NCBI RefSeq assembly: GCF_012927305.1
Contig: NZ_JABBGH010000001.1
Coordinates: 2,356,001-2,420,000, forward strand
Direction of reading: 5' to 3'
DNA from: Hymenobacter polaris
GTDB lineage: Bacteria; Bacteroidota; Bacteroidia; Cytophagales; Hymenobacteraceae
Length of the DNA stretch: 64,000 nt
Part shown: one piece after another, positions 1 to 64,000 of the stretch
Layout of the letters: the number at the start of each line of letters is the position of its first letter
Position numbering within the stretch: position 1 is the stretch's first letter
Notes under the pieces: generated by a model
The model's database searches: none
Seen by the model: the letters and a program-made list of their open reading frames with translations, nothing else
What the model was told of the DNA's origin: nothing
Position numbers and translations under genes: made by a program

Positions 1-671
1 TTCGACTCTTGGGGCGCGGGCGGCTTGGGGTGCACGAAGTGCAGGTTGGCGAGCGTGCCGTTGCGCAGGCGTATGCGGCCGTGGAAGGACGGAATATCGG
101 CTTCGAGCAGAAACTTCATGTCCTTCTCGACCAGCGGCAGGCGCGAAAACACCAGCATGCCGTAGGTATTGGGCAGCGGGGCGTGGCAGGTATGGGGGTA
201 GTCGGGGGTAATGGTGGCCAGCTGGCTCAGCCACCAGTCGTCGGTTTCGACGGCCAGCACCACGTCGGGCCGGTGCTCGCGAATGAGGCCTAGGCAGCGC
301 GAGGCGTCGCGGTTGTACATCAGCACGTTGGTAACTAGCAGGCTAATGTGGTGGGCATCCTCACCGGGGCTGCGCTGGGCGTCGAGCACCTGCTTGCGGT
401 GCAGCGGCGTGTAGGGCCAGATGCGCAGGAGCTGGTAGCCCACCGCCGCCAGCAGCAGTGCCCACACCAGCGGGGCGTAGGGCAGCACCGGGCCGGGCAG
501 GGCCAGCAGCAGCGCCCCCGTGAGCAGCCCGGCCACTATTTGCACGCGCGGAAAGTCGAACACGCGAATCCACCAGGCGGTTTGGCGCAGCAGCGGCAGC
601 AGGGTGGCGAGCAGCCCCGCGCCGCCCAGCAGCAGCCCTAGGCCGTAACAAACGTAAAAGAAGGTGGACAC
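1..671 (-). CDS. Membrane endonuclease/exonuclease/phosphatase (EEP) family protein, C-terminus cut by window edge
   Basis: The reading frame starts at GTG 671 and runs off the window start, so only about 223 residues are visible. The first about 100 residues hold hydrophobic stretches that look like two or three membrane segments. After them comes an EEP-fold start: LLVTNVLMYN, then DVVLAVETDDWW, where the glutamate of the AVE/PE motif is the expected metal ligand. Family members are Mg-dependent hydrolases of nucleic acids or phosphoesters. With this N-terminal membrane anchor the substrate is unknown and activity on the outer face is inferred. A TAnnTTTG element sits 4 nt before the GTG, which favours this start. 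The gene is divergent from marC. Confidence 0.75.
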   Translation of the reverse strand, partial: MSTFFYVCYGLGLLLGGAGLLATLLPLLRQTAWWIRVFDFPRVQIVAGLLTGALLLALPGPVLPYAPLVWALLLAAVGYQLLRIWPYTPLHRKQVLDAQRSPGEDAHHISLLVTNVLMYNRDASRCLGLIREHRPDVVLAVETDDWWLSQLATITPDYPHTCHAPLPNTYGMLVFSRLPLVEKDMKFLLEADIPSFHGRIRLRNGTLANLHFVHPKPPAPQES

Positions 672-675
672 TGTA

Positions 676-683
676 CAAAAGTA
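676..683 (-). promoter_or_regulatory. Bacteroidota -7 element for the EEP gene
   Basis: TACTTTTG on the minus strand matches TAnnTTTG and lies 4 nt before the GTG start, which implies a leaderless or near-leaderless transcript. Confidence 0.5.
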
Positions 684-747
684 GAAGCTGGTCGGGGCCA
701 CGCCTAAAATCGTGCCGCAGAATCGGTTTTGCCCTAGGCCCGGCCGC

Positions 748-755
748 TACCTTTG
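748..755 (+). promoter_or_regulatory. Bacteroidota -7 element for marC
   Basis: TACCTTTG ends 4 nt before ATG 760. A TTTTG run at 727-731 may be the -33 element, with a 16-nt gap that is slightly short. The spacing again suggests a leaderless mRNA. Confidence 0.5.
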
Positions 756-759
756 CGGC

Positions 760-1377
760 ATGGAAGTACTGCTCGCCACCTTCACTACGCTGTTTTCGGT
801 GGTAAATCCCTTCGGGGCCATGCCGGTTTTTTTGACGCTGACCAGCGACGACAGCAACAAAGACCGGGTGCAAACCGCCCTGCGCGCCTGCACCTACATG
901 GTGGCCATTCTGACGGTCGCCTTTTTTGGCGGTGCCTACATCCTGAGCTTCTTTGGCATCAACATTCAGCACCTGCGCATTGCGGGCGGCATTTTGCTGA
1001 TGCGCTCGGCCTTCGAGCTGCTGACGCCCGGTGCCAACCGCGACCGCGTGGGCCCCGACGCGCTGGAAGAGAGCAAGCAGAAGGACGACATCAGCTTTAC
1101 GCCGCTGGCCATGCCCATGCTCTCGGGGCCGGGCTCGATGGCGCTGTGCATCGGCTTCCTCCGGCCCACGCCCCTGGATAAGGTGATGACGGTGCTGGGC
1201 TTCGTGCTGGTGGCGGCCGCCGCCTTCGTCATTCTGGTGTCGTCGCTGCGGCTCACGCGCCTGCTGGGCCGGCCGGGCATGGCCGCGCTGGCCCGCATCA
1301 TGGGCTTTCTCACGCTGGCCATCGGCGTCAACTTCTTCGTCACGGCCGTGAAGGCGCTGTTCCATGTGGCGGAATAG
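760..1377 (+). CDS. MarC family integral membrane protein
   Basis: A 205-residue protein starting MEVLLATFTTLFSVVNPFGA. An upstream in-frame ATG at 712 is unlikely because the promoter element lies between the two. The N-terminal NPFGAMPVFLTLT segment and the PLAMPMLSGPGSMA loop are typical of the MarC/YhgN family. About six hydrophobic segments fit an inner-membrane protein. The family was once linked to multiple antibiotic resistance, but that role has not held up and the transported substrate is unknown. It stands alone, divergent from the EEP gene and convergent with the macroglobulin-like gene. Confidence 0.85.
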   Translation: MEVLLATFTTLFSVVNPFGAMPVFLTLTSDDSNKDRVQTALRACTYMVAILTVAFFGGAYILSFFGINIQHLRIAGGILLMRSAFELLTPGANRDRVGPDALEESKQKDDISFTPLAMPMLSGPGSMALCIGFLRPTPLDKVMTVLGFVLVAAAAFVILVSSLRLTRLLGRPGMAALARIMGFLTLAIGVNFFVTAVKALFHVAE

Positions 1378-1385
1378 GCCTAGGG

Positions 1386-1488
1386 TGTTTTCACCGCAGA
1401 AGGCGCGGAAGCTTACGCAGAGGAAGCGCAGAAGAATGACCTCTGCGCTTCCTCTGCGTAAGCCTCCGCGTCTTCTGCGGTGAAAAAC
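1386..1488. repeat. Long inverted repeat (CACCGCAGAAG...CTTCTGCGGTG)
   Basis: Arms of about 48 bp (1386-1434 and 1441-1488) pair almost perfectly around a 6-nt loop. The element lies between convergent genes and ends on the first base of the macroglobulin stop codon. It belongs to neither of the two main repeat families of the window. Confidence 0.85.
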
Positions 1489-4400
1489 TACTGCACCCTC
1501 ACCTGCTTGCTGGTAGTACGGCCGAACTTGGTGGGGAAGTACAGCAGCTCGGCGCGGGCGGGGTTGAGAGTGTACTGACCCCGGTAGCGCGGCTGCAGCG
1601 CCACCCGGAAGGTGTGCCGCCCGGCCGGCAGGTAGTCGATAAAGATGCCGACTTGCTGCTTCAGGTATTCGCGGTGCACCTCCACGGGGCTAGGGGCGGC
1701 CGGGTCGCCGTAGGAGCAGCCGGCCGGGATGGGCACCTCGAGCAGCACGTAGCGCGACTCGGCGGGCGCCTCCACGGTGATGACTAGCTCGGTGGGGCGG
1801 CCAGCGGGCAACTGCACGCGGCGGCCGGCCTGGCCCCCTAGGGTCGTCGTGACAGTAAAGGGCTTGGTGGCGGCTTCGGGGCTGGGCACCCAGCGCGTTT
1901 GGTAAGCGGTGGCGTACACGGGCAGCGGGCCGGTCTTGCGGATAGTGAGGGCGGCCGGCGCCGTGGGTAGCTTCAGCGCCAGCGGAAACTGCGTTTGGGG
2001 GCCGCTGGGCAGCTCGGGCGCGCCGCTTAGGTCCACCTGGGTGGTGGGGCCGGCCGGGCTGCCCGCCAGCAGGTCGGGGCCGATGGTGGCGAGGATTTGA
2101 GCCGTTTGGTAGGTGCTGAGCCAGTGGCCGCCGCCCCGCAAGCCCAGCAGGTAGGCGCGCAGGCGGGTTAGCTCGGCCTCGTGGCCGCCTTGGGTGCGCA
2201 GCACGCGGTAGGCCAGTAGGGTGGTGCCCACGCGGTCGGGCAGCAGGTAGCGGAAGTAGCTGGGCACGTGCAGGGTATCGGCATACAGGGCGCCCCCTAG
2301 GGTGGTGCGCAGGCGGTAGCGGCGCAGGGTGTCGAGTTGGTAAGGCAGGGCCAGCTTTTGGCGCAGCTCGGTGAGGGCCAGGTAGCGGTCGAGGGGCAGG
2401 CGCGGCCTCGACAGCTGCTGCTCGAGGCGGCGCACGTAGGTGGGGTAGTCGGCCGGGGCGTGCAGCGCGTGCAGCACGTGTAGCAGCCGAATCTGGTCGT
2501 CGGGGGCGGCGAAGAAGTAGCCCCGCGTGAGCGTCGTAGTGGGGCGGTTGGTAGCCACAACAGGCCTAGGGTGCAGCGTGGCGTCCAGCTCGGCCAGCAG
2601 GTAGCGCACTACCTCGTCGCGGTTGAAATTCACCGCGAAGCCCGCCTCGCTGGCGGCTTGCAGCGCCTCCACCACGTGCAGCGTGGCCCAGGGGCTGACC
2701 GCCGACGTGGGCCAGGTGCCCCACAGCCCCTCGGGCTGGTGGCGGCCGGCCAGCAGGCGCCGGATGAGGAAATTGACGTTGCGCTGCCGGCGGAAGGGCT
2801 GCCCCTGCGCCGCCCGGATGCGCTGCTCCAGCAGCAGCCCTTGCAGGCGCGAGGCCATCTGCTCGTTGCAGAGGTAGGCGTATTGCTCCAGGTGCTCAAT
2901 CTCGGCCAGCAGCACGGGCAGGGCGTCGCGCTCGATGCGCACGGTGGCGGGGCCTAGGCGCGGGTCGAGGGGCAGGCGCACGGTGGTGTCGGCGGGTAGC
3001 AGGCTTACGAAGGTGCCCACCTGCTCGGTGGTGCCGGCGGGCAGCACGGGCAGGCGGCGCTGCTCGCCGTCGGCGTAGCCGCTGGCTTGGCTCAGGACGA
3101 AGGTGATTTCCAGCGAATCGGGCGGGCCCAGGAGCTGGGCGGGCGGCGCCGTAAAGGTGAGCGTATCGAGCGCCGAGGCCGCCACGCGGCGGGCCTGCTG
3201 GCGCAGCACCCGGCCGCCCTGGCGGAAGCTGGTAGTCACGGCCGCCGTGTCGCCCTGATAGTTAAGCACCTTGCCTAGGGCCTGCACCCGGTCGCCGGCC
3301 ACCAGGAAGCGCGGCACCGCCAGCTCGGCCCGCAGCGCCTTAAACGAGCGCAGCCGCCCCGTGAGGCCGCCCACGCGCCCGTGCCCGTCGGAGCCCACCA
3401 CGAAGGTGTCCCAGCCGGTCACGTCGTCGGGCAGCACCACGTCGGTGTGCGCCCGCCCTAGGGCATCGGTGAGCAGGGTAGGCCGCCACCAGGCATTGTC
3501 GCGGAAATGGCGGCGCAAGCTCAGGCGCGGGTCGGCGCCGGGCAGCAACTCGGGGGCCGCCCCCGCCGCGCCGGGCCGGAACGTGGCGCCCGCCCGAGTG
3601 GTGATGAGAATAACGCCGTTGGCGCCCCGCGCTCCGTAAATGCCAGTGGCCGCCTCGCTCTTGAGCACCTTGGTTTCCAAAATATCCTGCGGCGAAATCT
3701 GGCTGAGGTCGCCGGAAAAAGGCAGGCCGTTCACGATGAGCAGCGGCGGGTTACTGGCCGTCACCGAGCTGTTGCCGCGAATGCGCACGCCGGGCTGCCC
3801 ATTAATTTGCACCCCCGCCACCCGGCCTTGCAGCATCATAACGGAGCCCGTCAGGTTGGCTCGCTGCTGCACGCCGTAGCCCACTACCACCACTTCTTGC
3901 AGCTGCTGCACGTCTTCCACCAGGCTGGTATTGAGCACGCTGTGGTTGCCGATAACCAATTCCTGGCGGACGTAGCCAACGTAGGAAAACACCAGCTCGG
4001 CCACCTGCGGCGGCACTTGCAGGGCGTAGTAGCCATCCACGTTGGTAGAGACGCCGAAGGTGGTGTTTTTGGCCAGCACCGTGACGCCGGGCAGGCCCTC
4101 ACCCTGTGCGTCGGTGACGCGGCCCACCAGCGTGCGCCAGTCGGGCCGCGGGCTGCTGGGCTGCTCTGCGCGGGTTTCGCGGCGGGCGGGCGGCTCGTTG
4201 GGGGCCAGCTGCTGGGCCAGGCCGGCAAACAGCCGCTCGATGCGACGGCGCAGCGCGTCGCCCGGCCGGTGGTCGGCCCCGCGCAGCTGCACGTAGGTGG
4301 TGCCGTGGGCTTCTACCAGCACGGGCTCGGCCAGGAGCAGGCTGGTGCTGTCGGCCAGCAGCACGGCTACTTGGTAGCGGCCGGGGGCTAGGCCCGCCAT

Positions 4401-7400
4401 CGGCTCCAGGCCGTAGCCCAGGCGCGAAAACTTGGGCTGGTCGGGCCGGGTGAGCAGGGTGTAGAGCGGGGCCGCCAGCTGGGTGCCGGGCGGCCGGTCG
4501 TAGGGCAGGCGCAGCACCAGCCGGCCGCTGCCCTGGGGCGCCGGGGCCAGCAGGCGCGGCCGGTACCCGAAGGCGGGCTCGCGCAGGTGCTGCAGGTAGT
4601 CGGAGGTGAGGGCGAAGTCGCCCAGCGGCAGCCAGTCGCGCCCGGCGGTGCCATTCAGGTACCCTAGGGTGCTGGGCTCCAGGCAGCTCTGCTTGATGGT
4701 GCGCGGGTAAAACGTGTAGTCGTACAGCGGCTCGAAGAGGAAGCGCGAAGTGGCCCCGCGCAGCCGCAGCAGCTGCAGCGAGTCGGGCCGGAAGGGACCC
4801 GCCAGCCGCAGCCCGCGGTAAGTGGGCGGGCCCAGCGGGCGGAGCGCCGGGCCCTGGCGCAGGGCCACGGTGCCGGGCTCGTCGCGCACGGCCACGATGG
4901 CGCGGCGCAAACCCAGGTCTTCGGTGGGCGTGAGCTGGGCGGGGCGCGGGGCCACGGTCAGCTCGCGGCAGGGGTGGTTGGGGTCAATGCTGAGCGTGAG
5001 CTTGTGGCCGGGCTGCAGGTACACATCGCGCAGGGTGATGTCGCGGGTGGGCAGGCGCAGGCGCAGCGTGTGCAGGCCCGGCCCGGCCACGGCGGCGTAG
5101 GGCTGCTGGTTGCCGAGGGCCTCGATGTAAGCGGGTTGCTCGTCGAGGTAAAACGCCACCGGCGGCTGCACCCGGCCCGAATCGACCACGAACGGCGCCA
5201 CCTGCGTGAGGCCGCCCGGCGCGGAGCGGTACTCGAAAAACGTCCCGGTTTCGGGGTAGAGGAAGTGGTAAAACTGTAGCGAGTCGAGCCCCAGTTGGTG
5301 CTGCCAGCGCGGCCAGTCAAGGCTCTGGCGGCCGGCCTGGCTGGCGTCGTTGGCCAGGCCCGCGCGCAGGGCGAAGCGCCGGCGCGAGCGCCGCCCCGCC
5401 ACCGGCCGCGCGTAGCTGGGCAGCGCAGGCGGGGCGCTCGCCTCAAACTTGCTGGTGTAGGCGTAGGCCGCCAGGTCGGCGTCAGGCACGGGCCGCCCGG
5501 CCTCATCGGTCACCGTGAAGCCCAGGCGCAGGTGCTGGCCGGGGTAGGCCAAGTCGGGCTGGGTGGTGGTGATGAGCAGCTGGCGCTGCGGGGCGGCCAC
5601 CGTGTACTCGGCCGCCCGCGTGGCCGCGCCCCAGCGGTAGTGCAGCGACACGTGCCAGGGCTCGTCGCCCCCGTCCTTGAGGTCGAGAGCGTAAGCGGTG
5701 CCGTAGCCGCGGTAGCGCAGCACCTGGCCCCGGTACACGAAGTACCAGAATGGCAGCCGGCGCGGATTGTCCACGCGCAGGTGCACCGAGTCGGCGGTGC
5801 GGTCCGACTGCAATTGCAGGCTGGCGTTGTCGGGCGCCAGGTAGAGGCGGGTGGTGCGGTTGGCGTCGTCGCGCAGCACGTAGGCGGCAGCCAGCGGGTC
5901 GAGGGGCCGGGTTAGGGGCAGCAACACCCGCTCGGGGACCCTAGGGTGCTGGGTTTCATTGGCGGCTACTACTTCCAGCCAGGCGCGGTGCGGCGCTCGG
6001 CGGCCCAGCGAGTCGTAGCTGGCGCGCAGGGTGTCGGCGCTGAGCGTGAGCAGCAAGCGGCCGGCGTCGCGGTGGTACACCGCCTGACGGTGCTCGGTGC
6101 GGCGCTCGTTGTCGGCGGTTAGCAGCGTGGCTCGCACGTCGTAGCTGAAATCGGCATTGGGGAAGATACGGGCGGGCAGGTCGATGCGCGTTTCGCCCAC
6201 CGGGTCGAGCGCTTGGGCGTGGGTCCAGAGCGTATCGGCCACGAACAGCCGTCGGCCGGGCAGCGCGCCGGGCGGCGCTACGGGCACTACTGCCAGCTGT
6301 ACCCGCGCGTCGAGCAGGTTCAGCCCGTTGGCGTCGGTGCCCCGCACGAATACCGCCTGCGGCTGCCCGCGCCGCGGCTCCTCCTCGAGCAGGCGCAGGG
6401 TGTAGTGGCTGTTTTTCAGCTCGTAGTCTTCATACCGAAAGCTCTCGCTCAGCAGGGTCGCGCCGCGGCGGTCCTCCAGCTCTAGCATCGGCCGGGTGTC
6501 GGCGCGCAGCCCTAGGGTATCGGTCAGCGGCAGGGCGTACTCGTAGGTGCCGGGGCGCACCGGGCGCAGCTCGGCCAGGCGCTTGGCGCGGTTGAGGCCG
6601 TTGCCGCTTAGCCACAGCGTAAGCGGGCGGGTGTAGGGGCGGCCGCTGCCGCGCCGCAGCACGCGGGCCTTCAGGCGCAGGGTGTCGCCGGTGGGGCGGT
6701 AGCGCGGCTCACTCAGCAGCAGGTAGCCCCGCCAGCGGCGTTGGGCGCGTTGGCTGTGGCGCTCCTCGCGCACATCTTCGTTGAAGGGCGAGCGCAGCAG
6801 CCCCACCACCCCAAAATCGGCTTCGGAGGCATGCTGTAGGTCCTGCACCGTGCGGCGCACCGGCTGGCTTAGGTAGCCCAGCGGGAAGCCGTAGAGCGCT
6901 CGGTAGCCCACGCGCCGCAGCCAGTGAACGCGGCCGTAGCTGCCGGGCGAGTAGGCATTTTGCCAGGTGAGCGGGTGGAAAGTGGTGCGGCCACCTTGCG
7001 TGACAGCCACCAGCCCGGCGCGGCCCGCCCCTGCCAGGCGGTAGGTGCGGGTGGCGGCGTCGTAGGGCACAGCGCGGCGGCGCAGGGCCACTCGCGCATC
7101 GGGCACCAGCCCACCCAGAGAGTCGCGCAGTACCAGCACCAGGTCGGTCTGGTTGTCGAGCACTTCGAGGGTGCGGCCGGTTTCAGCGCGCAGCCAGTAC
7201 ACCAGCTGCGGGCCCTCGGTGTGCGCCACCAGGTAGTAGCCCAGCGGCAGCGGCCTAGGGTGCGCCTGGTAAACCAAGGCCGAGTCGGTCGGGAAGGAAT
7301 CGACCGGCACCGTAAAAAAATTGGGCCGCGCCGCCTGCAGGCCGTGCGCAAACAGCTGGCGGGTTTGCGCCTGCGTCAGTCGGAAAATCTTCGTGAGGTA

Positions 7401-7499
7401 GCTGCGCTGCCGGGCGCGGGCCAGCGGCTGCTGGGCCAGCACGGGCAGGCTCAGCCAGCACAGCACCAGGGCCAGCGCGAGTTGGTAGAGTGGAAACAT
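1488..7499 (-). CDS. Alpha-2-macroglobulin-like protein with embedded carboxypeptidase-regulatory and TonB-plug module
   Basis: I chose ATG 7499 (MFPLYQLALALVLCWLSLPVLAQ) because it begins a clear signal peptide; an ATG 20 codons upstream lacks one. The product is about 2003 residues. An MG2-like domain lies near 255-350. A carboxypeptidase-regulatory beta-sandwich (LVGRVTDAQGEGLPGVTVLA) starts near 1120. A SusC-type plug follows (GVRIRGNSSVTASNPPLLIV to GIYGARGANGVILITT) and ends near 1300, with no beta-barrel after it. The macroglobulin core resumes with DNAWWRPTLLTDALGRAHTD near 1345, and CNEQ near 1545 matches the CxEQ thioester motif. Bacterial macroglobulins are thought to trap proteases at the cell surface. 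The role of the plug module is unknown; it could anchor or dock the protein at an outer-membrane partner. No pbpC neighbour is present. Confidence 0.8.
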   Translation of the reverse strand: MFPLYQLALALVLCWLSLPVLAQQPLARARQRSYLTKIFRLTQAQTRQLFAHGLQAARPNFFTVPVDSFPTDSALVYQAHPRPLPLGYYLVAHTEGPQLVYWLRAETGRTLEVLDNQTDLVLVLRDSLGGLVPDARVALRRRAVPYDAATRTYRLAGAGRAGLVAVTQGGRTTFHPLTWQNAYSPGSYGRVHWLRRVGYRALYGFPLGYLSQPVRRTVQDLQHASEADFGVVGLLRSPFNEDVREERHSQRAQRRWRGYLLLSEPRYRPTGDTLRLKARVLRRGSGRPYTRPLTLWLSGNGLNRAKRLAELRPVRPGTYEYALPLTDTLGLRADTRPMLELEDRRGATLLSESFRYEDYELKNSHYTLRLLEEEPRRGQPQAVFVRGTDANGLNLLDARVQLAVVPVAPPGALPGRRLFVADTLWTHAQALDPVGETRIDLPARIFPNADFSYDVRATLLTADNERRTEHRQAVYHRDAGRLLLTLSADTLRASYDSLGRRAPHRAWLEVVAANETQHPRVPERVLLPLTRPLDPLAAAYVLRDDANRTTRLYLAPDNASLQLQSDRTADSVHLRVDNPRRLPFWYFVYRGQVLRYRGYGTAYALDLKDGGDEPWHVSLHYRWGAATRAAEYTVAAPQRQLLITTTQPDLAYPGQHLRLGFTVTDEAGRPVPDADLAAYAYTSKFEASAPPALPSYARPVAGRRSRRRFALRAGLANDASQAGRQSLDWPRWQHQLGLDSLQFYHFLYPETGTFFEYRSAPGGLTQVAPFVVDSGRVQPPVAFYLDEQPAYIEALGNQQPYAAVAGPGLHTLRLRLPTRDITLRDVYLQPGHKLTLSIDPNHPCRELTVAPRPAQLTPTEDLGLRRAIVAVRDEPGTVALRQGPALRPLGPPTYRGLRLAGPFRPDSLQLLRLRGATSRFLFEPLYDYTFYPRTIKQSCLEPSTLGYLNGTAGRDWLPLGDFALTSDYLQHLREPAFGYRPRLLAPAPQGSGRLVLRLPYDRPPGTQLAAPLYTLLTRPDQPKFSRLGYGLEPMAGLAPGRYQVAVLLADSTSLLLAEPVLVEAHGTTYVQLRGADHRPGDALRRRIERLFAGLAQQLAPNEPPARRETRAEQPSSPRPDWRTLVGRVTDAQGEGLPGVTVLAKNTTFGVSTNVDGYYALQVPPQVAELVFSYVGYVRQELVIGNHSVLNTSLVEDVQQLQEVVVVGYGVQQRANLTGSVMMLQGRVAGVQINGQPGVRIRGNSSVTASNPPLLIVNGLPFSGDLSQISPQDILETKVLKSEAATGIYGARGANGVILITTRAGATFRPGAAGAAPELLPGADPRLSLRRHFRDNAWWRPTLLTDALGRAHTDVVLPDDVTGWDTFVVGSDGHGRVGGLTGRLRSFKALRAELAVPRFLVAGDRVQALGKVLNYQGDTAAVTTSFRQGGRVLRQQARRVAASALDTLTFTAPPAQLLGPPDSLEITFVLSQASGYADGEQRRLPVLPAGTTEQVGTFVSLLPADTTVRLPLDPRLGPATVRIERDALPVLLAEIEHLEQYAYLCNEQMASRLQGLLLEQRIRAAQGQPFRRQRNVNFLIRRLLAGRHQPEGLWGTWPTSAVSPWATLHVVEALQAASEAGFAVNFNRDEVVRYLLAELDATLHPRPVVATNRPTTTLTRGYFFAAPDDQIRLLHVLHALHAPADYPTYVRRLEQQLSRPRLPLDRYLALTELRQKLALPYQLDTLRRYRLRTTLGGALYADTLHVPSYFRYLLPDRVGTTLLAYRVLRTQGGHEAELTRLRAYLLGLRGGGHWLSTYQTAQILATIGPDLLAGSPAGPTTQVDLSGAPELPSGPQTQFPLALKLPTAPAALTIRKTGPLPVYATAYQTRWVPSPEAATKPFTVTTTLGGQAGRRVQLPAGRPTELVITVEAPAESRYVLLEVPIPAGCSYGDPAAPSPVEVHREYLKQQVGIFIDYLPAGRHTFRVALQPRYRGQYTLNPARAELLYFPTKFGRTTSKQVRVQ

Positions 7500-7582
7500 A
7501 GGCGGGTGGAAAAAGGCTTTTTCACCCGATGCCACCCTAGGGCCTTTTGCACACGGCACTCGGCTGTTTGCTCATAAACCAG

Positions 7583-7670
7583 AACGTCCTGCTGAGCCCC
7601 GCGAAGCATCTCTACCGAACGATGCCCTAGGGGCGCGGTAGAGATGCTTCGCGGGGCTCATCATGACGCT
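7583..7670. repeat. Family A inverted repeat (GAAGCATCTCTACC)
   Basis: Arms GTCCTGCTGAGCCCCGCGAA and GCGGTAGAGATGCTTCGCGG pair around a short loop that contains CCTAGG. It lies between two minus-strand genes. Confidence 0.85.
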
Positions 7671-7742
7671 CGTGAATACCATCTGTTAGCTGCGTTTGCA
7701 CTAGCTCAAGCTAACAGCCAGCAGCTACTAGCTAACAGCTTA

Positions 7743-8459
7743 CTACGGATTCGTGCTCCACATGCCGGCCTCCTTGATGAAGATGCGGCGGTTGAGTTGG
7801 AGCTGGGCCACCATGAACTCGGCCAGGTCCTCGGGCTGCATCACCTTGTCGGGGTTGCCGTCGGTGAGCTTGTTGTTGATGGCCAGCTCGGTAGCCACGG
7901 TGCTGGGCGTGAGGGCGCTCACCCGAATGTTGCTCTTGCGCACCTCCTGCATCAGGGCCTCGGTCAGGCCGAGCAGGGCGAATTTACTGGCGCTGTAGGC
8001 GCTGCTGCCCGCCGAAGCGCGCTGCCCCGAGGTCGAGGCCACGTTGATGATGTCGCCGGTTTGGCGCTCCAGCATGGCCGGCAGCACGGCGCGCGTCACG
8101 TAGTACACACCCAGCAGATTCACCTGGATAATGTGCTCCCACTCGGCCACCGGCATGTCTAAGAATTTGGCGAAGGTGCCGATGCCTGCGTTGTTGATGA
8201 GGATGTCGATGGGGCCCAGCTCACTGGTGATGTGGGCCACGGCGGCGTCTACGGCGGCTTGGTCGGCCACGTCGGCGGCGGCCACGCTGATTTTTACCCC
8301 CAGCTTTTGCAGCTCGGCGGCTAGGCTTTGCAGGTCGGCTTCGGTGCGGGCCAGCAGGCCCACGTGCACGCCCTCGCGGGCCAGCGCCTCGGCCACGGCC
8401 TTGCCAATGCCTTTGCCCGCGCCCGTCACCAGGGCCACTTTACCAATTAGTTTTTCCAT
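7743..8459 (-). CDS. SDR family oxidoreductase, 3-oxoacyl reductase-like
   Basis: A 238-residue classical short-chain dehydrogenase. It has the nucleotide-binding motif TGAGKGIG near residue 13, NNAG near 90 and the catalytic YSASK with an upstream serine in ASTSGQ. The length and motifs fit FabG-like NAD(P)H-dependent carbonyl reductases. The substrate cannot be read from the sequence, and no fatty-acid synthesis genes are adjacent, so I do not call it fabG. The protein is soluble and cytoplasmic. It is divergent from the quinone reductase gene. Confidence 0.85.
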
Positions 8460-8620
8460 GTTGAAAGCATCTTGCGCGGTCAGTGAACCGCGTTTGTGGA
8501 GAGGAGAACAGGGCTATAACTCGCCGGCCGGGTCGCGGGTTAGGGCCGGCGGCGGGCCCCAGGAGCTTTTTCTGCGTAAAGGGGCCATTCATTTGCCCTT
8601 CTCCCCTCCCCTCTTCCCTT

Positions 8621-9598
8621 ATGCAAGCCATTGTCATCACCCAGCCCGGTGGCCCCGAGGTACTGCAGCTGCAAGAGCGCCCGCAGCCCCAGCCAGCCCC
8701 CCACGAGGTGCTCATCCGGGTGCGCGCCGCCGGCCTCAACCGCGCCGACCTGGCCCAGCGCGCCGGCAAGTACGGCCAGGAGCCGGTGGCCGGCAAGGTG
8801 CCCGGTCTGGAAGTGGCCGGCGAGGTGGTGGAAGTAGGCGCCCAGGCCCTACGCTGGAAAGTGGGCGACCAAGTATGCGCCCTGCTGGCCGAAGGCGGCT
8901 ACGCCGAATACGCCGCCGTGGACGCCCGCCACTGCCTGCCCATCCCGGCCGGCTGGACGCTGGCAGAGGCCGCTAGCCTGCCCGAAACCGTGCTCACCGT
9001 GTGGTCCAACGTCTTTCAGCAGGCGGCCCTGCAGCCCGGCGAAACGGTGCTCGTGCACGGCGGCACCAGCGGCATCGGCCTCACGCTCATTCAACTAGCC
9101 ACGGCCCTGGGCAGCCGGGCGCTGGCCACCGCCGGCTCGCCCGATAAGTGCCGCGCCGCCGAGCAGTACGGCGCCGCCCGCTGCATTGACTATAACGCCG
9201 AGGACTTTGAGCAGGCGCTGCAAGGCGAAACCATCAACGTCATTCTCGACATCGTGGGCGGCGACTACACCGCCAAAAACCTGCGCCTGCTGGCCCCCGA
9301 CGGCCGCCTGCAGTACCTCAACGCCCAGAAGGGCCCTAGGGTCGAGCTGAACCTGATGGACATCATCAGCAAGCGCCTGCGCCTGAGCGGCAGCATGCTG
9401 CGCCCGCGCCCCGCCGACTACAAAGCCGCCCTCACCGCCGCGGTAGAAGCCCACGTGTGGCCCCTGGCGGCCAGCGGCCAGCTCCGCCCCGTCATCGACC
9501 GCACCTTCCCGCTGGCCGAAGCCGCCGCCGCGCAAAAGCTGATGGCCAGCAGCAAGCACATCGGGAAGATTCTGCTGGTCAATGAGGGGTGGGGGTAA
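8621..9598 (+). CDS. NAD(P)H:quinone oxidoreductase, zinc-free MDR family
   Basis: A 325-residue protein starting MQAIVITQPGGPEVLQLQER. The frame is open further upstream, but the N-terminal alignment to the family begins here. The GroES-like half shows GLNRADLAQRAGKY, typical of the quinone reductase/PIG3 branch. The Rossmann half has HGGTSGIGLTLIQLA near residue 147. No structural-zinc Cys cluster is present, as expected for this branch. It likely reduces quinones or enals with NADPH in the cytoplasm. It is convergent with the peroxiredoxin gene, and both may belong to oxidative-stress defence, but that link is only inferred. Confidence 0.85.
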   Translation: MQAIVITQPGGPEVLQLQERPQPQPAPHEVLIRVRAAGLNRADLAQRAGKYGQEPVAGKVPGLEVAGEVVEVGAQALRWKVGDQVCALLAEGGYAEYAAVDARHCLPIPAGWTLAEAASLPETVLTVWSNVFQQAALQPGETVLVHGGTSGIGLTLIQLATALGSRALATAGSPDKCRAAEQYGAARCIDYNAEDFEQALQGETINVILDIVGGDYTAKNLRLLAPDGRLQYLNAQKGPRVELNLMDIISKRLRLSGSMLRPRPADYKAALTAAVEAHVWPLAASGQLRPVIDRTFPLAEAAAAQKLMASSKHIGKILLVNEGWG

Positions 9599-9608
9599 AA
9601 GCACAACA

Positions 9609-9707
9609 AGGCGGTCATGCTGAGCCTGCCGAAGCATCTCTACCGCTTCGTTGCAACGATTCAGGCGATGCGGTAGAGATGCTTCGACAAGCTCAGCATG
9701 ACCGCCC
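9609..9707. repeat. Family A inverted repeat
   Basis: GGTCATGCTGAGCCTGCC and its near-perfect complement flank GAAGCATCTCTACCGC. It sits between convergent genes and ends 12 bp from the bcp stop codon. Confidence 0.9.
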
Positions 9708-9718
9708 TTTTGGCGTTC

Positions 9719-10168
9719 TCACTTCAACACCTGAGCAGCGTGCTCCTTGGTATCGGGGCGCTTGATGACCTTCTCAATCAGGCCGTTGGCGTCGAGGAGG
9801 AAGGTGGTGCGCACGGTGCCCCAGTAGGTTTTGCCGTAGTTCTTTTTCTCCTGCCACACGCCGTAGGCCTCCACGATGCGTTTGTCGGCATCGGCCACGA
9901 GCGAGAAATTCAGGTCGTACTTGGTGGCGAACTTCTGGTGCGAGGCCACGTCATCGGTGCTCACGCCCACCACTTTCACGCCTTGGGCGGCCAGCTGGCT
10001 TTCGTTGTCGCGCAGGTTGCAGGCCTGGGCGGTGCAGCCGGGCGTGTCGTCTTTGGGGTAGAAGTAGAGCGCCACCCGCTGGCCGCGCAGGCTGCTCAGG
10101 GTGAACGGGTTGCCGTACTGGTCGGGCGCGGTGAAGTCGGGGGCGATAGTGCCGGGTTCGGGAAGCAT
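9719..10168 (-). CDS. bcp: Thioredoxin-dependent peroxiredoxin, Bcp/PrxQ type
   Basis: A 149-residue peroxiredoxin. DTPGCTAQACN near residues 44-54 carries the peroxidatic Cys and, five residues on, the resolving Cys, the arrangement typical of BCP. FYPKD before it and the TFLLD strand near the C-terminus complete the thioredoxin fold. It reduces hydroperoxides in the cytoplasm using thioredoxin. It appears to be a single-gene unit, with an AT-rich hairpin between it and the M23 peptidase gene. Confidence 0.92.
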   Translation of the reverse strand: MLPEPGTIAPDFTAPDQYGNPFTLSSLRGQRVALYFYPKDDTPGCTAQACNLRDNESQLAAQGVKVVGVSTDDVASHQKFATKYDLNFSLVADADKRIVEAYGVWQEKKNYGKTYWGTVRTTFLLDANGLIEKVIKRPDTKEHAAQVLK

Positions 10169-10212
10169 AAAGATGGTATACTAATGTTGAGATATGCCAA
10201 TGTAGAAATCTG

Positions 10213-10267
10213 AAAATGTGCTAGTTGTACGCTACTCGCAACTACTGTACACTCATTAGCACATTTT
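10213..10267. terminator. AT-rich hairpin upstream of bcp and downstream of nothing on plus strand
   Basis: AAAATGTGCTA and TAGCACATTTT form 11-bp arms around a 33-nt spacer that has its own AGTTG/CAACT pairing. It lies 5' of bcp and 3' of the M23 stop codon. A run of T follows the right arm. It could be a terminator or a remnant of the AT-rich repeat seen at 17430-17604. Confidence 0.35.
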
Positions 10268-10287
10268 TATATTTTCACATTAGCGCA

Positions 10288-12345
10288 TCAAAGATTGAGT
10301 GGAATGACGCGCTCGTTGCCAGCCTGGTCGGTGAGGCGCAGCTGGGCCGCACCGCGCAGGGCGGGGCCTAGGGTATCGCCGGGCACCGTAAAGAGCGTGT
10401 TGTTCTTGTACTCGTAGCGCAGCAGCCGGAAGCGCCCACCCACCAGCAGCTGGTACGAGGCCAGGCCCGAAAGGTCGTCGCCCACCCGAAACAGCAGCTG
10501 CCCGCCCGCCCGGCTTAGCAGCCGCGCCTCGGGCGCTTTGGTATCGGTATAGAGGCGGTACTGCCCAAATACTTTGGTATTCAATGAAATCTGGGTGCTG
10601 TCGGCGTTCCAGGTGCCGCCCGCGTAGGCCCGGCCGCCGGTGGGCGTAATGCTGTAGATGGCCGTGCGCCGAGGGTCGGCGGGGCGGGCGGTGGGCCGCA
10701 GCGTGAGGCGAAGGGGCAAGTAGAGCGGCACCATAGGAGTGCCCACCACCCAGGTTTCGGGGGCGGCGGCGGTGGCCGGCTTCCAGCTGGTGCCCAGGTA
10801 GAGGGGTGAAAACAGCGTTTGGGGCCCAAACACCAGGTTGAGGTGCGGGGTGGTGTAGCTAGTTTCCTGGCCGGCCGGTATCAGCACCTGCCGGTCGAAC
10901 ACCTTGCGCACTTGCCCATAAACCAGCGAGTCGGGCAGGCCGGCGCGCAGGTCGTAGAGGTAGGTGGTTTCGGGGCCCACCGAGTAGCTGGGGCGCAGTT
11001 CGAGCTGGCGGCCGCCGCGCCGCAGCAGCAGGTTGGCGGGGGCATCGCCCGAGTCGGGCCTAGGGGTCGTGACAATGGTTTTCAAGATGTTGCGCTCAAT
11101 GGTGTAGCGCAGCTTGGGCGGGCCGGCGGGGCCTAGGCGGCCGGGAATAGCCGCGTAGGCCACCGGCGCGGTGCCGCGCAGCACAAGGTGGGCCTGGCTT
11201 TGGTTACGGTACGAGTCAGCCAGCTCAATATCAATGCTGTACACCTTACCCGGCTCCACGTTCAGCAGCCCCTGGCCGGCGCCGGCGGGGGTGTAAAAGC
11301 CCAGGTCGTTGCCCTCGTCCACCCACAGCTTTTGCAGCAGGCGCCCGCCGGTGTGCTGGTAGAGGTAATCGACGAAGTTGTTGACCTGCCGCGAGCCGTT
11401 GGGAAAGGGCACCGCGTCGATAATGTGCTGGTAATAAGGCTGCCCGTTCACGCGCACCGTCACGCGCTGGATGCCGTTCTTGTTCCAGGCGTTGTCGAAG
11501 CGGTCGAAGCCTTGCAGCAGCAGCCCCACCTGCCCGGTGCAGGCCACGGTATCGGGAAAAACCGTGCGGGCGCCGGGCAGCGGCTGCGTTTTGGGCACCA
11601 GCAGCGCCCGCTCGAACTGCCCCCGCACCCGCGCCGCTATCCCTAGGGGCACCACGGCCAGCGCCTGCAAGGTGGGCCCAGTATGGTCCGCAATTTCGGC
11701 AAAGCCACCCCACTGCAGCGGGTTCAGCTGCCGGTCCTGGCCGTCGCGCACTTCCCAGTGCACGTGCGGCCCAGCCGAGCCGCCGGTGTTGCCGCTCAGG
11801 GCCACCTCTTCGCCCCGCCGCACCGGGTACTGGCCGGGCTTGAAGAATAGCTCCAGCTCGTAGGTCTGCTTCTCGTACTGCTGGCGCAGCAGTTCCTGAG
11901 CCACCGGCCCCTCAAACTTGTTGAGGTGGCCGTAGACCGTCGTCAGGCCGTTGGGGTGGGTGATATAGAGCACGTTGCCATAGCCAAACGACGACTGCTT
12001 GAGGCGCGACACGTAGCCATCGGCCGAGGCGAACACCGGCTTGTTGACCCCGCCCCCAGTCTTGATGTCGAGGCCGCCGTGGAAGTGGTTGGGGCGCAAC
12101 TCGCCCATGCTGGCGGCCAGGTAGCCCGGCTGCCCCGGCGCAATCGGAAACAGGAAGTAGCCCGGCGCAATGGCCCCCGCCGAGGCGCCTGCCACGGCCG
12201 TAGCGGCGGGCCGGATAGGGCCGGTCTGGCGGCGGGTGGTGGTGTCGTCGGTGCCTTCATCCTGGCTGCGGGCGGTGAGGGCCAGCAACAGCAGGCCGCT
12301 CGCGACGGGCAGCCCCACCCGACGCAATAAAGTGATATTCAACAA
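10288..12345 (-). CDS. M23 family metallopeptidase, secreted
   Basis: About 685 residues. The only usable starts are TTG 12345 and TTG 12342, followed by a hydrophobic signal segment (GLPVASGLLLLALTARS). The LytM domain lies near 70-210: HFHGGLD gives the first zinc ligands, GNVLYITHPNGLTTVYGHL follows, and GPHVHWE gives the HxH. The remaining about 470 residues look like beta-sandwich domains and are not recognised. M23 enzymes cut peptidoglycan cross-bridges or activate amidases, so a periplasmic wall-remodelling role is likely. All zinc ligands expected for an active enzyme are present. Confidence 0.85.
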   Translation of the reverse strand: MLNITLLRRVGLPVASGLLLLALTARSQDEGTDDTTTRRQTGPIRPAATAVAGASAGAIAPGYFLFPIAPGQPGYLAASMGELRPNHFHGGLDIKTGGGVNKPVFASADGYVSRLKQSSFGYGNVLYITHPNGLTTVYGHLNKFEGPVAQELLRQQYEKQTYELELFFKPGQYPVRRGEEVALSGNTGGSAGPHVHWEVRDGQDRQLNPLQWGGFAEIADHTGPTLQALAVVPLGIAARVRGQFERALLVPKTQPLPGARTVFPDTVACTGQVGLLLQGFDRFDNAWNKNGIQRVTVRVNGQPYYQHIIDAVPFPNGSRQVNNFVDYLYQHTGGRLLQKLWVDEGNDLGFYTPAGAGQGLLNVEPGKVYSIDIELADSYRNQSQAHLVLRGTAPVAYAAIPGRLGPAGPPKLRYTIERNILKTIVTTPRPDSGDAPANLLLRRGGRQLELRPSYSVGPETTYLYDLRAGLPDSLVYGQVRKVFDRQVLIPAGQETSYTTPHLNLVFGPQTLFSPLYLGTSWKPATAAAPETWVVGTPMVPLYLPLRLTLRPTARPADPRRTAIYSITPTGGRAYAGGTWNADSTQISLNTKVFGQYRLYTDTKAPEARLLSRAGGQLLFRVGDDLSGLASYQLLVGGRFRLLRYEYKNNTLFTVPGDTLGPALRGAAQLRLTDQAGNERVIPLNL

Positions 12346-12495
12346 AATACTAGCTAGCTTACAGCCGCCACGCGCTACCCGGCACCCCTAGGGGCAGCGG
12401 GCGGCCGGGCGGCCTAGGGATTATTCGGTTCTACAAATGCCGCCGCCGCCCTAACGACGGAAGGCGCTGCAGCGTCTTTGCGGCGGCCAGCATAG

Positions 12496-13110
12496 TTACC
12501 GCACCGGCACTTCCAGCAGCAGCTCGCCTTCGAGGTAGCCGCGCAGCTCGTCGCCGGGCTTTACCGGCCCCACGCCGGCGGGCGTACCCGTAAAGATGAG
12601 GTCGCCCTGCTTGAGGGTGATGTACTGCGACACGAAGGCGATAATCTTGGCAAACGGGTGCAGCATCAGCCCCGAGTTGCCCTGCTGGCGCACCTCGCCG
12701 TTTACTTCCAGTCGGAAGTTAATATTGGCAAATTCGGGGAAGTCGGCCACCGGCTGGAAGGTGGGCGAAATGGGCGCTGAGCCGTCGAAAGCCTTGGCCA
12801 GCTCCCAGGGCAAGCCCTTCTTTTTCAACTCGCTCTGCACGTCGCGGGCCGTGAAATCGACCCCTAGGCCAATGGCGTCGAAGTAGGTGTGGGCAAACTG
12901 CTCCTCGATGTGGCGGCCGTTTTTGCACACGCGCAGCACCAGCTCCAGCTCGTAGTGCACGTCGTGGGAGAAGGCGGGCACGAAGAAGGGCTGGCCGCGC
13001 TGCACCAGCGCCGTCTCAGGCTTGAGGAAGATGACCGGGGCGGCGGGTGTCTCGTTGTGCAGCTCGGCTATGTGGTCGGCGTAGTTGCGGCCAATGCAAA
13101 TAATTTTCAT
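12496..13110 (-). CDS. Fumarylacetoacetate hydrolase (FAH) family protein
   Basis: A 204-residue protein starting MKIICIGRNYADHIAELHNE at ATG 13110; the frame extends upstream but the family N-terminus fits here. HYELELVLRV carries the metal-binding acidic residues, and LIFTGTPAGVGPVKPGD is the family signature loop. Relatives hydrolyse or decarboxylate 2-oxo acid intermediates of aromatic catabolism, or act as acylpyruvases or oxaloacetate decarboxylases. Without a catabolic cluster around it the substrate is open. Divergent from the M48 gene. Confidence 0.85.
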   Translation of the reverse strand: MKIICIGRNYADHIAELHNETPAAPVIFLKPETALVQRGQPFFVPAFSHDVHYELELVLRVCKNGRHIEEQFAHTYFDAIGLGVDFTARDVQSELKKKGLPWELAKAFDGSAPISPTFQPVADFPEFANINFRLEVNGEVRQQGNSGLMLHPFAKIIAFVSQYITLKQGDLIFTGTPAGVGPVKPGDELRGYLEGELLLEVPVR

Positions 13111-13250
13111 GGGATGGGGCTCGGCAGGTAGGGCAGCCCAGGCGGGCCACCCTGCAAAGTAAACATTTGCCCCGGTGGGTTGCGTATAGCCCCTGCGCCC
13201 CTGGCGCGGTCCTTGCACTTCCAGCTGTCACCAAACCATCTTCTTTAGTT

Positions 13251-14045
13251 ATGCTTCGAAAGTTTCTTTTAGGCACCAGTCTACTGCTCACCGCTGGCTG
13301 CGCCACGGTGCCCATCACGGGCCGCCGCCAGCTAAGCCTGGTGGGCGACAGCGAGATGAATAGCTTGGCCGTAACCCAGTACAAGCAAACCCTGGCCGAA
13401 TCCAAGCTCTCGACCAACGCCGAGCAAACGGCCATGGTGAAGCGCGTGGGCCAGCGCATTGCCAACGCCGTGCAGCTCTATTTCAAGCAGCAGGGCCAGA
13501 GCGCGCAGCTTGACGGCTACAACTGGGAGTTTAACCTCATCGACGACCCTAAAACGGTGAACGCCTGGTGCATGCCCGGCGGCAAGGTAGTGGTGTACAC
13601 CGGTATCTTGCCCCTTACGCAAGACGAGAACGGCCTGGCCGTAGTGTTAGGCCACGAGATTTCGCACGCCGTAGCCAAGCACGGCGCCGAGCGCATGAGC
13701 GACCAGCTAGTGGCCCAGCTCGGCAGCACCGCCCTAAGCACCGCGCTCTCGCAAAACCCCACGGCCACCAAAAATATCTTTTTGAGTGCCGTGGGCGCCG
13801 GCTCGCAGCTGGGCATGCTGGCCTTCAGTCGCCGTCAGGAAAGCGAGGCCGACCACCTAGGCCTCATTTTTATGGCCATGGCCGGCTACAACCCCGAAGG
13901 CGCCATTGCCTTCTGGCAGCGCATGGCCGCCCAGAGCCAGAATAGCACGCCCGCCTTCCTCTCCGACCACCCCGCCGACGCCCAGCGCATTGCCGACATC
14001 AAGGCCGACATGCCCGAGGCGCTGAAATATTACAAGCCGCGCTAG
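13251..14045 (+). CDS. M48 family metalloprotease, predicted lipoprotein
   Basis: A 264-residue protein from ATG 13251. MLRKFLLGTSLLLTAGCATV is a lipoprotein signal with the modified Cys near residue 17. HEISH near residue 140 is the zinc motif, with the third ligand in ESEADHLGL about 60 residues later. This matches the BepA/LoiP/YcaL group of periplasmic M48 proteases, which handle outer-membrane protein quality control. It lacks the TPR domain of BepA, so it is closer to LoiP-like proteins. A strong hairpin terminator follows the stop codon. Confidence 0.9.
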   Translation: MLRKFLLGTSLLLTAGCATVPITGRRQLSLVGDSEMNSLAVTQYKQTLAESKLSTNAEQTAMVKRVGQRIANAVQLYFKQQGQSAQLDGYNWEFNLIDDPKTVNAWCMPGGKVVVYTGILPLTQDENGLAVVLGHEISHAVAKHGAERMSDQLVAQLGSTALSTALSQNPTATKNIFLSAVGAGSQLGMLAFSRRQESEADHLGLIFMAMAGYNPEGAIAFWQRMAAQSQNSTPAFLSDHPADAQRIADIKADMPEALKYYKPR

Positions 14046-14067
14046 CCGCGCCTAGGTCTTGACGCCC

Positions 14068-14092
14068 GGCTGGGCCCTAGGGCCCAGCCTTT
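14068..14092 (+). terminator. Rho-independent terminator of the M48 gene
   Basis: GGCTGGGCCC-TA-GGGCCCAGCC followed by TTTA. The perfect 10-bp stem has CCTAGG at its apex. Confidence 0.7.
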
Positions 14093-14098
14093 ACGTTG

Positions 14099-14197
14099 CA
14101 TCCTGCCGCCCTCGTTAGGGCAGTTCTCTCCTGCTGTTGGCCGTGGCCAGCCGCGCGGCGGGGCTGCCCGGCGGGGGCGGCAGGATGTTGGTTTTTG
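14099..14197. other. Structured intergenic element of unknown type
   Basis: CATCCTGCCGCC (14099-14110) and GGCGGCAGGATG (14176-14187) pair perfectly over 12 bp and enclose about 65 nt with an internal GGCC hairpin. GTTTTTGG follows. It could be a small RNA with its own terminator or another repeat. It matches neither main repeat family. Confidence 0.45.
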
Positions 14198-14295
14198 GGC
14201 TTAAGAAATATTTTTTAGGGATAACCTAGGTCAGCTTGCCAGTCGGCCGTCCGATATTTGTCTTTCGCTCCCCTCCGCTCGCTATCTAAATAAAC

Positions 14296-14907
14296 ATGCC
14301 CGCTTTTCCTCGCCTAGTTGGCTTACCCCCACTACCTGCCTTGCTGGCGGGCGCGCTGCTGCTCGGCACCGCCGCCTGCGAAACCACCCGCACCGGCAGC
14401 CGCGACCGCTCGCTGCCCTCGCACGACTACAGCGGCCGCAGTGCGGCGGCCAGCGCCGCGGCGGCCCTGGCAGGCTCGGCCAGCAGCCGCCTCATTATGC
14501 AGGTGGGCGAGGCGGGTAAGATTACCTACAAAACGTCGCAGCCTACCCTCTCGATGGCCCTGATGCGGCAGCTGGGCGACGGCACCACCATCGACCGCAT
14601 TTTGGTGCGTCAGGCCCCGGTTGACGACCCCAAGGATAAGCCCCGCGCCCCGTACTACCTCATTGGCATGGGCCAGAAGGAGGGCAACTTCCGGGCTATC
14701 GCGCTGCCCCTGCGCGGCTCCGACGATGGCACCTACTACCTCACGCCCAACGCCGACCGCTACGTGCTGACCGGCACCGCCTGCCCCACCTGCTTCTTCG
14801 ACTTTGAGGATGGCCACATCATGGGCGCCACCTGCGGCGACGGCTCGGTGGGCGGCAACTGCCAGCTCAAGGTGCTGCCTTCCAACCAAGTTTTTGTGCA
14901 CCAGTAA
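14296..14907 (+). CDS. Hypothetical lipoprotein
   Basis: 203 residues starting MPAFPRLVGL, with hydrophobic core LPALLAGALLLGTAAC ending in a lipobox Cys near residue 28. The region after it is Ala/Ser-rich and probably disordered. A compact domain follows (LIMQVGEAGKITYKTSQPTL onward) and includes a Cys-rich part, TACPTCFF and ATCGDGSVGGNC, that may form disulfides in the periplasm. I do not recognise the family. Its stop codon overlaps the start of the next small ORF (TAATG), which suggests translational coupling. Confidence 0.7.
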   Translation: MPAFPRLVGLPPLPALLAGALLLGTAACETTRTGSRDRSLPSHDYSGRSAAASAAAALAGSASSRLIMQVGEAGKITYKTSQPTLSMALMRQLGDGTTIDRILVRQAPVDDPKDKPRAPYYLIGMGQKEGNFRAIALPLRGSDDGTYYLTPNADRYVLTGTACPTCFFDFEDGHIMGATCGDGSVGGNCQLKVLPSNQVFVHQ

Positions 14908-15014
14908 TGAGCACCGCCACCAAATGGGCTCTGCGCCTCACCCTCACCGCCCTGGCCGTGCTCCTCGTCAACGACAGCGGGAAGAAGCGTAAAGAGGTAA
15001 ATAGGAAAGATTGA
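14907..15014 (+). CDS. Putative 35-residue single-pass membrane small protein
   Basis: ATG 14907 overlaps the stop of the lipoprotein gene (TAATG). The product starts MSTATKWALRLTLTALAVLL, one hydrophobic stretch of about 15 residues, and ends in a lysine/arginine-rich tail (GKKRKEVNRKD). The codons through the hydrophobic part have the GC-rich third positions of real genes here. The tail codons are AT-richer and may already be repeat flank. It may be a true coupled small membrane protein or a chance frame. Confidence 0.45.
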   Translation: MSTATKWALRLTLTALAVLLVNDSGKKRKEVNRKD

Positions 15015-15020
15015 GGTAAC

Positions 15021-15130
15021 GAGCAGCAAAAGGTGGTCATGCTGAGCTTGTCGAAGCATCTCTACCGCACAACCTAGGCGGCCCAGTAGAGATGCTTCGA
15101 CAAGCTCAGCATGACCACCTTTTGCTGCTC
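15021..15130. repeat. Family A inverted repeat with extended arms
   Basis: GAGCAGCAAAAGGTGGTCAT and onward pairs with the reverse complement ending at 15130. Arms are about 48 bp and the loop contains CCTAGG. It lies between convergent genes. Confidence 0.9.
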
Positions 15131-15142
15131 GCTAGCCACCAA

Positions 15143-16264
15143 TCACTTATATTCCTGCCAGTCGCCGCCCTGCACAGTGGCTACCACCGCAAAGTCCTCG
15201 TCGAGCAGGCACATATCGGCGCGCGCGCCGGGGCTGAGCTGGCCGATTTCCCCGTCCATTCCCAGCAGGCGGGCCGGGTAGAGGGTAGCCATCCGCAGGG
15301 CTTCCTCGAACCCGATGCCGGCCTGGCGCACGCAGTTGGCCACGGCCTGGGGCATGGTGAGGGCCGAACCGGCCAGGGTGCCGTTTTCGTTGACGAAGTA
15401 GTTGTGCTCGCGCCGGAAGCGGTAGGCGCCGTGGTCGCTGCTGTCCACCGCGTCGGTGATGAGGAACAGGCGCTCGCCCATGATGCGCTGGCTGATACGC
15501 AGGGCCGCGTAGTCGCAGTGCACACCGTCGGCGATGATGCTGGCCTGGGCCGTGGGGTGGTCGTAGACGGCGCCCACCAGGCCCGGCGCCCGGCTCTCGA
15601 AGCCCGACATGGCGTTGAACAGGTGCGTGGCGGCCCGGTAGTAGCTACCAAACGCCGCCGTAGCCTGGTCGTAGGTGGCCAGCGAGTGGCCCGCCGACAG
15701 CACCACGCCCGCTCGCTGCAGCTGCCTGGCCACCTCGGGCGACACGCGCTCGGGGGCCAGGGTCAGCAGGCGCAGCACGTCCTGGGTTTCGCGCAGCAAG
15801 ACCGTTATATCCTCAGGGGTAGGCACTTGAATAAACTCCTCCTGGTGGGCGCCTTTTTTGCCGGGGTTGATGTAGGGCCCTTCCAGGTGCAGGCCCAGCA
15901 GACCGGGCACCGTGGGCTGGGCTTCGCGCACGGCCGCGGCGGCCGCCCGCATCATATCGGGCGAGTTAGTAGGCATGGTGGGCACGAAGCTGGTGGTGCC
16001 CTCGCGGCGCAGGGAGGCCCCTAGGGTCTTTAGCGTAGCCACGGTAGGGTCTACCGAAAACAGCACCCCGCCCCCGCCGTACAACTGCACATCTACAAAG
16101 CCGGGGCACAAGTGCAGGCCGCGCCCGTCGCGCCGGGGCAGGTCGGTGGGCGCGGCTACCACGGGCAGCAGCGCCTCCACCCGGTCGCCATTGACGAGCA
16201 CGGCGTAGTGCGGCAGCGCGGCCGAGCCAGTATACACGGTACAGGGGGCAATGAGGTAGCGCAT
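15143..16264 (-). CDS. nagA: N-acetylglucosamine-6-phosphate deacetylase
   Basis: A 373-residue amidohydrolase. It shows HLCPGFVDVQLYGGGG at the first metal region, HLEGPYINPGKKGAH with the glutamate metal ligand, LSAGHS and HLFNAMSGF with further ligand histidines, and FLITDAVD with the catalytic aspartate. The order and length match NagA. It removes acetate from GlcNAc-6-phosphate in the cytoplasm, feeding amino-sugar catabolism or peptidoglycan recycling. No nagB or transporter gene is adjacent. A family B repeat separates it from the aldo/keto reductase gene. Confidence 0.93.
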   Translation of the reverse strand: MRYLIAPCTVYTGSAALPHYAVLVNGDRVEALLPVVAAPTDLPRRDGRGLHLCPGFVDVQLYGGGGVLFSVDPTVATLKTLGASLRREGTTSFVPTMPTNSPDMMRAAAAAVREAQPTVPGLLGLHLEGPYINPGKKGAHQEEFIQVPTPEDITVLLRETQDVLRLLTLAPERVSPEVARQLQRAGVVLSAGHSLATYDQATAAFGSYYRAATHLFNAMSGFESRAPGLVGAVYDHPTAQASIIADGVHCDYAALRISQRIMGERLFLITDAVDSSDHGAYRFRREHNYFVNENGTLAGSALTMPQAVANCVRQAGIGFEEALRMATLYPARLLGMDGEIGQLSPGARADMCLLDEDFAVVATVQGGDWQEYK

Positions 16265-16292
16265 GGAATTGGAAAGGAAGTTGAACGAATTA

Positions 16293-16388
16293 CGGCTGTC
16301 ATTGCGAGCTTGCGCAGCAATCGCACCAGCACGATGGCCCTAGGGGTCGCGCTGGTGCGATTGCTGCGCAAGCTCGCAATGACAGCCG
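16293..16388. repeat. Family B inverted repeat (TCATTGCGAGC)
   Basis: CGGCTGTCATTGCGAGCTTG and its complement form arms of about 40 bp. GCAGCAATCGCACCAGC lies at the inner end and the loop contains CCTAGG. It is the only copy of this type seen in the window. Confidence 0.88.
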
Positions 16389-16413
16389 CATAACTAGTTT
16401 CAAACCCCCAAAC

Positions 16414-17394
16414 CTACGAGAAGCCAAGCACCGGGTGCTCGCGGTATGGCTCCTCTAGCCGCTTGATTTCCTCCGGCGTCAGCTTGACGCCTACGGCGGC
16501 CACAGCATCCTCCAGGTGGCCGGGCTTGCTAGCGCCCACGATAGGGGCGGTGATGACGGGTTTCGAGAGCATCCAGGCCAGGGCTACCTGGGCGGCGGGA
16601 ATACCGCGCTCCTTGGCGATTTCGTCCACGCGGGCAGCTACGGCGAAGTCGTCGTCGCGGCCGTAGAGGCTCTTGCCGAAGCCGTCGGTTTCGGCGCGCT
16701 TGGTTTCGTTGCGGGCCTTGCTGCGGCCGCCCGTGAGCAGCCCCCTGGCCAGCGGCGACCACGGAATGACGCCGATGCCCTGGTTTTCGCAGAGTGGCAG
16801 CATCTCGCGCTCCTCCTCGCGATACACCAGGTTGTAGTGCGGCTGCATGCTCACGAAGCGCGTCCAGCCGTGCAAATCGGCCAGGTAGAGGGCCTGCGCG
16901 AACTGCCAGCTGTACATGCTGCTGGCCCCGATGTAGCGCGCCTTGCCGGCCTTCACCACGTCGTGCAGCGCCTCCAGCGTTTCCTCGATGGGCGTGTCGT
17001 AGTCCCAGCGGTGAATCTGGTAGAGGTCCACGTAGTCGGTGCCCAGGCGCTGCAAGCTGGCGTCGATGGCGCTCATAATGTGCTTGCGCGAGAGACCTTT
17101 ATCGTTTGGCCCCGGCCCCATGGGGTTGAAGACCTTGGTGGCCAGCACCACCTCGTCGCGCTTAGCGAAGTCGCGCAGGGCGCGGCCCACTACTTCCTCG
17201 CTCTTGCCGTTCGAATACACGTCGGCGGTGTCGAAGAAGTTGATGCCCAGCTCCAGCGCTTGCTTGATGAACGGGCGGCTCTGCTCTTCGTCGAGGGCCC
17301 ACTGCCAGCGCTCGGTGGGCTCGCCGTAGGTCATGCACCCTAGGCAAATTTTGGATACGTGCAGGCCGGTGCGGCCCAGGCGGGTAAATTCCAT
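16414..17394 (-). CDS. Aldo/keto reductase
   Basis: A 326-residue (beta/alpha)8 oxidoreductase. [15 protein letters not shown] near residue 55 carries the catalytic Asp and Tyr, LATKV the Lys and QIHRWD the His. IGASSMYSW and [14 protein letters not shown] are the typical NADPH-site signatures. This sequence type resembles the YajO/PhdJ-like branch, which reduces diverse aldehydes or sugars. The substrate is unknown. It is cytoplasmic and is followed by a family B repeat. Confidence 0.9.
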
Positions 17395-17429
17395 AGGTTT
17401 TTAATGTGCGAATGTGGAAAATGCAGGAG

Positions 17430-17604
17430 ATGTGCGGATGGGGAAATAGGTGGATGTAGAAAATGGAAATAGGCGGTCATGCTGAGCGCAGCCGAAGCAT
17501 CTCTACCGAACGATACCCGAACGATGCGGTAGAGATGCTTCGACAAGCTCAGCATGACCGCCTTCTTTCAATTTTTACATCTACCTATTTCCCTATCCGC
17601 ACAT
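17430..17604. repeat. Composite long inverted repeat: family A core with AT-rich outer arms
   Basis: The inner 17470-17562 is a normal family A hairpin. The flanks also pair: ATGTGCGGATGGGGAAATAG on the left matches the complement of CTATTTCCCTATCCGCACAT on the right. The whole 175-nt element is one nested palindrome with arms near 80 bp. Confidence 0.85.
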
Positions 17605-17617
17605 TTAAACAACAACC

Positions 17618-18526
17618 CTACTGCCAGTTTGCTTTATCGCGCCACGTGTGCGTCGGTTCGTAGCCCAGCTCCTTGCGCGCTTTGTCAATCGACAGCAGGG
17701 TTTCGTGGCCGGCCAGCTCTTTGCGCACCTCCACGCCGGGCAGCGCCTCGCGCAGCAGCTCGGCCGAGGGCTTCTCCATCACCGTGTCGGCATTGGCGAT
17801 GATGAAGGCGTGCATGCCGGTGGCCTGCCACTCCACGGCCTTACGAATGGCCTGGGCGCCGTCGCGGGCGTCGATGTAGGCCCACATGTTCCATTTGCGC
17901 AGCTCGGGGTCGGCCTGGTAGCTGGCAAATTTCTCGTAGTCCTGCGGCTCCATCACGTTGGAGAAGCGCAGGCCGATGAGCTTGAAATCGGGCGTTTGGT
18001 AGCAGAACTGGCGGGCCATGTCCTCCATCAGCACCTTGGCCAGGGCGTAGGCGCTCTTGGCCCGCAGCGGGTAGTCTTCGTCCACCGGCGCGTAGGGCGC
18101 GTCGTTCTCGAAGGGCTCCCCTAGGGTGGTTTCCGAACTGGCCCACACCACGTTGCGAATGCCTAGGCGGCGGCTGGCCTCAAACACGTTGTAGGTGCCC
18201 ATGATGTTGTTTTGGAACGTGTGCGCGTCGGAGTACTGGCGCGGGGCCGGGATGGCCGCCAGGTGCACCACCGCGTCAAACGCCTGGTTTTGCACCCCAG
18301 CGTAAATTTCCTGGCCTACCGACGAAAGCGCGTCCAGCGTTTGCCCGAAGTCGGCCAAATCGACCACCATGTGGGGCACGTCCTTGGCGGCGGGCACGGT
18401 ATCCAGCACAAATACGTCGTAGCCGTGGGCCAGCAGGTCCTGCACGCACACCTTGCCTAGCTTGCCGGCCCCGCCCGTCACGCACACGCGGGGCTTCTTG
18501 GCGGGGGCTTGTTGTTGCTTGCTCAT
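17618..18526 (-). CDS. NAD(P)-dependent epimerase/dehydratase (extended SDR)
   Basis: A 302-residue extended SDR. The Rossmann motif GGAGKLGK lies near residue 18, VHLAAIPAP near 90 and the catalytic YALAK near 155, with ASSETTLG supplying the serine region. This is the layout of nucleotide-sugar epimerases and uronate dehydrogenases. The C-terminal half contains the RFSNV segment seen in UDP-glucose 4-epimerase-like proteins. No sugar cluster lies next to it, so the substrate is open. Cytoplasmic. Confidence 0.85.
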   Translation of the reverse strand: MSKQQQAPAKKPRVCVTGGAGKLGKVCVQDLLAHGYDVFVLDTVPAAKDVPHMVVDLADFGQTLDALSSVGQEIYAGVQNQAFDAVVHLAAIPAPRQYSDAHTFQNNIMGTYNVFEASRRLGIRNVVWASSETTLGEPFENDAPYAPVDEDYPLRAKSAYALAKVLMEDMARQFCYQTPDFKLIGLRFSNVMEPQDYEKFASYQADPELRKWNMWAYIDARDGAQAIRKAVEWQATGMHAFIIANADTVMEKPSAELLREALPGVEVRKELAGHETLLSIDKARKELGYEPTHTWRDKANWQ

Positions 18527-18794
18527 ATCACAAAAGAGGAGGGAATTGAAAAAGGAGGCTTACCGGCCCTAGGGGCCTTGGTTGCCTGCTGCTACGCGAA
18601 ACCCAGCCCTATCGATACCCTGGCCGCACCGTAGCCACAGCGTTGGCCTTTGCAATCAGGCGCTTAGGCCAACTAAATAATTATCACTGAAAGCCTCGTG
18701 ATAACTCACTGACAGCTTGACGCGTAAGTACACGCGTCCGTGCGACACGTTTCATTCTACGGTTCCTTTTCCCTAAACCAACCTCCTGTTTCCC

Positions 18795-19868
18795 ATGCAG
18801 TCCTACAAAGTCAAAGCCTACGGCGCCAGCAACTCCATCTTCAGCGGCCTGAAAGAAATGGAAGTCGAGCGCTACGCCCCCAAACCCGACGAAGTACACA
18901 TCGAGGTGCTGTACTGCGGCGTGTGCCACTCCGACCTGCACCAGGTAAAAAATGACTGGCACAACACGATTTATCCCTGCGTGCCGGGCCACGAGGTGCT
19001 GGGCCGCGTGCAGGAAATTGGCAGCGAGGTGACCAAGTTTCAAGTGGGCGACATCGTGGGCGTGGGCTGCATGATTGACTCGTGTGGGCAGTGCGAGCCC
19101 TGCACCCACGGCGAGGAAAACTACTGCGAAGGCCCCGTGAGCTGGACGGCCACCTACAACGGCTACATGAAGCCGCAGAACAAAGACTTCAACACCTTCG
19201 GCGGCTACTCCACCGACATTGTGGTGAAGGAGTCGTTCGTGCTGCGCATTCCGGCCCAGCTCGATATCAAAGCCGCCGCGCCTATTCTGTGCGCCGGCAT
19301 CACCACCTACTCTCCCCTCAAGCACTGGGGCGTGGGCCCCGGTAGCAGCGTGGCCGTGGTGGGCATTGGGGGCCTAGGGCACATGGCCGTGCAGCTGGCC
19401 CGCGCCATGGGTGCGCAGGTAACTGCCATCACCCGCGACAAGGACAAGCAAGCCGCCGCCGAGCAGCTGGGCGCCCACGAGGTCTTGCTTTCGACCGACT
19501 CGAAGGCGATGGAAGCCCACGCCAGCCAGTACGACTTCATCCTCATCACCATCCCCGACGCCTTCGACATCAACGACTACGTGCCGCTGGCCAAGCGCAA
19601 CGGCTCACTAACCACGGTGGGTTTGCTGGGCCCTTATAAGGCGCCGCTCAACAACATGAACCTGGCCATGCACCGCATCTCGGTGGCTGGCTCCGTCATC
19701 GGCGGCATCGCCGAAACCCAGGAAGTGCTGGATTTCTGCGCCGAGCACAATATTCTGCCCGAGACGCAGCTCATTGACATTCAAGACATCAACAAAGCCT
19801 ACGATGGCATGCTGGATGAGGAAGTCCGCTTCCGCTACGTCATCGACATGGCTTCGCTGAAGAACTAA
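18795..19868 (+). CDS. Zinc-dependent NAD(P) alcohol dehydrogenase, cinnamyl-alcohol/YahK type
   Basis: A 357-residue MDR enzyme. YCGVCHSDLHQVKNDW holds the catalytic-zinc Cys, PGHEVLGRV gives the His/Glu, and CGQCEPCTHGEENYC is the four-Cys structural-zinc lobe. GIGGLGHMAVQLARAMG is the nucleotide-binding loop. This pattern is the CAD/YahK group, which reduces aldehydes broadly with NADPH. A strong terminator follows the gene. The 268 bp upstream hold no gene that I can see. Confidence 0.92.
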   Translation: MQSYKVKAYGASNSIFSGLKEMEVERYAPKPDEVHIEVLYCGVCHSDLHQVKNDWHNTIYPCVPGHEVLGRVQEIGSEVTKFQVGDIVGVGCMIDSCGQCEPCTHGEENYCEGPVSWTATYNGYMKPQNKDFNTFGGYSTDIVVKESFVLRIPAQLDIKAAAPILCAGITTYSPLKHWGVGPGSSVAVVGIGGLGHMAVQLARAMGAQVTAITRDKDKQAAAEQLGAHEVLLSTDSKAMEAHASQYDFILITIPDAFDINDYVPLAKRNGSLTTVGLLGPYKAPLNNMNLAMHRISVAGSVIGGIAETQEVLDFCAEHNILPETQLIDIQDINKAYDGMLDEEVRFRYVIDMASLKN

Positions 19869-19890
19869 GCCCTAGGGTTCGGTTTGGTGA

Positions 19891-19926
19891 AAAGGCCCGG
19901 CAGCAAGTAGCTACCGGGCCTTTTTT
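19891..19926 (+). terminator. Rho-independent terminator
   Basis: AAAGGCCCGG...CCGGGCCTTTTTT closes a 9-10-bp stem and ends in a T run, 22 bp after the dehydrogenase stop. Confidence 0.88.
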
Positions 19927-19950
19927 ATTTGGTGGCAAACATAAAAAGCC

Positions 19951-20062
19951 CGTCATGCTCATCTGGCGTCCGCTTGCCGAAGCATCTCTACTACATCGTT
20001 GCACGATTCGCTAACGGAGCGGTAGAGATGCTTCGGCAGGCGGACGCCAGATGAGCATGACC
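19951..20062. repeat. Family A inverted repeat, variant with ATCTGGCGTCCGC insert
   Basis: The usual CTGAG part of the arm is replaced by CATCTGGCGTCCGCTTGCC, and the other arm carries the matching change. The compensating changes keep the palindrome intact. Confidence 0.88.
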
Positions 20063-20082
20063 GCTTCTCTATTTCTACTGCC

Positions 20083-21459
20083 CTAATCCCGTGCCTCCCC
20101 CACCACGTCCGTGGCCAGCTGGCCCAGGTCCAGCCCGTCGAAGGTGCCGCTGGTCATCAGCAGCAGGTTGGTGTCGGCCCAGGCCTGCTGGTGCAGAAAC
20201 TCCCCTAGGGCCCGGCTGTCGGTGAAAACCTGCAAATCGGGGCGGGCGAAGGCTTGCTGCACCGCCGCGGGGGCCAGGGGCGGCAGGCGCTTATGCTCGA
20301 GCACATGGGGGTTGAAGTAAACCACGGCCACATCGGGCGCGTCGAAGCAGTGCGCGTACTGGGGCAGAAACGCCGGGTTGAGCGAGCTGAAGGTATGCAG
20401 CTCGAGGCAAGCCACGAGGCGGCGCGCGGGGTACTGCTGCTTGAGGGCCTGGGCGGTGGCGCGCAGTTTGCTCGGCGCGTGGGCAAAGTCCTTATACACC
20501 ACCGAAGTGGCGCCGGCTTGCACCAGCTCCAGGCGCCGCGCCGCGCCGGGGAAGGTGGCCACGGCCTTGTAGAAATCCTTGCCCTTGATACCCAGCTGCT
20601 TGCACACCTCTTTGGCGGCCGATATGTTGCGCAGGTTGTGGGCGCCGAATACCTGGATGGGCACCTCCTCGTCGCGCTTGGTGAGCAGGTAGGTTTTGCC
20701 GTCGCGCACCACGCTCTCGTGCGGGCCGTAGCCGATGTACGTCACGTCGGGGTTGGTGGGCACGGCCACAAGCTGGGTCTGCTCGTCGTCGCGGTCGTAG
20801 ATGAGCACGCCGGCCTTAGGCGTTTGGTCGGCAAAAATCTGGAACTGCTCGCGGTAGATTTCCTCGGTCGGAAACACGTTGATGTGGTCCCAGCTGATGC
20901 CCGAAATCACCCCGATGTGGTGCTGGTACAAGTGAAACTTGGGCCGCCTATCCACCGGCGACGACAAGTACTCGTCGCCCTCGATGATGATAACCGGCGC
21001 CTCATCGGTCAGCTGCACCATCAAATCGAAGCCTGCCAGCTGGGCGCCCACCGCGTAGTCGAACTGCCGCCCGTGGAAGCGCAGCACGTGCAGAATGAGC
21101 GCCGTGATGCTGGTTTTACCGTGCGAGCCACCAATGACGACGCGCTGCTTGTCCTTGCTGGCCTCGTAGATGTACTCGGGGAAGGAATAGATTTTCAGTT
21201 CCAGCTCCTGGGCGCGGGCCAGCTCGGGGTTGTCGGGCCGGGCGTGCATGCCCACAATCACGGCCCCTAGGCCCGCGTCGATTTTTTCGGGAAACCAGCC
21301 CTCGGCGGCGGGCAGCAGGCCGGCGGCGGCCAGGCGGGTACGGGCGGGCTCAAAAATCTCGTCGTCGGAGCCCGTGACCTGCGCCCCGCGCCGGTGCAGG
21401 GCCAGCGCCAGGTTGTGCATGATGCTGCCGCCGACGGCAATGAGGTGAATGCGTTCCAA
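20083..21459 (-). CDS. mpl: UDP-N-acetylmuramate:L-alanyl-gamma-D-glutamyl-meso-diaminopimelate ligase
   Basis: A 458-residue Mur-ligase-family enzyme. The only in-frame start in front of the Rossmann strand is TTG 21459 (MERIHLIAVGG). IGGSHGKTSITALI is the ATP-binding loop, IIEGDEYLSS the metal/substrate region, and HNLRNISAAKEVC the central-domain signature. Mpl reattaches recycled murein tripeptide to UDP-MurNAc and acts in the cytoplasm. Length and motifs fit Mpl better than MurC, since the N-terminal part GSIMHNLALAL is the Mpl form. A TACTTTCG element at about 21490 on the minus strand may be its promoter. Confidence 0.88.
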   Translation of the reverse strand: MERIHLIAVGGSIMHNLALALHRRGAQVTGSDDEIFEPARTRLAAAGLLPAAEGWFPEKIDAGLGAVIVGMHARPDNPELARAQELELKIYSFPEYIYEASKDKQRVVIGGSHGKTSITALILHVLRFHGRQFDYAVGAQLAGFDLMVQLTDEAPVIIIEGDEYLSSPVDRRPKFHLYQHHIGVISGISWDHINVFPTEEIYREQFQIFADQTPKAGVLIYDRDDEQTQLVAVPTNPDVTYIGYGPHESVVRDGKTYLLTKRDEEVPIQVFGAHNLRNISAAKEVCKQLGIKGKDFYKAVATFPGAARRLELVQAGATSVVYKDFAHAPSKLRATAQALKQQYPARRLVACLELHTFSSLNPAFLPQYAHCFDAPDVAVVYFNPHVLEHKRLPPLAPAAVQQAFARPDLQVFTDSRALGEFLHQQAWADTNLLLMTSGTFDGLDLGQLATDVVGEARD

Positions 21460-21609
21460 GGGGCTAAAATCGACTTAGTGCGGGGCGCGAAAGTACGGCG
21501 GCTTAGCTGGTTGGGCTGGCCGGCCGGCCCGGTGGGCGCGCCGCCTGGGCCTGGCAAAAGCTATGGTGCTTGCGCAGAGGCCGCTTAGTCCAATTGCAAC
21601 TAATAATCC

Positions 21610-21640
21610 TTGTACTACTTAGCCGCGGTGGTTAGCTTTG
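21610..21640 (+). promoter_or_regulatory. Bacteroidota-type promoter for dnaB
   Basis: TTG at 21610-21612 and TAGCTTTG at 21633-21640 are 20 nt apart and match the -33/-7 consensus. The implied leader is about 90 nt. The rest of the gap from 21460 shows nothing else clear. Confidence 0.5.
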
Positions 21641-21737
21641 TTAGTTACGCCCTAGCCGGCTCAGCCGCTTTTTAAGCTGAAACCGGTTTGCTTATTACGT
21701 TATATTCTGCGCTTTCCGCTCTTCCCACGCTTACCCA

Positions 21738-23375
21738 ATGTCTGACCGTATGGACGACCGTCTCAAGCAATCTGCCGCCCGCGCTGCCGCCGCCTTTCAG
21801 GGCGTGCGTGGGGTGCGCGTGCCCGTGCCCGCCTCGCCCACCGGCAAGCTACCGCCCCAGCGCCTCGAAATGGAAGCGGCCGTGCTCGGCGCCCTCATGC
21901 TCGAGAAGGATGCCCTCACCACGGTTATCGACATTCTGAAGCCGCACAGCTTCTACAAAGACGGCCACCAGCGTATTTACAAGGCCATCAACAACTTGTT
22001 TGATAAGTCGGAGCCCATCGACCAGCTTACGGTGGTGCAGGAGCTACGCGAGATGGGCGAGCTGGAAGGCGCCGGCGGCGTGGGCTACGTGGCGGGCCTC
22101 ACCATGCACATCAACTCGGCCGCCCACGTCGAGTCGCACGCCCGCAAAATCCTGGAGGCCGCCATCAAGCGCGAGTTGATTCGCAACGCCAGCGACGTGC
22201 TGCGCGACGCCTACGAGGACACGATGGACGTGTTTGAGCTGCTCGACTCCACCGAGAAAGCCATCTTCCAAATTTCGGAAGACAACATGCGCAAGGGCGT
22301 GGACAGCATGGCCGACTTGATGGTGAAAGCCATTAAGGAGCTGGAGGAAAAGAAGCACCAGAAGGACGGCCTGACCGGCGTGCCCAGCGGCTTCGCCGCC
22401 CTCGACCGCGTGACGAGCGGTTGGCAACCATCTGACCTGGTGATTATTGCGGCTAGGCCGGGCATGGGCAAAACTGCTTTCGTGGTGTCGGCCATGCGCA
22501 ATGCGGCGGTGGACTTCAAAAAGCCAGTGGCCATTTTCTCGCTCGAAATGTCGTCGCTGCAGCTCGTCAACCGTCTGATTTCGGCCGAGGCGGAGCTGGA
22601 TTCGGAGAAGATTAAGAAGGGTAACCTGGCCGACTACGAGTGGCAGCAGCTCAACCACAAGATTTCGTCGCTCTCGACGGCCCCTATTTTCATTGATGAT
22701 ACGCCCGCGCTCAGCATTCGGGAGCTGCGGGCCAAGTGCCGCCGCCTCAAGTCGCAGCACGATATCCAGATGATTATCATCGACTACCTGCAGCTGATGA
22801 GCGGCGGCGAGCCAGGCCGGCCGGGCGGCAACCGTGAGCAGGAAATCGCCAGCATCTCGCGGGCACTCAAGGGCCTGGCCAAGGAGCTGAACGTGCCGGT
22901 GCTGGCCCTCTCGCAGCTCTCGCGCTCGGTGGAAACGCGCGGTGGCGACAAGAAGCCCCAGCTGAGTGACCTGCGCGAATCGGGCTCCATCGAGCAGGAC
23001 GCCGATATGGTGGTGTTCCTGTACCGCCCAGAGTACTACAAGATTACCGAGGATGAAATGGGCAACCCCACCCAGGGCATGGGCGAGGTCATCATTGCCA
23101 AGCACCGCAATGGCTCACTCGAAACCGTGCAACTCAAGTTCATCGGCCGCTTCACCAAGTTTGCCGACCTCGACGGCTTCGACGGGGGCGGCGGCTTCGG
23201 CGACAGCTCGTACACGCCCGGCGGGCTACCCAGCAGCAGTTTCGACAACGAAGGCGGCGCGGGCGGCGACGCGGCCAGCTACGGCGCCCCGCAAACCATC
23301 CGCCTGGGCTCGCGCATGAACGAGCCCACCCAAGCGCTGCCTAAGGGCAACAGCTTCGAGGAGCCGCCGTTTTAA
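21738..23375 (+). CDS. dnaB: Replicative DNA helicase
   Basis: A 545-residue DnaB. The N-terminal domain (LPPQRLEMEAAVLGALMLEK) mediates hexamer and primase contacts. The RecA-like domain has ARPGMGKTA (Walker A) near residue 240, IIIDYLQLM (Walker B) near 350, and SQLSRSVE plus DLRESGSIEQDADMV further on. The C-terminal about 65 residues are Gly/Ser-rich (DGGGGFGDSSYTPGG) and probably disordered. It unwinds DNA 5'-3' at the replication fork. ATG 21738 and ATG 21750 are both possible starts. No intein is present. Confidence 0.95.
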   Translation: MSDRMDDRLKQSAARAAAAFQGVRGVRVPVPASPTGKLPPQRLEMEAAVLGALMLEKDALTTVIDILKPHSFYKDGHQRIYKAINNLFDKSEPIDQLTVVQELREMGELEGAGGVGYVAGLTMHINSAAHVESHARKILEAAIKRELIRNASDVLRDAYEDTMDVFELLDSTEKAIFQISEDNMRKGVDSMADLMVKAIKELEEKKHQKDGLTGVPSGFAALDRVTSGWQPSDLVIIAARPGMGKTAFVVSAMRNAAVDFKKPVAIFSLEMSSLQLVNRLISAEAELDSEKIKKGNLADYEWQQLNHKISSLSTAPIFIDDTPALSIRELRAKCRRLKSQHDIQMIIIDYLQLMSGGEPGRPGGNREQEIASISRALKGLAKELNVPVLALSQLSRSVETRGGDKKPQLSDLRESGSIEQDADMVVFLYRPEYYKITEDEMGNPTQGMGEVIIAKHRNGSLETVQLKFIGRFTKFADLDGFDGGGGFGDSSYTPGGLPSSSFDNEGGAGGDAASYGAPQTIRLGSRMNEPTQALPKGNSFEEPPF

Positions 23376-23400
23376 GGCTCTCAGCCGAAGAAAAAGAGAA

Positions 23401-23500
23401 CGTCATGCTGAGCTTGCCGAAGCATCTCTACCACGTAAGTAATTCTAAACACTAGGATTACTTGCGCGGTAGAGATGCTTCGGCAAGCTCAGCATGACGT
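23401..23500. repeat. Family A inverted repeat
   Basis: CGTCATGCTGAGCTTGCCGA and its complement, with an inner AAGTAAT/ATTACTT pair. It lies between two plus-strand genes. Confidence 0.9.
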
Positions 23501-23528
23501 GCTGTTTTAAGCATTTACCCTAACAATC

Positions 23529-24320
23529 ATGTCCCTACCCGACCTCCCGCCTACCCTACCCTGGCTGTGCCTGGCGGCCCTAGGGGCGGGCCTGGTCGAT
23601 AGCATGGTGGGTGGGGGCAGCCTCATTCAGCTGCCGGCGCTGCTGCTCCTGCTGCCGAAGGTGCCGGTGCCTACGCTGCTGGGTACGGGCAAGGTAGCCA
23701 GCCTCGCGGGCACGGCGGTATCGGCGGCGCGCTACTTGCGGGGGCTGCGGGGCGTGCCCATTCGCTGGCGCGCGGTGGCCGTTACGGCGGTGGTGGCGGG
23801 CTGCTTTGCGCTGCTGGGCGCCCGCGCCGTGAGCGGCCTCAGCAAAGAGCTGGTGAAGCCGCTGGTGCTGGCGCTGCTAGTGCTGATGGCCGCCTACACA
23901 TTTTGGCGCAAAGACTTTGGCAGCCTGCACGCCCCGCGCCTGCACGGCCGCGCCGAACTGCTGGCGGGCACGGCCCTAGGGGTTAGCCTGGGGTTTTACG
24001 ACGGCTTTTTCGGGCCGGGCAGCGGCAGCCTGCTGCTGTTTGCCTTCGTGGGGCTGTTTGGCTACGATTTCGTGGCGGCCTCGGCATCGGCCAAAATCGT
24101 GAACGTGGCTACCAACGTGGCCGGCCTCAGCTACTTCGTGGCTACCCGGCAGGTGCTGCCCGAAATTGCGCTGCCCATGGCCGCCTGCAACGCGCTGGGT
24201 TCGGGGCTGGGCACGCAGCTGGCCCTGCGCTACGGCACGGGCTTCGTGCGGGTGCTGTTCCTGGGGGTGGTGAGCGTGTTTATTGGCAAGCTGGGCTGGG
24301 AGGTGTGGCGCGCGGCCTGA
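23529..24320 (+). CDS. TauE/SafE-family sulfite exporter-like permease
   Basis: A 263-residue protein with about eight hydrophobic segments. GLVDSMVGGGSLIQLPALLL near the N-terminus and GFYDGFFGPGSGSLLLFAFV in the middle are the paired repeats of the TauE/SafE (DUF81) family. Members export sulfite, sulfoacetate or other organic anions; the substrate here is unknown. It is an inner-membrane protein. CCTAGG occurs twice in its coding sequence as Leu-Gly codons. Confidence 0.88.
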   Translation: MSLPDLPPTLPWLCLAALGAGLVDSMVGGGSLIQLPALLLLLPKVPVPTLLGTGKVASLAGTAVSAARYLRGLRGVPIRWRAVAVTAVVAGCFALLGARAVSGLSKELVKPLVLALLVLMAAYTFWRKDFGSLHAPRLHGRAELLAGTALGVSLGFYDGFFGPGSGSLLLFAFVGLFGYDFVAASASAKIVNVATNVAGLSYFVATRQVLPEIALPMAACNALGSGLGTQLALRYGTGFVRVLFLGVVSVFIGKLGWEVWRAA

Positions 24321-24338
24321 GGTAGCCAGACATAAGCC

Positions 24339-24441
24339 GAACGTCATGCTGAGTTTGCCGAAGCATCTCTGCCGCTTCGTTGGGTTAGTGACCCTAGACG
24401 GCGTGGGAGAGATGCTTCGCGGAGCTCAGCATGACGTTCTT
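24339..24441. repeat. Family A inverted repeat
   Basis: GAACGTCATGCTGAGTTTGC pairs with the complement ending in GCATGACGTTC. The loop has diverged (CTGCCGC and GTGGGAG mismatches). It lies between convergent genes. Confidence 0.85.
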
Positions 24442-24477
24442 TTTAGTTGTTTATAACCGGTTGAGTCAACCAATTGC

Positions 24478-26952
24478 TCAGAAGCGGTAGGCTATTGTAG
24501 TCAGGAACTGGCGGGGCGGGACGGGGTTGATGCTGTAACGGTCGTGCACCAGAAAGTTCAGCTCGTTGGTGATATTGCTGAGCTTGGCCAGGATGGAAAA
24601 GTGCTGGTAGCTGTAACCTACCGACAAATCGACGGTCGTGAAGCCGCTCAGGGTGATAAGGCGGCTGTAGTTGCCGGTTTGGCCCACGGTGTTGTTGTTG
24701 CCTCCTAGGCGCTGGCCGGTGTAAAAAGCCGAGGCCCCCAGCTTCAGGCCGCGCAGGCCGGGCTGGTCGAAGGTGTAGAAGATAGAGGCGTTGGCGGTGT
24801 GGGCCGGGTTATTGGTGAGGCGCTCGCCGCTCACGGGGCTGCCCACGGTGGTGCCGGCGTTGGTGTAGCGGGCGTAGTTGTAGGCGTAGCCGGTGTTGAA
24901 GTAGAAGTTCTTGGTGAAGCTGCCGCTCACGTCGATGTCCACGCCGTCGCTGGTGGTTTCGCCGGTCAGCTCCTTGATATTGGTGTTGCCGTTGGGCTTG
25001 CCAAACTGGTCGAAAGGTGCAATTTGGGCAAAGTTGTTGTTCACGTAGCGGTACACCGTAGCGTTGGCAAACAAGCGGCTGCCAAACAATTCGCTCTTCA
25101 CGCCCACCTCGTACTGGTCAACAATAGAGGGCGACAGGTTTTGGAGGTAGATGTCGGTGCCAGTGTTAATCAAGAAGTTGTTGGCGTAGCTCCCGTAGAA
25201 CGACAGCATGGGCAGGGGCTGGAAGATAAGCGCGCCCTTCGGCGACCAAGCCTTGTCTACCTTATCCAAGGCCACGCCGGGGCGCGTGCGCTGCTTATCG
25301 TAGTTCTCAATGCTGGTTTGCTGCGTTTTCTGCCACGAGTAGCGCACGCCGGCCAGCACTTTCAGCATGGGCGTAATGGTGATTAAATCCTGCACGTAGC
25401 CCCCGAAGCGATACGAGGGCGAGGTAGTGCGCGCCGTGTCCAGGATGGTGGGCACGTCGAAGCGCTCGGCGTATTTCGAGCGGTCGAGCAGGTTAATCTT
25501 ATCGTAGGCCGGGCCAATCTTACCCGTGGCATCCTGGTACTTGAAGGTGGCGCTGGTGCTGGTAATGCGTAGCGCATCGGCGCCCACCAGCAGCTGGTGC
25601 CCTAGGAAGCCGGTGTCAAACTTGCCGTTCAGGTTCAGCTGGCCGTTCCAGTCGCGCTCGCTGGTGTTTACCGCGCTCAGGGTGCGGGTGTAGTCACCGT
25701 TGGCCGCAATGGCATTGTTGGGCACGGCCGCCCCAAAGCCGTGCACGCGGGTATCCTGCACGCCCGCAATGGCGCTCAGCCGCCACTGGTCCGTGAAGCG
25801 GTGGTTGAGCACCGCCGAGCCGCTGGCCTGGTCGGTCACGTTGTAGGCCCAGGCCGTGTTGATGTAGCGCGAGCGCGGCGTATTGGGCAGTAGCTGCGAC
25901 TCGGCATTGAGGTTGATGATGCCCACGCCCGCGTCGGGCGTAATGTCGGAGCGCAGGTAGTCGCCCTGCACCAGCAGGTCGGTTTTCTCACCAAACTTGT
26001 AGAGCAGCGAGGGGTTCACGTACAGGCGCTTCGAGGTCACCACATCGCGGTAGCTCTGGGCGTTTTCGTAGGTGCCCACCACCCGGAAAGCCAGGTTTTT
26101 AGTGAGCGGCCCGTACACGTCGATAATGGGCTTGTAGAAGTTGTAGCTGCCGGCGCGCATTTCTACCGAGCCGCCCCACTCGTAGCGCGGCTTCTTGGTT
26201 ACCATATTGATAATCAAGCCGCCCGACACGTTGCCGTAGAGCAGGGCCGCCGCTCCCTTCAGCACCTCTACCGACTCTAGGGTGCTCGCATCAGGAAAGC
26301 CCTGAGTGTTGGAAAGCAGCCCGTTTTTGAAAATGCTGCCGCCCGCCCCGCCCACGCCGATGCTGGAGCCGCGGGCCGAGAACGTTTCGGCCACGCCGCC
26401 GCGCTGCTGGGTCAGCGACACGCCGCTTACGTTGCGCAGCGCGTCGCCGAGGCGGTTAATCTGCTGGTCGGCAAGCACGGTGCTGCTCACCACGCCAATG
26501 CTCTGGGGCAGGTCGAGCGGCGCGATGTCGGCCTTGCTGGCCGAGGCCGGACGGTTAATCACGCTAGTGCCCGTCACGATTACCTCGCTCAGGTCGGCGG
26601 CGCTTTCGGTGAGGGCAAAATCGGCCCTAGTGGCTTGCCCGGCCACCACCGTCACAGTTTGCTGCTGCGGCTGCAGGCCCACAAACGATACTTGCAGCAA
26701 GTGGGTGCCCGGCTCTACCCCCGTTAGCACGAAGGTGCCGTCCTCGGCCGTGTTGGCGCCCTTGCCGAGCTTGGCAATGCCCACGCTCACAAACGCCGCG
26801 GGCTGCCCGTCGCTGGTTTTAATCACCCCACGGATGGTGCCGGTGCCGCGCCGCGAACGGCTGGCGGCTGGCTCTGGCGTGGTGACTTGGGCGTAGCTGG
26901 CTAGGGGCAGCGCGGTGGCCGCTAGCAAAACGGGCAGTAGAAGTTGGCGCAT
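24478..26952 (-). CDS. TonB-dependent siderophore receptor
   Basis: 824 residues with signal peptide MRQLLLPVLLAATALPLASYAQ. A carboxypeptidase-regulatory domain lies near 38-118 (TIRGVIKTSDGQPAAFVSVG), the plug near 130-240 (SKADIAPLDLPQSIGVVSST, with FSARGSS), and a 22-strand barrel runs to the terminal Phe (FLTTIAYRF). The plug and barrel resemble the siderophore-receptor family. It would import a ferric chelate across the outer membrane using TonB-ExbBD energy. An AT-rich 330-bp upstream gap holds a possible Fur-like site. Confidence 0.9.
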   Translation of the reverse strand: MRQLLLPVLLAATALPLASYAQVTTPEPAASRSRRGTGTIRGVIKTSDGQPAAFVSVGIAKLGKGANTAEDGTFVLTGVEPGTHLLQVSFVGLQPQQQTVTVVAGQATRADFALTESAADLSEVIVTGTSVINRPASASKADIAPLDLPQSIGVVSSTVLADQQINRLGDALRNVSGVSLTQQRGGVAETFSARGSSIGVGGAGGSIFKNGLLSNTQGFPDASTLESVEVLKGAAALLYGNVSGGLIINMVTKKPRYEWGGSVEMRAGSYNFYKPIIDVYGPLTKNLAFRVVGTYENAQSYRDVVTSKRLYVNPSLLYKFGEKTDLLVQGDYLRSDITPDAGVGIINLNAESQLLPNTPRSRYINTAWAYNVTDQASGSAVLNHRFTDQWRLSAIAGVQDTRVHGFGAAVPNNAIAANGDYTRTLSAVNTSERDWNGQLNLNGKFDTGFLGHQLLVGADALRITSTSATFKYQDATGKIGPAYDKINLLDRSKYAERFDVPTILDTARTTSPSYRFGGYVQDLITITPMLKVLAGVRYSWQKTQQTSIENYDKQRTRPGVALDKVDKAWSPKGALIFQPLPMLSFYGSYANNFLINTGTDIYLQNLSPSIVDQYEVGVKSELFGSRLFANATVYRYVNNNFAQIAPFDQFGKPNGNTNIKELTGETTSDGVDIDVSGSFTKNFYFNTGYAYNYARYTNAGTTVGSPVSGERLTNNPAHTANASIFYTFDQPGLRGLKLGASAFYTGQRLGGNNNTVGQTGNYSRLITLSGFTTVDLSVGYSYQHFSILAKLSNITNELNFLVHDRYSINPVPPRQFLTTIAYRF

Positions 26953-26959
26953 CGGTTTT

Positions 26960-26980
26960 TATTTAGACTAATTCAAATCT
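26960..26980. promoter_or_regulatory. Possible Fur-like operator
   Basis: TTTAGACTAATTCAAA is an imperfect AT-rich palindrome 8-28 bp upstream of the siderophore receptor start. Position and composition fit iron repression, but the match is weak. The rest of the 26953-27284 gap is AT-rich near the receptor and GC-rich beyond, with no gene that I can see. Confidence 0.3.
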
Positions 26981-27273
26981 GGCGCAAAATTCATCGCTTA
27001 TCTGGAATTTTTCCAAATAGATTGTTTAGAAAAGTTCCAAATTAGTACTTGCCCATATGTAATCTCATCGGCTTCAATTAATTACGTCGAAGCGATTTGC
27101 CACCAACTGGCCTGCCCACAGCAACCCATTGCTGGCAGTAAGCCCTTTTTGCCGCTACCGAGCTAGCGCCAGGCCGTGGCGCCCACGAGCCCCTAGGGCG
27201 GGTAGGCCAGCAAAAGCCTTTCAAAACATGCAGTAGCGGCGCCTTGTTGCTGGCAGCGAAGCGCGTCCATTTT

Positions 27274-27281
27274 TACCTTTT
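27274..27281 (+). promoter_or_regulatory. Bacteroidota -7 element for the dienelactone hydrolase gene
   Basis: TACCTTTT ends 3 nt before ATG 27285, the same near-leaderless spacing as at marC and the EEP gene. Confidence 0.45.
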
Positions 27282-27284
27282 CCC

Positions 27285-27992
27285 ATGAGAATTCCCAACC
27301 ACCTTATTCTGAACGTGGCCGACGGCACCCAGCTGCACGCCTACACGGCCTTCCCGGCGCATACCGACCTGGCGCCCGGCATCATTCTCTTTCAGGAAGC
27401 CTTTGGGGTAAACCAACACATCCGCAACGTGGCCGACCGGCTGGCCGCTGCGGGCTACGTGGTAGTGGCGCCCGAGCTGTTTCACCGCACCGCCGCGCCG
27501 GGTTTCGAAATTGCCTACGACGACTTTCCGAGCGCCGCGCCGCACTATCGGGCCATTACCGCCGAGGGCCTGGCCCAGGATGCGCAGGCGGCCTACGACT
27601 GGCTACTAAGCCAGGAGCAGGTGCAAAACGATAAAATCGGGGCCATCGGCTTTTGCCTGGGGGGCCAGGTTGCCTTCGTGGCCAATGCCACGCTGCCGCT
27701 GCAAGCGGCCGTGTCGTACTACGGCGGGGGCCTGCACCACTACGCGGGCCTGGCCCCCGATTTGCACGCGCCGCACCTATTCTTTTGGGGCGGGCTCGAC
27801 GAGCATATTTCCAAAGAGCAGCGCGAGCAGATAGTAGCGGCCGTGGAGGCGGCCGGCAAGCCCTACCTCAATACTATCATCTCCTACGCCGACCACGGCT
27901 TCCACTGCGACGAGCGCTCGAGCTACAACCCCGATGCCGCCGCCGAGGCCTGGGCGCTAACGCTGGCTTTTTTCGAGAATAAGCTAGGTTAA
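27285..27992 (+). CDS. Dienelactone hydrolase family protein
   Basis: A 235-residue alpha/beta hydrolase. GFCLGG near residue 122 carries the nucleophilic Cys. WGGLDEHI carries the Asp and DHGFHCDERSSYN the His of the triad, which is the dienelactone hydrolase form (Cys not Ser). Classical members open dienelactones in chloroaromatic degradation; many relatives have unknown substrates. No aromatic pathway genes are nearby. Cytoplasmic. Confidence 0.9.
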   Translation: MRIPNHLILNVADGTQLHAYTAFPAHTDLAPGIILFQEAFGVNQHIRNVADRLAAAGYVVVAPELFHRTAAPGFEIAYDDFPSAAPHYRAITAEGLAQDAQAAYDWLLSQEQVQNDKIGAIGFCLGGQVAFVANATLPLQAAVSYYGGGLHHYAGLAPDLHAPHLFFWGGLDEHISKEQREQIVAAVEAAGKPYLNTIISYADHGFHCDERSSYNPDAAAEAWALTLAFFENKLG

Positions 27993-28027
27993 GTAGCTTT
28001 AAGCATACCCTTGGGCACTTGCCATAC

Positions 28028-29218
28028 CTAGGAGGTAGCGCCTATTTGCTGACCAGCCCGGCGCAGGCATTCCTCAATGCCGTGAAAGAAGGGATTTAGC
28101 AACTGGGCCTGCTTAAAATCCGCCAAGGCCGCAGCGAAATCATCTTGTTCAAGGTAGTAGAGACCCCGGTTGCGGTAGCCATAAACTTCGGTTGGACTGA
28201 GCGTCAAGCTATGCGTAATATCAGCTAATGCTTTAGCTGAGTGGCCTAGCCGCAACCACGCCAACCCCCGGTTGGCGTAGGCATAAGCCAACTCTATTTC
28301 AAGGGCAATGGCGTGGTCAAAATCGGCTAAGGCTGCTTCTTGCTGGCCCAGTAGACTGCGCGTATAGCCCCGGCTGTTGTAAGCGGCATAGTACGGAGCT
28401 GGCTGCGTAAGAAGCTGCTTATAGATGGCCAAAGCCTCCGTATATCGACCCTGCCACGCTAATAAATTAGCGCGGATAAGGAGGTCTTCGTCGGTAAAAT
28501 CCTGGGCAAGTTCCTGTTCGAGGCGCTGGCTACTGGCTAATGCGGCATCCAACTGACCGCTTAGCCAATAGCTATTCAGCAGGTTACGCAGTATCCAAGC
28601 TTCGAGCGGGGACTGTTGAGCTAGGATTACATATAGCTGAGCACATTCGGCGTAGCGGCCGGCTTCGGCATGTTGCTGCGCCTGCGCCGCTAGGCGATAT
28701 TGCTGGCGATGGCGCAAATAATGCCGTATCTGTGCTCCATCATTCAAGACCTCGCGGCCATTGGCCAATTTTACTTGGTTACCCCGAAGCAAATTGGTCA
28801 GCATACTCCAAAAAGCAAGAAAAGCAGTTAGAAACAGAGGAAGCCGCCACCAGCCGTTGGGGTATTGCATACTTATGTAGAAGCCTAGCCCACTCACGAG
28901 CATCGGCAAGACGGGGCCAGCCAGCAAAATCAAGATATTTTGCCAGGCGCTCGCTACTGGCTCGTGCTGGCAATAGCCGCCACTACGGCGCCACAGCCGG
29001 GGATTCAGGTGCAAGTACAAGCGCAGCCGCCCTAGCCGCAACTGCCGGCTGGGTGCTGCGAGCCCATATGACCCTACATAAGCCTCTACTGGCCCGGTGG
29101 TGATAGCTAGTGCTGCTATAGCGTGCCCCAGTTCGTGCAGCAGAGTAATGAGATAGTAGCATATAGCCAGTGCTACTGGATACGCCAATAGGCACGCCGC
29201 AGCGAGTAACAGGTCCAT
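28028..29218 (-). CDS. Membrane M50-type metallopeptidase with C-terminal TPR repeats
   Basis: 396 residues. The first about 180 hold several membrane segments, with HELGHAIAALAI near residue 28 as the zinc motif of site-2-protease-like enzymes. About 200 residues of tetratricopeptide repeats follow, for example AYNSRGYTRSLLGQQEAALADFDHAI and AYANRGLAWLRLGHSAKAL. The base composition is clearly AT-richer than its neighbours, which suggests later acquisition. The second metal motif (NxxPxxxLDG) is not obvious, so activity is uncertain. It is divergent from the SDR gene; substrate unknown. Confidence 0.75.
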   Translation of the reverse strand: MDLLLAAACLLAYPVALAICYYLITLLHELGHAIAALAITTGPVEAYVGSYGLAAPSRQLRLGRLRLYLHLNPRLWRRSGGYCQHEPVASAWQNILILLAGPVLPMLVSGLGFYISMQYPNGWWRLPLFLTAFLAFWSMLTNLLRGNQVKLANGREVLNDGAQIRHYLRHRQQYRLAAQAQQHAEAGRYAECAQLYVILAQQSPLEAWILRNLLNSYWLSGQLDAALASSQRLEQELAQDFTDEDLLIRANLLAWQGRYTEALAIYKQLLTQPAPYYAAYNSRGYTRSLLGQQEAALADFDHAIALEIELAYAYANRGLAWLRLGHSAKALADITHSLTLSPTEVYGYRNRGLYYLEQDDFAAALADFKQAQLLNPFFHGIEECLRRAGQQIGATS

Positions 29219-29322
29219 ACTTGACTGCTTAGGTGATTACCAGCAAAGATGAGGTCAGCACCGAAGACCTACAAACACCTGAGCCGTGCAACCTTTCGGG
29301 CCCTAAATGCATACAGAGGAGC

Positions 29323-30369
29323 ATGAAGTCTTCCCACCAAAAATCGTCTTCCTCGTGGCTGTGGCTGGCCGGCCTGAGCGCGGCTGCCATTGCTACCTCC
29401 GTGTGGCGCAACCGCCGCGGCTCGTATGAGCTTACCGGGCGCACCGTGCTCATTACCGGCGGCTCTAGGGGCCTAGGGCTGGTGCTGGCCCGCCGCGCCG
29501 TAGCCGAAGGTGCCCGCGTGGCCATTTGCGCCCGCGACGAGGAAGAGCTGGACCGCGCCCGGCGCGACCTGCTGCGCTACGGCGGCCCCAATGCCCAGGT
29601 GCTGGCGCTAGCCCGCGACTTAATTAACCCGCTGGAAGTAAAGGCCCTGGTGCAGGAAGTAGAGCAGCAGCTAGGCAGCATCGACGTGCTGGTAAACAAT
29701 GCCGGCGTGATTGTGGGCGGTCCGCTCGAAAATATGGACGCCCGCGATTTTGAGGACGCCATGAACACGCACTTCTGGGCGCCCTTCCACACCATGCAGG
29801 CCGTGCTACCGGGCATGAAGCAGCGCGGCGAGGGCCGCATCGTCAATATTTCGTCGCTGGGGGGCAAGGTGGCCATTCCGCACCTCTCGGCCTACAGCGC
29901 CAGCAAGTTTGCGCTGGTAGGCTTGTCCGAAGGCTTCCGGGCCGAGCTAAGTCAGTACGGCATTTACGTGACGACCGTGTGCCCCGGCCTGCTGCGCACC
30001 GGCAGCGCCGAAAACGCCGATGTGAAGGGCCAGCACGAAAAGGAGTACGCCTGGTTTGCCATTGCCGACGCGCTGCCCGGCTTCACGATGAGCGCCGAGC
30101 AAGCCGCCCGCCGCATTTGGAACTCGATGCGCCGCGGCGACGCCGAGCTGATTCTATCGCTGCCGGCCAAGCTGCTGGCGGGCTTCCACGGCCTGGCCCC
30201 CGGCACCACTACCGACATCCTGGCCTGGGTAAACCGCGCCCTGCCCGCCACCGGCGAGAGCGCCATTGCTAACGAGCGCCGCAAAGGCTACGAGGTCGAA
30301 ACTCCGCTCACCAAGTCGTTCCTCACCAAGCTCAACCGCGACGAGGCCGCCCGCAACAACGAAAACTAA
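29323..30369 (+). CDS. SDR family NAD(P)-dependent oxidoreductase with N-terminal membrane anchor
   Basis: 348 residues from ATG 29323, which has a GAGGAG purine run just upstream; the frame is open 30 codons further up. SSSWLWLAGLSAAAIATSVW looks like a membrane anchor. The SDR core has TGGSRGLG near residue 48, NNAGV near 130 and YSASK near 195. A C-terminal extension of about 70 residues follows the core. The substrate is unknown. Confidence 0.85.
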   Translation: MKSSHQKSSSSWLWLAGLSAAAIATSVWRNRRGSYELTGRTVLITGGSRGLGLVLARRAVAEGARVAICARDEEELDRARRDLLRYGGPNAQVLALARDLINPLEVKALVQEVEQQLGSIDVLVNNAGVIVGGPLENMDARDFEDAMNTHFWAPFHTMQAVLPGMKQRGEGRIVNISSLGGKVAIPHLSAYSASKFALVGLSEGFRAELSQYGIYVTTVCPGLLRTGSAENADVKGQHEKEYAWFAIADALPGFTMSAEQAARRIWNSMRRGDAELILSLPAKLLAGFHGLAPGTTTDILAWVNRALPATGESAIANERRKGYEVETPLTKSFLTKLNRDEAARNNEN

Positions 30370-30396
30370 GCAGCCAGCGAAAACTGCCCATACCAG

Positions 30397-30430
30397 TGCC
30401 CTAGGCCGTAGCAACCGCTCGCCTAGGGCA
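30397..30430. repeat. Hairpin made of two CCTAGG sites
   Basis: TGCCCTAGGC and GCCTAGGGCA pair perfectly around a 14-nt loop, 28 bp after the SDR stop. No T run follows, so it is not a classical terminator. Confidence 0.6.
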
Positions 30431-30592
30431 TGGCGCGCTAACCCAATAACTGCTACTACGCAGCTGCCCGGCCCTTAGCCGCCAGGGCGAGCCCTAGGGG
30501 GACGAGCATAACCAACGCATTGCCACCGAGCTTAGTAAGCCTTACTTTCGGCCCTTAACTCCGTGCGCTAGCCGGGGCTTGCTTGTGAATTT

Positions 30593-32200
30593 ATGCACGA
30601 TACGCTACTGCTCTGCCTGGGCTTGCTGCTGGCCGTGTGCCTGCTAGTGGGTTTAAGCCAACGCCTGCGGGTGGCCTACCCTATTCTGCTGGTGCTGGGG
30701 GGCCTAGGGCTCAGCTTGCTGCCCGGCCTGCCCCTGGTTCGCATTAACCCGGATTTGATTTTTCTGGTTTTCCTGCCTCCGCTGCTTTACGAAGCGGCCT
30801 GGACCACATCGTGGAAGGATTTCTGGCGCTGGCGGCGGGTAATTCTATTTTTTGCCTTCGGCATGGTGCTGCTCACGGCGGCTTGCGTGGCGCTAGCAGC
30901 GCGGGCGTTTATTCCGGGTTGCACGTTGGCGCTGGGCTTCGTGCTGGGCGGCATCGTGTCGCCCACCGATGCCGTGGCCGCTACTTCCATTATGCGTAGC
31001 ATGGGTTTGCCGCGCCGGTTGCTGGCTATTTTGGAAGGCGAGAGCCTGGTAAACGACGCCAGCGGCCTGGTAGTCATCCGGTTTGCGACGATGGCGGTGG
31101 TATCTGGCACCTTTGTGTGGCACCAGGCGGCCATGGGACTAGTACTGATGACGGGCGTGGGCATAGCGGTGGGCCTAGGGGTAGCGGGGGGCTTCTACGC
31201 CATTCACCGCTGGCTGCGCCCGGCGGCCAACCTCACCACCGTGCTCACCCTAACGGCGCCCTACTTGATGTACGTGCTGGCCGAGGGGGCCCACGGCTCG
31301 GGGGTGCTGGCCGTGGTGAGCGGCGGGCTGTTCCTATCTTATCATAGCCACACCGTCTTTTCGGCCACCGCCCGGCAGCAGGCCTACAGCACCTGGAACA
31401 CCCTAGGCTTCGTATTCAACGGCGCCGTGTTCATGCTCATCGGGTTGGAGCTGCCCGAAGTGGTAGCCGGCCTCGACGGCACCTCGCGCTGGCAGGCCGT
31501 AGAGTACGGCCTGCTTATCAGCGCCGTTATTATTGGGGTGCGGCTGGTAGCGGCCCTGGCAGGCTCACCGTTCAGCACCTTTATGAGCCGCTTCATCACG
31601 GTAGCCGACGACCACCCCGGCTGGCGCGGCCCGCTAGTGGCCGGCTACTCGGGTATGCGCGGGGTGGTGTCGCTGGCCGCGGCGCTGGCCATCCCGCTGC
31701 TGGGCGCGGGCGGGCAGCCGTTCCCACTGCGCAACCTTCTCATTTTTATCACCTTCGTGGTTATTTTGGTCACGCTGGTCGGCCAGGGCCTCACGCTGCC
31801 GCTGCTCATCCGCTGGGTGGGCGGCGTGGAGGACCGCGACCACCTGCGCCCGGCCGCCGAGCAGCACCGCGCGCTGCAGCAGCTGCTGGCTCAAGAGTCG
31901 CTCACCGAGCTAGCCCAGCGCTACGACGGCCAGGCGCCCGCCAACGAGCTGCTCGACTTGCTTCAACACCACTACGAGTTGGCTGCCCACGCCGACGGCT
32001 CGCCCACTGCCGCCGATACCATAAGCGGCTACAACGCCGTACTGGCCGAGCTGCTGCGCACGCAGCGCCAGCGCCTCATGCAGCTACGCCAGCAAAATGA
32101 GTACGACGACGAAGTAATTCGCCAGCTGGAAAACGAGCTAGATTTGAAGGAGGAACTGGCGGCCTCGGTACTGCCTAGGGACACGGCGGCGCGGGAGTAG
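30593..32200 (+). CDS. CPA1-family Na+/H+ antiporter
   Basis: 535 residues. About twelve membrane segments fill the first about 410. PTDAVAATSIMRSMG and LEGESLVNDASGLV are the conserved ion-path motifs of bacterial NhaP-like CPA1 antiporters, including the two aspartates. A hydrophilic C-terminal tail of about 125 residues (EDRDHLRPAAEQH onward) is helical and probably regulatory. It exchanges cytoplasmic Na+ or K+ for H+. A GC-rich repeat follows. The 223-bp gap upstream (30370-30592) holds a CCTAGG hairpin and no gene. Confidence 0.92.
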   Translation: MHDTLLLCLGLLLAVCLLVGLSQRLRVAYPILLVLGGLGLSLLPGLPLVRINPDLIFLVFLPPLLYEAAWTTSWKDFWRWRRVILFFAFGMVLLTAACVALAARAFIPGCTLALGFVLGGIVSPTDAVAATSIMRSMGLPRRLLAILEGESLVNDASGLVVIRFATMAVVSGTFVWHQAAMGLVLMTGVGIAVGLGVAGGFYAIHRWLRPAANLTTVLTLTAPYLMYVLAEGAHGSGVLAVVSGGLFLSYHSHTVFSATARQQAYSTWNTLGFVFNGAVFMLIGLELPEVVAGLDGTSRWQAVEYGLLISAVIIGVRLVAALAGSPFSTFMSRFITVADDHPGWRGPLVAGYSGMRGVVSLAAALAIPLLGAGGQPFPLRNLLIFITFVVILVTLVGQGLTLPLLIRWVGGVEDRDHLRPAAEQHRALQQLLAQESLTELAQRYDGQAPANELLDLLQHHYELAAHADGSPTAADTISGYNAVLAELLRTQRQRLMQLRQQNEYDDEVIRQLENELDLKEELAASVLPRDTAARE

Positions 32201-32212
32201 TGCGGGCGTTCG

Positions 32213-32258
32213 CCCCCCCCCGGCCCCCTCTCCCCAGGGAGAGGGGGCCGGGGGGGGG
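32213..32258. repeat. Family G GC-rich palindrome, short copy
   Basis: CCCCCCCCGGCCCCCTCTCC and its complement, with no central spacer segment. It lies between the antiporter and ureC stop codons. Confidence 0.85.
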
Positions 32259-32265
32259 TACTCCG

Positions 32266-33984
32266 CTAGAACAAGTTATACAACTGCGCCAGCGGCAGCG
32301 TCTGCGCCGGCTCGCAGGTCAAATGCACGCCGTCCACCGTCACGCGGTACGTCTCCGGGTCCACCTCGATGTTGGGCAGGTAGTCATTAAGCGCCATGTC
32401 TTTTTTACCGACGCTGCGGCAGCCCTGTACCGGCAGCACCCGCTTGCTGAGGCCGTAGCCGGCTACTGTTTCCAGCGAGGCGCCCGATACGAAGGCGACC
32501 GAGCACGGCCCCACGGCCTGGCCATACGACCCGAACATAGGGCGCGAGAACGAGGGCTGCGGCGTGGGGATGGAGGCGTTGGGGTCGCCCATCTGGGCCT
32601 GCACGATGACGCCGCCCTTAAGCACCATCTCGGGCCTGGAGCCGAATAGGGCTGGCTTCCAGAGCACGAGGTCGGCCAGCTTGCCCAGCTCGATGGAGCC
32701 GATTTCGGCAGCCATGCCGTGGGCGCGGGCGGGGTTGATGGTGTACTTGGCCACGTAGCGGCGGGCGCGGAAGTTGTCGTGCGGGCGGCGGGCGGCGGCA
32801 TCCTCGGGCAGGGGGCCGCGCTGCCGGCGCATTTTGTGGGCCGTTTGCCAGGTGCGGGTGATGACCTCGCCCACCCGGCCCATGGCCTGCGAGTCGGACG
32901 AGATGATGCTCAGCGCGCCCATGTCGTGCAGGATGTCTTCGGCGGCGATGGTTTCGGGGCGGATGCGGCTCTCGGCAAAGGCCACGTCCTCGGGGATGTT
33001 CTTGTCGAGGTGGTGGCACACGAGCAGCATGTCGAGGTGCTCGTCCAGGGTGTTCACCGTGTAGGGCCGCGTGGGGTTGGTGCTGGAGGGAATGACGTTC
33101 GGCTCGCCGCAAATCTTGATGATGTCGGGGGCGTGGCCGCCGCCCGCGCCTTCGGTGTGGTACGAGTGGATGGTGCGGCCCTTGAAGGCAGCCACCGAGT
33201 TTTCCACGAAGCCGCTCTCGTTGAGCGTATCGGTGTGGATGCACACCTGCACGTCGTGCTGCTCGGCCACGGCCAGGCACTGGTCGATGGCGGCCGGCGT
33301 GGTGCCCCAGTCCTCGTGCAGCTTGAAGCCCAGCGCCCCGGCTTGCAGCTGCTCGGCCAGCCCCTCGGGCCGCGAGGTGTTGCCCTTGCCCAGGAAGCCG
33401 AAGTTCATCGGGAAGGCATCGGTGGCCTTGAGCATCATCTCGATGTAGAACGCGCCCGGCGTGCAGGTGGTGGCCGTGGTGCCGGCGGCCGGCCCGGTGC
33501 CGCCGCCCACCATCGTGGTCACGCCCGAGGCCAGCGCCTCGCCAAGCTGCTGGGGGCAAATGAAGTGGATGTGGCAGTCGATGCCGCCCGCCGTGAGGAT
33601 GTGCCCCTCGCCGGCCACCACCTCCGTGGTTACGCCCACCACCATGCCCGGCGTAATGCCCGGCATGATGTGCGGGTTGCCGGCCTTGCCCAGCCCCACG
33701 ATGCGCCCGCCCTTGATGCCCACGTCGGCCTTGTAGATGCCCGTGTAGTCGAGCACCAGCGCGTTGGTAATCAGCAGGTCCAGGGCCTCGGCGGGGCCGA
33801 TGCCGGCCGCCTGCCCCATGCCGTCGCGCAGGGTTTTGCCCCCGCCGAACTTGCATTCCTCGCCGTACACGCAGTAGTCGCGCTCGACCTCAATCAGCAA
33901 ATCGGTATCGCCCAGGCGCACCCGGTCGCCGGTAGTGGGGCCGTACATGGCGGCATACGCCTGGCGGGAAAGGGGGAGGGACAT
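32266..33984 (-). CDS. ureC: Urease alpha subunit
   Basis: A 572-residue full-length catalytic subunit. All active-site parts are present: the metal His pair in [14 protein letters not shown], the Lys carbamylation site in [12 protein letters not shown], His in [12 protein letters not shown] and [13 protein letters not shown], the flap [15 protein letters not shown] with its Cys and His, and the Asp in SSDSQAMGR. It hydrolyses urea to ammonia and carbamate with two nickel ions in the cytoplasm. An AT-rich foreign-looking gene separates it from the fused small subunit. No accessory genes lie downstream. Confidence 0.96.
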
Positions 33985-33988
33985 AGTA

Positions 33989-34471
33989 TTAATCGGGATG
34001 CGTTGTGTAAATTATCTGGTTGATTTTATTGCCTGAGAATGTAATATCAAGCTCGTAAAACCCAGCGGTATCCTCTATCTTAATCTTGTTTGAAGCTCGG
34101 TATTTTTTTGGAATAAGTGCGCTTTTCTCTTGCAAGAGGAAGGGAATCAAGCTTGCAATAGCAGCAGCGTTAGTGAATTTGCAGCTGTATATAAATTGCT
34201 TTCCACCTACTTTGGCATTACCCGTTTTGTAGTATTTGATGGTATTGCCAGAGGAAGCAAACGTTACAAAACGCTCACCCTCTCCTAGTTGCTGAACTTT
34301 CTTGCTGAAGCCGTGTGGCTCAATTTCTAGATTAAGTCGGGTGACTTCTAGGGTGAATTTTTCAATGGTCTTGTAATCTTCTATGGCCAAAGGATTAGTA
34401 GATAAAACTCTTTGGCCAAAAGCAGAGGTCGCAACCACATAAAGTATAGTTGTTGAGAAGGTGAGTTTCAT
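33989..34471 (-). CDS. Hypothetical secreted protein inserted between urease genes
   Basis: 160 residues with signal-like N-terminus [20 protein letters not shown]. The rest is a small alpha/beta-looking domain with no family I recognise. The gene is strongly AT-rich compared with ureC and ureAB on both sides. Its stop lies 4 bp from the ureC start, so it sits inside the transcription unit. The atypical composition points to insertion by transfer. A link to urease is not supported by the sequence. Confidence 0.6.
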
Positions 34472-34502
34472 AGGTGAATCAGTTGAGGAGTGAAAACCTC
34501 AG

Positions 34503-35231
34503 TTACCCCAGCTTCCCCAGCGCCTGCTGCTTGCCGGCTTCATCCAGGGGGCCGCTGGTCCAGCCGTTGCCGCCGTACACGCGGCGCTCGCCGGCTAGGG
34601 CTACCAGTTGCACGCGCTTGCGCTCGCCCGGCTCGAAGCGCACCGCCGTGCCGGCCGGGATGTTGAGCCGGTAGCCGAAGGCCGCCGCCCGGTCGAAGTC
34701 CAGGCCGGGGTTGGTTTCGAAGAAGGGGTAGTGCGAGCCGACCTGCACCGGCCGGTCGCCCCGGTTGAGCACTTCCAGCTCGATTACCGCGCGGTTTTCG
34801 TTGAGGATGAGGTCGCCCTCGGCCAGCAGGTACTCGCCGGGCACGGGGGCGGGCGGGGCGGGCGCGGGGGTGGCGGCCGGGCGGCTGAGGCCGCTGCCGT
34901 AGAGGGCCAGCTCGGGGCGGCCGTGCTCGCGGCAGATGGGCTGGTGCACGGTCACGAGCTTGGTGCCGTCGGGGAAGGTGCCTTCTACCTGCACCTCGGG
35001 CAGCAGCTCGGCCACCCCGTCGAGCACATCGACGAACCCTAGGAGCTGCTTGCCCTTGTCCATGAGCGCGGCCACCGACTCGCCGTCGCGGATAAACTCC
35101 AGCAGCTGGGTGGCGAGTAGGGCGGCGGCCTCGGGGTAGTTGAGGCGCAGGCCGCGGGCGTAGCGCTTCTGCGCCACCACGCCGGCCTGGTGCAGTACCA
35201 GCTTGTCGAGGTCTTTGGGGGTAAGGTGCAT
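34503..35231 (-). CDS. ureAB: Fused urease gamma-beta subunit
   Basis: 242 residues from ATG 35231 ([20 protein letters not shown]); the frame runs on upstream but the gamma subunit begins here. Residues 1-100 are the gamma subunit ([32 protein letters not shown]). After a Pro/Ala linker near 115-130, residues 130-242 are the beta subunit ([50 protein letters not shown]). The fusion resembles Helicobacter UreA in arrangement. It assembles with UreC into the urease holoenzyme. Confidence 0.93.
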
Positions 35232-35358
35232 GGCAGCCTGGGGGGTGTAGGGCACTAATGTAGGCGGCGGGGTAGCAAATCCCAAGGCGCGCCGACCCGG
35301 CCGGAGGCAAGTTGCGTATGCTAGCCCCGCCCGGCTACTACCGGCCGGGCCCGCCGCT

Positions 35359-35925
35359 ATGTCTGCTTCGCTGCTTGCCTGCCTGCGCGCGTTTGGCCCC
35401 ATTCCGCTGGCCGACGAGGCCCCGCTGCTGGCCGCCTGGCACCCGCGCCCGGCCGGCGAGGGCGAGTGGCTGACGGCCCCCAATACCGTATGCGAGGAAC
35501 TGTTTTTCGTGGTGCAAGGGGTATTGCGCATCACCGACGGCACGGGCCCGCGCGAAACCACGCACGCATTTCGCACCCAGGGCCAGCTATGCACGCTGCT
35601 GGCCAGCTTCGAGCGGCAGGAGCCCAGCCCGTTGCGCATCCAGGCCGCGTGCCCGGCGCAGGTGCTGGCCATCAGCCACGCCCGGCTAGCGGCGCTTAGC
35701 CAGCAGTTGCCCTACCTGCCCGCGCTGCTGCAGCGCCTCATCCAGCACGAACTGCTGGCGAAGCTGACCTTGCAGCGCGCCTACCTCGGCCAAGATGCTG
35801 CCGCCCGTTACCGCACTCTGCTGGCGCGGCAGCCCGAAGTGGCTCGGCAGGTACCCCAGCGCATGTTGGCCTCCTACCTGGGCATCACCCCGCAGTCGTT
35901 GAGCCGGTTGCGGCGGGCGGGGTAG
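35359..35925 (+). CDS. Crp/Fnr-family transcriptional regulator
   Basis: 188 residues. The N-terminal about 110 residues form a cyclic-nucleotide-binding-like barrel ([13 protein letters not shown]). The C-terminal end has a short DNA-binding helix ([19 protein letters not shown]), typical of the compact Crp-like regulators common in Bacteroidota. The effector is unknown, and residues for cAMP binding are not evident. It is divergent from the urease genes with a 127-bp gap, so control of urease is a reasonable inference. Confidence 0.8.
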
Positions 35926-36032
35926 CCCCACCCCCAGCCCCTCCCCTGCGGGGGAGGGGAGCCTGACGCTAGCGACCGCAAGGCTTGTGCCGCGGCTCCC
36001 CTGCCCCACAGGGGAGGGGCCGGGGGTGGGGC
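35925..36032. repeat. Family G GC-rich inverted repeat
   Basis: GCCCCACCCCCAGCCCCTCC pairs with the complement ending at 36032, around a 40-nt spacer. It starts on the last base of the Crp-type regulator gene. Confidence 0.9.
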
Positions 36033-36044
36033 TGCTTTTTACCA

Positions 36045-36073
36045 TTTGGTAACGCCCCCGCCCGCCACCTTTG
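36045..36073 (+). promoter_or_regulatory. Bacteroidota-type promoter for the MDR oxidoreductase
   Basis: TTTG at 36045-36048 and CACCTTTG at 36066-36073, with a 17-nt gap. The -7 element has C instead of T at its first base. An ATG at 36090 starts a 13-codon out-of-frame ORF that overlaps the real start. Confidence 0.4.
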
Positions 36074-36102
36074 CCGCGCATCAACCCCTATGAAGTCGCT
36101 GC

Positions 36103-37167
36103 ATGAAAGCTGCTGTGCTACGGGCGTTTAACACGCCGCTGGTACTCAAAGAATTGCCCGACCCGCAGCCCGGCGCGGGCGAGGCCGTGGTGGACGTGGT
36201 GGCCGCCCCAGTCATCTCCTACATGAATGAGGTACTGAGCGGCGCCCGCCAATACCCTCTGCTGCTGCCGCTGGCCCCTGGCATCGGCGCCATTGGCCGG
36301 GTGCGGGCGGTAGGCCCCGACGCCACCCGCCTCCAGCCCGGCGACTGGGTGCTCTGCGACCCCACCGTGCGCGCCCGCGACGAGGCCACCGCCCCCGACA
36401 TTATGCTGCAAGGCCTGATTGCGCCCTCGCCCGGCGCTCAGCGCCTGCAAGCGCACTTCCGCCACGGCGCCTTCGCCGAGCAAATCCTGGTGCCCCTCGA
36501 AAACGCCCTGCCCCTAGGGCCCATCGACGCCGCGGAGGCCGGCCGCCTGGCCGCCGCCATGAGCACGATGCTGGTGCCCTACGGTGGCCTGCTGGCGGCT
36601 GGCCTGCGTGCCGGCGAAACCGTGCTCATCAGCGGAGCTACCGGCCACTACGGCAGCGCCGGCGTGGCCGTGGCGCTGGCCATGGGCGCCGCCCACGTGG
36701 TAGCGCCCGGCCGCAACGAGGCCGTACTAGCCGAACTGGTGCGCCGCCACGGCCCGCGCGTGGTGCCCGTCGTGCTCACCGGCGACCAGGCCACCGACAC
36801 TGCCCGCATGCAGCAGGCCGCCGGCCCCCTCGACAAGGTGCTCGACATCCTGTCCCCGCTGCCCGACGCCGCGCCCGCCCAGGCCGCCGTAATGGCCGTG
36901 CGCCCCCGTGGCACCGCCGTGCTGATGGGCGGCCTGCGCGTGGGCCTCACCCTCAATTACGCCCACCTGATGCGCCACTCCATCACCGTGATGGGCCAGT
37001 ACATGTATTCGCCCGATGCCCCCGCCCGCCTGCTGGCCCTCGTGCGCGCCGGCCTGCTCCCGCTCGATGGCTTGGACGTGCGCAGCTTCCCCCTGGCGCA
37101 AGCCAACGAGGCGGTGGCCTACGCCGCTACCACCGGCCCCTTCGGCTACACGGTACTTACGCCCTAG
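36103..37167 (+). CDS. MDR-family zinc-free alcohol dehydrogenase/quinone oxidoreductase
   Basis: 354 residues starting MKAAVLRAFNTPLVLKELPD. The GroES-like half runs to about 150. The Rossmann half has ISGATGHYGSAGVAVALAMG near residue 178. The structural-zinc cysteines are absent. The sequence fits a divergent MDR oxidoreductase; substrate and cofactor preference are unknown. It is followed by a bidirectional terminator that faces the mod gene. Confidence 0.82.
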   Translation: MKAAVLRAFNTPLVLKELPDPQPGAGEAVVDVVAAPVISYMNEVLSGARQYPLLLPLAPGIGAIGRVRAVGPDATRLQPGDWVLCDPTVRARDEATAPDIMLQGLIAPSPGAQRLQAHFRHGAFAEQILVPLENALPLGPIDAAEAGRLAAAMSTMLVPYGGLLAAGLRAGETVLISGATGHYGSAGVAVALAMGAAHVVAPGRNEAVLAELVRRHGPRVVPVVLTGDQATDTARMQQAAGPLDKVLDILSPLPDAAPAQAAVMAVRPRGTAVLMGGLRVGLTLNYAHLMRHSITVMGQYMYSPDAPARLLALVRAGLLPLDGLDVRSFPLAQANEAVAYAATTGPFGYTVLTP

Positions 37168-37198
37168 GCTACGGCGGACACCAAATAGGTGCTAATTG

Positions 37199-37232
37199 AA
37201 ACGCCCCGGCCGCTAATCGGTCGGGGCGTTTG
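37199..37232. terminator. Bidirectional terminator between the oxidoreductase and mod
   Basis: AAACGCCCCGGCCG and CGGTCGGGGCGTTT form a 14-bp stem around CTAAT, with T runs at both 3' ends. Confidence 0.8.
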
Positions 37233-37280
37233 GTATGCATAGTAGAGTGGAAGGCGGGGTAATAAATAAGTAATAACTTG

Positions 37281-39872
37281 CTACAGCGTCAGCACCTGCG
37301 TGCTTTCCTCGCCGAACTGGCTGATGACGCGCACCGCCACCCGCCGGCCCGGCCGCGCCTCGATGGGGTGCGACTGGAAGCCGTAGAGCCGCTCCCAGGC
37401 GTCCTCGTCCAGCTCGATGCGCAGGGTTTGCTCGGCCCGCTGCTTGGCCGAGGCGCTGGCTTGTAAGTCGAGCTTCTGGCGCCACTTGCGAAACTCGCTT
37501 TTTTCGCCGCCGCAGAAAAACACCTGCCGCACCAGAAAATTCGAGCCGTCGTAGTCGTCGTCGAGCATCCAGTAGGCGATGTCCTCCACCGAGCGGGCCG
37601 CCAGCCGGTTGTTGATGGGGTCCCAGATGTCGAGGCCGCGCACTTCCACGGTGGCCGAGCCGGTGGCCGCGTCGCGCAGCAGCCCGATTTCCGGCTCGCC
37701 GATGGTCACGAAGGAGGCCGCTTTTTTGTCTTTTTTCAGCAGGCCCTCTTGCAGCAAGTCTTCGCCGATGCGGGCGCGCGTCACCTGGAAGGTGCCGGCG
37801 CTGGTAGTTTGGGCGCGGTTCTCGATGGCGTCGTCGAAGGCGAAACCCAGCACCACCAGCCAGTCGGCGTCGCCGAGCTGGCGGCACTCCTTCACGGCGT
37901 CGTTGACCTGGCTCTTGCTCACGGTGCCGAAGCGCGGGCCCAGCAGGAAGTAGGCCTTGCGCTCGCGGCCGTCGGCGTCGCGCCAGTAGCCCTCGGCGGG
38001 CAGGGCGGGCGAGGCGCGGCGCTCGACGCGCAGAAACACGGCCTGCTCGTTCTTGGCCCCGTTGCGGATGCCCGAGGCGGTGAGGCCGGCAAACACCCGC
38101 GCCTCAAACTGGGCATGGCTCTCTAGCTCTTGCTTAGGGGCTTCCAGCTCCTCGGGCGGAACGGGGTTGAGGCTTTGCAGCGTCTCGACGGTGAAGGGGC
38201 CGGCCACGCGCAGGCGCTTCTTGTCTTCCTCGGGCTGGTCGTAGAGCTTCTCGGTGGCCGGCGGCTCGTCGTTGGCCAGGCTCTTAAGGGTGATGTGCGG
38301 CACCTCCCGGTACACGAAGCCCTGGCGCAAATCCTGGCTGGCCTCGTCGTAGAGCCGGTAGTAGGGGAAGCTGGCCGTCATCAGCCGCGTCTTGGCAATG
38401 TTAAGGGCGATGCGCGAGGTGTCCATCGTAATCCAGCGCCGCCCCCACTGCTCGGCCACGTAGGCCGTGGTGCCCGAGCCGCAGGTAGGGTCCAGCACCA
38501 GGTCGCCGGGGTCGGTGGTCATTAGGATGCAGCGCTGGATGACCTTTTGGGTAGTTTGGACTACGTAGCGTTTATCCTCGCCGCCCCCGCTGGCAGTATC
38601 ATCCCATAAATCTGCAATGGGCATTAAAGGAAAATCATCCAGGTAACGCACCAGATTTATCGAGTTTCCTTGCGCCATCAAACGCTTCTTGCGAACTAGG
38701 TTCGGCAAGCCTTTATCGGGCGATGTGCTCCAAAACCGGGAGCCGGGTCCATACAGCTTACCCTCAAACTCGAACAAGTCTTTTCCTTTTGAATAACCTT
38801 TTTCAGAGGTGAGGATAACGGGTCTAAAGAGCTTGCCGGCTATGCTGCCAGGGTCATTGTACTCTTCTTTAGTAAGCCGCCGCCGTCCCTGCTCGGTCTC
38901 AACAAAGCTGTACTGAGCTAATATTTCCCGGTTAATCTCCCGGTCTTTGTAAATAGGTCGAAACTTTATTGCGTCCCTGCTTTTGGCATACCAAACCAAA
39001 TAATCCGAGATGCCAGCCAGCAATTCGGCGCTCCGGGCCGAAGTCTTTTTTACGGTTATAAGGCTGACAAAATTCGAGCTGCCAAAAATCTCGTCCATCA
39101 GGCTCCTGACCAAGTGCACGTTCTCATCGGAAATCTGCACGAAGCACGACCCCGATTCCGTCAATAATTCGCGGGCTACCAGCAGGCGGTCGCGCAGGTA
39201 GCTGAGGTAGCTGTGGATGCCTAGCTCCCAGGTGTCGCGGAAGGCTTTGATTTGCTCGGGCTCGGAGGAGAGGTGCTCGTCCTTGCCATCCTGCACGGTG
39301 CGGTTGTTGAGCTTGATTTGCCAGTTCGAGCCGTATTTGATGCCGTAGGGCGGGTCGAGGTATACCATCTGCACCTTTTGGCCCAGGCCTTCGCGCTCGA
39401 GCAGCGAAGTCATCACGGCCAGCGAGTCGCCCAGGATAAGGTGGTTTTCCCAGGCGGCGTGGTGCTGGTAGTAGCTCAGGGGCTTATCCAGCTCGTCCAC
39501 AGTCTGGTAGTCCTGGCCAAAGAGGCCGAGCTGGGCATTGGCCTCGGCCAGGCGCTCGCGGTAGAGGCGCGCCATCAGCTCCTGGGGCCGAATGTGCTCG
39601 TGGCGGTAGAGCGAGCGGATGTCGAGCCGCAGGTAGTCGGGCTGGTGGTCACCCTCGTGGGCGTACTTGCCCAGCCACTGCAATTCGGGGTCCTGGCCGC
39701 GGTGCACGATGGGGTTCTTGTCCAGCTCGCGCAGAGTGTGGGCCTGCACCTTCGGGTTGAGCTGCTCGGCCCCGGCCTCGGTTCCGGCCGGGATGTAGGG
39801 GCGCCGGTCCTGGTGGGTATAGGCGGCCGGGTCGGCAGTGGCTGGAGTGGGTGGGATAGGTTTTTTGGGCAT
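37281..39872 (-). CDS. mod: Type III-like DNA methyltransferase (Mod)
   Basis: 863 residues. [17 protein letters not shown] near 172 is catalytic motif IV and [18 protein letters not shown] near 458 is the AdoMet site, the beta-class order of Type III Mod. The target-recognition region lies between them. Residues about 235-427 (38590-39170) are coded by DNA near 48% GC in lines I counted, against about 67% outside, as if exchanged. A C-terminal about 330-residue domain ([36 protein letters not shown]) exceeds the usual Mod length and I do not recognise it. It would methylate adenine on host DNA and pair with Res upstream. Res precedes Mod here, the reverse of the common order. Confidence 0.88.
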
Positions 39873-39888
39873 AATTGGGCCTCACCCC

Positions 39889-39997
39889 CCGGCCCCCTCT
39901 CCTTCAGAGATGGGGAGCCACGGCGGCGCGGATAAGAGTTGAAATTGTAATCGTCAGGCTCCCCCTCTCTGAAGGAGAGGGGGTCGGGGGGTGAGGC
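39889..39997. repeat. Family G inverted repeat between res and mod
   Basis: GCCTCACCCCCCGGCCCCCT pairs with the complement ending at 39997. The central spacer contains TAAGAGTTGAAATTG. It occupies the short gap between the two restriction genes. Confidence 0.9.
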
Positions 39998-40004
39998 CAC
40001 TCAG

Positions 40005-43000
40005 CTATAGCTCTTGAATCTTCGCTACCAGCTGGTTGCGGAAGTACTTCTCGCTTTCGCTGATTTCGACAAAGGCCCAGGGCTCGTCGGGGGGCAGGCC
40101 TAGGGCGGCCAGGTCGCCGTTGACGGCGGGCAGCCAGAAGTGCTCGGTGTAGAGCTTCTTGGCTTGCTTGTCCTTGTTCATGCCCGTGACCTCGATTAGG
40201 AGGTTCACTACCTGGCCGCGGGCGGTGCGCACGCGGGCCACGAAATCGGGCAGGTAGTCGTGCCGGCGGCCCTCGCGCAGGTAGGGGATGCGCAGGTCCA
40301 GGAAGGCGTTCTTGACGTAGCTCAGCACCTGGGGCAGGTCTTCGAGCACCTTGGCGCAGACTTGCTCCCAGCTCTCGGTATCGGCCACCACGTAGTTGAT
40401 GGGGCTTTTGGTGGTGGCAAATACCGGCCGGGTGGTGAGGCCGTGCACGAAGCGGGTGCTGCCGCGCGGGTTGTAGTAGTTGGGCACCGGCCGGATGCGG
40501 CGCTGCTCGGGGGGCTGCCCCACCACGATGGCCTGGGCAATGTGGTGGGCCACGGCCTCGGGGTCCCAGTAGCGCACGAGGCGCTTGAAGGCGGGGTCGG
40601 TTTGGTGCACCAGCGTCAGGCACTGCTGGTACCAGCCCTGCACGATGCGCTGCACCGGCCCGAAGTACTCGGGCTTGGGCGTGCCGTCCACGTCGGCGAA
40701 GTGGTGGCGCAGCACCTCGCGGGTGAGGTAGTACAGCACCTCGCCCTCGCGCAGTTGCTCGTGGGCCTGCAAGGTCAGGTTTTCGGTGCTACCCGAGAAG
40801 GCCGAGGCCAGCTCGGTGTGGGTCGGGATTTTCGAGAAATCCAGCTCGAACTTGCCTACCGCCGCGAAGTCGGGGCGCAGCTCGCCCGCGGCGATTTCCT
40901 CGCGGTAGCCCAGCAGGTTGGGGAAGGTGATTTCCAGGTGGCTGCGCTCGGGCAGGGCCCGGACGAGCGTCTGCTCCTCGCCGCCGGCGCCGCCCGTGCT
41001 GGCCGCGCCCCGCCGGAAGGTGCGAAACGGGATGCCAATGATGCGGGCGTACTCGGGCGGAAACTTGTAGCTCACGATGCGAGCCTTATCGGCTTTGGTA
41101 GTGCCCGTTACGGGCTGGCCCTGCCGGTCGTAGCCCACCAGCTCGTAGCCGCGGCGGCGCAGGGCGCGGCCGGCTACCTGCTCGCACAGTAGCTGCGAGT
41201 TGAAGGCGCGCAGGCTCACGATGTGCGTCACGGTGTTGGCGTCCCAGCCCTCGGTGAGCATGCTTACGCTCACCACGCAGCGCACGTGGGCGCCCAGCTT
41301 GCCGGGGCGGCCCACGGTGTTCACTACCTCGCGCAGCAGGGCGGCGTCGGTCAGCTCCTCGGCGCCGCGCTCGGGGTAGAGGCGGCGGTACTCCTGCCGG
41401 AACTGCTCAATCTCGTCCTTGAAAACCTTGCGAAACTCCTCGTTCACCTGCCCGCTATTTTCGAGCGCGTCGGAGTCGATGAGTAGCGTGGGCGGGCGCT
41501 GCCTAGGGATGCCGTCGGGCAGGTAGTTGGAGAAGATGGGGTGGTAGCCGGGGGCCACCCGGCGGCCGTGCCTGGGGTCGTCGTACTCGTAGCCGGCCAG
41601 GTGCTTGTACACTTCCTTCGACACGCCGGTGTTGTTGCACACCACGATGAGTACGGGCGGGGTGCTTTGCAGCTCGGGGCGGCGCTCGCCGCGCTCGCGC
41701 ACGCCCTGGTCGTACTCCTCGTAGTGCGCCACCAGCTGGTCGAGGGCGGCCGCGAGCAGCTGGGGCAGCTCGGGCCGCTTCTCGGCGTAGGCGGCGCCTT
41801 TTTCCTTGCGCTCGGTGGCCTTGCCCATCTTGGGCAGCTGGTCCTTCACGTGCTCGTAGAGGTTGCGCAGCACCGGCATGTCCAGCTGCTGGGTGTCGTC
41901 CTTCTCGGGCAGGTAGGGGATTTTCACCAGCCCGCTCTCGATGGCCTCCACCAGCCCGAAATCCGACACCAGCCACGGAAACAGCGTGTAGGGCCGGTAG
42001 CCCGAGCCTTGCAGGTAGTAGGGCGTGGCCGACAAGTCGTACACCGCCGCAAGCTGAAACCGCCGCCCCAGCTCGCGCAAGCCGCTGAACCACACCGCGG
42101 CGCGGGCGTTTTCGTCGACCCCACCCCCCGCCCCCTCCCCTGCGGGGGAGGGGGAGCCGGACGATTGTTTACGGCCACGCCGCCGTGGCTCCCCCTCTCC
42201 CGCAGGGGAGGGGGCCGGCCCCATAGGGGTCCCGTGGGGCTGCGGCAGGTAGCAGTGGTGGGCCTCGTCGTTGAGCACCAGCAGGCGGCTGCCGGGCCGG
42301 AAGCCCCCTAGCAGGCGCTTGAATACCTGAGCGTAGTCCTCGTACTCGTCTTGCTTCTTGCCATCCAGGCCAATTTTGCCGTCGAAGGCGCCGCGCTTGT
42401 TGCCTTGCAGGGTGCGGGGCTCAAACTGGTGGTAGTTGGCAATGGCCAGCCGGGCGTTGAGGCCTTCGAGCTGGTCTTCGTAGGCCAGGGGCACGAGCTT
42501 GCGCTGGTGGTAGTAGTCCTGGGCGTAGTTGCGGTCGGCGGTGGTGTCCACGCGCAGCACACCCAGGCGGTCGCGGATGGTGATGCCAGGCGCCACCAGC
42601 AGGAAATAGTCGGCAAAGCGCACATCCTGCCGGTACTGCTGGCGGTTGAGGTAGTGGTAGAGGATGAGGGCGGCCATGACCACCGTTTTGCCGGTGCCAG
42701 TGGCCATCTTGAACGCCAGGCGCGGCAGCTGGTCGGCTACCTGCGCCGATACCGACTGCTGCCCCGCGCGCAACAGCCCCAGCAAGTGACTGCCCGCGTT
42801 GGAGCGCCCGGCTACCTCGTTCAGCCACACGGCGGTTTCGATGGCCTCGCGCTGGGCAAAGAACAGCTTCTTCACCGGCGAGTCGTCGTGGTCGGGAAAC
42901 CAGTAAGTGAGCAGCTCGCGGGTTACGCGCGTGGCCTCGGGGTAGCCGGCGGCGCGCCACTGGCCCACCTCGCGCCGCAGCAGGTTTACCGGGTGGGTGC

Positions 43001-43232
43001 CGTAGCTGGCGGCCGCCTCATTGAAGGCGAACACCTCCTTCTGGCCCTGGTGCTTGCCGGGCACCACCTGCACCTCGGGCACGAACAGCCGCCGGCCGGC
43101 TTCCACACGGGCGTAGTCGAGGTTGCCCTGCTGGTCGGTGGCGTAGTGCCCGGCCGGCTCCTGGTAGGGGTTGTTGAGGATGGGGTTGTCGGGCAGCCGG
43201 GTGGGAGCGGCTTCATCGGCGGGGCCAAGCAT
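40005..43232 (-). CDS. res: Type III-like restriction endonuclease subunit (Res), DEAD/DEAH helicase
   Basis: I chose ATG 43232 (MLGPADEAAPTRLP), giving 1075 residues; a TTG seven codons upstream would lie inside the operator palindrome. FKMATGTGKTVVMAALI near 175 is motif I and LLVLNDEAHHCYL near 318 is motif II. TEGWDANTVTHIVSLRAF and CEQVAGRALRRRGYE are motifs V and VI. A 104-bp palindromic repeat is inserted in frame right after motif II (about residues 337-371). The C-terminal nuclease region has YLPDFVARV near 990 and LLIEVTG near 1013, with Thr where ExK would put Lys. It translocates on and cuts unmethylated DNA together with Mod. Confidence 0.85.
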   Translation of the reverse strand: MLGPADEAAPTRLPDNPILNNPYQEPAGHYATDQQGNLDYARVEAGRRLFVPEVQVVPGKHQGQKEVFAFNEAAASYGTHPVNLLRREVGQWRAAGYPEATRVTRELLTYWFPDHDDSPVKKLFFAQREAIETAVWLNEVAGRSNAGSHLLGLLRAGQQSVSAQVADQLPRLAFKMATGTGKTVVMAALILYHYLNRQQYRQDVRFADYFLLVAPGITIRDRLGVLRVDTTADRNYAQDYYHQRKLVPLAYEDQLEGLNARLAIANYHQFEPRTLQGNKRGAFDGKIGLDGKKQDEYEDYAQVFKRLLGGFRPGSRLLVLNDEAHHCYLPQPHGTPMGPAPSPAGEGEPRRRGRKQSSGSPSPAGEGAGGGVDENARAAVWFSGLRELGRRFQLAAVYDLSATPYYLQGSGYRPYTLFPWLVSDFGLVEAIESGLVKIPYLPEKDDTQQLDMPVLRNLYEHVKDQLPKMGKATERKEKGAAYAEKRPELPQLLAAALDQLVAHYEEYDQGVRERGERRPELQSTPPVLIVVCNNTGVSKEVYKHLAGYEYDDPRHGRRVAPGYHPIFSNYLPDGIPRQRPPTLLIDSDALENSGQVNEEFRKVFKDEIEQFRQEYRRLYPERGAEELTDAALLREVVNTVGRPGKLGAHVRCVVSVSMLTEGWDANTVTHIVSLRAFNSQLLCEQVAGRALRRRGYELVGYDRQGQPVTGTTKADKARIVSYKFPPEYARIIGIPFRTFRRGAASTGGAGGEEQTLVRALPERSHLEITFPNLLGYREEIAAGELRPDFAAVGKFELDFSKIPTHTELASAFSGSTENLTLQAHEQLREGEVLYYLTREVLRHHFADVDGTPKPEYFGPVQRIVQGWYQQCLTLVHQTDPAFKRLVRYWDPEAVAHHIAQAIVVGQPPEQRRIRPVPNYYNPRGSTRFVHGLTTRPVFATTKSPINYVVADTESWEQVCAKVLEDLPQVLSYVKNAFLDLRIPYLREGRRHDYLPDFVARVRTARGQVVNLLIEVTGMNKDKQAKKLYTEHFWLPAVNGDLAALGLPPDEPWAFVEISESEKYFRNQLVAKIQEL
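42119..42222. repeat. Family G palindrome inserted in frame inside res
   Basis: CCCCTCCCCTGCGGGGGAGG and its complement flank a short spacer within the Res reading frame. It adds about 35 Pro/Ser/Gly/Glu-rich residues (PAPSPAGEGEPRRRG...) between DEAH and DENARAAVW without breaking the frame. Confidence 0.88.
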
Positions 43233-43236
43233 GCAG

Positions 43237-43351
43237 TAGCGCTTATGAGACAAATATGATACATAAATGTATCATAAGCGCTACGAGCGAGTCACGAATA
43301 GCTCATAAATGAAAACTAGAGTGGGTCAGAATGAATCCAAATTTGTCTCAT
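43237..43351. promoter_or_regulatory. Nested operator-like palindromes between res and the HTH gene
   Basis: TAGCGCTTATGA (43237-43248) and TCATAAGCGCTA (43272-43283) are perfect 12-bp arms. Inside them ATGATACAT-AA-ATGTATCAT (43256-43275) is a perfect 9-bp palindrome. ATGAGACAAAT (43245-43255) recurs inverted as ATTTGTCTCAT (43341-43351), just upstream of the HTH gene. The sites cover both divergent promoters. Confidence 0.7.
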
Positions 43352-43367
43352 TCACTTAGTTAGCTTT

Positions 43368-43730
43368 ATGACCAGGCAACACCGCGGCGAAATTGTGAAG
43401 GAGGCTGTGCTGAAAAGCGGCGTTAAAATCACCAAGCTCTACCAGTCGCTGGGCGTCAGTCGCCCCACTCTCTACCGCCGCTTCGAGGAGCCCAATCTGG
43501 CGTTCGACTTCATCGAGCAGGTCGGCACCCTCATCCGCCACGACTTCGCCCAGGACTTCCGCGAGCTGGTCCCGCCGGCAGCTACGGTAGCGGCCGTGGC
43601 CGAGCCGGCCCCCGCCTACCACCTCGACACCCTCGACGACTGCAAAAACAAGCTCCTGCACGTGTACGGCCTCTATACCGAGCTGCAAGAGAAGTACAAC
43701 GCCCTGCTGGCCGAGCGCGGCCGGGGGTAA
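43368..43730 (+). CDS. Small helix-turn-helix regulator of the restriction locus
   Basis: 120 residues. ITKLYQSLGVSRPTLYRRFE near residues 20-40 is a clear HTH. The C-terminal part (LDDCKNKLLHVYGLYTELQE) is a likely coiled-coil dimerisation helix. Size and position resemble controller proteins of restriction systems, though it is not a typical XRE-fold C protein. It is divergent from res and starts an operon with the HNH gene 16 bp downstream. Binding to the palindromes in front of it, and control of both arms, is inferred. Confidence 0.7.
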   Translation: MTRQHRGEIVKEAVLKSGVKITKLYQSLGVSRPTLYRRFEEPNLAFDFIEQVGTLIRHDFAQDFRELVPPAATVAAVAEPAPAYHLDTLDDCKNKLLHVYGLYTELQEKYNALLAERGRG

Positions 43731-43746
43731 GCAGAAAGGCCTAGCT

Positions 43747-44688
43747 ATGAACAACATTCAGTTTTACGTAGGCCTGACTGACCGGCGCTGGTATGATTTT
43801 CTGCGCCAGGAGCCACGTAGCGACGTTAATTTTTGGAAGCCATCGGCTAAAACATTCAAAGCGCTACCACCCAATGGCCCTTTTCTGTTTCTGCTAAAAA
43901 AGCCTGCGCACGCTATCGTAGGAATGGGCTACTTCGCTGGCAAGATGGCAGTGCCTTTGCGTGAGGCCTGGAACATCTTCGGGCCGCGCAACGGAGTGGG
44001 CAGCTATGAGGAATTTCACCGCCTCATTTATGGCAACCGCTATGGCCCTAGCACCGACAACGCTACTATTCTGTGCCTGACGCTCAATACACCCGTTTTT
44101 TTCGAACCGGCTGATTGGGTGCCCGCGCCTGCCGATTGGGGACACGGCATTGTGCAAGGCAAGCGGTTCAACACCGGTGAGCCAGCGGGCTTGCACTTGT
44201 GGCAGCGAGTAGACCAAGTGCTACAACAGTACCGGCCGGCCGCATTATCGTCGGAACCGGTAGTTTCTGACCTGGTACTGGAGCCGGTTGTAAGCTACCG
44301 CACAGCGTTGCGGCAGGTGCGACCTGAACAACGGGCGTTCCAAGAAATCGTGAAGCAGGCCTACGATAGCAAGTGTGCAATTTCAGGTGAGAAGACCGTG
44401 CCTGTGCTCGAAGCCGCTCACATCAAGCCGTATGCCGAGGCTGGTCCTAGCATCGTCAGCAACGGTCTACTGTTGCGCTCCGACCTGCACCGCCTTTTCG
44501 ACCGGCATTACCTCACCATCAACGCGGACAGCTTACGAGTAGAGGTTAGCAAGCGCATCAAGGAAGAGTTTTCAAACGGTGTTGCTTACTACCAATACGA
44601 TGGCCAAAAGCTGCGCCTTCCACATGAACGCCTAGAGCGCCCTGCCCAGCAGTTTCTACGGCTGCACAACGAACGATATAAGGGATAA
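43747..44688 (+). CDS. HNH endonuclease with N-terminal EVE/PUA-like domain
   Basis: 313 residues. The first about 130 (FYVGLTDRRWYDFLR, NFWKPS, FLFLLKKPAHAIVGMGYF) resemble the PUA/EVE-like module fused to nucleases in predicted Type IV restriction proteins, which may read modified bases. The C-terminal HNH has CAISGEKTVPVLEAAHIKPY and NGLLLRSDLHRLFDRHYLTI, with the catalytic His in AAHI. DNA composition is lower in GC than neighbouring housekeeping genes. It would cut incoming modified DNA and complement the Type III-like pair. Confidence 0.8.
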   Translation: MNNIQFYVGLTDRRWYDFLRQEPRSDVNFWKPSAKTFKALPPNGPFLFLLKKPAHAIVGMGYFAGKMAVPLREAWNIFGPRNGVGSYEEFHRLIYGNRYGPSTDNATILCLTLNTPVFFEPADWVPAPADWGHGIVQGKRFNTGEPAGLHLWQRVDQVLQQYRPAALSSEPVVSDLVLEPVVSYRTALRQVRPEQRAFQEIVKQAYDSKCAISGEKTVPVLEAAHIKPYAEAGPSIVSNGLLLRSDLHRLFDRHYLTINADSLRVEVSKRIKEEFSNGVAYYQYDGQKLRLPHERLERPAQQFLRLHNERYKG

Positions 44689-44692
44689 TTTT

Positions 44693-45292
44693 CTACACGT
44701 TCGCCCACACCAGCCACCCCCCGTAGCCCACGCTCAGCGCCGACGACAGCAGCACCACGCCCGCCCGCAGGCGGCGGCCCAGGCGCATGCGCTGGGTGAA
44801 GGGCAGGTGCATGAGGCCCACGGCGGCCAGCATACCCAGTACCGACCCTAGGCCGAATACCAGGATGTAGGCCACGGCCCACGCTGGCTGCGGGATGGCT
44901 CCTAGCACCGCCAGCACCAGCGCCCCGCTGCCGGCCAGCCCGTGCACCAGCCCCACGGTGTAGGCAAAGCCAGAGCCGGCGCGGGGTTTCTGAAAGGAGT
45001 TATACGAATTTTTATCCAGCAGCCGGCCGATGCCTAGCCCGATGAGCATGACGCCCACCGCTGCCTCGAAGTAGTGCGAGTGCAGCCAGGCGGCGCGGCT
45101 GAAGATGATGACCGAGCCAAAGAGTACCAGCATCGTAGTGTGCCCCAGGCCCCAGAACAGCCCATCGCGCAGGGCCGGCCCCAGCCGGTCGTGGCGCGTG
45201 ACGAGGGTGCTCACGGCCAGCAGGTGGTCGGGCTCGAAGGCGTGGCCCATGCCCACCACGGCCGCAAACAGGATAGGAACAAGGGGCTGCAT
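44693..45292 (-). CDS. Nickel/cobalt permease of the NiCoT/UreH-like type
   Basis: 199 residues with about six membrane segments. HAFEPDH near residue 17 is the HX4DH signature of nickel/cobalt permeases, and GLFWGLGHTTMLVLFG is the second conserved helix. It imports Ni2+ or Co2+ across the inner membrane. About 10 kb away from urease it is the best local candidate for supplying urease nickel, although the selectivity cannot be read. Its stop lies 4 bp from the HNH stop, convergent. Confidence 0.82.
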   Translation of the reverse strand: MQPLVPILFAAVVGMGHAFEPDHLLAVSTLVTRHDRLGPALRDGLFWGLGHTTMLVLFGSVIIFSRAAWLHSHYFEAAVGVMLIGLGIGRLLDKNSYNSFQKPRAGSGFAYTVGLVHGLAGSGALVLAVLGAIPQPAWAVAYILVFGLGSVLGMLAAVGLMHLPFTQRMRLGRRLRAGVVLLSSALSVGYGGWLVWANV

Positions 45293-45311
45293 GAAACGCG
45301 AAAAAACAACA

Positions 45312-45400
45312 GAACGTCAGGCTGAGCTTGTCGAAGCATCTCTACTGCACCGCTAGGGTGTCATTCGATAGAGATGCTTTGACAAGCTTAGATGACGTTC
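45312..45400. repeat. Family A inverted repeat, degenerate copy
   Basis: GAACGTCAGGCTGAGCTTGT pairs with GACAAGCTTAGATGACGTTC; a GC deletion and several mismatches mark decay. Confidence 0.8.
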
Positions 45401-45414
45401 TTTTAAGCCAATAA

Positions 45415-45906
45415 CTACACCGCCCGAATCATCCAGAGCTGGCAGCCGAAGTGGCCGCTCTCGCCCAGGGCATGGTCGAGGTAGGTGAAGCCGAGCTTCC
45501 CGTAAAGCGGAATGGCCTGGGTCAGTTCCTCGGTGGTTTCGAGGTACACGCGGGCGTAGCCAGCGGCGCGGGCGGCGGCGAGGCACTGGTTTATCAGCGC
45601 CTTGCCCACGCCCCGGCCGCGGGCGGCGGGCAGCAGGTAGAGTTTCACCAGCTCCACGGTATCGGCGGGCAGGCCAGTGGTGGGGAAGATGCCGCCGCCA
45701 CCCAGCAGCACGCCGTTTGCACCCTCGGCCACAAAGTAGGCGCTGCGGGGCGTAGCGGCGAATAGCGCCGGCAGGTGGTCGGTACTCTCGTCGTAGTAGG
45801 CCGTGCCGGGTTTGGCCGCGCCAAACTCGGCGAGTGTGTCGCGGATAACGCGCGCCAGCGGGGCCGCATCGCCGGAGGCGATGGGGCGAATGGTAATGTC
45901 GTTCAT
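45415..45906 (-). CDS. GNAT family N-acetyltransferase
   Basis: 163 residues from ATG 45906 (MNDITIRPIASGDAAPLARV). The frame extends upstream through a family G repeat, but no protein features lie there. LYLLPAARGRGVGKAL is the acetyl-CoA pyrophosphate-binding motif (RGxGxA), and LYGKLGFTY is the C-terminal signature. It transfers acetyl from CoA to an unknown amine. It differs from the arginine-cluster GNAT, lacking its Cys motif. Confidence 0.85.
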   Translation of the reverse strand: MNDITIRPIASGDAAPLARVIRDTLAEFGAAKPGTAYYDESTDHLPALFAATPRSAYFVAEGANGVLLGGGGIFPTTGLPADTVELVKLYLLPAARGRGVGKALINQCLAAARAAGYARVYLETTEELTQAIPLYGKLGFTYLDHALGESGHFGCQLWMIRAV

Positions 45907-45921
45907 ATGTGCTAGCGGGTG

Positions 45922-46082
45922 TACCTCCCCCCCAGCCCCCGGTTCGCTTGAGGCGCGAAGCCTTGGGGAGAGGGAGGGGGAGCCACAACGGCGCGTCTGT
46001 CTGCTGACGTTTAGTAATCGGTAGGCTCCCCCTCTCCCCAAGGCTTCGCGCCTCAAGCGAACCGGGGGCTGGGGGGTGAGGT
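45922..46082. repeat. Family G inverted repeat with long arms
   Basis: ACCTCCCCCCCAGCCCCCGG at the left pairs with the complement ending at 46082. Arms of about 60 bp include TTCGCTTGAGGCGCGAAGCC and enclose a 40-nt spacer. Confidence 0.9.
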
Positions 46083-46098
46083 TAAACGAAACCAATAC

Positions 46099-47043
46099 TT
46101 ACTTCAACAGCTCGTGCAGCACCGTCTGCATGGAAAACGTGCGGTTGCCGGCCTCCTGGATAATGAGTGACCCCGGCGCGTCGAGCACTGCGTCGGATAC
46201 TTCTACATTGCGCCGTACGGGCAGGCAATGGATGAACTTGCCGTTGTCGGTCAAGTTCATGTGCTCGGGGGTGAGCATCCAGCTGGGGTCGGTGCTGAGC
46301 ACCTCGCCGTAGTGGCGGTAGCTGCTCCAGTTTTTAGCCTGCACGTAGTCGGCGCCCTCCAGGGCCTTGCGCTGGTCGTACTCGATGGTGGCGCCTTTGG
46401 TGAACTTCGGGTCCAGCTCGTAGCCGTGGGGGTGGGTAATAACGAAATCCACCCAGTCAATTTCCGAAAACCAGTCGGCAAACGAGTTGGGCACGCACTG
46501 CGGCAGGGCGCGCACGTGGGGCGCCCAGGTCAGCACCACCTTCACGCGGGGCTTGGTTTTGGTTTCGGCCACCGTAATGAGGTCGGCAAAGCTTTGCAGC
46601 GGGTGTAAGGTGGCACTTTCGAGGCTGATAACCGGCACCGTGGCGTACTGCAAAATCTTGCTCAGCACCTCTTCGCTGTAGTCGGCCTCCTTGTCCTTGA
46701 GCGTCGGGAACGTGCGCACACCCAGCACGTCGCAGTACTCACTCATCACGGCGATGGCATCCTTGATGTGCTCCTGGGTGGTGCCGTTCATCACGGCGCC
46801 GTCGGCCATTTCCAGCGTCCACGAGTCGGCCCCGGCGTTGAGCACCCAGGCTTGGGCGCCCAGGTTGTAGGCCGCCTTCAGGCTGCTCAGGCGGGTGCGC
46901 AGGCTGGGGTTGAAGAAGATAAGCCCGACGGTCTTGTTCCGGCCTACGTGCTGGTAGCCGAAGGGGTTTTGCTTGATTTCGAGGGCCTGCGCCAGCAAGG
47001 CTTTATAGTCGCCCGCATCGGCGAAGGAGAGAAAGTTTTTCAT
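46099..47043 (-). CDS. argF': N-acylornithine carbamoyltransferase (ArgF' type)
   Basis: 314 residues. FFNPSLRTRLS near 43 is the carbamoyl-phosphate site (SxRTR) and HPLQSFADL near 150 is the second signature, with FIHCLPVRRN near 270. The sequence aligns with Bacteroides N-succinylornithine and Xanthomonas N-acetylornithine transcarbamylases, not with true OTC. The residue that separates those two (Pro versus Glu before EH) is Gln90 here (GTTQEHIKD), from memory of the published comparison. The substrate is thus an N-acylornithine of uncertain acyl group. It lies 1.4 kb from carB in the arginine region, separated by a catalase gene. Confidence 0.88.
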   Translation of the reverse strand: MKNFLSFADAGDYKALLAQALEIKQNPFGYQHVGRNKTVGLIFFNPSLRTRLSSLKAAYNLGAQAWVLNAGADSWTLEMADGAVMNGTTQEHIKDAIAVMSEYCDVLGVRTFPTLKDKEADYSEEVLSKILQYATVPVISLESATLHPLQSFADLITVAETKTKPRVKVVLTWAPHVRALPQCVPNSFADWFSEIDWVDFVITHPHGYELDPKFTKGATIEYDQRKALEGADYVQAKNWSSYRHYGEVLSTDPSWMLTPEHMNLTDNGKFIHCLPVRRNVEVSDAVLDAPGSLIIQEAGNRTFSMQTVLHELLK

Positions 47044-47054
47044 GGAAGCAGTAG

Positions 47055-47073
47055 CGCGGACTTTTAGTCCGCG
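47055..47073. repeat. Short palindrome CGCGGACTTTTAGTCCGCG
   Basis: Perfect hairpin upstream of argF'. GGACT/AGTCC elements recur at 48390-48400 and 57870-57936. The rest of the 47044-47269 gap shows no gene. Confidence 0.6.
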
Positions 47074-47269
47074 AAAAATAGAACCTAGTGCAAAAGAACG
47101 CGGCGCTGGGCTAGCGAGGCCGCCGCACCCCTAGGCGGCGCGGCCGGCTGATGCGTTGCTATGGGTATAACCTGTTTTCCAATAACTACTTGTCACTGCC
47201 TGTTGCATCCAAACAGGCCGCCCTTCGTAGGAGCGAGCATACCCTCACCCCTCTAATCCAGCTAGCCGC

Positions 47270-48373
47270 ATGTCAACCCAGTATGTGCCCTACAGCCCCG
47301 GCGTCGAACAGCCCCAGGACGACGAGCAGCAAACTTTCCACGACATCATCGCTTCGATGACCCGCCTCGCCGGGCGCACCCGCGAGCAGTACGGCCACGA
47401 GGTGCGCGTGTCGCACGGCAAAAGCCACGGCCTGGCCGTGGGCGAGCTGACCGTGCTCGACAACCTGCCCGAGCCGCTGGCTCAGGGCCTGTTCGCGCAC
47501 CCCGCCACCTACCCCCTCATCGCCCGCCTGGCCAACGTGCCGGGCGAAATCATCAGCGACGCCGTGAACACGCAGCGCGGCTTCTCCTTCAAGGTGTTGG
47601 GGGTGGAGGGCGAGAAAATTGCCGGCCACGAGGGCCAGACCACCCAGGACTTCGTGTTCGACTCGGGCACCAAGAACTTCCCCATGCCCGATGCCAAAGC
47701 CTTTTTGCAGCAGCACCGCACCGTATCCGAGCACGCACCCCTGATTCCGACGGCCATCAAGGAAGTTGTATCCACCGTGTCGCGCGTCACCAACGACGCC
47801 ATCCAGGCCCTAGGGGGTAGCAGCAACCCCAAGCTCGACTTCTTCGGCGACTCCCGCATCCACCCCCTGGCCGAGGCCTACTACAGCCAGACCCCGATGC
47901 GCTACGGCAATTACATCGCCAAAATGGAGATAGTACCCGTAGCGCCCGCCCAAAAAGAGCTGGCCCAGAATGAGGTAAAAGTAGACGGCGACAAAGACCC
48001 CAACGCCCTGCGCACCGCCACCGTGGGCTACCTACGCGAGCACGACGCCGAGTTTGAGGTGCGCGTGCAGCTTTGCACCGACCTCGAAAAGATGCCCATC
48101 GAGGACGCCACCGCCGAGTGGAGCGAGGAGGCCAGCCCCTACCAGCCCGTAGCCCGCATCCGCCTGCCCCGCCAGGAGGCCTTCAGCGAAGCCCGCCAGA
48201 ACTACGTCGATGGCCTCTCGTTCAGCCCCGCCCACAGCCTGGCGGCCCACCGCCCGCTGGGCTCCATCATGCGCGCCCGCCTGGCCGCCTACCCCGCTAT
48301 GGCCAAGCTCCGCCGCCAGGGCAACCACGACCCCCTAGGCGAACCCACCAGCATCGACCAGGTGCCGGCGTAA
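47270..48373 (+). CDS. Catalase-family protein
   Basis: 367 residues. VRVSHGKSHGLAVGELTVLD and PLIARLANVPGE fit the catalase-like fold, with the distal His in the N-terminal third. The heme Tyr region near residue 210 (PLAEAYYSQTPMRYGNYIAK) matches the catalase YSQxPxRYG motif. It is shorter than clade 1-3 catalases, which lie near 480 residues or more, so it belongs to the small catalase-related proteins, some of which are peroxidases. It lies between argF' and carB with no evident link to arginine. A bidirectional terminator follows. Confidence 0.82.
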   Translation: MSTQYVPYSPGVEQPQDDEQQTFHDIIASMTRLAGRTREQYGHEVRVSHGKSHGLAVGELTVLDNLPEPLAQGLFAHPATYPLIARLANVPGEIISDAVNTQRGFSFKVLGVEGEKIAGHEGQTTQDFVFDSGTKNFPMPDAKAFLQQHRTVSEHAPLIPTAIKEVVSTVSRVTNDAIQALGGSSNPKLDFFGDSRIHPLAEAYYSQTPMRYGNYIAKMEIVPVAPAQKELAQNEVKVDGDKDPNALRTATVGYLREHDAEFEVRVQLCTDLEKMPIEDATAEWSEEASPYQPVARIRLPRQEAFSEARQNYVDGLSFSPAHSLAAHRPLGSIMRARLAAYPAMAKLRRQGNHDPLGEPTSIDQVPA

Positions 48374-48414
48374 CATGGAATTACGCGGCAGTGAGTCCGC
48401 TACTGTATAGCAAA

Positions 48415-48456
48415 AAGAAGGTCTGCAGCTAATTAGCTGCGGACCTTCTTTTTTGC
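48415..48456. terminator. Bidirectional terminator between the catalase gene and carB
   Basis: AAGAAGGTCTGCAGCT-AATT-AGCTGCGGACCTTCTT, followed by T runs in both directions. It serves the convergent catalase and carB genes. Confidence 0.9.
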
Positions 48457-48471
48457 AGGTAGCGACGATTA

Positions 48472-51400
48472 TTACATCGCCTTATACTCGTTCCAGCTCT
48501 TAATCTTCAAGTCCGCCATTTCCAGCGAGCAGAAGGCGCGGATGAACTTCGAGGCCAGGCGCGCGTTGGTCAGCAGCGGGATGCCGAAGTCGATGGCGGT
48601 GCGGCGGATTTTGTAGTCGTTGTCCAGCTCGCCCTTCGACAGGTTTTTGGGGATGTTGATGACCAGGTCGATTTTCTTCTCGCGCAGGTAGGTTAGCACG
48701 TTGGGCTCCTGGTGGTCGTCGGGCCAGAAGAGCAGGCTGCTAGGTACGTTGTTTTCGGCGAAGAAGCGGTGCGTGCCCTGGGTGGCGAAAATCTGATAGC
48801 CCTTTTTCACCAGTAGCTGGGCCGAGCTGAGCAGGGCCACTTTCGAGGTGATAGGGCCGCCCGAGATGAGCACCGTTTTCTGCGGAATTTTGTAGCCCAC
48901 GCTGAGCATCGACTTCAGCAGGGCCTCCTCGGCGGTGTCGCCCAGGCAGCCTACTTCGCCGGTGCTCACCATGTCGACGCGCAGCACCGGGTCGGCGCCG
49001 GGCAGGCGGGTGAAGGAGAACTGCGGGGCCTTCACGCCTACGAAGGGCAGGTCGTACACGCGCTCGCTGTCGTCGCGGGTGACGGGCACGCCCAGCAGCA
49101 CCTGTGTGGCCTTGGTGACCAGGTTGTTGCCCGATATCTTCGACACGAAGGGGTAGCTACGCGAGGCGCGGATGTTGCACTCGATTACCCGAATCACGCC
49201 GTTCTTTTCCAGGAACTGGATGTTGAAGGGGCCGCTGATATCGTAGCGGCGGGCGATTTTCTCGGCGATGTTCTTGAGCTTGCGGATGGTGCCCACGTAC
49301 ACCCGCTGCGGGGGGTAGTACATGGTGGCGTCGCCCGAGTGCACGCCCGCGAACTCGACGTGCTCCGAGATGGCGTAGCTCACGATTTCGCCGTGGTCGG
49401 CCACCGCGTCCAGCTCTATCTCCTTGGCTTCCTGGATGAACTCTGATACCACCACCGGGTATTCGGCGCTCACCTCGGCGGCCGTTTGCAGGAATTCTTC
49501 CAGCTCGTGCGGGTTCGATACCACGTTCATGGCCGCGCCCGACAGCACATAGCTCGGCCGGATGAGCACCGGGTAGCCTACCTCACCCACGAAGGCGTGC
49601 ATGTCGGCCAGCGAGGTCAGCTCGTTCCAGCGGGGCTGGGCGATGCCCAGCTCGTCCATGATGCTGCTGAACTTGTGGCGGTTCTCGGCCATGTCGATGC
49701 TCGCGGCCGAGGTGCCCAGGATGGGCGCGCCGGCTTCTTCGAGGCGGGTGGCCAGGTTGTTCGGAATCTGCCCGCCGGTGCTCAGAATCACGCCCGTCGG
49801 GTGCTCGAAGTCCAGGATGTCCATCACCCGCTCGTAGCTCAGCTCCTCGAAGTAGAGGCGGTCGCTCACGTCGTAGTCGGTGGATACGGTTTCGGGGTTG
49901 TAGTTGATGATGAGGGTTTTGTAGCCCTCGGCGGCGGCCGTTTGCACGGCATTTACCCCGCACCAGTCAAACTCGACCGACGAGCCAATGCGGTACACGC
50001 CCGAGCCCAGCACGGCAATCGAGCGCTCGGTTTCGGGCGCGAGGTCGTTTTCGGTGCCGTGGTAGGTGAGGTAGAGGTAGTTGGTTTTGGCCGGAAACTC
50101 GGCGGCCAGCGTGTCAATCTGCTTCACCACCGGCAGCACCCCTAGGGCCTTGCGGTGCGCCCGCACGCGCAGCTCGTCGGCCTTCACGTCGTCCGCGCCG
50201 AGTAGCTGCACGGCCAGCTGCTGGTCGGAGAAGCCGGCTTTCTTGGCTTCGCGTAGTAAGTCCACATCCAGCGACCATAGGCCCTGCTCGCGGCCGGTAG
50301 CCAGGCGCTGCCCCAGCTCGAAAATGCCGTGCAGGCGCTGCAAGAACCAGAGGTCAATCCGGGTCAGCTCGTGCACCCGTTCGATGGTGTAGCCGGCCTC
50401 AAACGCCTGGTTGATGGCGAAGATGCGCTCCTCGTTGGGCTGGTTGAGCAGGCGGTCAATGGTCTCGTTATCAGCCTGCTCCGGGGCGTTGCCCACGAAG
50501 CCGCGCTTGCCGGTGTCCAGCATCCGCAGGCCCTTCTGAATGGCTTCCTCAAACGACTTGCCGATGGCCATTACCTCGCCCACGCTCTTCATGGCGCTGC
50601 CGATGAGGCGCTGTACGCCCGCGAACTTGCCCAGGTCCCAGCGCGGCAGCTTCACCACCACGTAGTCGAGCGCCGGCTCGAAAAACGCCGTCGTCGTCTG
50701 CGTCACGCTGTTTTTCAGCTCGGCCAGCGAGTAGCCCAAGCTCAGCTTGGCCGCCACGAAAGCCAGCGGGTAGCCTGTGGCCTTGGAGGCCAGCGCCGAC
50801 GAGCGCGACAAGCGGGCGTTCACCTCAATCACGCGGTAGTCTTCCGACACGGGGTCGAGGGCGTACTGAATGTTGCACTCGCCCACGATGCCCAGGTGCC
50901 GGATGGTCTTGATGCCAATCGAGCGCAGCTTGTGGTACTCGCGGTTGCTGAGCGTCTGCGACGGGGCCACCACGATGCTCTCGCCGGTGTGGATACCGAT
51001 GGGGTCGAAGTTCTCCATGTTGCAGACCGTGATGCAGTTATCAAACGCATCGCGCACCACTTCGTACTCCACTTCCTTCCAGCCCTTGAGCGACTCCTCC
51101 ACCAGAATTTGGTCGGAGGTGGTGAAGGATTTTTCGGCCAGCGCCCGCAGCTCGTCCATGTTGTTGGCAAAGCCGCTGCCCAGGCCGCCCAGGGCAAACG
51201 CCGCCCGCACGATAATCGGGAAGCCGATTTTCTCCCCGGCCGCCAGCGCGTCGTCCATCGTCGTCACGGCCACGCTGCGGGCCGTGAGCACGCCAATCTG
51301 GTCGAGCTTTTCCTTAAATATGTCGCGGTCCTCGGTGTCGATAATCGACTGCACCGGCGTGCCGAGCACTGGCAGGTTGTACTTTTCAAACACCCCGGCC

Positions 51401-51702
51401 CGGTACAGCGCCACCGCGCAGTTGAGCGCCGTTTGGCCCCCAAACGCCACCAGAATGCCATCGGGCTGCTCCTTCTTGATGACTTCCTCCACGAAGTAGG
51501 GCGTGACGGGCAGGAAGTACACGTCGTCGGCCATGCCCTCCGAGGTTTGCACGGTGGCAATGTTGGGGTTGATGAGGATGGTGCGGATGCCTTCCTCCTT
51601 CAGCGCCTTCAGCGCCTGCGAGCCGGAGTAATCAAATTCGCCGGCCTCCCCGATTTTCAACGCGCCGGAACCGAGGATAAGAACTTTAGTGGGTTTGTTC
51701 AT
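48472..51702 (-). CDS. carB: Carbamoyl-phosphate synthase large subunit
   Basis: 1076 residues from ATG 51702 (MNKPTKVLILGSGALKIGEA). The two ATP-grasp halves are intact: the first from about 1-550 (VNARLSRSSALASKATGYPL), the second from about 555-930 (IAVLGSGVYRIGSSVEFDWC, ECNIRASRSYPFVSKISGNN). The C-terminal 140 residues form the MGS-like allosteric domain. It makes carbamoyl phosphate from ammonia delivered by CarA, bicarbonate and two ATP, for arginine and pyrimidines. CCCCCTAGA sits directly before its ATG, as before argG. Confidence 0.96.
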   Translation of the reverse strand: MNKPTKVLILGSGALKIGEAGEFDYSGSQALKALKEEGIRTILINPNIATVQTSEGMADDVYFLPVTPYFVEEVIKKEQPDGILVAFGGQTALNCAVALYRAGVFEKYNLPVLGTPVQSIIDTEDRDIFKEKLDQIGVLTARSVAVTTMDDALAAGEKIGFPIIVRAAFALGGLGSGFANNMDELRALAEKSFTTSDQILVEESLKGWKEVEYEVVRDAFDNCITVCNMENFDPIGIHTGESIVVAPSQTLSNREYHKLRSIGIKTIRHLGIVGECNIQYALDPVSEDYRVIEVNARLSRSSALASKATGYPLAFVAAKLSLGYSLAELKNSVTQTTTAFFEPALDYVVVKLPRWDLGKFAGVQRLIGSAMKSVGEVMAIGKSFEEAIQKGLRMLDTGKRGFVGNAPEQADNETIDRLLNQPNEERIFAINQAFEAGYTIERVHELTRIDLWFLQRLHGIFELGQRLATGREQGLWSLDVDLLREAKKAGFSDQQLAVQLLGADDVKADELRVRAHRKALGVLPVVKQIDTLAAEFPAKTNYLYLTYHGTENDLAPETERSIAVLGSGVYRIGSSVEFDWCGVNAVQTAAAEGYKTLIINYNPETVSTDYDVSDRLYFEELSYERVMDILDFEHPTGVILSTGGQIPNNLATRLEEAGAPILGTSAASIDMAENRHKFSSIMDELGIAQPRWNELTSLADMHAFVGEVGYPVLIRPSYVLSGAAMNVVSNPHELEEFLQTAAEVSAEYPVVVSEFIQEAKEIELDAVADHGEIVSYAISEHVEFAGVHSGDATMYYPPQRVYVGTIRKLKNIAEKIARRYDISGPFNIQFLEKNGVIRVIECNIRASRSYPFVSKISGNNLVTKATQVLLGVPVTRDDSERVYDLPFVGVKAPQFSFTRLPGADPVLRVDMVSTGEVGCLGDTAEEALLKSMLSVGYKIPQKTVLISGGPITSKVALLSSAQLLVKKGYQIFATQGTHRFFAENNVPSSLLFWPDDHQEPNVLTYLREKKIDLVINIPKNLSKGELDNDYKIRRTAIDFGIPLLTNARLASKFIRAFCSLEMADLKIKSWNEYKAM

Positions 51703-51739
51703 TCTAGGGGGTTGTAACAAGCCGTTAGCAAACGGCCAG

Positions 51740-51847
51740 AACGGTCATGCTGAGCGGAGCGCAGCGAAGTCGAAGCATCTCTACCGCTTCGTTGAAGAAG
51801 TAACTAATTAAATAAGAACGTCATGCTGAGCGAAGCCGATGCATCTT
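51740..51847. repeat. Two family A half-repeats
   Basis: GGTCATGCTGAGCGGAGCGC...GAAGCATCTCTACCG and GTCATGCTGAGCGAAGCCGA...TGCATCTTGG occur in the same direction with no inverted partners. They may be decayed or half-deleted copies. Confidence 0.75.
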
Positions 51848-51871
51848 GGTAGGTCCGTCGGGTTAACCAGT

Positions 51872-52144
51872 TTATTTTGAAAAAAGGTGAGATGGTAACC
51901 ATTGTTTATACTCATCAACGCTATAGACATCATGCCATCCACTCCTCTTATTTATTTCGTAGAGCTTTTCTAAGCTGTAGCGCTTTATAAGAAATTCCCA
52001 GCCTATATCGAATATTATTGCCTCAAGTATCTGGCAATAATCAAAAAGTTGTTCAACCTCATCCTCAGTATCTAAATCAGCGGCATAATATCTCTTTCCA
52101 TGAGGTAAAGGATATTCTCTCCAAGCAAGTACTTCTTCAGCCAT
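51872..52144 (-). CDS. Hypothetical protein, 90 residues
   Basis: AT-rich small gene. The product is acidic and Trp/Tyr-rich (RYYAADLDTEDEVEQLFDYC, LIKRYSLEKLYEINKRSGWH). I do not recognise the family. It lies 3 bp from the GIY-YIG gene stop, so the two were probably acquired or are expressed together. Confidence 0.6.
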   Translation of the reverse strand: MAEEVLAWREYPLPHGKRYYAADLDTEDEVEQLFDYCQILEAIIFDIGWEFLIKRYSLEKLYEINKRSGWHDVYSVDEYKQWLPSHLFSK

Positions 52145-52147
52145 TTT

Positions 52148-52438
52148 TTAACCTTTCCAGGTTTCTAAGTCGATTTCCTTCCACTCAGGATTAAAGCCAT
52201 TTATCAGCGCTTCCTTTTTTGCCCGTGTCCAGCCTTTCAGTTGCTTTTCGCGGGCAATAGCCTGCACAGCGTCGGGACAAATTTCAAAATAGATAAGCAA
52301 GTCCGCTTGGTACTTCCCCGTAAATTTCCCAACGTTGCCACGCCCCTCGCTGTGTTCAAAAAGCCGTCGCGTCAGGTCGTTAGTTGTGCCGATATAGAGC
52401 ACTGTTTTCGTGGGGTTGGTGAGGATATAGACGTACAT
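52148..52438 (-). CDS. GIY-YIG nuclease superfamily protein (YhbQ/UPF0213-like)
   Basis: 96 residues. YVYILTNPTKTVLYIGTTND opens the domain with the GIY..YIG pattern (YIL/YIG), followed by RLFEHSEG with the Arg, and NPEWKE at the C-terminus. It is a stand-alone domain of the length typical of this group; these small proteins are common in bacteria and most have unknown roles. It sits between carA and carB with the AT-rich hypothetical gene. Confidence 0.88.
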   Translation of the reverse strand: MYVYILTNPTKTVLYIGTTNDLTRRLFEHSEGRGNVGKFTGKYQADLLIYFEICPDAVQAIAREKQLKGWTRAKKEALINGFNPEWKEIDLETWKG

Positions 52439-52450
52439 GATATTTCGCTA

Positions 52451-52609
52451 GAACGTCATGCTGAGCTTGCCGAAGCATCTTGGCTGGCGGTTGCCGGGCG
52501 GGTGTCGTTCTGCCAAGATGCTTCGACAAGCTCAGCATGACCGCCTAGGGAGCGAGTTACTACCCTAGGCGGCGCGACCAAGATGCTTCAGCAAGCTCAG
52601 CATGACGAT
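52451..52609. repeat. Three-arm family A cluster
   Basis: One forward arm (GAACGTCATGCTGAGCTTGC...GCATCTTGG) and two inverted arms (ending near 52540 and 52609) lie in tandem. The second inverted arm follows CCTAGG-containing spacers at 52541 and 52563. Confidence 0.85.
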
Positions 52610-52620
52610 TAGTTGGTGGG

Positions 52621-53718
52621 CTAACCTTGTTTGCCGGCCGCCTTATACTCCTTCACCGCCTCAATAAAATCATCGAACATAAACTCCGTATCCTGCGGGC
52701 CGCCGGCGGCTTCGGGGTGGAATTGCGTCGAAAAAAACGGCTTGGTTTTGTGCTTGATGCCCTCGCAGGTGCCGTCGTTGAGGTTCTCGAAGAGCATGGT
52801 CCACTCGGCGGGCAGCGTGTCGGTATCGACGGCGAAGCCGTGGTTTTGGCTGGTGATGTAGCTGCGCTGCGTGCCGCTGAGGCGCACGGGCTGGTTGTGG
52901 CTGCGGTGGCCGTATTTCAGCTTGAAGGTGTCGCCGCCCGCGGCCAGGCCCATGAGCTGCGAGCCGAGGCAAATGCCGAAAATCGGCTTGTCCTGCTGCA
53001 AGGCTTTTTGCAGGTTGTGGATGGTGGCCTCGCACATCTTGGGGTCGCCGGGGCCGTTGCTCAGGAACAGGCCGTCGTAGTCGAGGGTCGTGAAATCGTA
53101 GTCCCAGGGCACCCGAATCAGTTCCACGTCGCGCTCCAGGAAGCAGCGGATGATGTTGGTTTTGGTGCCGCAGTCCACGAGCACGATTTTGTGCTGGCCC
53201 TGGCCGTAGTGCTTCACTTCGGGCGGGCTTACCTGGGCCACCAGGTTGTCGAGATTAGGGTCGTGTAGGGGCACGTCCTGCTCGTCGGCCACGATTTTGC
53301 CTAGCATGGCGCCCTTCTCGCGCAGGATTTTGGTGAGCATGCGCGTATCCACGCCCGCAATACCGGGGATGTTGTACTCTTTCAGCCAGTCGCCCAGGCT
53401 CTTGGCGGCGTTCCAGTGGCTGTGCTCGTCGGAGTAGTAGTTCACCACCAGCCCGGCAATGTGGATTTTGTCGGACTCGAAAATCTTTGAAATCGACTCG
53501 TACAAGTCCTCGCCGGGCACGCCGTAGTTGCCTACAATAGGGTAGGTGAGCACCAGAATCTGGCCCGCAAACGAGGGGTCGGTGAGGTTTTCGGGGTAGC
53601 CCGTCATAGCCGTGCTGAACACGACTTCACCGGCTACGGACATGTGTGCGCCGAACGACTGGCCCTGAATTTCGGTGCCGTCTTCGAGGATGAGTTTTAC
53701 TAGCTTTGAGTTTTCCAC
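52621..53718 (-). CDS. carA: Carbamoyl-phosphate synthase small subunit
   Basis: 365 residues; the start is GTG 53718 (MENSKLVKLILEDG), with no better ATG. The N-terminal domain (AGEVVFSTAMTGYPENLTDP) docks to CarB. The glutaminase has LSNGPGDPK, GICLGSQLMGLAAGG with the nucleophilic Cys, and FHPEAAGG with the His/Glu. It supplies ammonia from glutamine to CarB. It is separated from carB by two small AT-rich genes and from argD by a terminator, so it is transcribed separately from the arg operon. Confidence 0.95.
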   Translation of the reverse strand: MENSKLVKLILEDGTEIQGQSFGAHMSVAGEVVFSTAMTGYPENLTDPSFAGQILVLTYPIVGNYGVPGEDLYESISKIFESDKIHIAGLVVNYYSDEHSHWNAAKSLGDWLKEYNIPGIAGVDTRMLTKILREKGAMLGKIVADEQDVPLHDPNLDNLVAQVSPPEVKHYGQGQHKIVLVDCGTKTNIIRCFLERDVELIRVPWDYDFTTLDYDGLFLSNGPGDPKMCEATIHNLQKALQQDKPIFGICLGSQLMGLAAGGDTFKLKYGHRSHNQPVRLSGTQRSYITSQNHGFAVDTDTLPAEWTMLFENLNDGTCEGIKHKTKPFFSTQFHPEAAGGPQDTEFMFDDFIEAVKEYKAAGKQG

Positions 53719-53820
53719 TTCGTAAAAGGTAGCGACAGATGCGCCGTTTTTATAATCGCTGCGAAAGTTTAAAACCGGGCCGCCGGGCGCGGCGCGGCAG
53801 CTGCCCGACGGGCCAGGCCA

Positions 53821-53852
53821 AAAAAAAGGCGAGCCCCAACGGCCTCGCCTTT
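53821..53852. terminator. Bidirectional terminator between argD and carA
   Basis: AAAGGCGAG and CTCGCCTTT form a 9-bp stem with an 8-A run on the plus-strand left side, giving a U run for minus-strand transcripts ending after argD. The remaining 53719-53933 gap shows no gene. Confidence 0.75.
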
Positions 53853-53933
53853 CGCTTTACACCTCACGCGCTGCGCGCAGAGCTGGACACTATTGTTATC
53901 GGCGGGAGGCATGGACGGGTGCGTTCTATCAGG

Positions 53934-55073
53934 CTAAGGCAGCGCCTTTTCCGGTACCAGCGCGTACAGCGCTTCCAGGAACCGGTCAACTTCTTCCCGG
54001 CTGATGTTGAGTGGCGGCAGCAGCCGCAGCACCGTCGGGTCGGAGGCGTTGCCCACAAAGATACGGTACTCCGAGAGCAACTTGTCGCGGATTTCCTTGA
54101 CGGGGAAGTCGTACTTGATGCCCAGCATCAAGCCGCGGCCGCGGATTTCTTCGGCGCCGGCGTGGGCCAGCAGCTCGGTGCGGAGGTAGTCGCCTAGGGT
54201 GCGGGCGTGCTCCACGAGGTGCTCTTGCTCAATGACTTCCAGCACGGCCAGGGCGGCGGCGCAGGCCAGGTGGTTGCCGCCGAAGGTGGTGCCCAGCAGC
54301 CCGTAGGAGGCCTGGAGCGTGGGCGCGATGAGGATGCCGCCGATGGGGAAGCCGTTGCCCATGCCCTTGGCCACCGAGATGATGTCGGGGCGGATGCCGG
54401 CCCAATGGTGGGCGAAAAACTTGCCGCTGCGGCCGTAGCCGCACTGCACCTCGTCGGCGATGAGCAGTGCGCCGTACTGCTGGCAGAGCGCCGCCAGCCC
54501 GCGCAGGAACTCATCGGCGGGCCTGATGATGCCGCCCACGCCCTGGATGGGCTCGATGATGGCCGCGCACACGTCGCCGGCTTGCAGGGCGGTTTCCACG
54601 GCCGCGAGGTCGTAGTCGAGGAAGCTCACGGCGTGGCCGGCGTTGAAGGGGGCCACGATTTTGGGGTTGTCGGTGGCGGCCACCGCGCCGCTCGTGCGCC
54701 CGTGAAACGCGCCCCGGAAGGCCAGCACCCGCGTGCGGCCGGTGTGGAAGGAAGCCAGCTTCAGCGCGTTCTCGTTGGCCTCGGCGCCCGAGTTGCACAG
54801 AAACAGCGCGTACTCGGGGTAGCCCGACACCTCGCCCAGCTTGGCAGCCAGCTCGCGCTGAATCGGAATCTGCACCGAGTTGGAGTAGAAGCCCAGCTGC
54901 CCGAGCTGCTCGGTGAGGCGCTGCACGTAGTGCGGGTGGCTGTGGCCGATAGAAATCACGGCGTGGCCGCCGTAAAAATCCAGGTACTGCTGGCCCTTGT
55001 CGTCCCACAGCGTCGCGCCCAGCGCCCGCACCGGCGTAATATCAACCAGCGGATAAACGTTGAAGAGGTTCAT
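53934..55073 (-). CDS. argD: N-acetyl(acyl)ornithine aminotransferase
   Basis: 379 residues, class III PLP aminotransferase. FLCNSGAEANENALKLA is the cofactor phosphate region, LIADEVQCGYGRSGK carries the PLP-binding Asp, and VAKGMGNGFPIGG carries the Schiff-base Lys. It converts N-acyl-glutamate semialdehyde to N-acylornithine with glutamate. It lies downstream of argC, with a repeat and a small membrane gene between them. Confidence 0.93.
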   Translation of the reverse strand: MNLFNVYPLVDITPVRALGATLWDDKGQQYLDFYGGHAVISIGHSHPHYVQRLTEQLGQLGFYSNSVQIPIQRELAAKLGEVSGYPEYALFLCNSGAEANENALKLASFHTGRTRVLAFRGAFHGRTSGAVAATDNPKIVAPFNAGHAVSFLDYDLAAVETALQAGDVCAAIIEPIQGVGGIIRPADEFLRGLAALCQQYGALLIADEVQCGYGRSGKFFAHHWAGIRPDIISVAKGMGNGFPIGGILIAPTLQASYGLLGTTFGGNHLACAAALAVLEVIEQEHLVEHARTLGDYLRTELLAHAGAEEIRGRGLMLGIKYDFPVKEIRDKLLSEYRIFVGNASDPTVLRLLPPLNISREEVDRFLEALYALVPEKALP

Positions 55074-55112
55074 TTTAAGTAGTTTCTATGTTTAAAAGAA
55101 CGTCGGTTAGTT

Positions 55113-55208
55113 AGAACGTCATGCTGAGCTTGTCGAAGCATCTCTACCACGCCGCCTAGGGCGGCGTCGTTCTGCCAAGATGCTTCGGCAAGCTCAGCAT
55201 GACGTTCT
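55113..55208. repeat. Family A inverted repeat
   Basis: GAACGTCATGCTGAGCTTGT and complement; the two inner halves differ (ATCTCTACC against CCAAGATGC), so the copy is mosaic. The loop contains CCTAGG. Its end reaches the stop codon of the small membrane gene. Confidence 0.88.
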
Positions 55209-55473
55209 ACTTGGCGTTGTTATCTAATTCCTGTTTTCTACCGAAGAAAAAAGAAGCAAAGAATAACACTGTGAGAATGCCGATTGCGTAATTGACTCTC
55301 ACAGCGTCTCGCTTAGCTAAATTCTCTTGCTCTATCGCTTCTTGCGGGTTTTGATTATGTATTTCGTAAGTAGTGGTTAAAACACTCATATCCTTCTCAT
55401 ACGCAGCGACGCTAATCCTAGAAACGAGGGCGCATAGAATCAATAAAAACAAAATCACTCTAACTGCTTTCAC
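55207..55473 (-). CDS. Hypothetical two-pass membrane protein, 88 residues
   Basis: VRVILFLLILCALVSRISVA is one hydrophobic segment and VNYAIGILTVLFFASFFFG the other, with a polar loop of about 40 residues between. No known family. The gene is AT-rich and sits inside the arg operon between argD and argC, 25 bp from argC. This looks like an insertion. Confidence 0.55.
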   Translation of the reverse strand: MKAVRVILFLLILCALVSRISVAAYEKDMSVLTTTYEIHNQNPQEAIEQENLAKRDAVRVNYAIGILTVLFFASFFFGRKQELDNNAK

Positions 55474-55498
55474 AAAACTTATTAGCTAATAGCAAATA

Positions 55499-56485
55499 CT
55501 AAAAAAACGAGGCCTTTGTCCCTAGGCCCGCTGTCTCCTCGAAGCCGAACAGCAGGTTCATATTCTGGATGGCCTGGCCCGAGGCGCCTTTGAGCAGGTT
55601 GTCAAGGGCGGTGGTGATGAGTACCTGGTCGTCGTGCTTGGCCACGTGCACCAGGCACTTATTGGTGTTCACCACTTGCTTGAGGTGGATTTCCTTGCCC
55701 GACACCAGCGTGAACGGCGCGGCGCGGTAGTAGTCGGCGTACAGCTGCTGGAGGTCGGGCAGCGGCAGGGCGCAGGTGGTGTATGTAGAGGCGAAGATGC
55801 CCCGCGTGAAATTGCCGCGGTAGGGGATGAAGCGCACCGGCTGGTCGAAGCCCGGCTGCAAGGCCACCAGCGTTTCGCCAATCTCGCCCAGATGCTGGTG
55901 CGTGAAGGTTTTGTAGGTCGAGATGTTGCCGGTGCGCCAGGTGTAGCCGGTGGTTTCGGCGAGGCCGCGGCCGGCCCCCGTGCTGCCGGTAATGGCCGAC
56001 ACGTGCACCGCCTCGCGCAGCAGCCCGGCCCCAGCCAGCGGCAGCAGCGCCAGCTGAATGGCCGTGGCAAAGCAGCCGGGGTTGGCCACGCTGTCGGCGG
56101 CGCGGATGGCCTCGCGGCTCGCTTCGGGCAGGCCGTACACGAAGTGCCGGCCGGTGGCGTCGCGGTCGGCCGCCAGGCGGAAATCGTTGCTCAGGTCGAT
56201 GACTTTGGTGCGGGCGGGCAGGCGGGCCTGGCCCAGCCACTCGCGCGAGTGGCCGTGGCCCAGGCACAGAAATACTACGTCCTCGTCGCCGCGCAGCTCG
56301 CTGGCGAAGGTCAGGTCGGTGTCGCCCAGCAGGTCGTCGTGCACGGCATGCACCGGCTGCCCGGCCTGCGTGGAGCTTACTACCGCGCCGATTTCGGCCT
56401 GCGGGTGGTGCAGCAGCAGGCGCAGCAGCTCGCCGGCCGTGTAGCCCGCGCCGCCCACGATGCCGACGGTGATTGGGTTGTTCAT
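55499..56485 (-). CDS. argC: N-acetyl-gamma-glutamyl-phosphate reductase
   Basis: 328 residues from ATG 56485 (MNNPITVGIVGGAGYTAGEL); an upstream ATG five codons earlier lies in the repeat. GGAGYTAGELLRLLL is the NADP-binding loop and NPGCFATAIQLALLPL carries the catalytic Cys. It reduces N-acyl-glutamyl phosphate to the semialdehyde. Downstream of argG with a family G repeat between. Confidence 0.94.
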   Translation of the reverse strand: MNNPITVGIVGGAGYTAGELLRLLLHHPQAEIGAVVSSTQAGQPVHAVHDDLLGDTDLTFASELRGDEDVVFLCLGHGHSREWLGQARLPARTKVIDLSNDFRLAADRDATGRHFVYGLPEASREAIRAADSVANPGCFATAIQLALLPLAGAGLLREAVHVSAITGSTGAGRGLAETTGYTWRTGNISTYKTFTHQHLGEIGETLVALQPGFDQPVRFIPYRGNFTRGIFASTYTTCALPLPDLQQLYADYYRAAPFTLVSGKEIHLKQVVNTNKCLVHVAKHDDQVLITTALDNLLKGASGQAIQNMNLLFGFEETAGLGTKASFF

Positions 56486-56492
56486 AGGGTGC

Positions 56493-56626
56493 AGCCCCAC
56501 CCCCCGGCCCCCTCCCCTGCGGGGGAGGGGGAGCCGAGGCAGCGCAGGCGGTTGCGCATAAATGCAGTGCTAAAAAATCGTCAGGCTCCCCCTCCCCCGC
56601 AGGGGAGGGGGCCGGGGGGTGGGGCT
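56493..56626. repeat. Family G inverted repeat between argC and argG
   Basis: AGCCCCACCCCCCGGCCCCC pairs with the complement ending at 56626, around a 40-nt spacer. The right end overlaps the argG stop codon. Confidence 0.92.
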
Positions 56627-57806
56627 ACTCCAGCGAAGCGTGAATCTTCAACTGATTCCCAAAGATTTTAATAAACCCACGCGCATCGCGCGAATCCCAG
56701 GCGTTGTTCTCCTCGCCGTAGGTGGCCACCTTCGATTGCATCATGTCGTACTTCGACTCGATGCCGAGCAACTCGAAATGGTAGGGGCGCAGCTCTACGA
56801 ACACCGTGCCCGATACACGGGCCTGCGACGACACCAGGAAGGCTTCGAAGTCGCGCATCACCGGGTCGAGGTACTGGGCCTCGTGCAGCAGCGTGCCGTA
56901 CCAGGTGGCTACCGGCTCCTTGTGCAGCTGCTGCCAGCGCGAGAGGGTGTGCTTTTCGAGCAGGTGGTGCGCCTTGATGAGCAGCAGCGCCGCCGGAGCC
57001 TCGAAGCCCACGCGGCCCTTGATGCCCAGGATGGTGTCGCCCACGTGCGTATCGCGGCCGATGGCGTAGGCGCCGCCCAGCTCATTGAGCTGTTGAATGA
57101 GGGCTACCGCGCCCATCTTCTCGCCGTTCAGGGCCACCGGCTCGCCGTGCTCGAAGTTGATTTCCAGCTGGCTCGGCTCGGTTTGGGAGAGCTGGGTGGG
57201 GTAGGCGCTCTCGGGCAGGGCCTGGCGCGAGGTCAGCGTTTCGACGCCGCCCACACTGGTGCCCCAGATGCCGCGGTTGATGGAGTACTTAGCCTTCTCC
57301 CAGCTCATCTCGAAGCCCTGGCTTTGCAGGTACTCGATTTCCTGCTGGCGCGAGAGCTTCTGGTCGCGGATGGGGGTAATTATCTCTACCTCAGGCGCAA
57401 TTACGGCGAAGGCCACGTCGAAGCGCACCTGGTCGTTGCCGGCGCCGGTGCTGCCGTGCACGATGTAGTCGGCCTGCTCCTGGCGGGCGTACTCGGCGAT
57501 GGCCAGGGCCTGGAACATGCGTTCGGCGCTCACGCTCAGCGGGTAAGTGTCATTTTTGAGCACGTTGCCGAACAGCAGGTAGCGCAGGCAGTCGTGGTAG
57601 TAGCGCTCGGTAATGTCGATGACCTCGTGCTTGGTCGAGCCTAGCTCGTAGGCCCGCTTCTCGATGGCCTTTAATTCCTCTGCCGAGAAGCCGCCCGAGT
57701 TCACGATAACGGTGTGGATTTCCCAGCCTTCTTCGCGGGTGAGGTTTACTACGCAGTACGACGTGTCGAGGCCGCCGCTGTACGCTACAATCGCCTTTTT
57801 CTTCAT
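56625..57806 (-). CDS. argG: Argininosuccinate synthase
   Basis: 393 residues. AYSGGLDTSYCV near residue 8 is the ATP pyrophosphatase loop (SGGxDxS), and HGSTGAGNDQVRFDVAF and NRGIWGTSVGG are conserved substrate segments. It joins citrulline and aspartate with ATP. CCCCCTAGA abuts the ATG. The stop codon lies in the end of a family G repeat. Its 5' neighbour is the arginine GNAT, and both likely share a leader. Confidence 0.96.
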   Translation of the reverse strand: MKKKAIVAYSGGLDTSYCVVNLTREEGWEIHTVIVNSGGFSAEELKAIEKRAYELGSTKHEVIDITERYYHDCLRYLLFGNVLKNDTYPLSVSAERMFQALAIAEYARQEQADYIVHGSTGAGNDQVRFDVAFAVIAPEVEIITPIRDQKLSRQQEIEYLQSQGFEMSWEKAKYSINRGIWGTSVGGVETLTSRQALPESAYPTQLSQTEPSQLEINFEHGEPVALNGEKMGAVALIQQLNELGGAYAIGRDTHVGDTILGIKGRVGFEAPAALLLIKAHHLLEKHTLSRWQQLHKEPVATWYGTLLHEAQYLDPVMRDFEAFLVSSQARVSGTVFVELRPYHFELLGIESKYDMMQSKVATYGEENNAWDSRDARGFIKIFGNQLKIHASLE

Positions 57807-57864
57807 TCTAGGGGGTAAAACGGAGTTCTACTCCGCTGCTCGTATGGATAAAAAATGGTTAGGA

Positions 57865-57941
57865 TGTACCGTGGACTCTGTGAGTCCGCGCGTGGTGGCA
57901 CCTGCCGTTCAAACGCGCGGACTCGTAGAGGCCACGATACA
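57865..57941. repeat. Inverted repeat with GGACTC/GAGTCC arms
   Basis: CGTGGACTCTGTGAGTCCGC and CGCGGACTCGTAGAGGCCAC pair with few mismatches around about 20 nt. It lies between argG and the GNAT gene and ends 3 bp before the GNAT stop. Confidence 0.8.
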
Positions 57942-57943
57942 GG

Positions 57944-58522
57944 CTACTGCACCACGGGCAGCCGCAGCGCCTCGGGTATTTCTACCGCCGGCAGTGGCGC
58001 CTCCAGCTTGTCGAAGAGCATGCCGGTGCAGAGGCACATCTTGCGGTCGTTTTCCGTCAGGATGCCGTAGTTCTTGCAGCTTTTGCAGCCCTTCCAGAAG
58101 TCCTCGCTGGTGGTCAGCTCCGAGAACGTGACGGGCTCATAGCCCAGGTCGGAGTTGATTTTCATCACGGCCAGGCTGGTAGTGATGCCGAAAATCTTGG
58201 CCTCGGGGTACTTGGTGCGCGAGAGGCGGAACACCTCGCGCTTGAGGGCGCGGCCCAGGCCGTGCTTGCGCAGCTCGGTGTTCACCACCAGGCCCGAGTT
58301 GGCCACGAACTTGCCGCTCTCGAAGGTTTCGATATAGCAGAAGCCGGCCAGCTCGCCCTCCACGAAGGCGATGACGGCGTTGCCCTGGCGCATTTTCTCG
58401 CGCACGTATTCCGGGTCGCGCTTCGCGATGCCCGTGCCCCGCTGCTTGGCCGACTCGATGTACCACTGGCAGAGCAAATCCGCGTACTGCGTATCTGCGG
58501 CCGTTGCAACCCGAATTGTCAT
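57944..58522 (-). CDS. GNAT acetyltransferase of the arginine operon, probable N-acetylglutamate synthase-like
   Basis: 192 residues. ELRKHGLGRALKREVFRLSR is the acetyl-CoA motif (xxGxGxA-like). A C-terminal Cys-rich stretch (CKSCKNYG near 147 and RKMCLCTGM near 162) may bind metal. It heads the operon with argG, argC and argD, and the window has no argA or argJ. N-acylation of glutamate is the missing first step, so this protein is the best candidate; that role is inferred from position. Preceded by a 330-nt structured leader. Confidence 0.78.
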   Translation of the reverse strand: MTIRVATAADTQYADLLCQWYIESAKQRGTGIAKRDPEYVREKMRQGNAVIAFVEGELAGFCYIETFESGKFVANSGLVVNTELRKHGLGRALKREVFRLSRTKYPEAKIFGITTSLAVMKINSDLGYEPVTFSELTTSEDFWKGCKSCKNYGILTENDRKMCLCTGMLFDKLEAPLPAVEIPEALRLPVVQ

Positions 58523-58656
58523 TATGATTTGAAGGAGAAAGACTTAAGGGAAAGAAACGTAGTTTACCAGCCCTCGCGGCTAAGCGAGCAGGCGGCAGAA
58601 AACCCGAACTCTATCGGTTAAGCGCCGGGCAGTCCGTTGATACGAGGACTGGCCCG

Positions 58657-58681
58657 AAAAAGGCTGACTACGCAAGTCAGC
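58657..58681 (-). terminator. Intrinsic terminator/attenuator-like hairpin in the arg leader
   Basis: On the minus strand GCTGACT-TGCGT-AGTCAGC is followed by CCTTTTT, the form of a Rho-independent terminator. It sits about 135 nt before the GNAT start and follows the 33-codon ORF. Other hairpins lie on both sides (CCGGC...GCCGG, CGGGC...GCCCG). Confidence 0.6.
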
Positions 58682-58700
58682 ATCCGGCGGGTGAGGCCGG

Positions 58701-58802
58701 CTAGGGTCGTCGCAGCAACGCGCTGGTCAGCGTGCGCACGCCTTCCGTAGCCCTGGGGGCCGAGGCAGAAAGCTGAAGAGTGGTGCGAGCCAAGAGCGTC
58801 AT
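58701..58802 (-). CDS. Putative 33-residue leader peptide, Arg-containing
   Basis: ATG 58802 to TAG 58701. The peptide starts MTLLARTTLQLSASAPRATE, holds five Arg codons and ends LLRRP just before the terminator-like hairpin. Together they resemble an attenuator reading arginine supply, but no competing anti-terminator pairing is certain. Confidence 0.35.
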   Translation of the reverse strand: MTLLARTTLQLSASAPRATEGVRTLTSALLRRP

Positions 58803-58821
58803 GTGCAAAGCAGCCTAGGGA

Positions 58822-58851
58822 CTAGCGCATTGCTAGCAAACCTAGGGCCAT
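58822..58851 (-). CDS. Putative 9-residue leader ORF
   Basis: MALGLLAMR followed by TAG; it begins about 4 nt after the expected transcription start of the minus-strand promoter and ends on an Arg codon. Very short, so may be chance. Confidence 0.25.
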   Translation of the reverse strand: MALGLLAMR

Positions 58852-58861
58852 AATTCAGCCG

Positions 58862-58869
58862 CAAAGGTA
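58862..58869 (-). promoter_or_regulatory. Minus-strand -7 element for the GNAT-argGCD operon
   Basis: TACCTTTG on the minus strand, with TTG about 20 nt upstream, matches the Bacteroidota promoter. It places the start near 58855, giving a leader of about 330 nt. Confidence 0.5.
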
Positions 58870-58877
58870 AAAGTTTC

Positions 58878-58885
58878 TACTTTTG
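58878..58885 (+). promoter_or_regulatory. Plus-strand -7 element for argB
   Basis: TACTTTTG; the start is expected near 58892 and the leader is about 54 nt. No clear -33 element is visible. Confidence 0.4.
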
Positions 58886-58945
58886 CGCACAATAGATGGG
58901 CGTGTTAATTTTTGCCGAGCGGGGCAGCCGGTCTAGTTCTACCTC

Positions 58946-59728
58946 ATGGAGCAACAAGCGGTAACGGTATATAAGATTGGCGGGGGCATCATCGACGACG
59001 CGCCCGAGCTGCACCAATTTCTGGCGCTGCTGGCCCAGGCGCCGGGCCCCACCATCTTGGTGCACGGCGGCGGCAAAGGCGCCAGCGCCCTAATGCGCCA
59101 GCTCGGCCAGGAGCCGGTACTGGTGAACGGCCGCCGCGTGACCGACGCCGCCGCGCTCGACTTGGTGGTGATGTTTTACGCCGGCAAAACCAACAAGGAA
59201 GTCGTAGCCCAGCTGCAGGCCCTAGGGGTGAATGCGCTGGGATTGAGCGGCGCCGACGGCAACGTAATTCGCGGCCAGAAACGCCCGGTGAAGGAAATCG
59301 ACTACGGCTTCGTGGGCGACCTCACGGCGGCCAGCGTCAACCACGAGCTGCTGCTAACGCTGCTGCAAGCGGGCGTTACGCCGGTGCTCTGCCCCATCAT
59401 CCACGACGGGCAGGGGCAGCTGCTCAATACCAACGCCGACACCATTGCTTCGGCCGTGGCGGTGGCGCTGGCCCCGGTGCTGGACGTGACGCTGCACTAC
59501 TGCTTCGAGAAGAACGGCGTGCTGCGCGACGTAAATGACAACAATTCGGTAATCCCCGAAATCGACGCCACCCACTACGCCGAGTTAAGGGCGCAAGGCG
59601 TCATCGCCGATGGGATGCTGCCCAAGCTCGAAAATGCCTTCGCGGCCCTAGGGGCCGGCGTGCGCCGGGTAATTATCGGCCACGCGCTGCGCCTAGGCTC
59701 GGACGTGCAAACGGTGCTGACCACCTAG
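58946..59728 (+). CDS. argB: Acetylglutamate kinase
   Basis: 260 residues. KIGGGIIDD near the start and LVHGGGKGASALMRQLG form the phosphate-binding loops. NTNADTIASAVAVAL near 155 is the substrate region. It phosphorylates N-acylglutamate, the second step of the pathway. It starts the plus-strand arm argB-argE-argH, 2 bp from argE. The short gap implies co-transcription with argE. Confidence 0.94.
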   Translation: MEQQAVTVYKIGGGIIDDAPELHQFLALLAQAPGPTILVHGGGKGASALMRQLGQEPVLVNGRRVTDAAALDLVVMFYAGKTNKEVVAQLQALGVNALGLSGADGNVIRGQKRPVKEIDYGFVGDLTAASVNHELLLTLLQAGVTPVLCPIIHDGQGQLLNTNADTIASAVAVALAPVLDVTLHYCFEKNGVLRDVNDNNSVIPEIDATHYAELRAQGVIADGMLPKLENAFAALGAGVRRVIIGHALRLGSDVQTVLTT

Positions 59729-59730
59729 CC

Positions 59731-60798
59731 ATGTCCATCCCCATCGCCCAATTGGCCGACGATGCCATTGCGCTGCTGCGGCAACTTATCGAGACCCAGT
59801 CGTTTTCGCGCGAGGAAGCCGGCACGGCCGACCTGCTGGAGGCGTTTTTGCGGCGGCACGGCATTGCGCCGCGCCGCGCCGGCAACAACGTGTGGGCCGT
59901 GAGCCAGAACTGGGACGAGACCAAGCCCACACTGCTGCTCAACTCGCACCATGACACCGTGAAGCCCGGCCCGAGCTGGACCTACCCGCCCCTCGTGGCC
60001 ACGCTGGAAGGCGACCGGCTAACGGGCCTGGGCAGCAACGACGCGGGCGCCTCGGCGGTGAGCTTGCTGGCGGTGTTTCGGCATTTCTACGACCAGCCCA
60101 CGGCCTTCAACCTCATCTGCGCCATCACGGCCGAGGAGGAAGTGTCGGGCGCGAGCGGTGTGCGCAGCATCCTGCCCGAGCTGGGGAAAATTGACCTGGG
60201 CATTGTGGGCGAGCCGACGGGCATGCACGCCGCCGTGGCCGAGAAAGGCCTGCTGGTGCTCGACGGGGTGGCGCGGGGCCGCACCGGCCACGCCGCCCGC
60301 AACGAGGGCGACAACGCGCTGTATAAAGCCCTAGATGACATCGCTTGGCTGCGCAGCTACCAGTTCCCTAGGGTGTCGGAGCTGCTGGGGCCGGTGAAGC
60401 TGACGGTGACGCAAATAAGCGCCGGCACCCAGCACAATGTGGTACCCGACGAGTGCCGCTACGTGGTGGACGTGCGCCCCACCGAGTGCTACTCGAACGA
60501 GGAAATTCTGGCTACTATTCGTGCCCATGTGCAGGCCGAGATTACGGCGCGCTCCATGCACTTGCAGTCGTCGGGCCTGCCCCTAGGGCACCCGCTGGTG
60601 CGAAAGGCTGTGGCTATGGGTAAGACCACCTACGGCTCGCCCACGCTCTCCGACCAGGCGCTGATGCGCTTTCCGACCCTAAAACTAGGTCCCGGCGATA
60701 GCGCCCGTTCGCACGCACCCGACGAGTACATCTTACTGAGTGAAATTCGCGCTGGCATTGCCGATTACATCGCGCTGCTGACTGGCTTTGAGTTTTGA
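59731..60798 (+). CDS. argE: M20-family N-acyl-ornithine/citrulline deacylase (ArgE type)
   Basis: 355 residues. NSHHDTVKPG, GSNDAGASAVSLL, EEEVSGASG and GEPTGMHAAVAEKG give the metal and catalytic residues of M20 peptidases. With ArgF' acting on acylated ornithine, this enzyme would remove the acyl group from N-acylcitrulline, as in Xanthomonas and Bacteroides. It follows argB by 2 bp and precedes a family A repeat. Confidence 0.9.
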   Translation: MSIPIAQLADDAIALLRQLIETQSFSREEAGTADLLEAFLRRHGIAPRRAGNNVWAVSQNWDETKPTLLLNSHHDTVKPGPSWTYPPLVATLEGDRLTGLGSNDAGASAVSLLAVFRHFYDQPTAFNLICAITAEEEVSGASGVRSILPELGKIDLGIVGEPTGMHAAVAEKGLLVLDGVARGRTGHAARNEGDNALYKALDDIAWLRSYQFPRVSELLGPVKLTVTQISAGTQHNVVPDECRYVVDVRPTECYSNEEILATIRAHVQAEITARSMHLQSSGLPLGHPLVRKAVAMGKTTYGSPTLSDQALMRFPTLKLGPGDSARSHAPDEYILLSEIRAGIADYIALLTGFEF

Positions 60799-60820
60799 CA
60801 GGGAATTATCCCACTACTAT

Positions 60821-60898
60821 CGGTCATGCTGAGCCTGCCGAAGCATCTCTACCGAACAATGCGTGGTAGAGATGCTTCAGCAGGCTCAGCATGACCGC
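60821..60898. repeat. Family A inverted repeat
   Basis: CGGTCATGCTGAGCCTGCCG and complement with GAAGCATCTCTACC inside; loop of about 12 nt. Between argE and argH. Confidence 0.9.
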
Positions 60899-60930
60899 CT
60901 TTTTTGATTTGAAACAGCACTTAATTAACT

Positions 60931-62235
60931 ATGAAAATCTGGGAAAAAGGCTTCTCCGTTAACGATAAGATTGAAAAATTCACGGTGGGTCAGGACCGGG
61001 AACTGGACCTGTACCTAGCGCCATTCGATATGCAGGCTTCCAAGGCACAGGCCCGGATGCTGGCCAGCATCGGGCTGATTTCTAAGGAGGAAGAAAGCCA
61101 GCTGCTGCAAGGGCTGGACGAACTGCTAGCCCAGGTGGAGGCCGGTAACTTCCAGATTGAGCTCGAGTTTGAGGACGTGCACTCGAAAATCGAGCACTAT
61201 CTGACCGAGAAGTACGGCGACGCAGGCAAGAAAATCCACACCGCGCGCTCGCGCAACGACCAGGTACTCACGGCCATTCAGCTGTTTATCAAAGACTACT
61301 GCGAGCAGATTGGCGGTAAGGTACTGGCGCTGGCTGAGCTGCTGCTGCAACAGGGCGAGCGCTACAAGGACGCCCTGCTGCCTGGCTACACGCACTTCCA
61401 GGCGGCTATGCCGAGCAGCTTCGGGCTGTGGTTTGGGGCCTACGCCGAGCACCTGCTGCTGGATATGCACCTGCTGGAGGCCGCCCGCGCCGTGGCCGAC
61501 CGCAACCCCCTAGGGTCGGGCGCGGGCTTTGGTAGCAGCTTCGCCATCGACCGGGAGCAAACCACGCGCGACATGGGTTTTGGCCAGGTGGCCGTGAGCG
61601 CCGTGGGGGCGCAACTGCTGCGCGGCAAAACCGAGAAAACGCTGGCCTTCGCCATTGCGGGCGTGGCGGGCACGCTTAGCAAGCTGGCCTACGACCTAGT
61701 GCTCTACAACAGCCAGGATTTGGGCTTCGTGCTGCTGCCCAAGGAGTTCACGACCGGCTCCAGCATCATGCCGCACAAGAAGAATCCCGACGTGTTTGAG
61801 TTGGTGCGCGCCCACTGCAACCGCCTGCAGGCCCTACCCAACGACATTATACTGACGATAAATAACCTGCCCAGCGGCTACCACCGTGACTTCCAAATCC
61901 TGAAGGAAATCCTGTTTCGGCCCATGGTGCAGTTTGCCGACATTCTGGATATCCTGCTCTTTGCCGTGCCCGCGCTGCAGGTGGTGCCGGGCGTTATCAA
62001 CCAGCCCAAGTACGACGCCATTTTCTCGGTCGAGAATATCAACCAGCTCATTCAGCAGGGCGTGCCGTTCCGCGATGCCTACAAGCAAGTGGGCCAGGCC
62101 GTGGACAGTGACAGCTATCAGCCGCACAAGGAGTTCAGCACCAGCCACCTGGGCAGCGTGCACAACCCCGGCCTAGGGGTGCTGCAAGAGCGGCTGGCGG
62201 CCACGCGGGCGCGGCTGCCGTGGGCGCGGGAGTAG
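60931..62235 (+). CDS. argH: Argininosuccinate lyase
   Basis: 434 residues. TARSRNDQVLTAIQLF near 106 and GSSIMPHKKNPDVFELVRAH near 272 are the conserved catalytic loops. It splits argininosuccinate into arginine and fumarate in the cytoplasm, the last step. It is slightly shorter than E. coli ArgH (457). It follows argE after a repeat; probably the same transcription unit or a separate promoter. Confidence 0.95.
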   Translation: MKIWEKGFSVNDKIEKFTVGQDRELDLYLAPFDMQASKAQARMLASIGLISKEEESQLLQGLDELLAQVEAGNFQIELEFEDVHSKIEHYLTEKYGDAGKKIHTARSRNDQVLTAIQLFIKDYCEQIGGKVLALAELLLQQGERYKDALLPGYTHFQAAMPSSFGLWFGAYAEHLLLDMHLLEAARAVADRNPLGSGAGFGSSFAIDREQTTRDMGFGQVAVSAVGAQLLRGKTEKTLAFAIAGVAGTLSKLAYDLVLYNSQDLGFVLLPKEFTTGSSIMPHKKNPDVFELVRAHCNRLQALPNDIILTINNLPSGYHRDFQILKEILFRPMVQFADILDILLFAVPALQVVPGVINQPKYDAIFSVENINQLIQQGVPFRDAYKQVGQAVDSDSYQPHKEFSTSHLGSVHNPGLGVLQERLAATRARLPWARE

Positions 62236-62350
62236 AGCCGTACAACGATTGACCCCATCCCCCGGAGGGCGACTTTATTCAATTGAAGTTCGGAATTGTG
62301 CAAGGCGGCACCGTAGCTTAGCCTCCCGCTAAACACCTGCCGAAAACGTT

Positions 62351-64000
62351 ATGAAAATCACGAAGCTGCTGGTAGCCAACCGCGGAGAAATTGCCATTCG
62401 CGTGTTTCGGGCTGCCTCCGAGCTGGGCATTGCCACGGTGGCCCTCTACACCTACGAGGACCGCTACTCGCTGCACCGCTACAAAGCCGACGAAGCCTAC
62501 CAGATTGGGCGCGACGACGAACCGCTCCGGCCTTACCTCGACATCGAAGGCATCATCTTGGTAGCCAAGGCTAACGGTGCTGATGCCATCCACCCCGGCT
62601 ACGGCTTCCTGAGCGAGAACGCCACCCTGGCCCGCCGCTGCCGCGAGGAGAACATCATCTTCGTGGGCCCGCGCCCCGAAGTGATGGAGGCCCTAGGGGA
62701 TAAAGTAGCCGCCAAGGAGGTTGCCCAAAAGATTGGCGTGCCCCTGATTGAAAGCAGCGAAACCGACCTCATCGACGTGGACGTGGCCCTAGGGGAGGCG
62801 CACCGCATCGGCTACCCGGTGATGCTGAAGGCGGCCAGCGGCGGCGGCGGGCGCGGCATGCGCGTGATTCGCGACGACGAGCAGCTGCGCAAGGGCTTCT
62901 TCGAGGCCCGCAACGAGGCCCAGAACGCCTTTGGCGACGACACTGTGTTTCTGGAGAAGTTCGTGGAGCGCCCCAAGCACATCGAGGTGCAGCTGGTGGG
63001 CGACCAGCACGGGCACCTCACGCACCTCTACGAGCGCGACTGCTCGGTGCAGCGTCGCTTCCAGAAGGTGGTGGAAGTGGCCCCGGCCGTGGGGCTGAGC
63101 GAGGACCTGCGCCAGCGCCTCTACGGCTACGCGCTGGCCATCGGCCGGGCCGTGGGCTACGACAACGTGGGCACGGTGGAGTTTCTGGTGAACCCCGAGC
63201 TGGACCGCATCTACTTCATCGAGGTGAACCCGCGCATCCAGGTCGAGCACACCGTGACGGAGATGATAACCGGCGTGGACATTGTGAAAACGCAGTTGTT
63301 CATCGCCTCGGGCTACCCCCTAGGGGCACCCGAAATCGGCCTGGGCCCCGACGTGGTGGTGCCGCGCATGGGCGTGGCCGTGCAGTGCCGCATCACGACA
63401 GAAGACGCCACCAACGACTTCAAGCCCGACTACGGCACGGTGGTGGCCTACCGCTCGGCCGGCGGCTTCGGCATCCGCCTCGACCAGGGCTCGGTGTACC
63501 AGGGCGCCGTGATTTCGCCCTTCTTCGACTCGCTGCTGGTGAAGGTATCGACCCAGGCGCCCACCCTGGCCAGCGCCTCGCAGAAGATGCTGCGCACCCT
63601 GGACGAATTTCGGGTGCGCGGGGTGAAGACGAACATGCAGTTTCTGCAGAATATCGTCCGCAACCCCGAGTTTCAGGCCGGCGAGGCCACGGTAGACTTC
63701 ATCAAGGACCACCCCGAGCTGCTCAACTTCAAGACCCGCCTCGACCGCGCTACGCGCCTGCTGGGCTACGTAGGCGAGGTGGTAGTAAACGGCAACCCCG
63801 ACGTGGCCGGCCGCGCGGACGAGAAGCGGCAGTTCCGCAAGGTGCCGCTGCCGCCCGCCGACCTGAACCAGCCCACGCCCAGCGGCACCCGCCAGATACT
63901 GCAGGAGCTGGGCCCCGACAACTTCGGCAAGTGGCTGCGCCAGGAGCCGCTGATTCACTACACCGACACCACGCTGCGCGACGCCCACCAGAGTTTGCTG
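62351..64000 (+). CDS. pyc: Pyruvate carboxylase, N-terminal part
   Basis: 550 codons, open to the window end. The biotin carboxylase domain has MKITKLLVANRGEIAIRVFR, HPGYGFLSENATLARRC, GGGGRGMRVIRDDEQLRKG, QRRFQKVVEVAP and NPRIQVEHTVTEM, complete to about 460. DTTLRDAHQSLL near residue 540 opens the carboxyltransferase domain, which excludes a stand-alone AccC. It carboxylates pyruvate to oxaloacetate. The biotinylated lysine lies outside the window. Confidence 0.94.
   Translation, partial: MKITKLLVANRGEIAIRVFRAASELGIATVALYTYEDRYSLHRYKADEAYQIGRDDEPLRPYLDIEGIILVAKANGADAIHPGYGFLSENATLARRCREENIIFVGPRPEVMEALGDKVAAKEVAQKIGVPLIESSETDLIDVDVALGEAHRIGYPVMLKAASGGGGRGMRVIRDDEQLRKGFFEARNEAQNAFGDDTVFLEKFVERPKHIEVQLVGDQHGHLTHLYERDCSVQRRFQKVVEVAPAVGLSEDLRQRLYGYALAIGRAVGYDNVGTVEFLVNPELDRIYFIEVNPRIQVEHTVTEMITGVDIVKTQLFIASGYPLGAPEIGLGPDVVVPRMGVAVQCRITTEDATNDFKPDYGTVVAYRSAGGFGIRLDQGSVYQGAVISPFFDSLLVKVSTQAPTLASASQKMLRTLDEFRVRGVKTNMQFLQNIVRNPEFQAGEATVDFIKDHPELLNFKTRLDRATRLLGYVGEVVVNGNPDVAGRADEKRQFRKVPLPPADLNQPTPSGTRQILQELGPDNFGKWLRQEPLIHYTDTTLRDAHQSLL

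What the first reader, a model, noticed from the sequence alone, without database searches (positions are those of the whole stretch)
42119..42222. Palindromic repeat inserted in frame inside res
A family G repeat that is intergenic elsewhere lies inside the Res reading frame, right after the DEAH motif, and adds about 35 residues without breaking it. This is like the Rickettsia palindromic elements found in coding genes, which I have not seen described for this group.
Basis: partly seen in the sequence, partly recalled or inferred. Interest (0 to 1): 0.65.

Follow-up and report, generated by a model that had tools for sequence, protein, structure and literature searches.

The report
Nuclease-linked DNA palindrome inside a gene
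A short palindromic DNA repeat has inserted itself, without breaking the reading frame, into a restriction-enzyme gene of a Hymenobacter bacterium, and the same repeats flank a small homing-endonuclease-like gene (DUF559) that is itself often fused in frame into other genes, which suggests a possible mobilising enzyme for such repeats.

Summary
A 121-bp two-hairpin palindrome (window 42119-42239) lies in frame in a type III-like res gene (BPTD_3080 family) just after DEAH. It codes for 40 residues and replaces the native 16-residue hypervariable linker (net +25 aa against the sister gene). The sister gene and all but one other orthologue lack it; H. rubidus carries an independent half-element in the same linker. 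The genome holds about 41 two-arm copies, most intergenic but at least four inside conserved genes; 116 of 120 genus genomes carry the arm.

Following the repeat outward gave the main result. The same arms flank DUF559 (PF04480) genes, whose fold is close to the homing endonuclease I-Bth0305I: 30/30 sampled genus loci, 21/24 across Bacteroidota, 12/14 on plasmids of other phyla, against 1 in each distal control and 0 for HNH and Y1_Tnp genes. DUF559 elements sit in frame in AddA, AddB, RecQ, MetH and PurQ. A copy beside res matches the arms of this genome's PurQ-DUF559 at 47/49 and 50/55 bases, so the short repeats look like internal-deletion derivatives. In-frame palindromes are known; the nuclease partner appears new. 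That DUF559 moves the repeats is inferred, not shown.

The parts
42119..42239 (-). Palindromic element inside res; codes for Res residues 339-378 (PHGTPMGPAPSPAGEGEPRRRGRKQSSGSPSPAGEGAGGG) plus the first base of V379
   Evidence: Sequence; 73 matches in own genome
42130..42153 (.). First hairpin arm of the element (CCCCCTCCCC TGCG GGGGAGGGG type); its inner end carries the CGTC-type tag (CGTCCGGCTCC on the minus strand)
42191..42213 (.). Second hairpin arm; its inner end is of the GCCGCCGTGGCTCC type
40005..43253 (-). res: helicase/nuclease subunit of a type III-like restriction system, BPTD_3080 family, 1082 aa, ORF intact
   Evidence: dN/dS against L012 outside the linker 0.147
37281..39872 (-). 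mod: partner methyltransferase (N6_N4_Mtase; PADLOC MTase_III)
39878..39998 (.). Second copy of the palindromic element, between res and mod; its two arms match the arms flanking this genome's PurQ-DUF559 at 47/49 and 50/55 bases, inner ends included
35925..36031 (.). Third two-arm copy, no long ORF spans it (outer limits approximate)
56488..56631 (.). Fourth two-arm copy (arms 96% complementary), no long ORF spans it
32212..32252 (.). Single-arm copy

Best explanation
The segment in res is a non-autonomous copy of a palindrome-ended mobile element whose autonomous form carries a DUF559 nuclease gene between the same two hairpin arms. Shown: identity of the arms, flanking of DUF559 by the arms, in-frame residence of both forms in permissive protein linkers, absence from close relatives, and independent insertions in the same linkers. 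Inferred: DUF559, with a homing-endonuclease (EDxHD, Vsr-like) fold, cuts DNA at the target linker or at the hairpin arms, and break repair copies the element in and can replace native linker sequence; short copies are moved in trans. In-frame copies survive because linkers such as the Res loop after DEAH, the PBP1C loop and the AddA linker tolerate them; out-of-frame copies in genes are lost. In Res the element is most likely an inert spacer peptide.
For: Res orthologues and tree: window sister to element-free L012 (100/100), H. rubidus L015 sister to element-free L017 (100/99), so two independent events. dN/dS 0.147 and an intact ORF. C/T-rich hairpins within 250 nt of DUF559: genus 30/30, phylum 21/24, other phyla 12/14; distal controls 1, 1, 1; Y1_Tnp 0/26; HNH 0/27. 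By the arm motif itself within 200 nt, both sides 28/30 in the genus. This genome's DUF559 arms match the window copy 39878-39998 at 47/49 and 50/55. AddA linker in one genus: DUF559 element, short element and empty; G109 against G030 (96% identical flank) is a with/without pair with no visible target-site duplication. The PBP1C linker carries elements in many species. DUF559 fold: 3hrl E 1e-7, I-Bth0305I E 3e-5, Vsr E 0.02; sequence profile 3hrl 3e-35, 3r3p 4e-6. DUF559 tree clusters by host site, 10 changes against 27.6 shuffled. Arm counts are higher in genomes with DUF559, median 30 against 12, p = 0.012.
Against: No movement was observed. Some genomes without DUF559 hold many arms (G039 95, G070 89, G103 62), so either the enzyme was lost later or it is not needed. 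The DUF559 loci are top-scoring hits and partly share ancestry (16 of 47 at PurQ), so they are not independent samples. The native linker is replaced rather than split, which a plain insertion does not explain. DUF559 could be a passenger. The arm-count test ignores phylogeny.
Confidence: 0.7

Rival explanations
1. The repeats are REPs moved by an IS200/IS605-type Y1 transposase (RAYT) or another transposase, and DUF559 is a passenger.
For: REP elements elsewhere are tied to RAYTs (PMC6006769, PMC8266576, titles and abstracts); 83 of 120 genus genomes hold a Y1_Tnp gene.
Against: This genome has no Y1_Tnp match yet has 82 arms; 0 of 26 Y1_Tnp loci have the arms, and those genes have their own, different inverted repeats; no target-site duplication at the AddA pair. 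Other transposase families were not surveyed.
Confidence: 0.12
2. The hairpins are transcription terminators or mRNA-stabilising stems, and DUF559 is an ordinary repair nuclease gene that happens to be bounded by them.
For: C/T-rich hairpins between genes are common; the Caulobacter DUF559 protein VsrA is described as a Vsr-like repair endonuclease (PMC12907096).
Against: Arms are translated inside ORFs in AddA, AddB, RecQ, MetH and Res; flanking inverted repeats extend well beyond a hairpin, up to 114 nt near-identical in a Sinorhizobium plasmid; HNH and Y1_Tnp genes show none.
Confidence: 0.15
3. The Res linker grew by chance: a GC-rich low-complexity expansion or polymerase slippage, not an insertion.
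For: The linker is hypervariable in length and the segment is low in complexity.
Against: It has two arms in the dispersed-repeat structure, including the characteristic inner and outer ends, with 73 matches elsewhere in the genome.
Confidence: 0.02
4. The insert in Res is adaptive: it tunes the helicase or hosts an interaction.
For: It sits next to motif II; parallel insertions occurred at the same linker.
Against: The linker is hypervariable and dispensable in length among orthologues; different palindrome families occupy the same PBP1C loop, which points to tolerance.
Confidence: 0.08

Closest known systems
Rickettsia palindromic elements (RPE) in protein-coding genes
   Same: Dispersed palindromes that reside in frame in unrelated genes and are absent from orthologues
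   Different: No RPE relationship tested by sequence; here several reading frames are used (no conserved peptide frame, openness explained by composition) and a nuclease-bearing form exists
GTAG- and CGTC-tagged REPs (Di Nocera et al. 2013, PMC3733652)
   Same: Short hairpin units in inverted pairs, mostly intergenic, some intragenic, often in DNA repair genes; one arm here carries CGTC at a fixed inner position (20 of 82 arms at one offset); the paper states that CGTC repeats seem to lack a dedicated transposase
   Different: Stem and tail do not fit the published CGTC stems (complementary AT start, CCA-like tail); the other arm type ends in GCCGCCGTGG instead
RAYT/TnpA-REP with REP sequences
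   Same: A small nuclease-type gene flanked by the palindromes it may move, plus many short non-autonomous copies
   Different: The enzyme is a PD-(D/E)XK/EDxHD-type DUF559 protein, not a HUH Y1 transposase, and it is often fused in frame to host proteins
EDxHD homing endonucleases (I-Bth0305I) and Vsr
   Same: Fold and sequence of DUF559; site-wise persistence of copies
   Different: No intron or intein was seen around the gene; the host protein simply contains the nuclease domain

Membership tests
BPTD_3080 family restriction endonuclease (NF046055) | Whole-protein score above the curated cut-off 800 | tested here: met
   956 bits
Rickettsia palindromic element (as a kind) | Dispersed palindrome in frame in a coding gene, absent from orthologues | tested here: met
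Rickettsia palindromic element (as a family) | Sequence relationship to RPE families | not tested
   No Rickettsia sequence was compared
Rickettsia palindromic element (as a family) | A conserved coding frame/peptide in the element | tested here: not met
   Different frames used in Res, Pnkp and PBP1C; open frames not above shuffles
CGTC-tagged REP | Unpaired CGTC at one end of the hairpin unit | tested here: inconclusive
   20 of 82 arms at one fixed offset, the other arm type lacks it
CGTC-tagged REP | Stem 8-9 bp starting with complementary AT, loop 4-5, CCA-like tail | tested here: not met
   Consensus AGGCTCCCCCTCTCC...GGGGGCCGGGGGGTGGGG against the description in PMC3733652
REP/RAYT system | Y1 (HUH) transposase flanked by the repeats | tested here: not met
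Non-autonomous derivative of the DUF559 element | Short copies share both terminal arms, inner and outer ends, with a DUF559-bearing copy | tested here: met
   (47/49, 50/55 in the same genome, for the copy at 39878-39998); consensus
Homing endonuclease-type mobile element | Nuclease fold of a known homing endonuclease | tested here: met
Homing endonuclease-type mobile element | Cleavage of the empty site and copying into it | not testable with these tools
   Needs biochemistry or crosses
Classical DDE-type MITE | Target-site duplication | tested here: not met
   None visible at the G109/G030 AddA pair; one pair only

The most novel reading that the evidence does not exclude
DUF559 proteins are the dedicated mobilising nucleases of a bacteria-wide class of C/T-rich palindromic repeats: a palindrome-enzyme pair beside REP-RAYT, which spreads by homing-like break repair, lives in frame inside host proteins without splicing, and sheds short in-frame derivatives such as the one in res.
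Probability: 0.4. Interest if true: 0.88.

Novelty: new variant of a known kind. Interest (0 to 1): 0.68.

Why it matters
The literature leaves open how CGTC-type and similar palindromes, including those inside coding genes, are spread; it names no dedicated enzyme (PMC3733652). A nuclease family of unsettled role (DUF559) that is found between such palindromes in several phyla gives a testable candidate. It would also explain the DUF559 tails and inserts on AddA, AddB, RecQ, MetH and PurQ, and the proline/glycine-rich inserts in many annotated proteins of this group, as mobile-element residue and not as domains of the host protein.

Tried and rejected
RAYT as mobiliser: no Y1_Tnp in this genome and no arms around 26 Y1_Tnp loci. 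An element designed to be coding: open frames are not above dinucleotide shuffles. Structure of the Res loop: the AlphaFold model was poor (pLDDT 45) and no PDB relative was found for this region, so exposure rests on length variability alone. Known RNA family: only sub-threshold hairpin matches, taken as chance. Element on plasmids by DNA similarity: none. Literature on DUF559 with palindromes: no relevant paper. A strict CGTC-REP assignment was rejected because stem and tail differ.

Full report
What is there. The window lies in a 5.59-Mb genome (G000) whose named close relatives are Hymenobacter. Res is an intact 1082-residue ORF at 40005-43253 on the minus strand, a BPTD_3080-family restriction enzyme (956 bits against a cut-off of 800) next to a type III-like methyltransferase. 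On the minus strand it begins CAG|CCCCACGGGACCCC and ends GGGGTGGGG|TCGACGAA, so the element is 42119-42239, 121 bp, made of two hairpin arms about 37 nt apart. It codes for residues 339-378.

Repeat status. Within the genome the DNA has 73 significant matches, and the hairpin pattern occurs 82 times against none for the reversed pattern. I fetched the regions and found 41 two-arm copies with spacers mostly of 30-57 nt. The arm consensus runs, from inside to outside, (CGTC)AGGCTCCCCCTCTCC-CGGA-GGGGAGGGGGCCGGGGGGTGGGG; the opposite arm usually starts GCCGCCGTGGCTCC, so the pair has a polarity. In the genus, 116 of 120 genomes carry the pattern, up to 171 times, with control counts of zero.

Empty sites. 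Orthologues have a hypervariable linker of about 11-16 residues after DEAHHCYLPQ/K. The sister gene L012 (89% identity) has VVGKKPRASAGDEASP; the window has 40 element-coded residues plus V in its place. The native linker is therefore replaced and the net gain is 25 residues. H. rubidus (L015/L043) has a single arm in the same linker (SSGSPLHGRGAGGEV) between remnants of the native linker. On a Res tree built without the linker, the window pairs with empty L012 (100/100) and L015 with empty L017 (100/99): two independent events. Outside the linker dN/dS between window and L012 is 0.147, so the pair has been under purifying selection; this is an average over both branches.

Other in-frame copies. 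In the same genome copies are in frame in a Pnkp-type kinase-phosphatase-ligase, PBP1C and a family 2 glycosyltransferase. Relatives carry them in a methylmalonyl-CoA mutase interdomain linker (L035) and the MetH interdomain linker (L115, L116; empty in L121). The PBP1C loop is a hot spot: two-arm elements in G000, G001, G003, G004, G007, G011, G022, G026, G035, G051, G054, G065, G087, G091 and G098, decayed ones in others, and an unrelated repeat coding for NEELKIKN...NSSFLIFNS in yet others. These loops look permissive rather than functional; that is an inference.

The nuclease link. While inspecting copies I found one arm joining PurQ to a DUF559 domain. DUF559 occurs in 103 of 120 genus genomes. 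With the arm motif, 28 of 30 sampled loci have an arm within 200 nt on both sides and 30 of 30 on at least one; distal windows of the same loci 1 of 30. With a looser test (C/T-rich stem of at least 7 within 250 nt, either side): genus 30/30, Bacteroidota 21/24, plasmids of Cyanobacteria, Alphaproteobacteria, Gammaproteobacteria and Deinococcus 12/14, each with 1 positive control window; Y1_Tnp 0/26 and HNH 0/27 out to 450 nt. Loci are the best-scoring hits (for plasmids, a hand-picked spread of hits) and share ancestry in part, so these fractions are not independent trials. In this genome the arms around PurQ-DUF559 match the short copy at 39878-39998 at 47 of 49 and 50 of 55 bases, including the differing inner ends. 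That is the pattern expected if the short copy is the nuclease element with its interior deleted.

In-frame nuclease copies. DUF559 with both arms lies inside AddA-like (L117-L120) and AddB-like ORFs (L124, L128), and with an arm at the junction at the start of RecQ (L126-L132) and the end of MetH and PurQ ORFs. At the AddA linker one genus shows three states: nuclease element, short element (G112, two arms; a decayed one in G057) and empty. G109 and G030, 96% identical upstream, differ by the 200-residue insert; the insert starts CCTCACCCCCC and ends GGGGGGTGAGG, no target duplication is visible and a 9-residue native linker is missing. The DUF559 tree clusters by host site (10 changes against 27.6 in shuffles), with AddA and AddB copies intermixed, as expected for persistence or homing at a site with occasional jumps.

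What DUF559 is. The model (pLDDT 79) matches 3hrl (E 1e-7), the homing endonuclease I-Bth0305I (E 3e-5) and, weakly, Vsr; a profile search agrees (3e-35 and 4e-6). Invariant residues include D62, E73, G76 and H79, compatible with an active PD-(D/E)XK/EDxHD site; activity was not tested. A Caulobacter DUF559 protein is reported as Vsr-like (PMC12907096), and another paper assigns DUF559 to the EDxHD homing family (PMC9403480).

Mechanism and standing. Shown: the repeat, its in-frame state, its absence in close relatives, its shared ends with DUF559 elements, and the flanking association. Inferred: that DUF559 drives the spread, that break repair explains linker replacement, and that the insert in Res is neutral. 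Palindromes in coding genes are known from Rickettsia and from REPs in other bacteria (PMC10969869, PMC3733652), so the res insert alone is a new member of a known kind. The nuclease partner is what I found no report of in the held literature; subscription papers are not covered. Weak points: genomes without DUF559 can hold many arms, the correlation of arm number with DUF559 (p = 0.012) ignores phylogeny, and nothing was seen to move.

Noticed in passing
window 9600-9728, 15017-15141, 17430-17604, 23388-23508, 45302-45387, 55104-55229 and others: A second, more numerous palindromic family (GGTAGAGATGCTTCGACAAGCTCAGCATGACC), mostly as inverted pairs.
   Followed up: no
window 45928-46076: Inverted repeat with 47-nt arms that are 100% complementary, 55 nt apart, at the start of an acetyltransferase-like ORF.
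   Followed up: no
window 16293-16388 and 1388-1486: Two further long palindromes (TGTCATTGCGAGC type, 98%; and TTTTCACCGCAGAAGGCGC type, 96%).
   Followed up: no
L275, L283, L284, L286, L304, L305 (PBP1C loop): An unrelated repeat coding for NEELKIKN...NSSFLIFNS occupies the same PBP1C loop in species that lack the C/T-rich element.
   Followed up: partly
G003:C2:193946-194221: Five identical hairpin arms (CCCCTCTCCTTTTCCGGAGAGGGG) in tandem at exact 63-nt spacing.
   Followed up: no
L254 (Sinorhizobium meliloti pSymB): DUF559 gene flanked by near-identical inverted repeats of about 114 nt.
   Followed up: partly
window 43747-44688: HNH endonuclease gene beside res, weakly like phosphorothioate-DNA restriction enzymes (below the cut-off), behind a small HTH-like ORF (43368-43730).
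   Followed up: no
model m34af97764998 (DUF559 of L084): The DUF559 fold also matches many mitoribosomal proteins of Toxoplasma and Tetrahymena, perhaps RAP-type domains.
   Followed up: no
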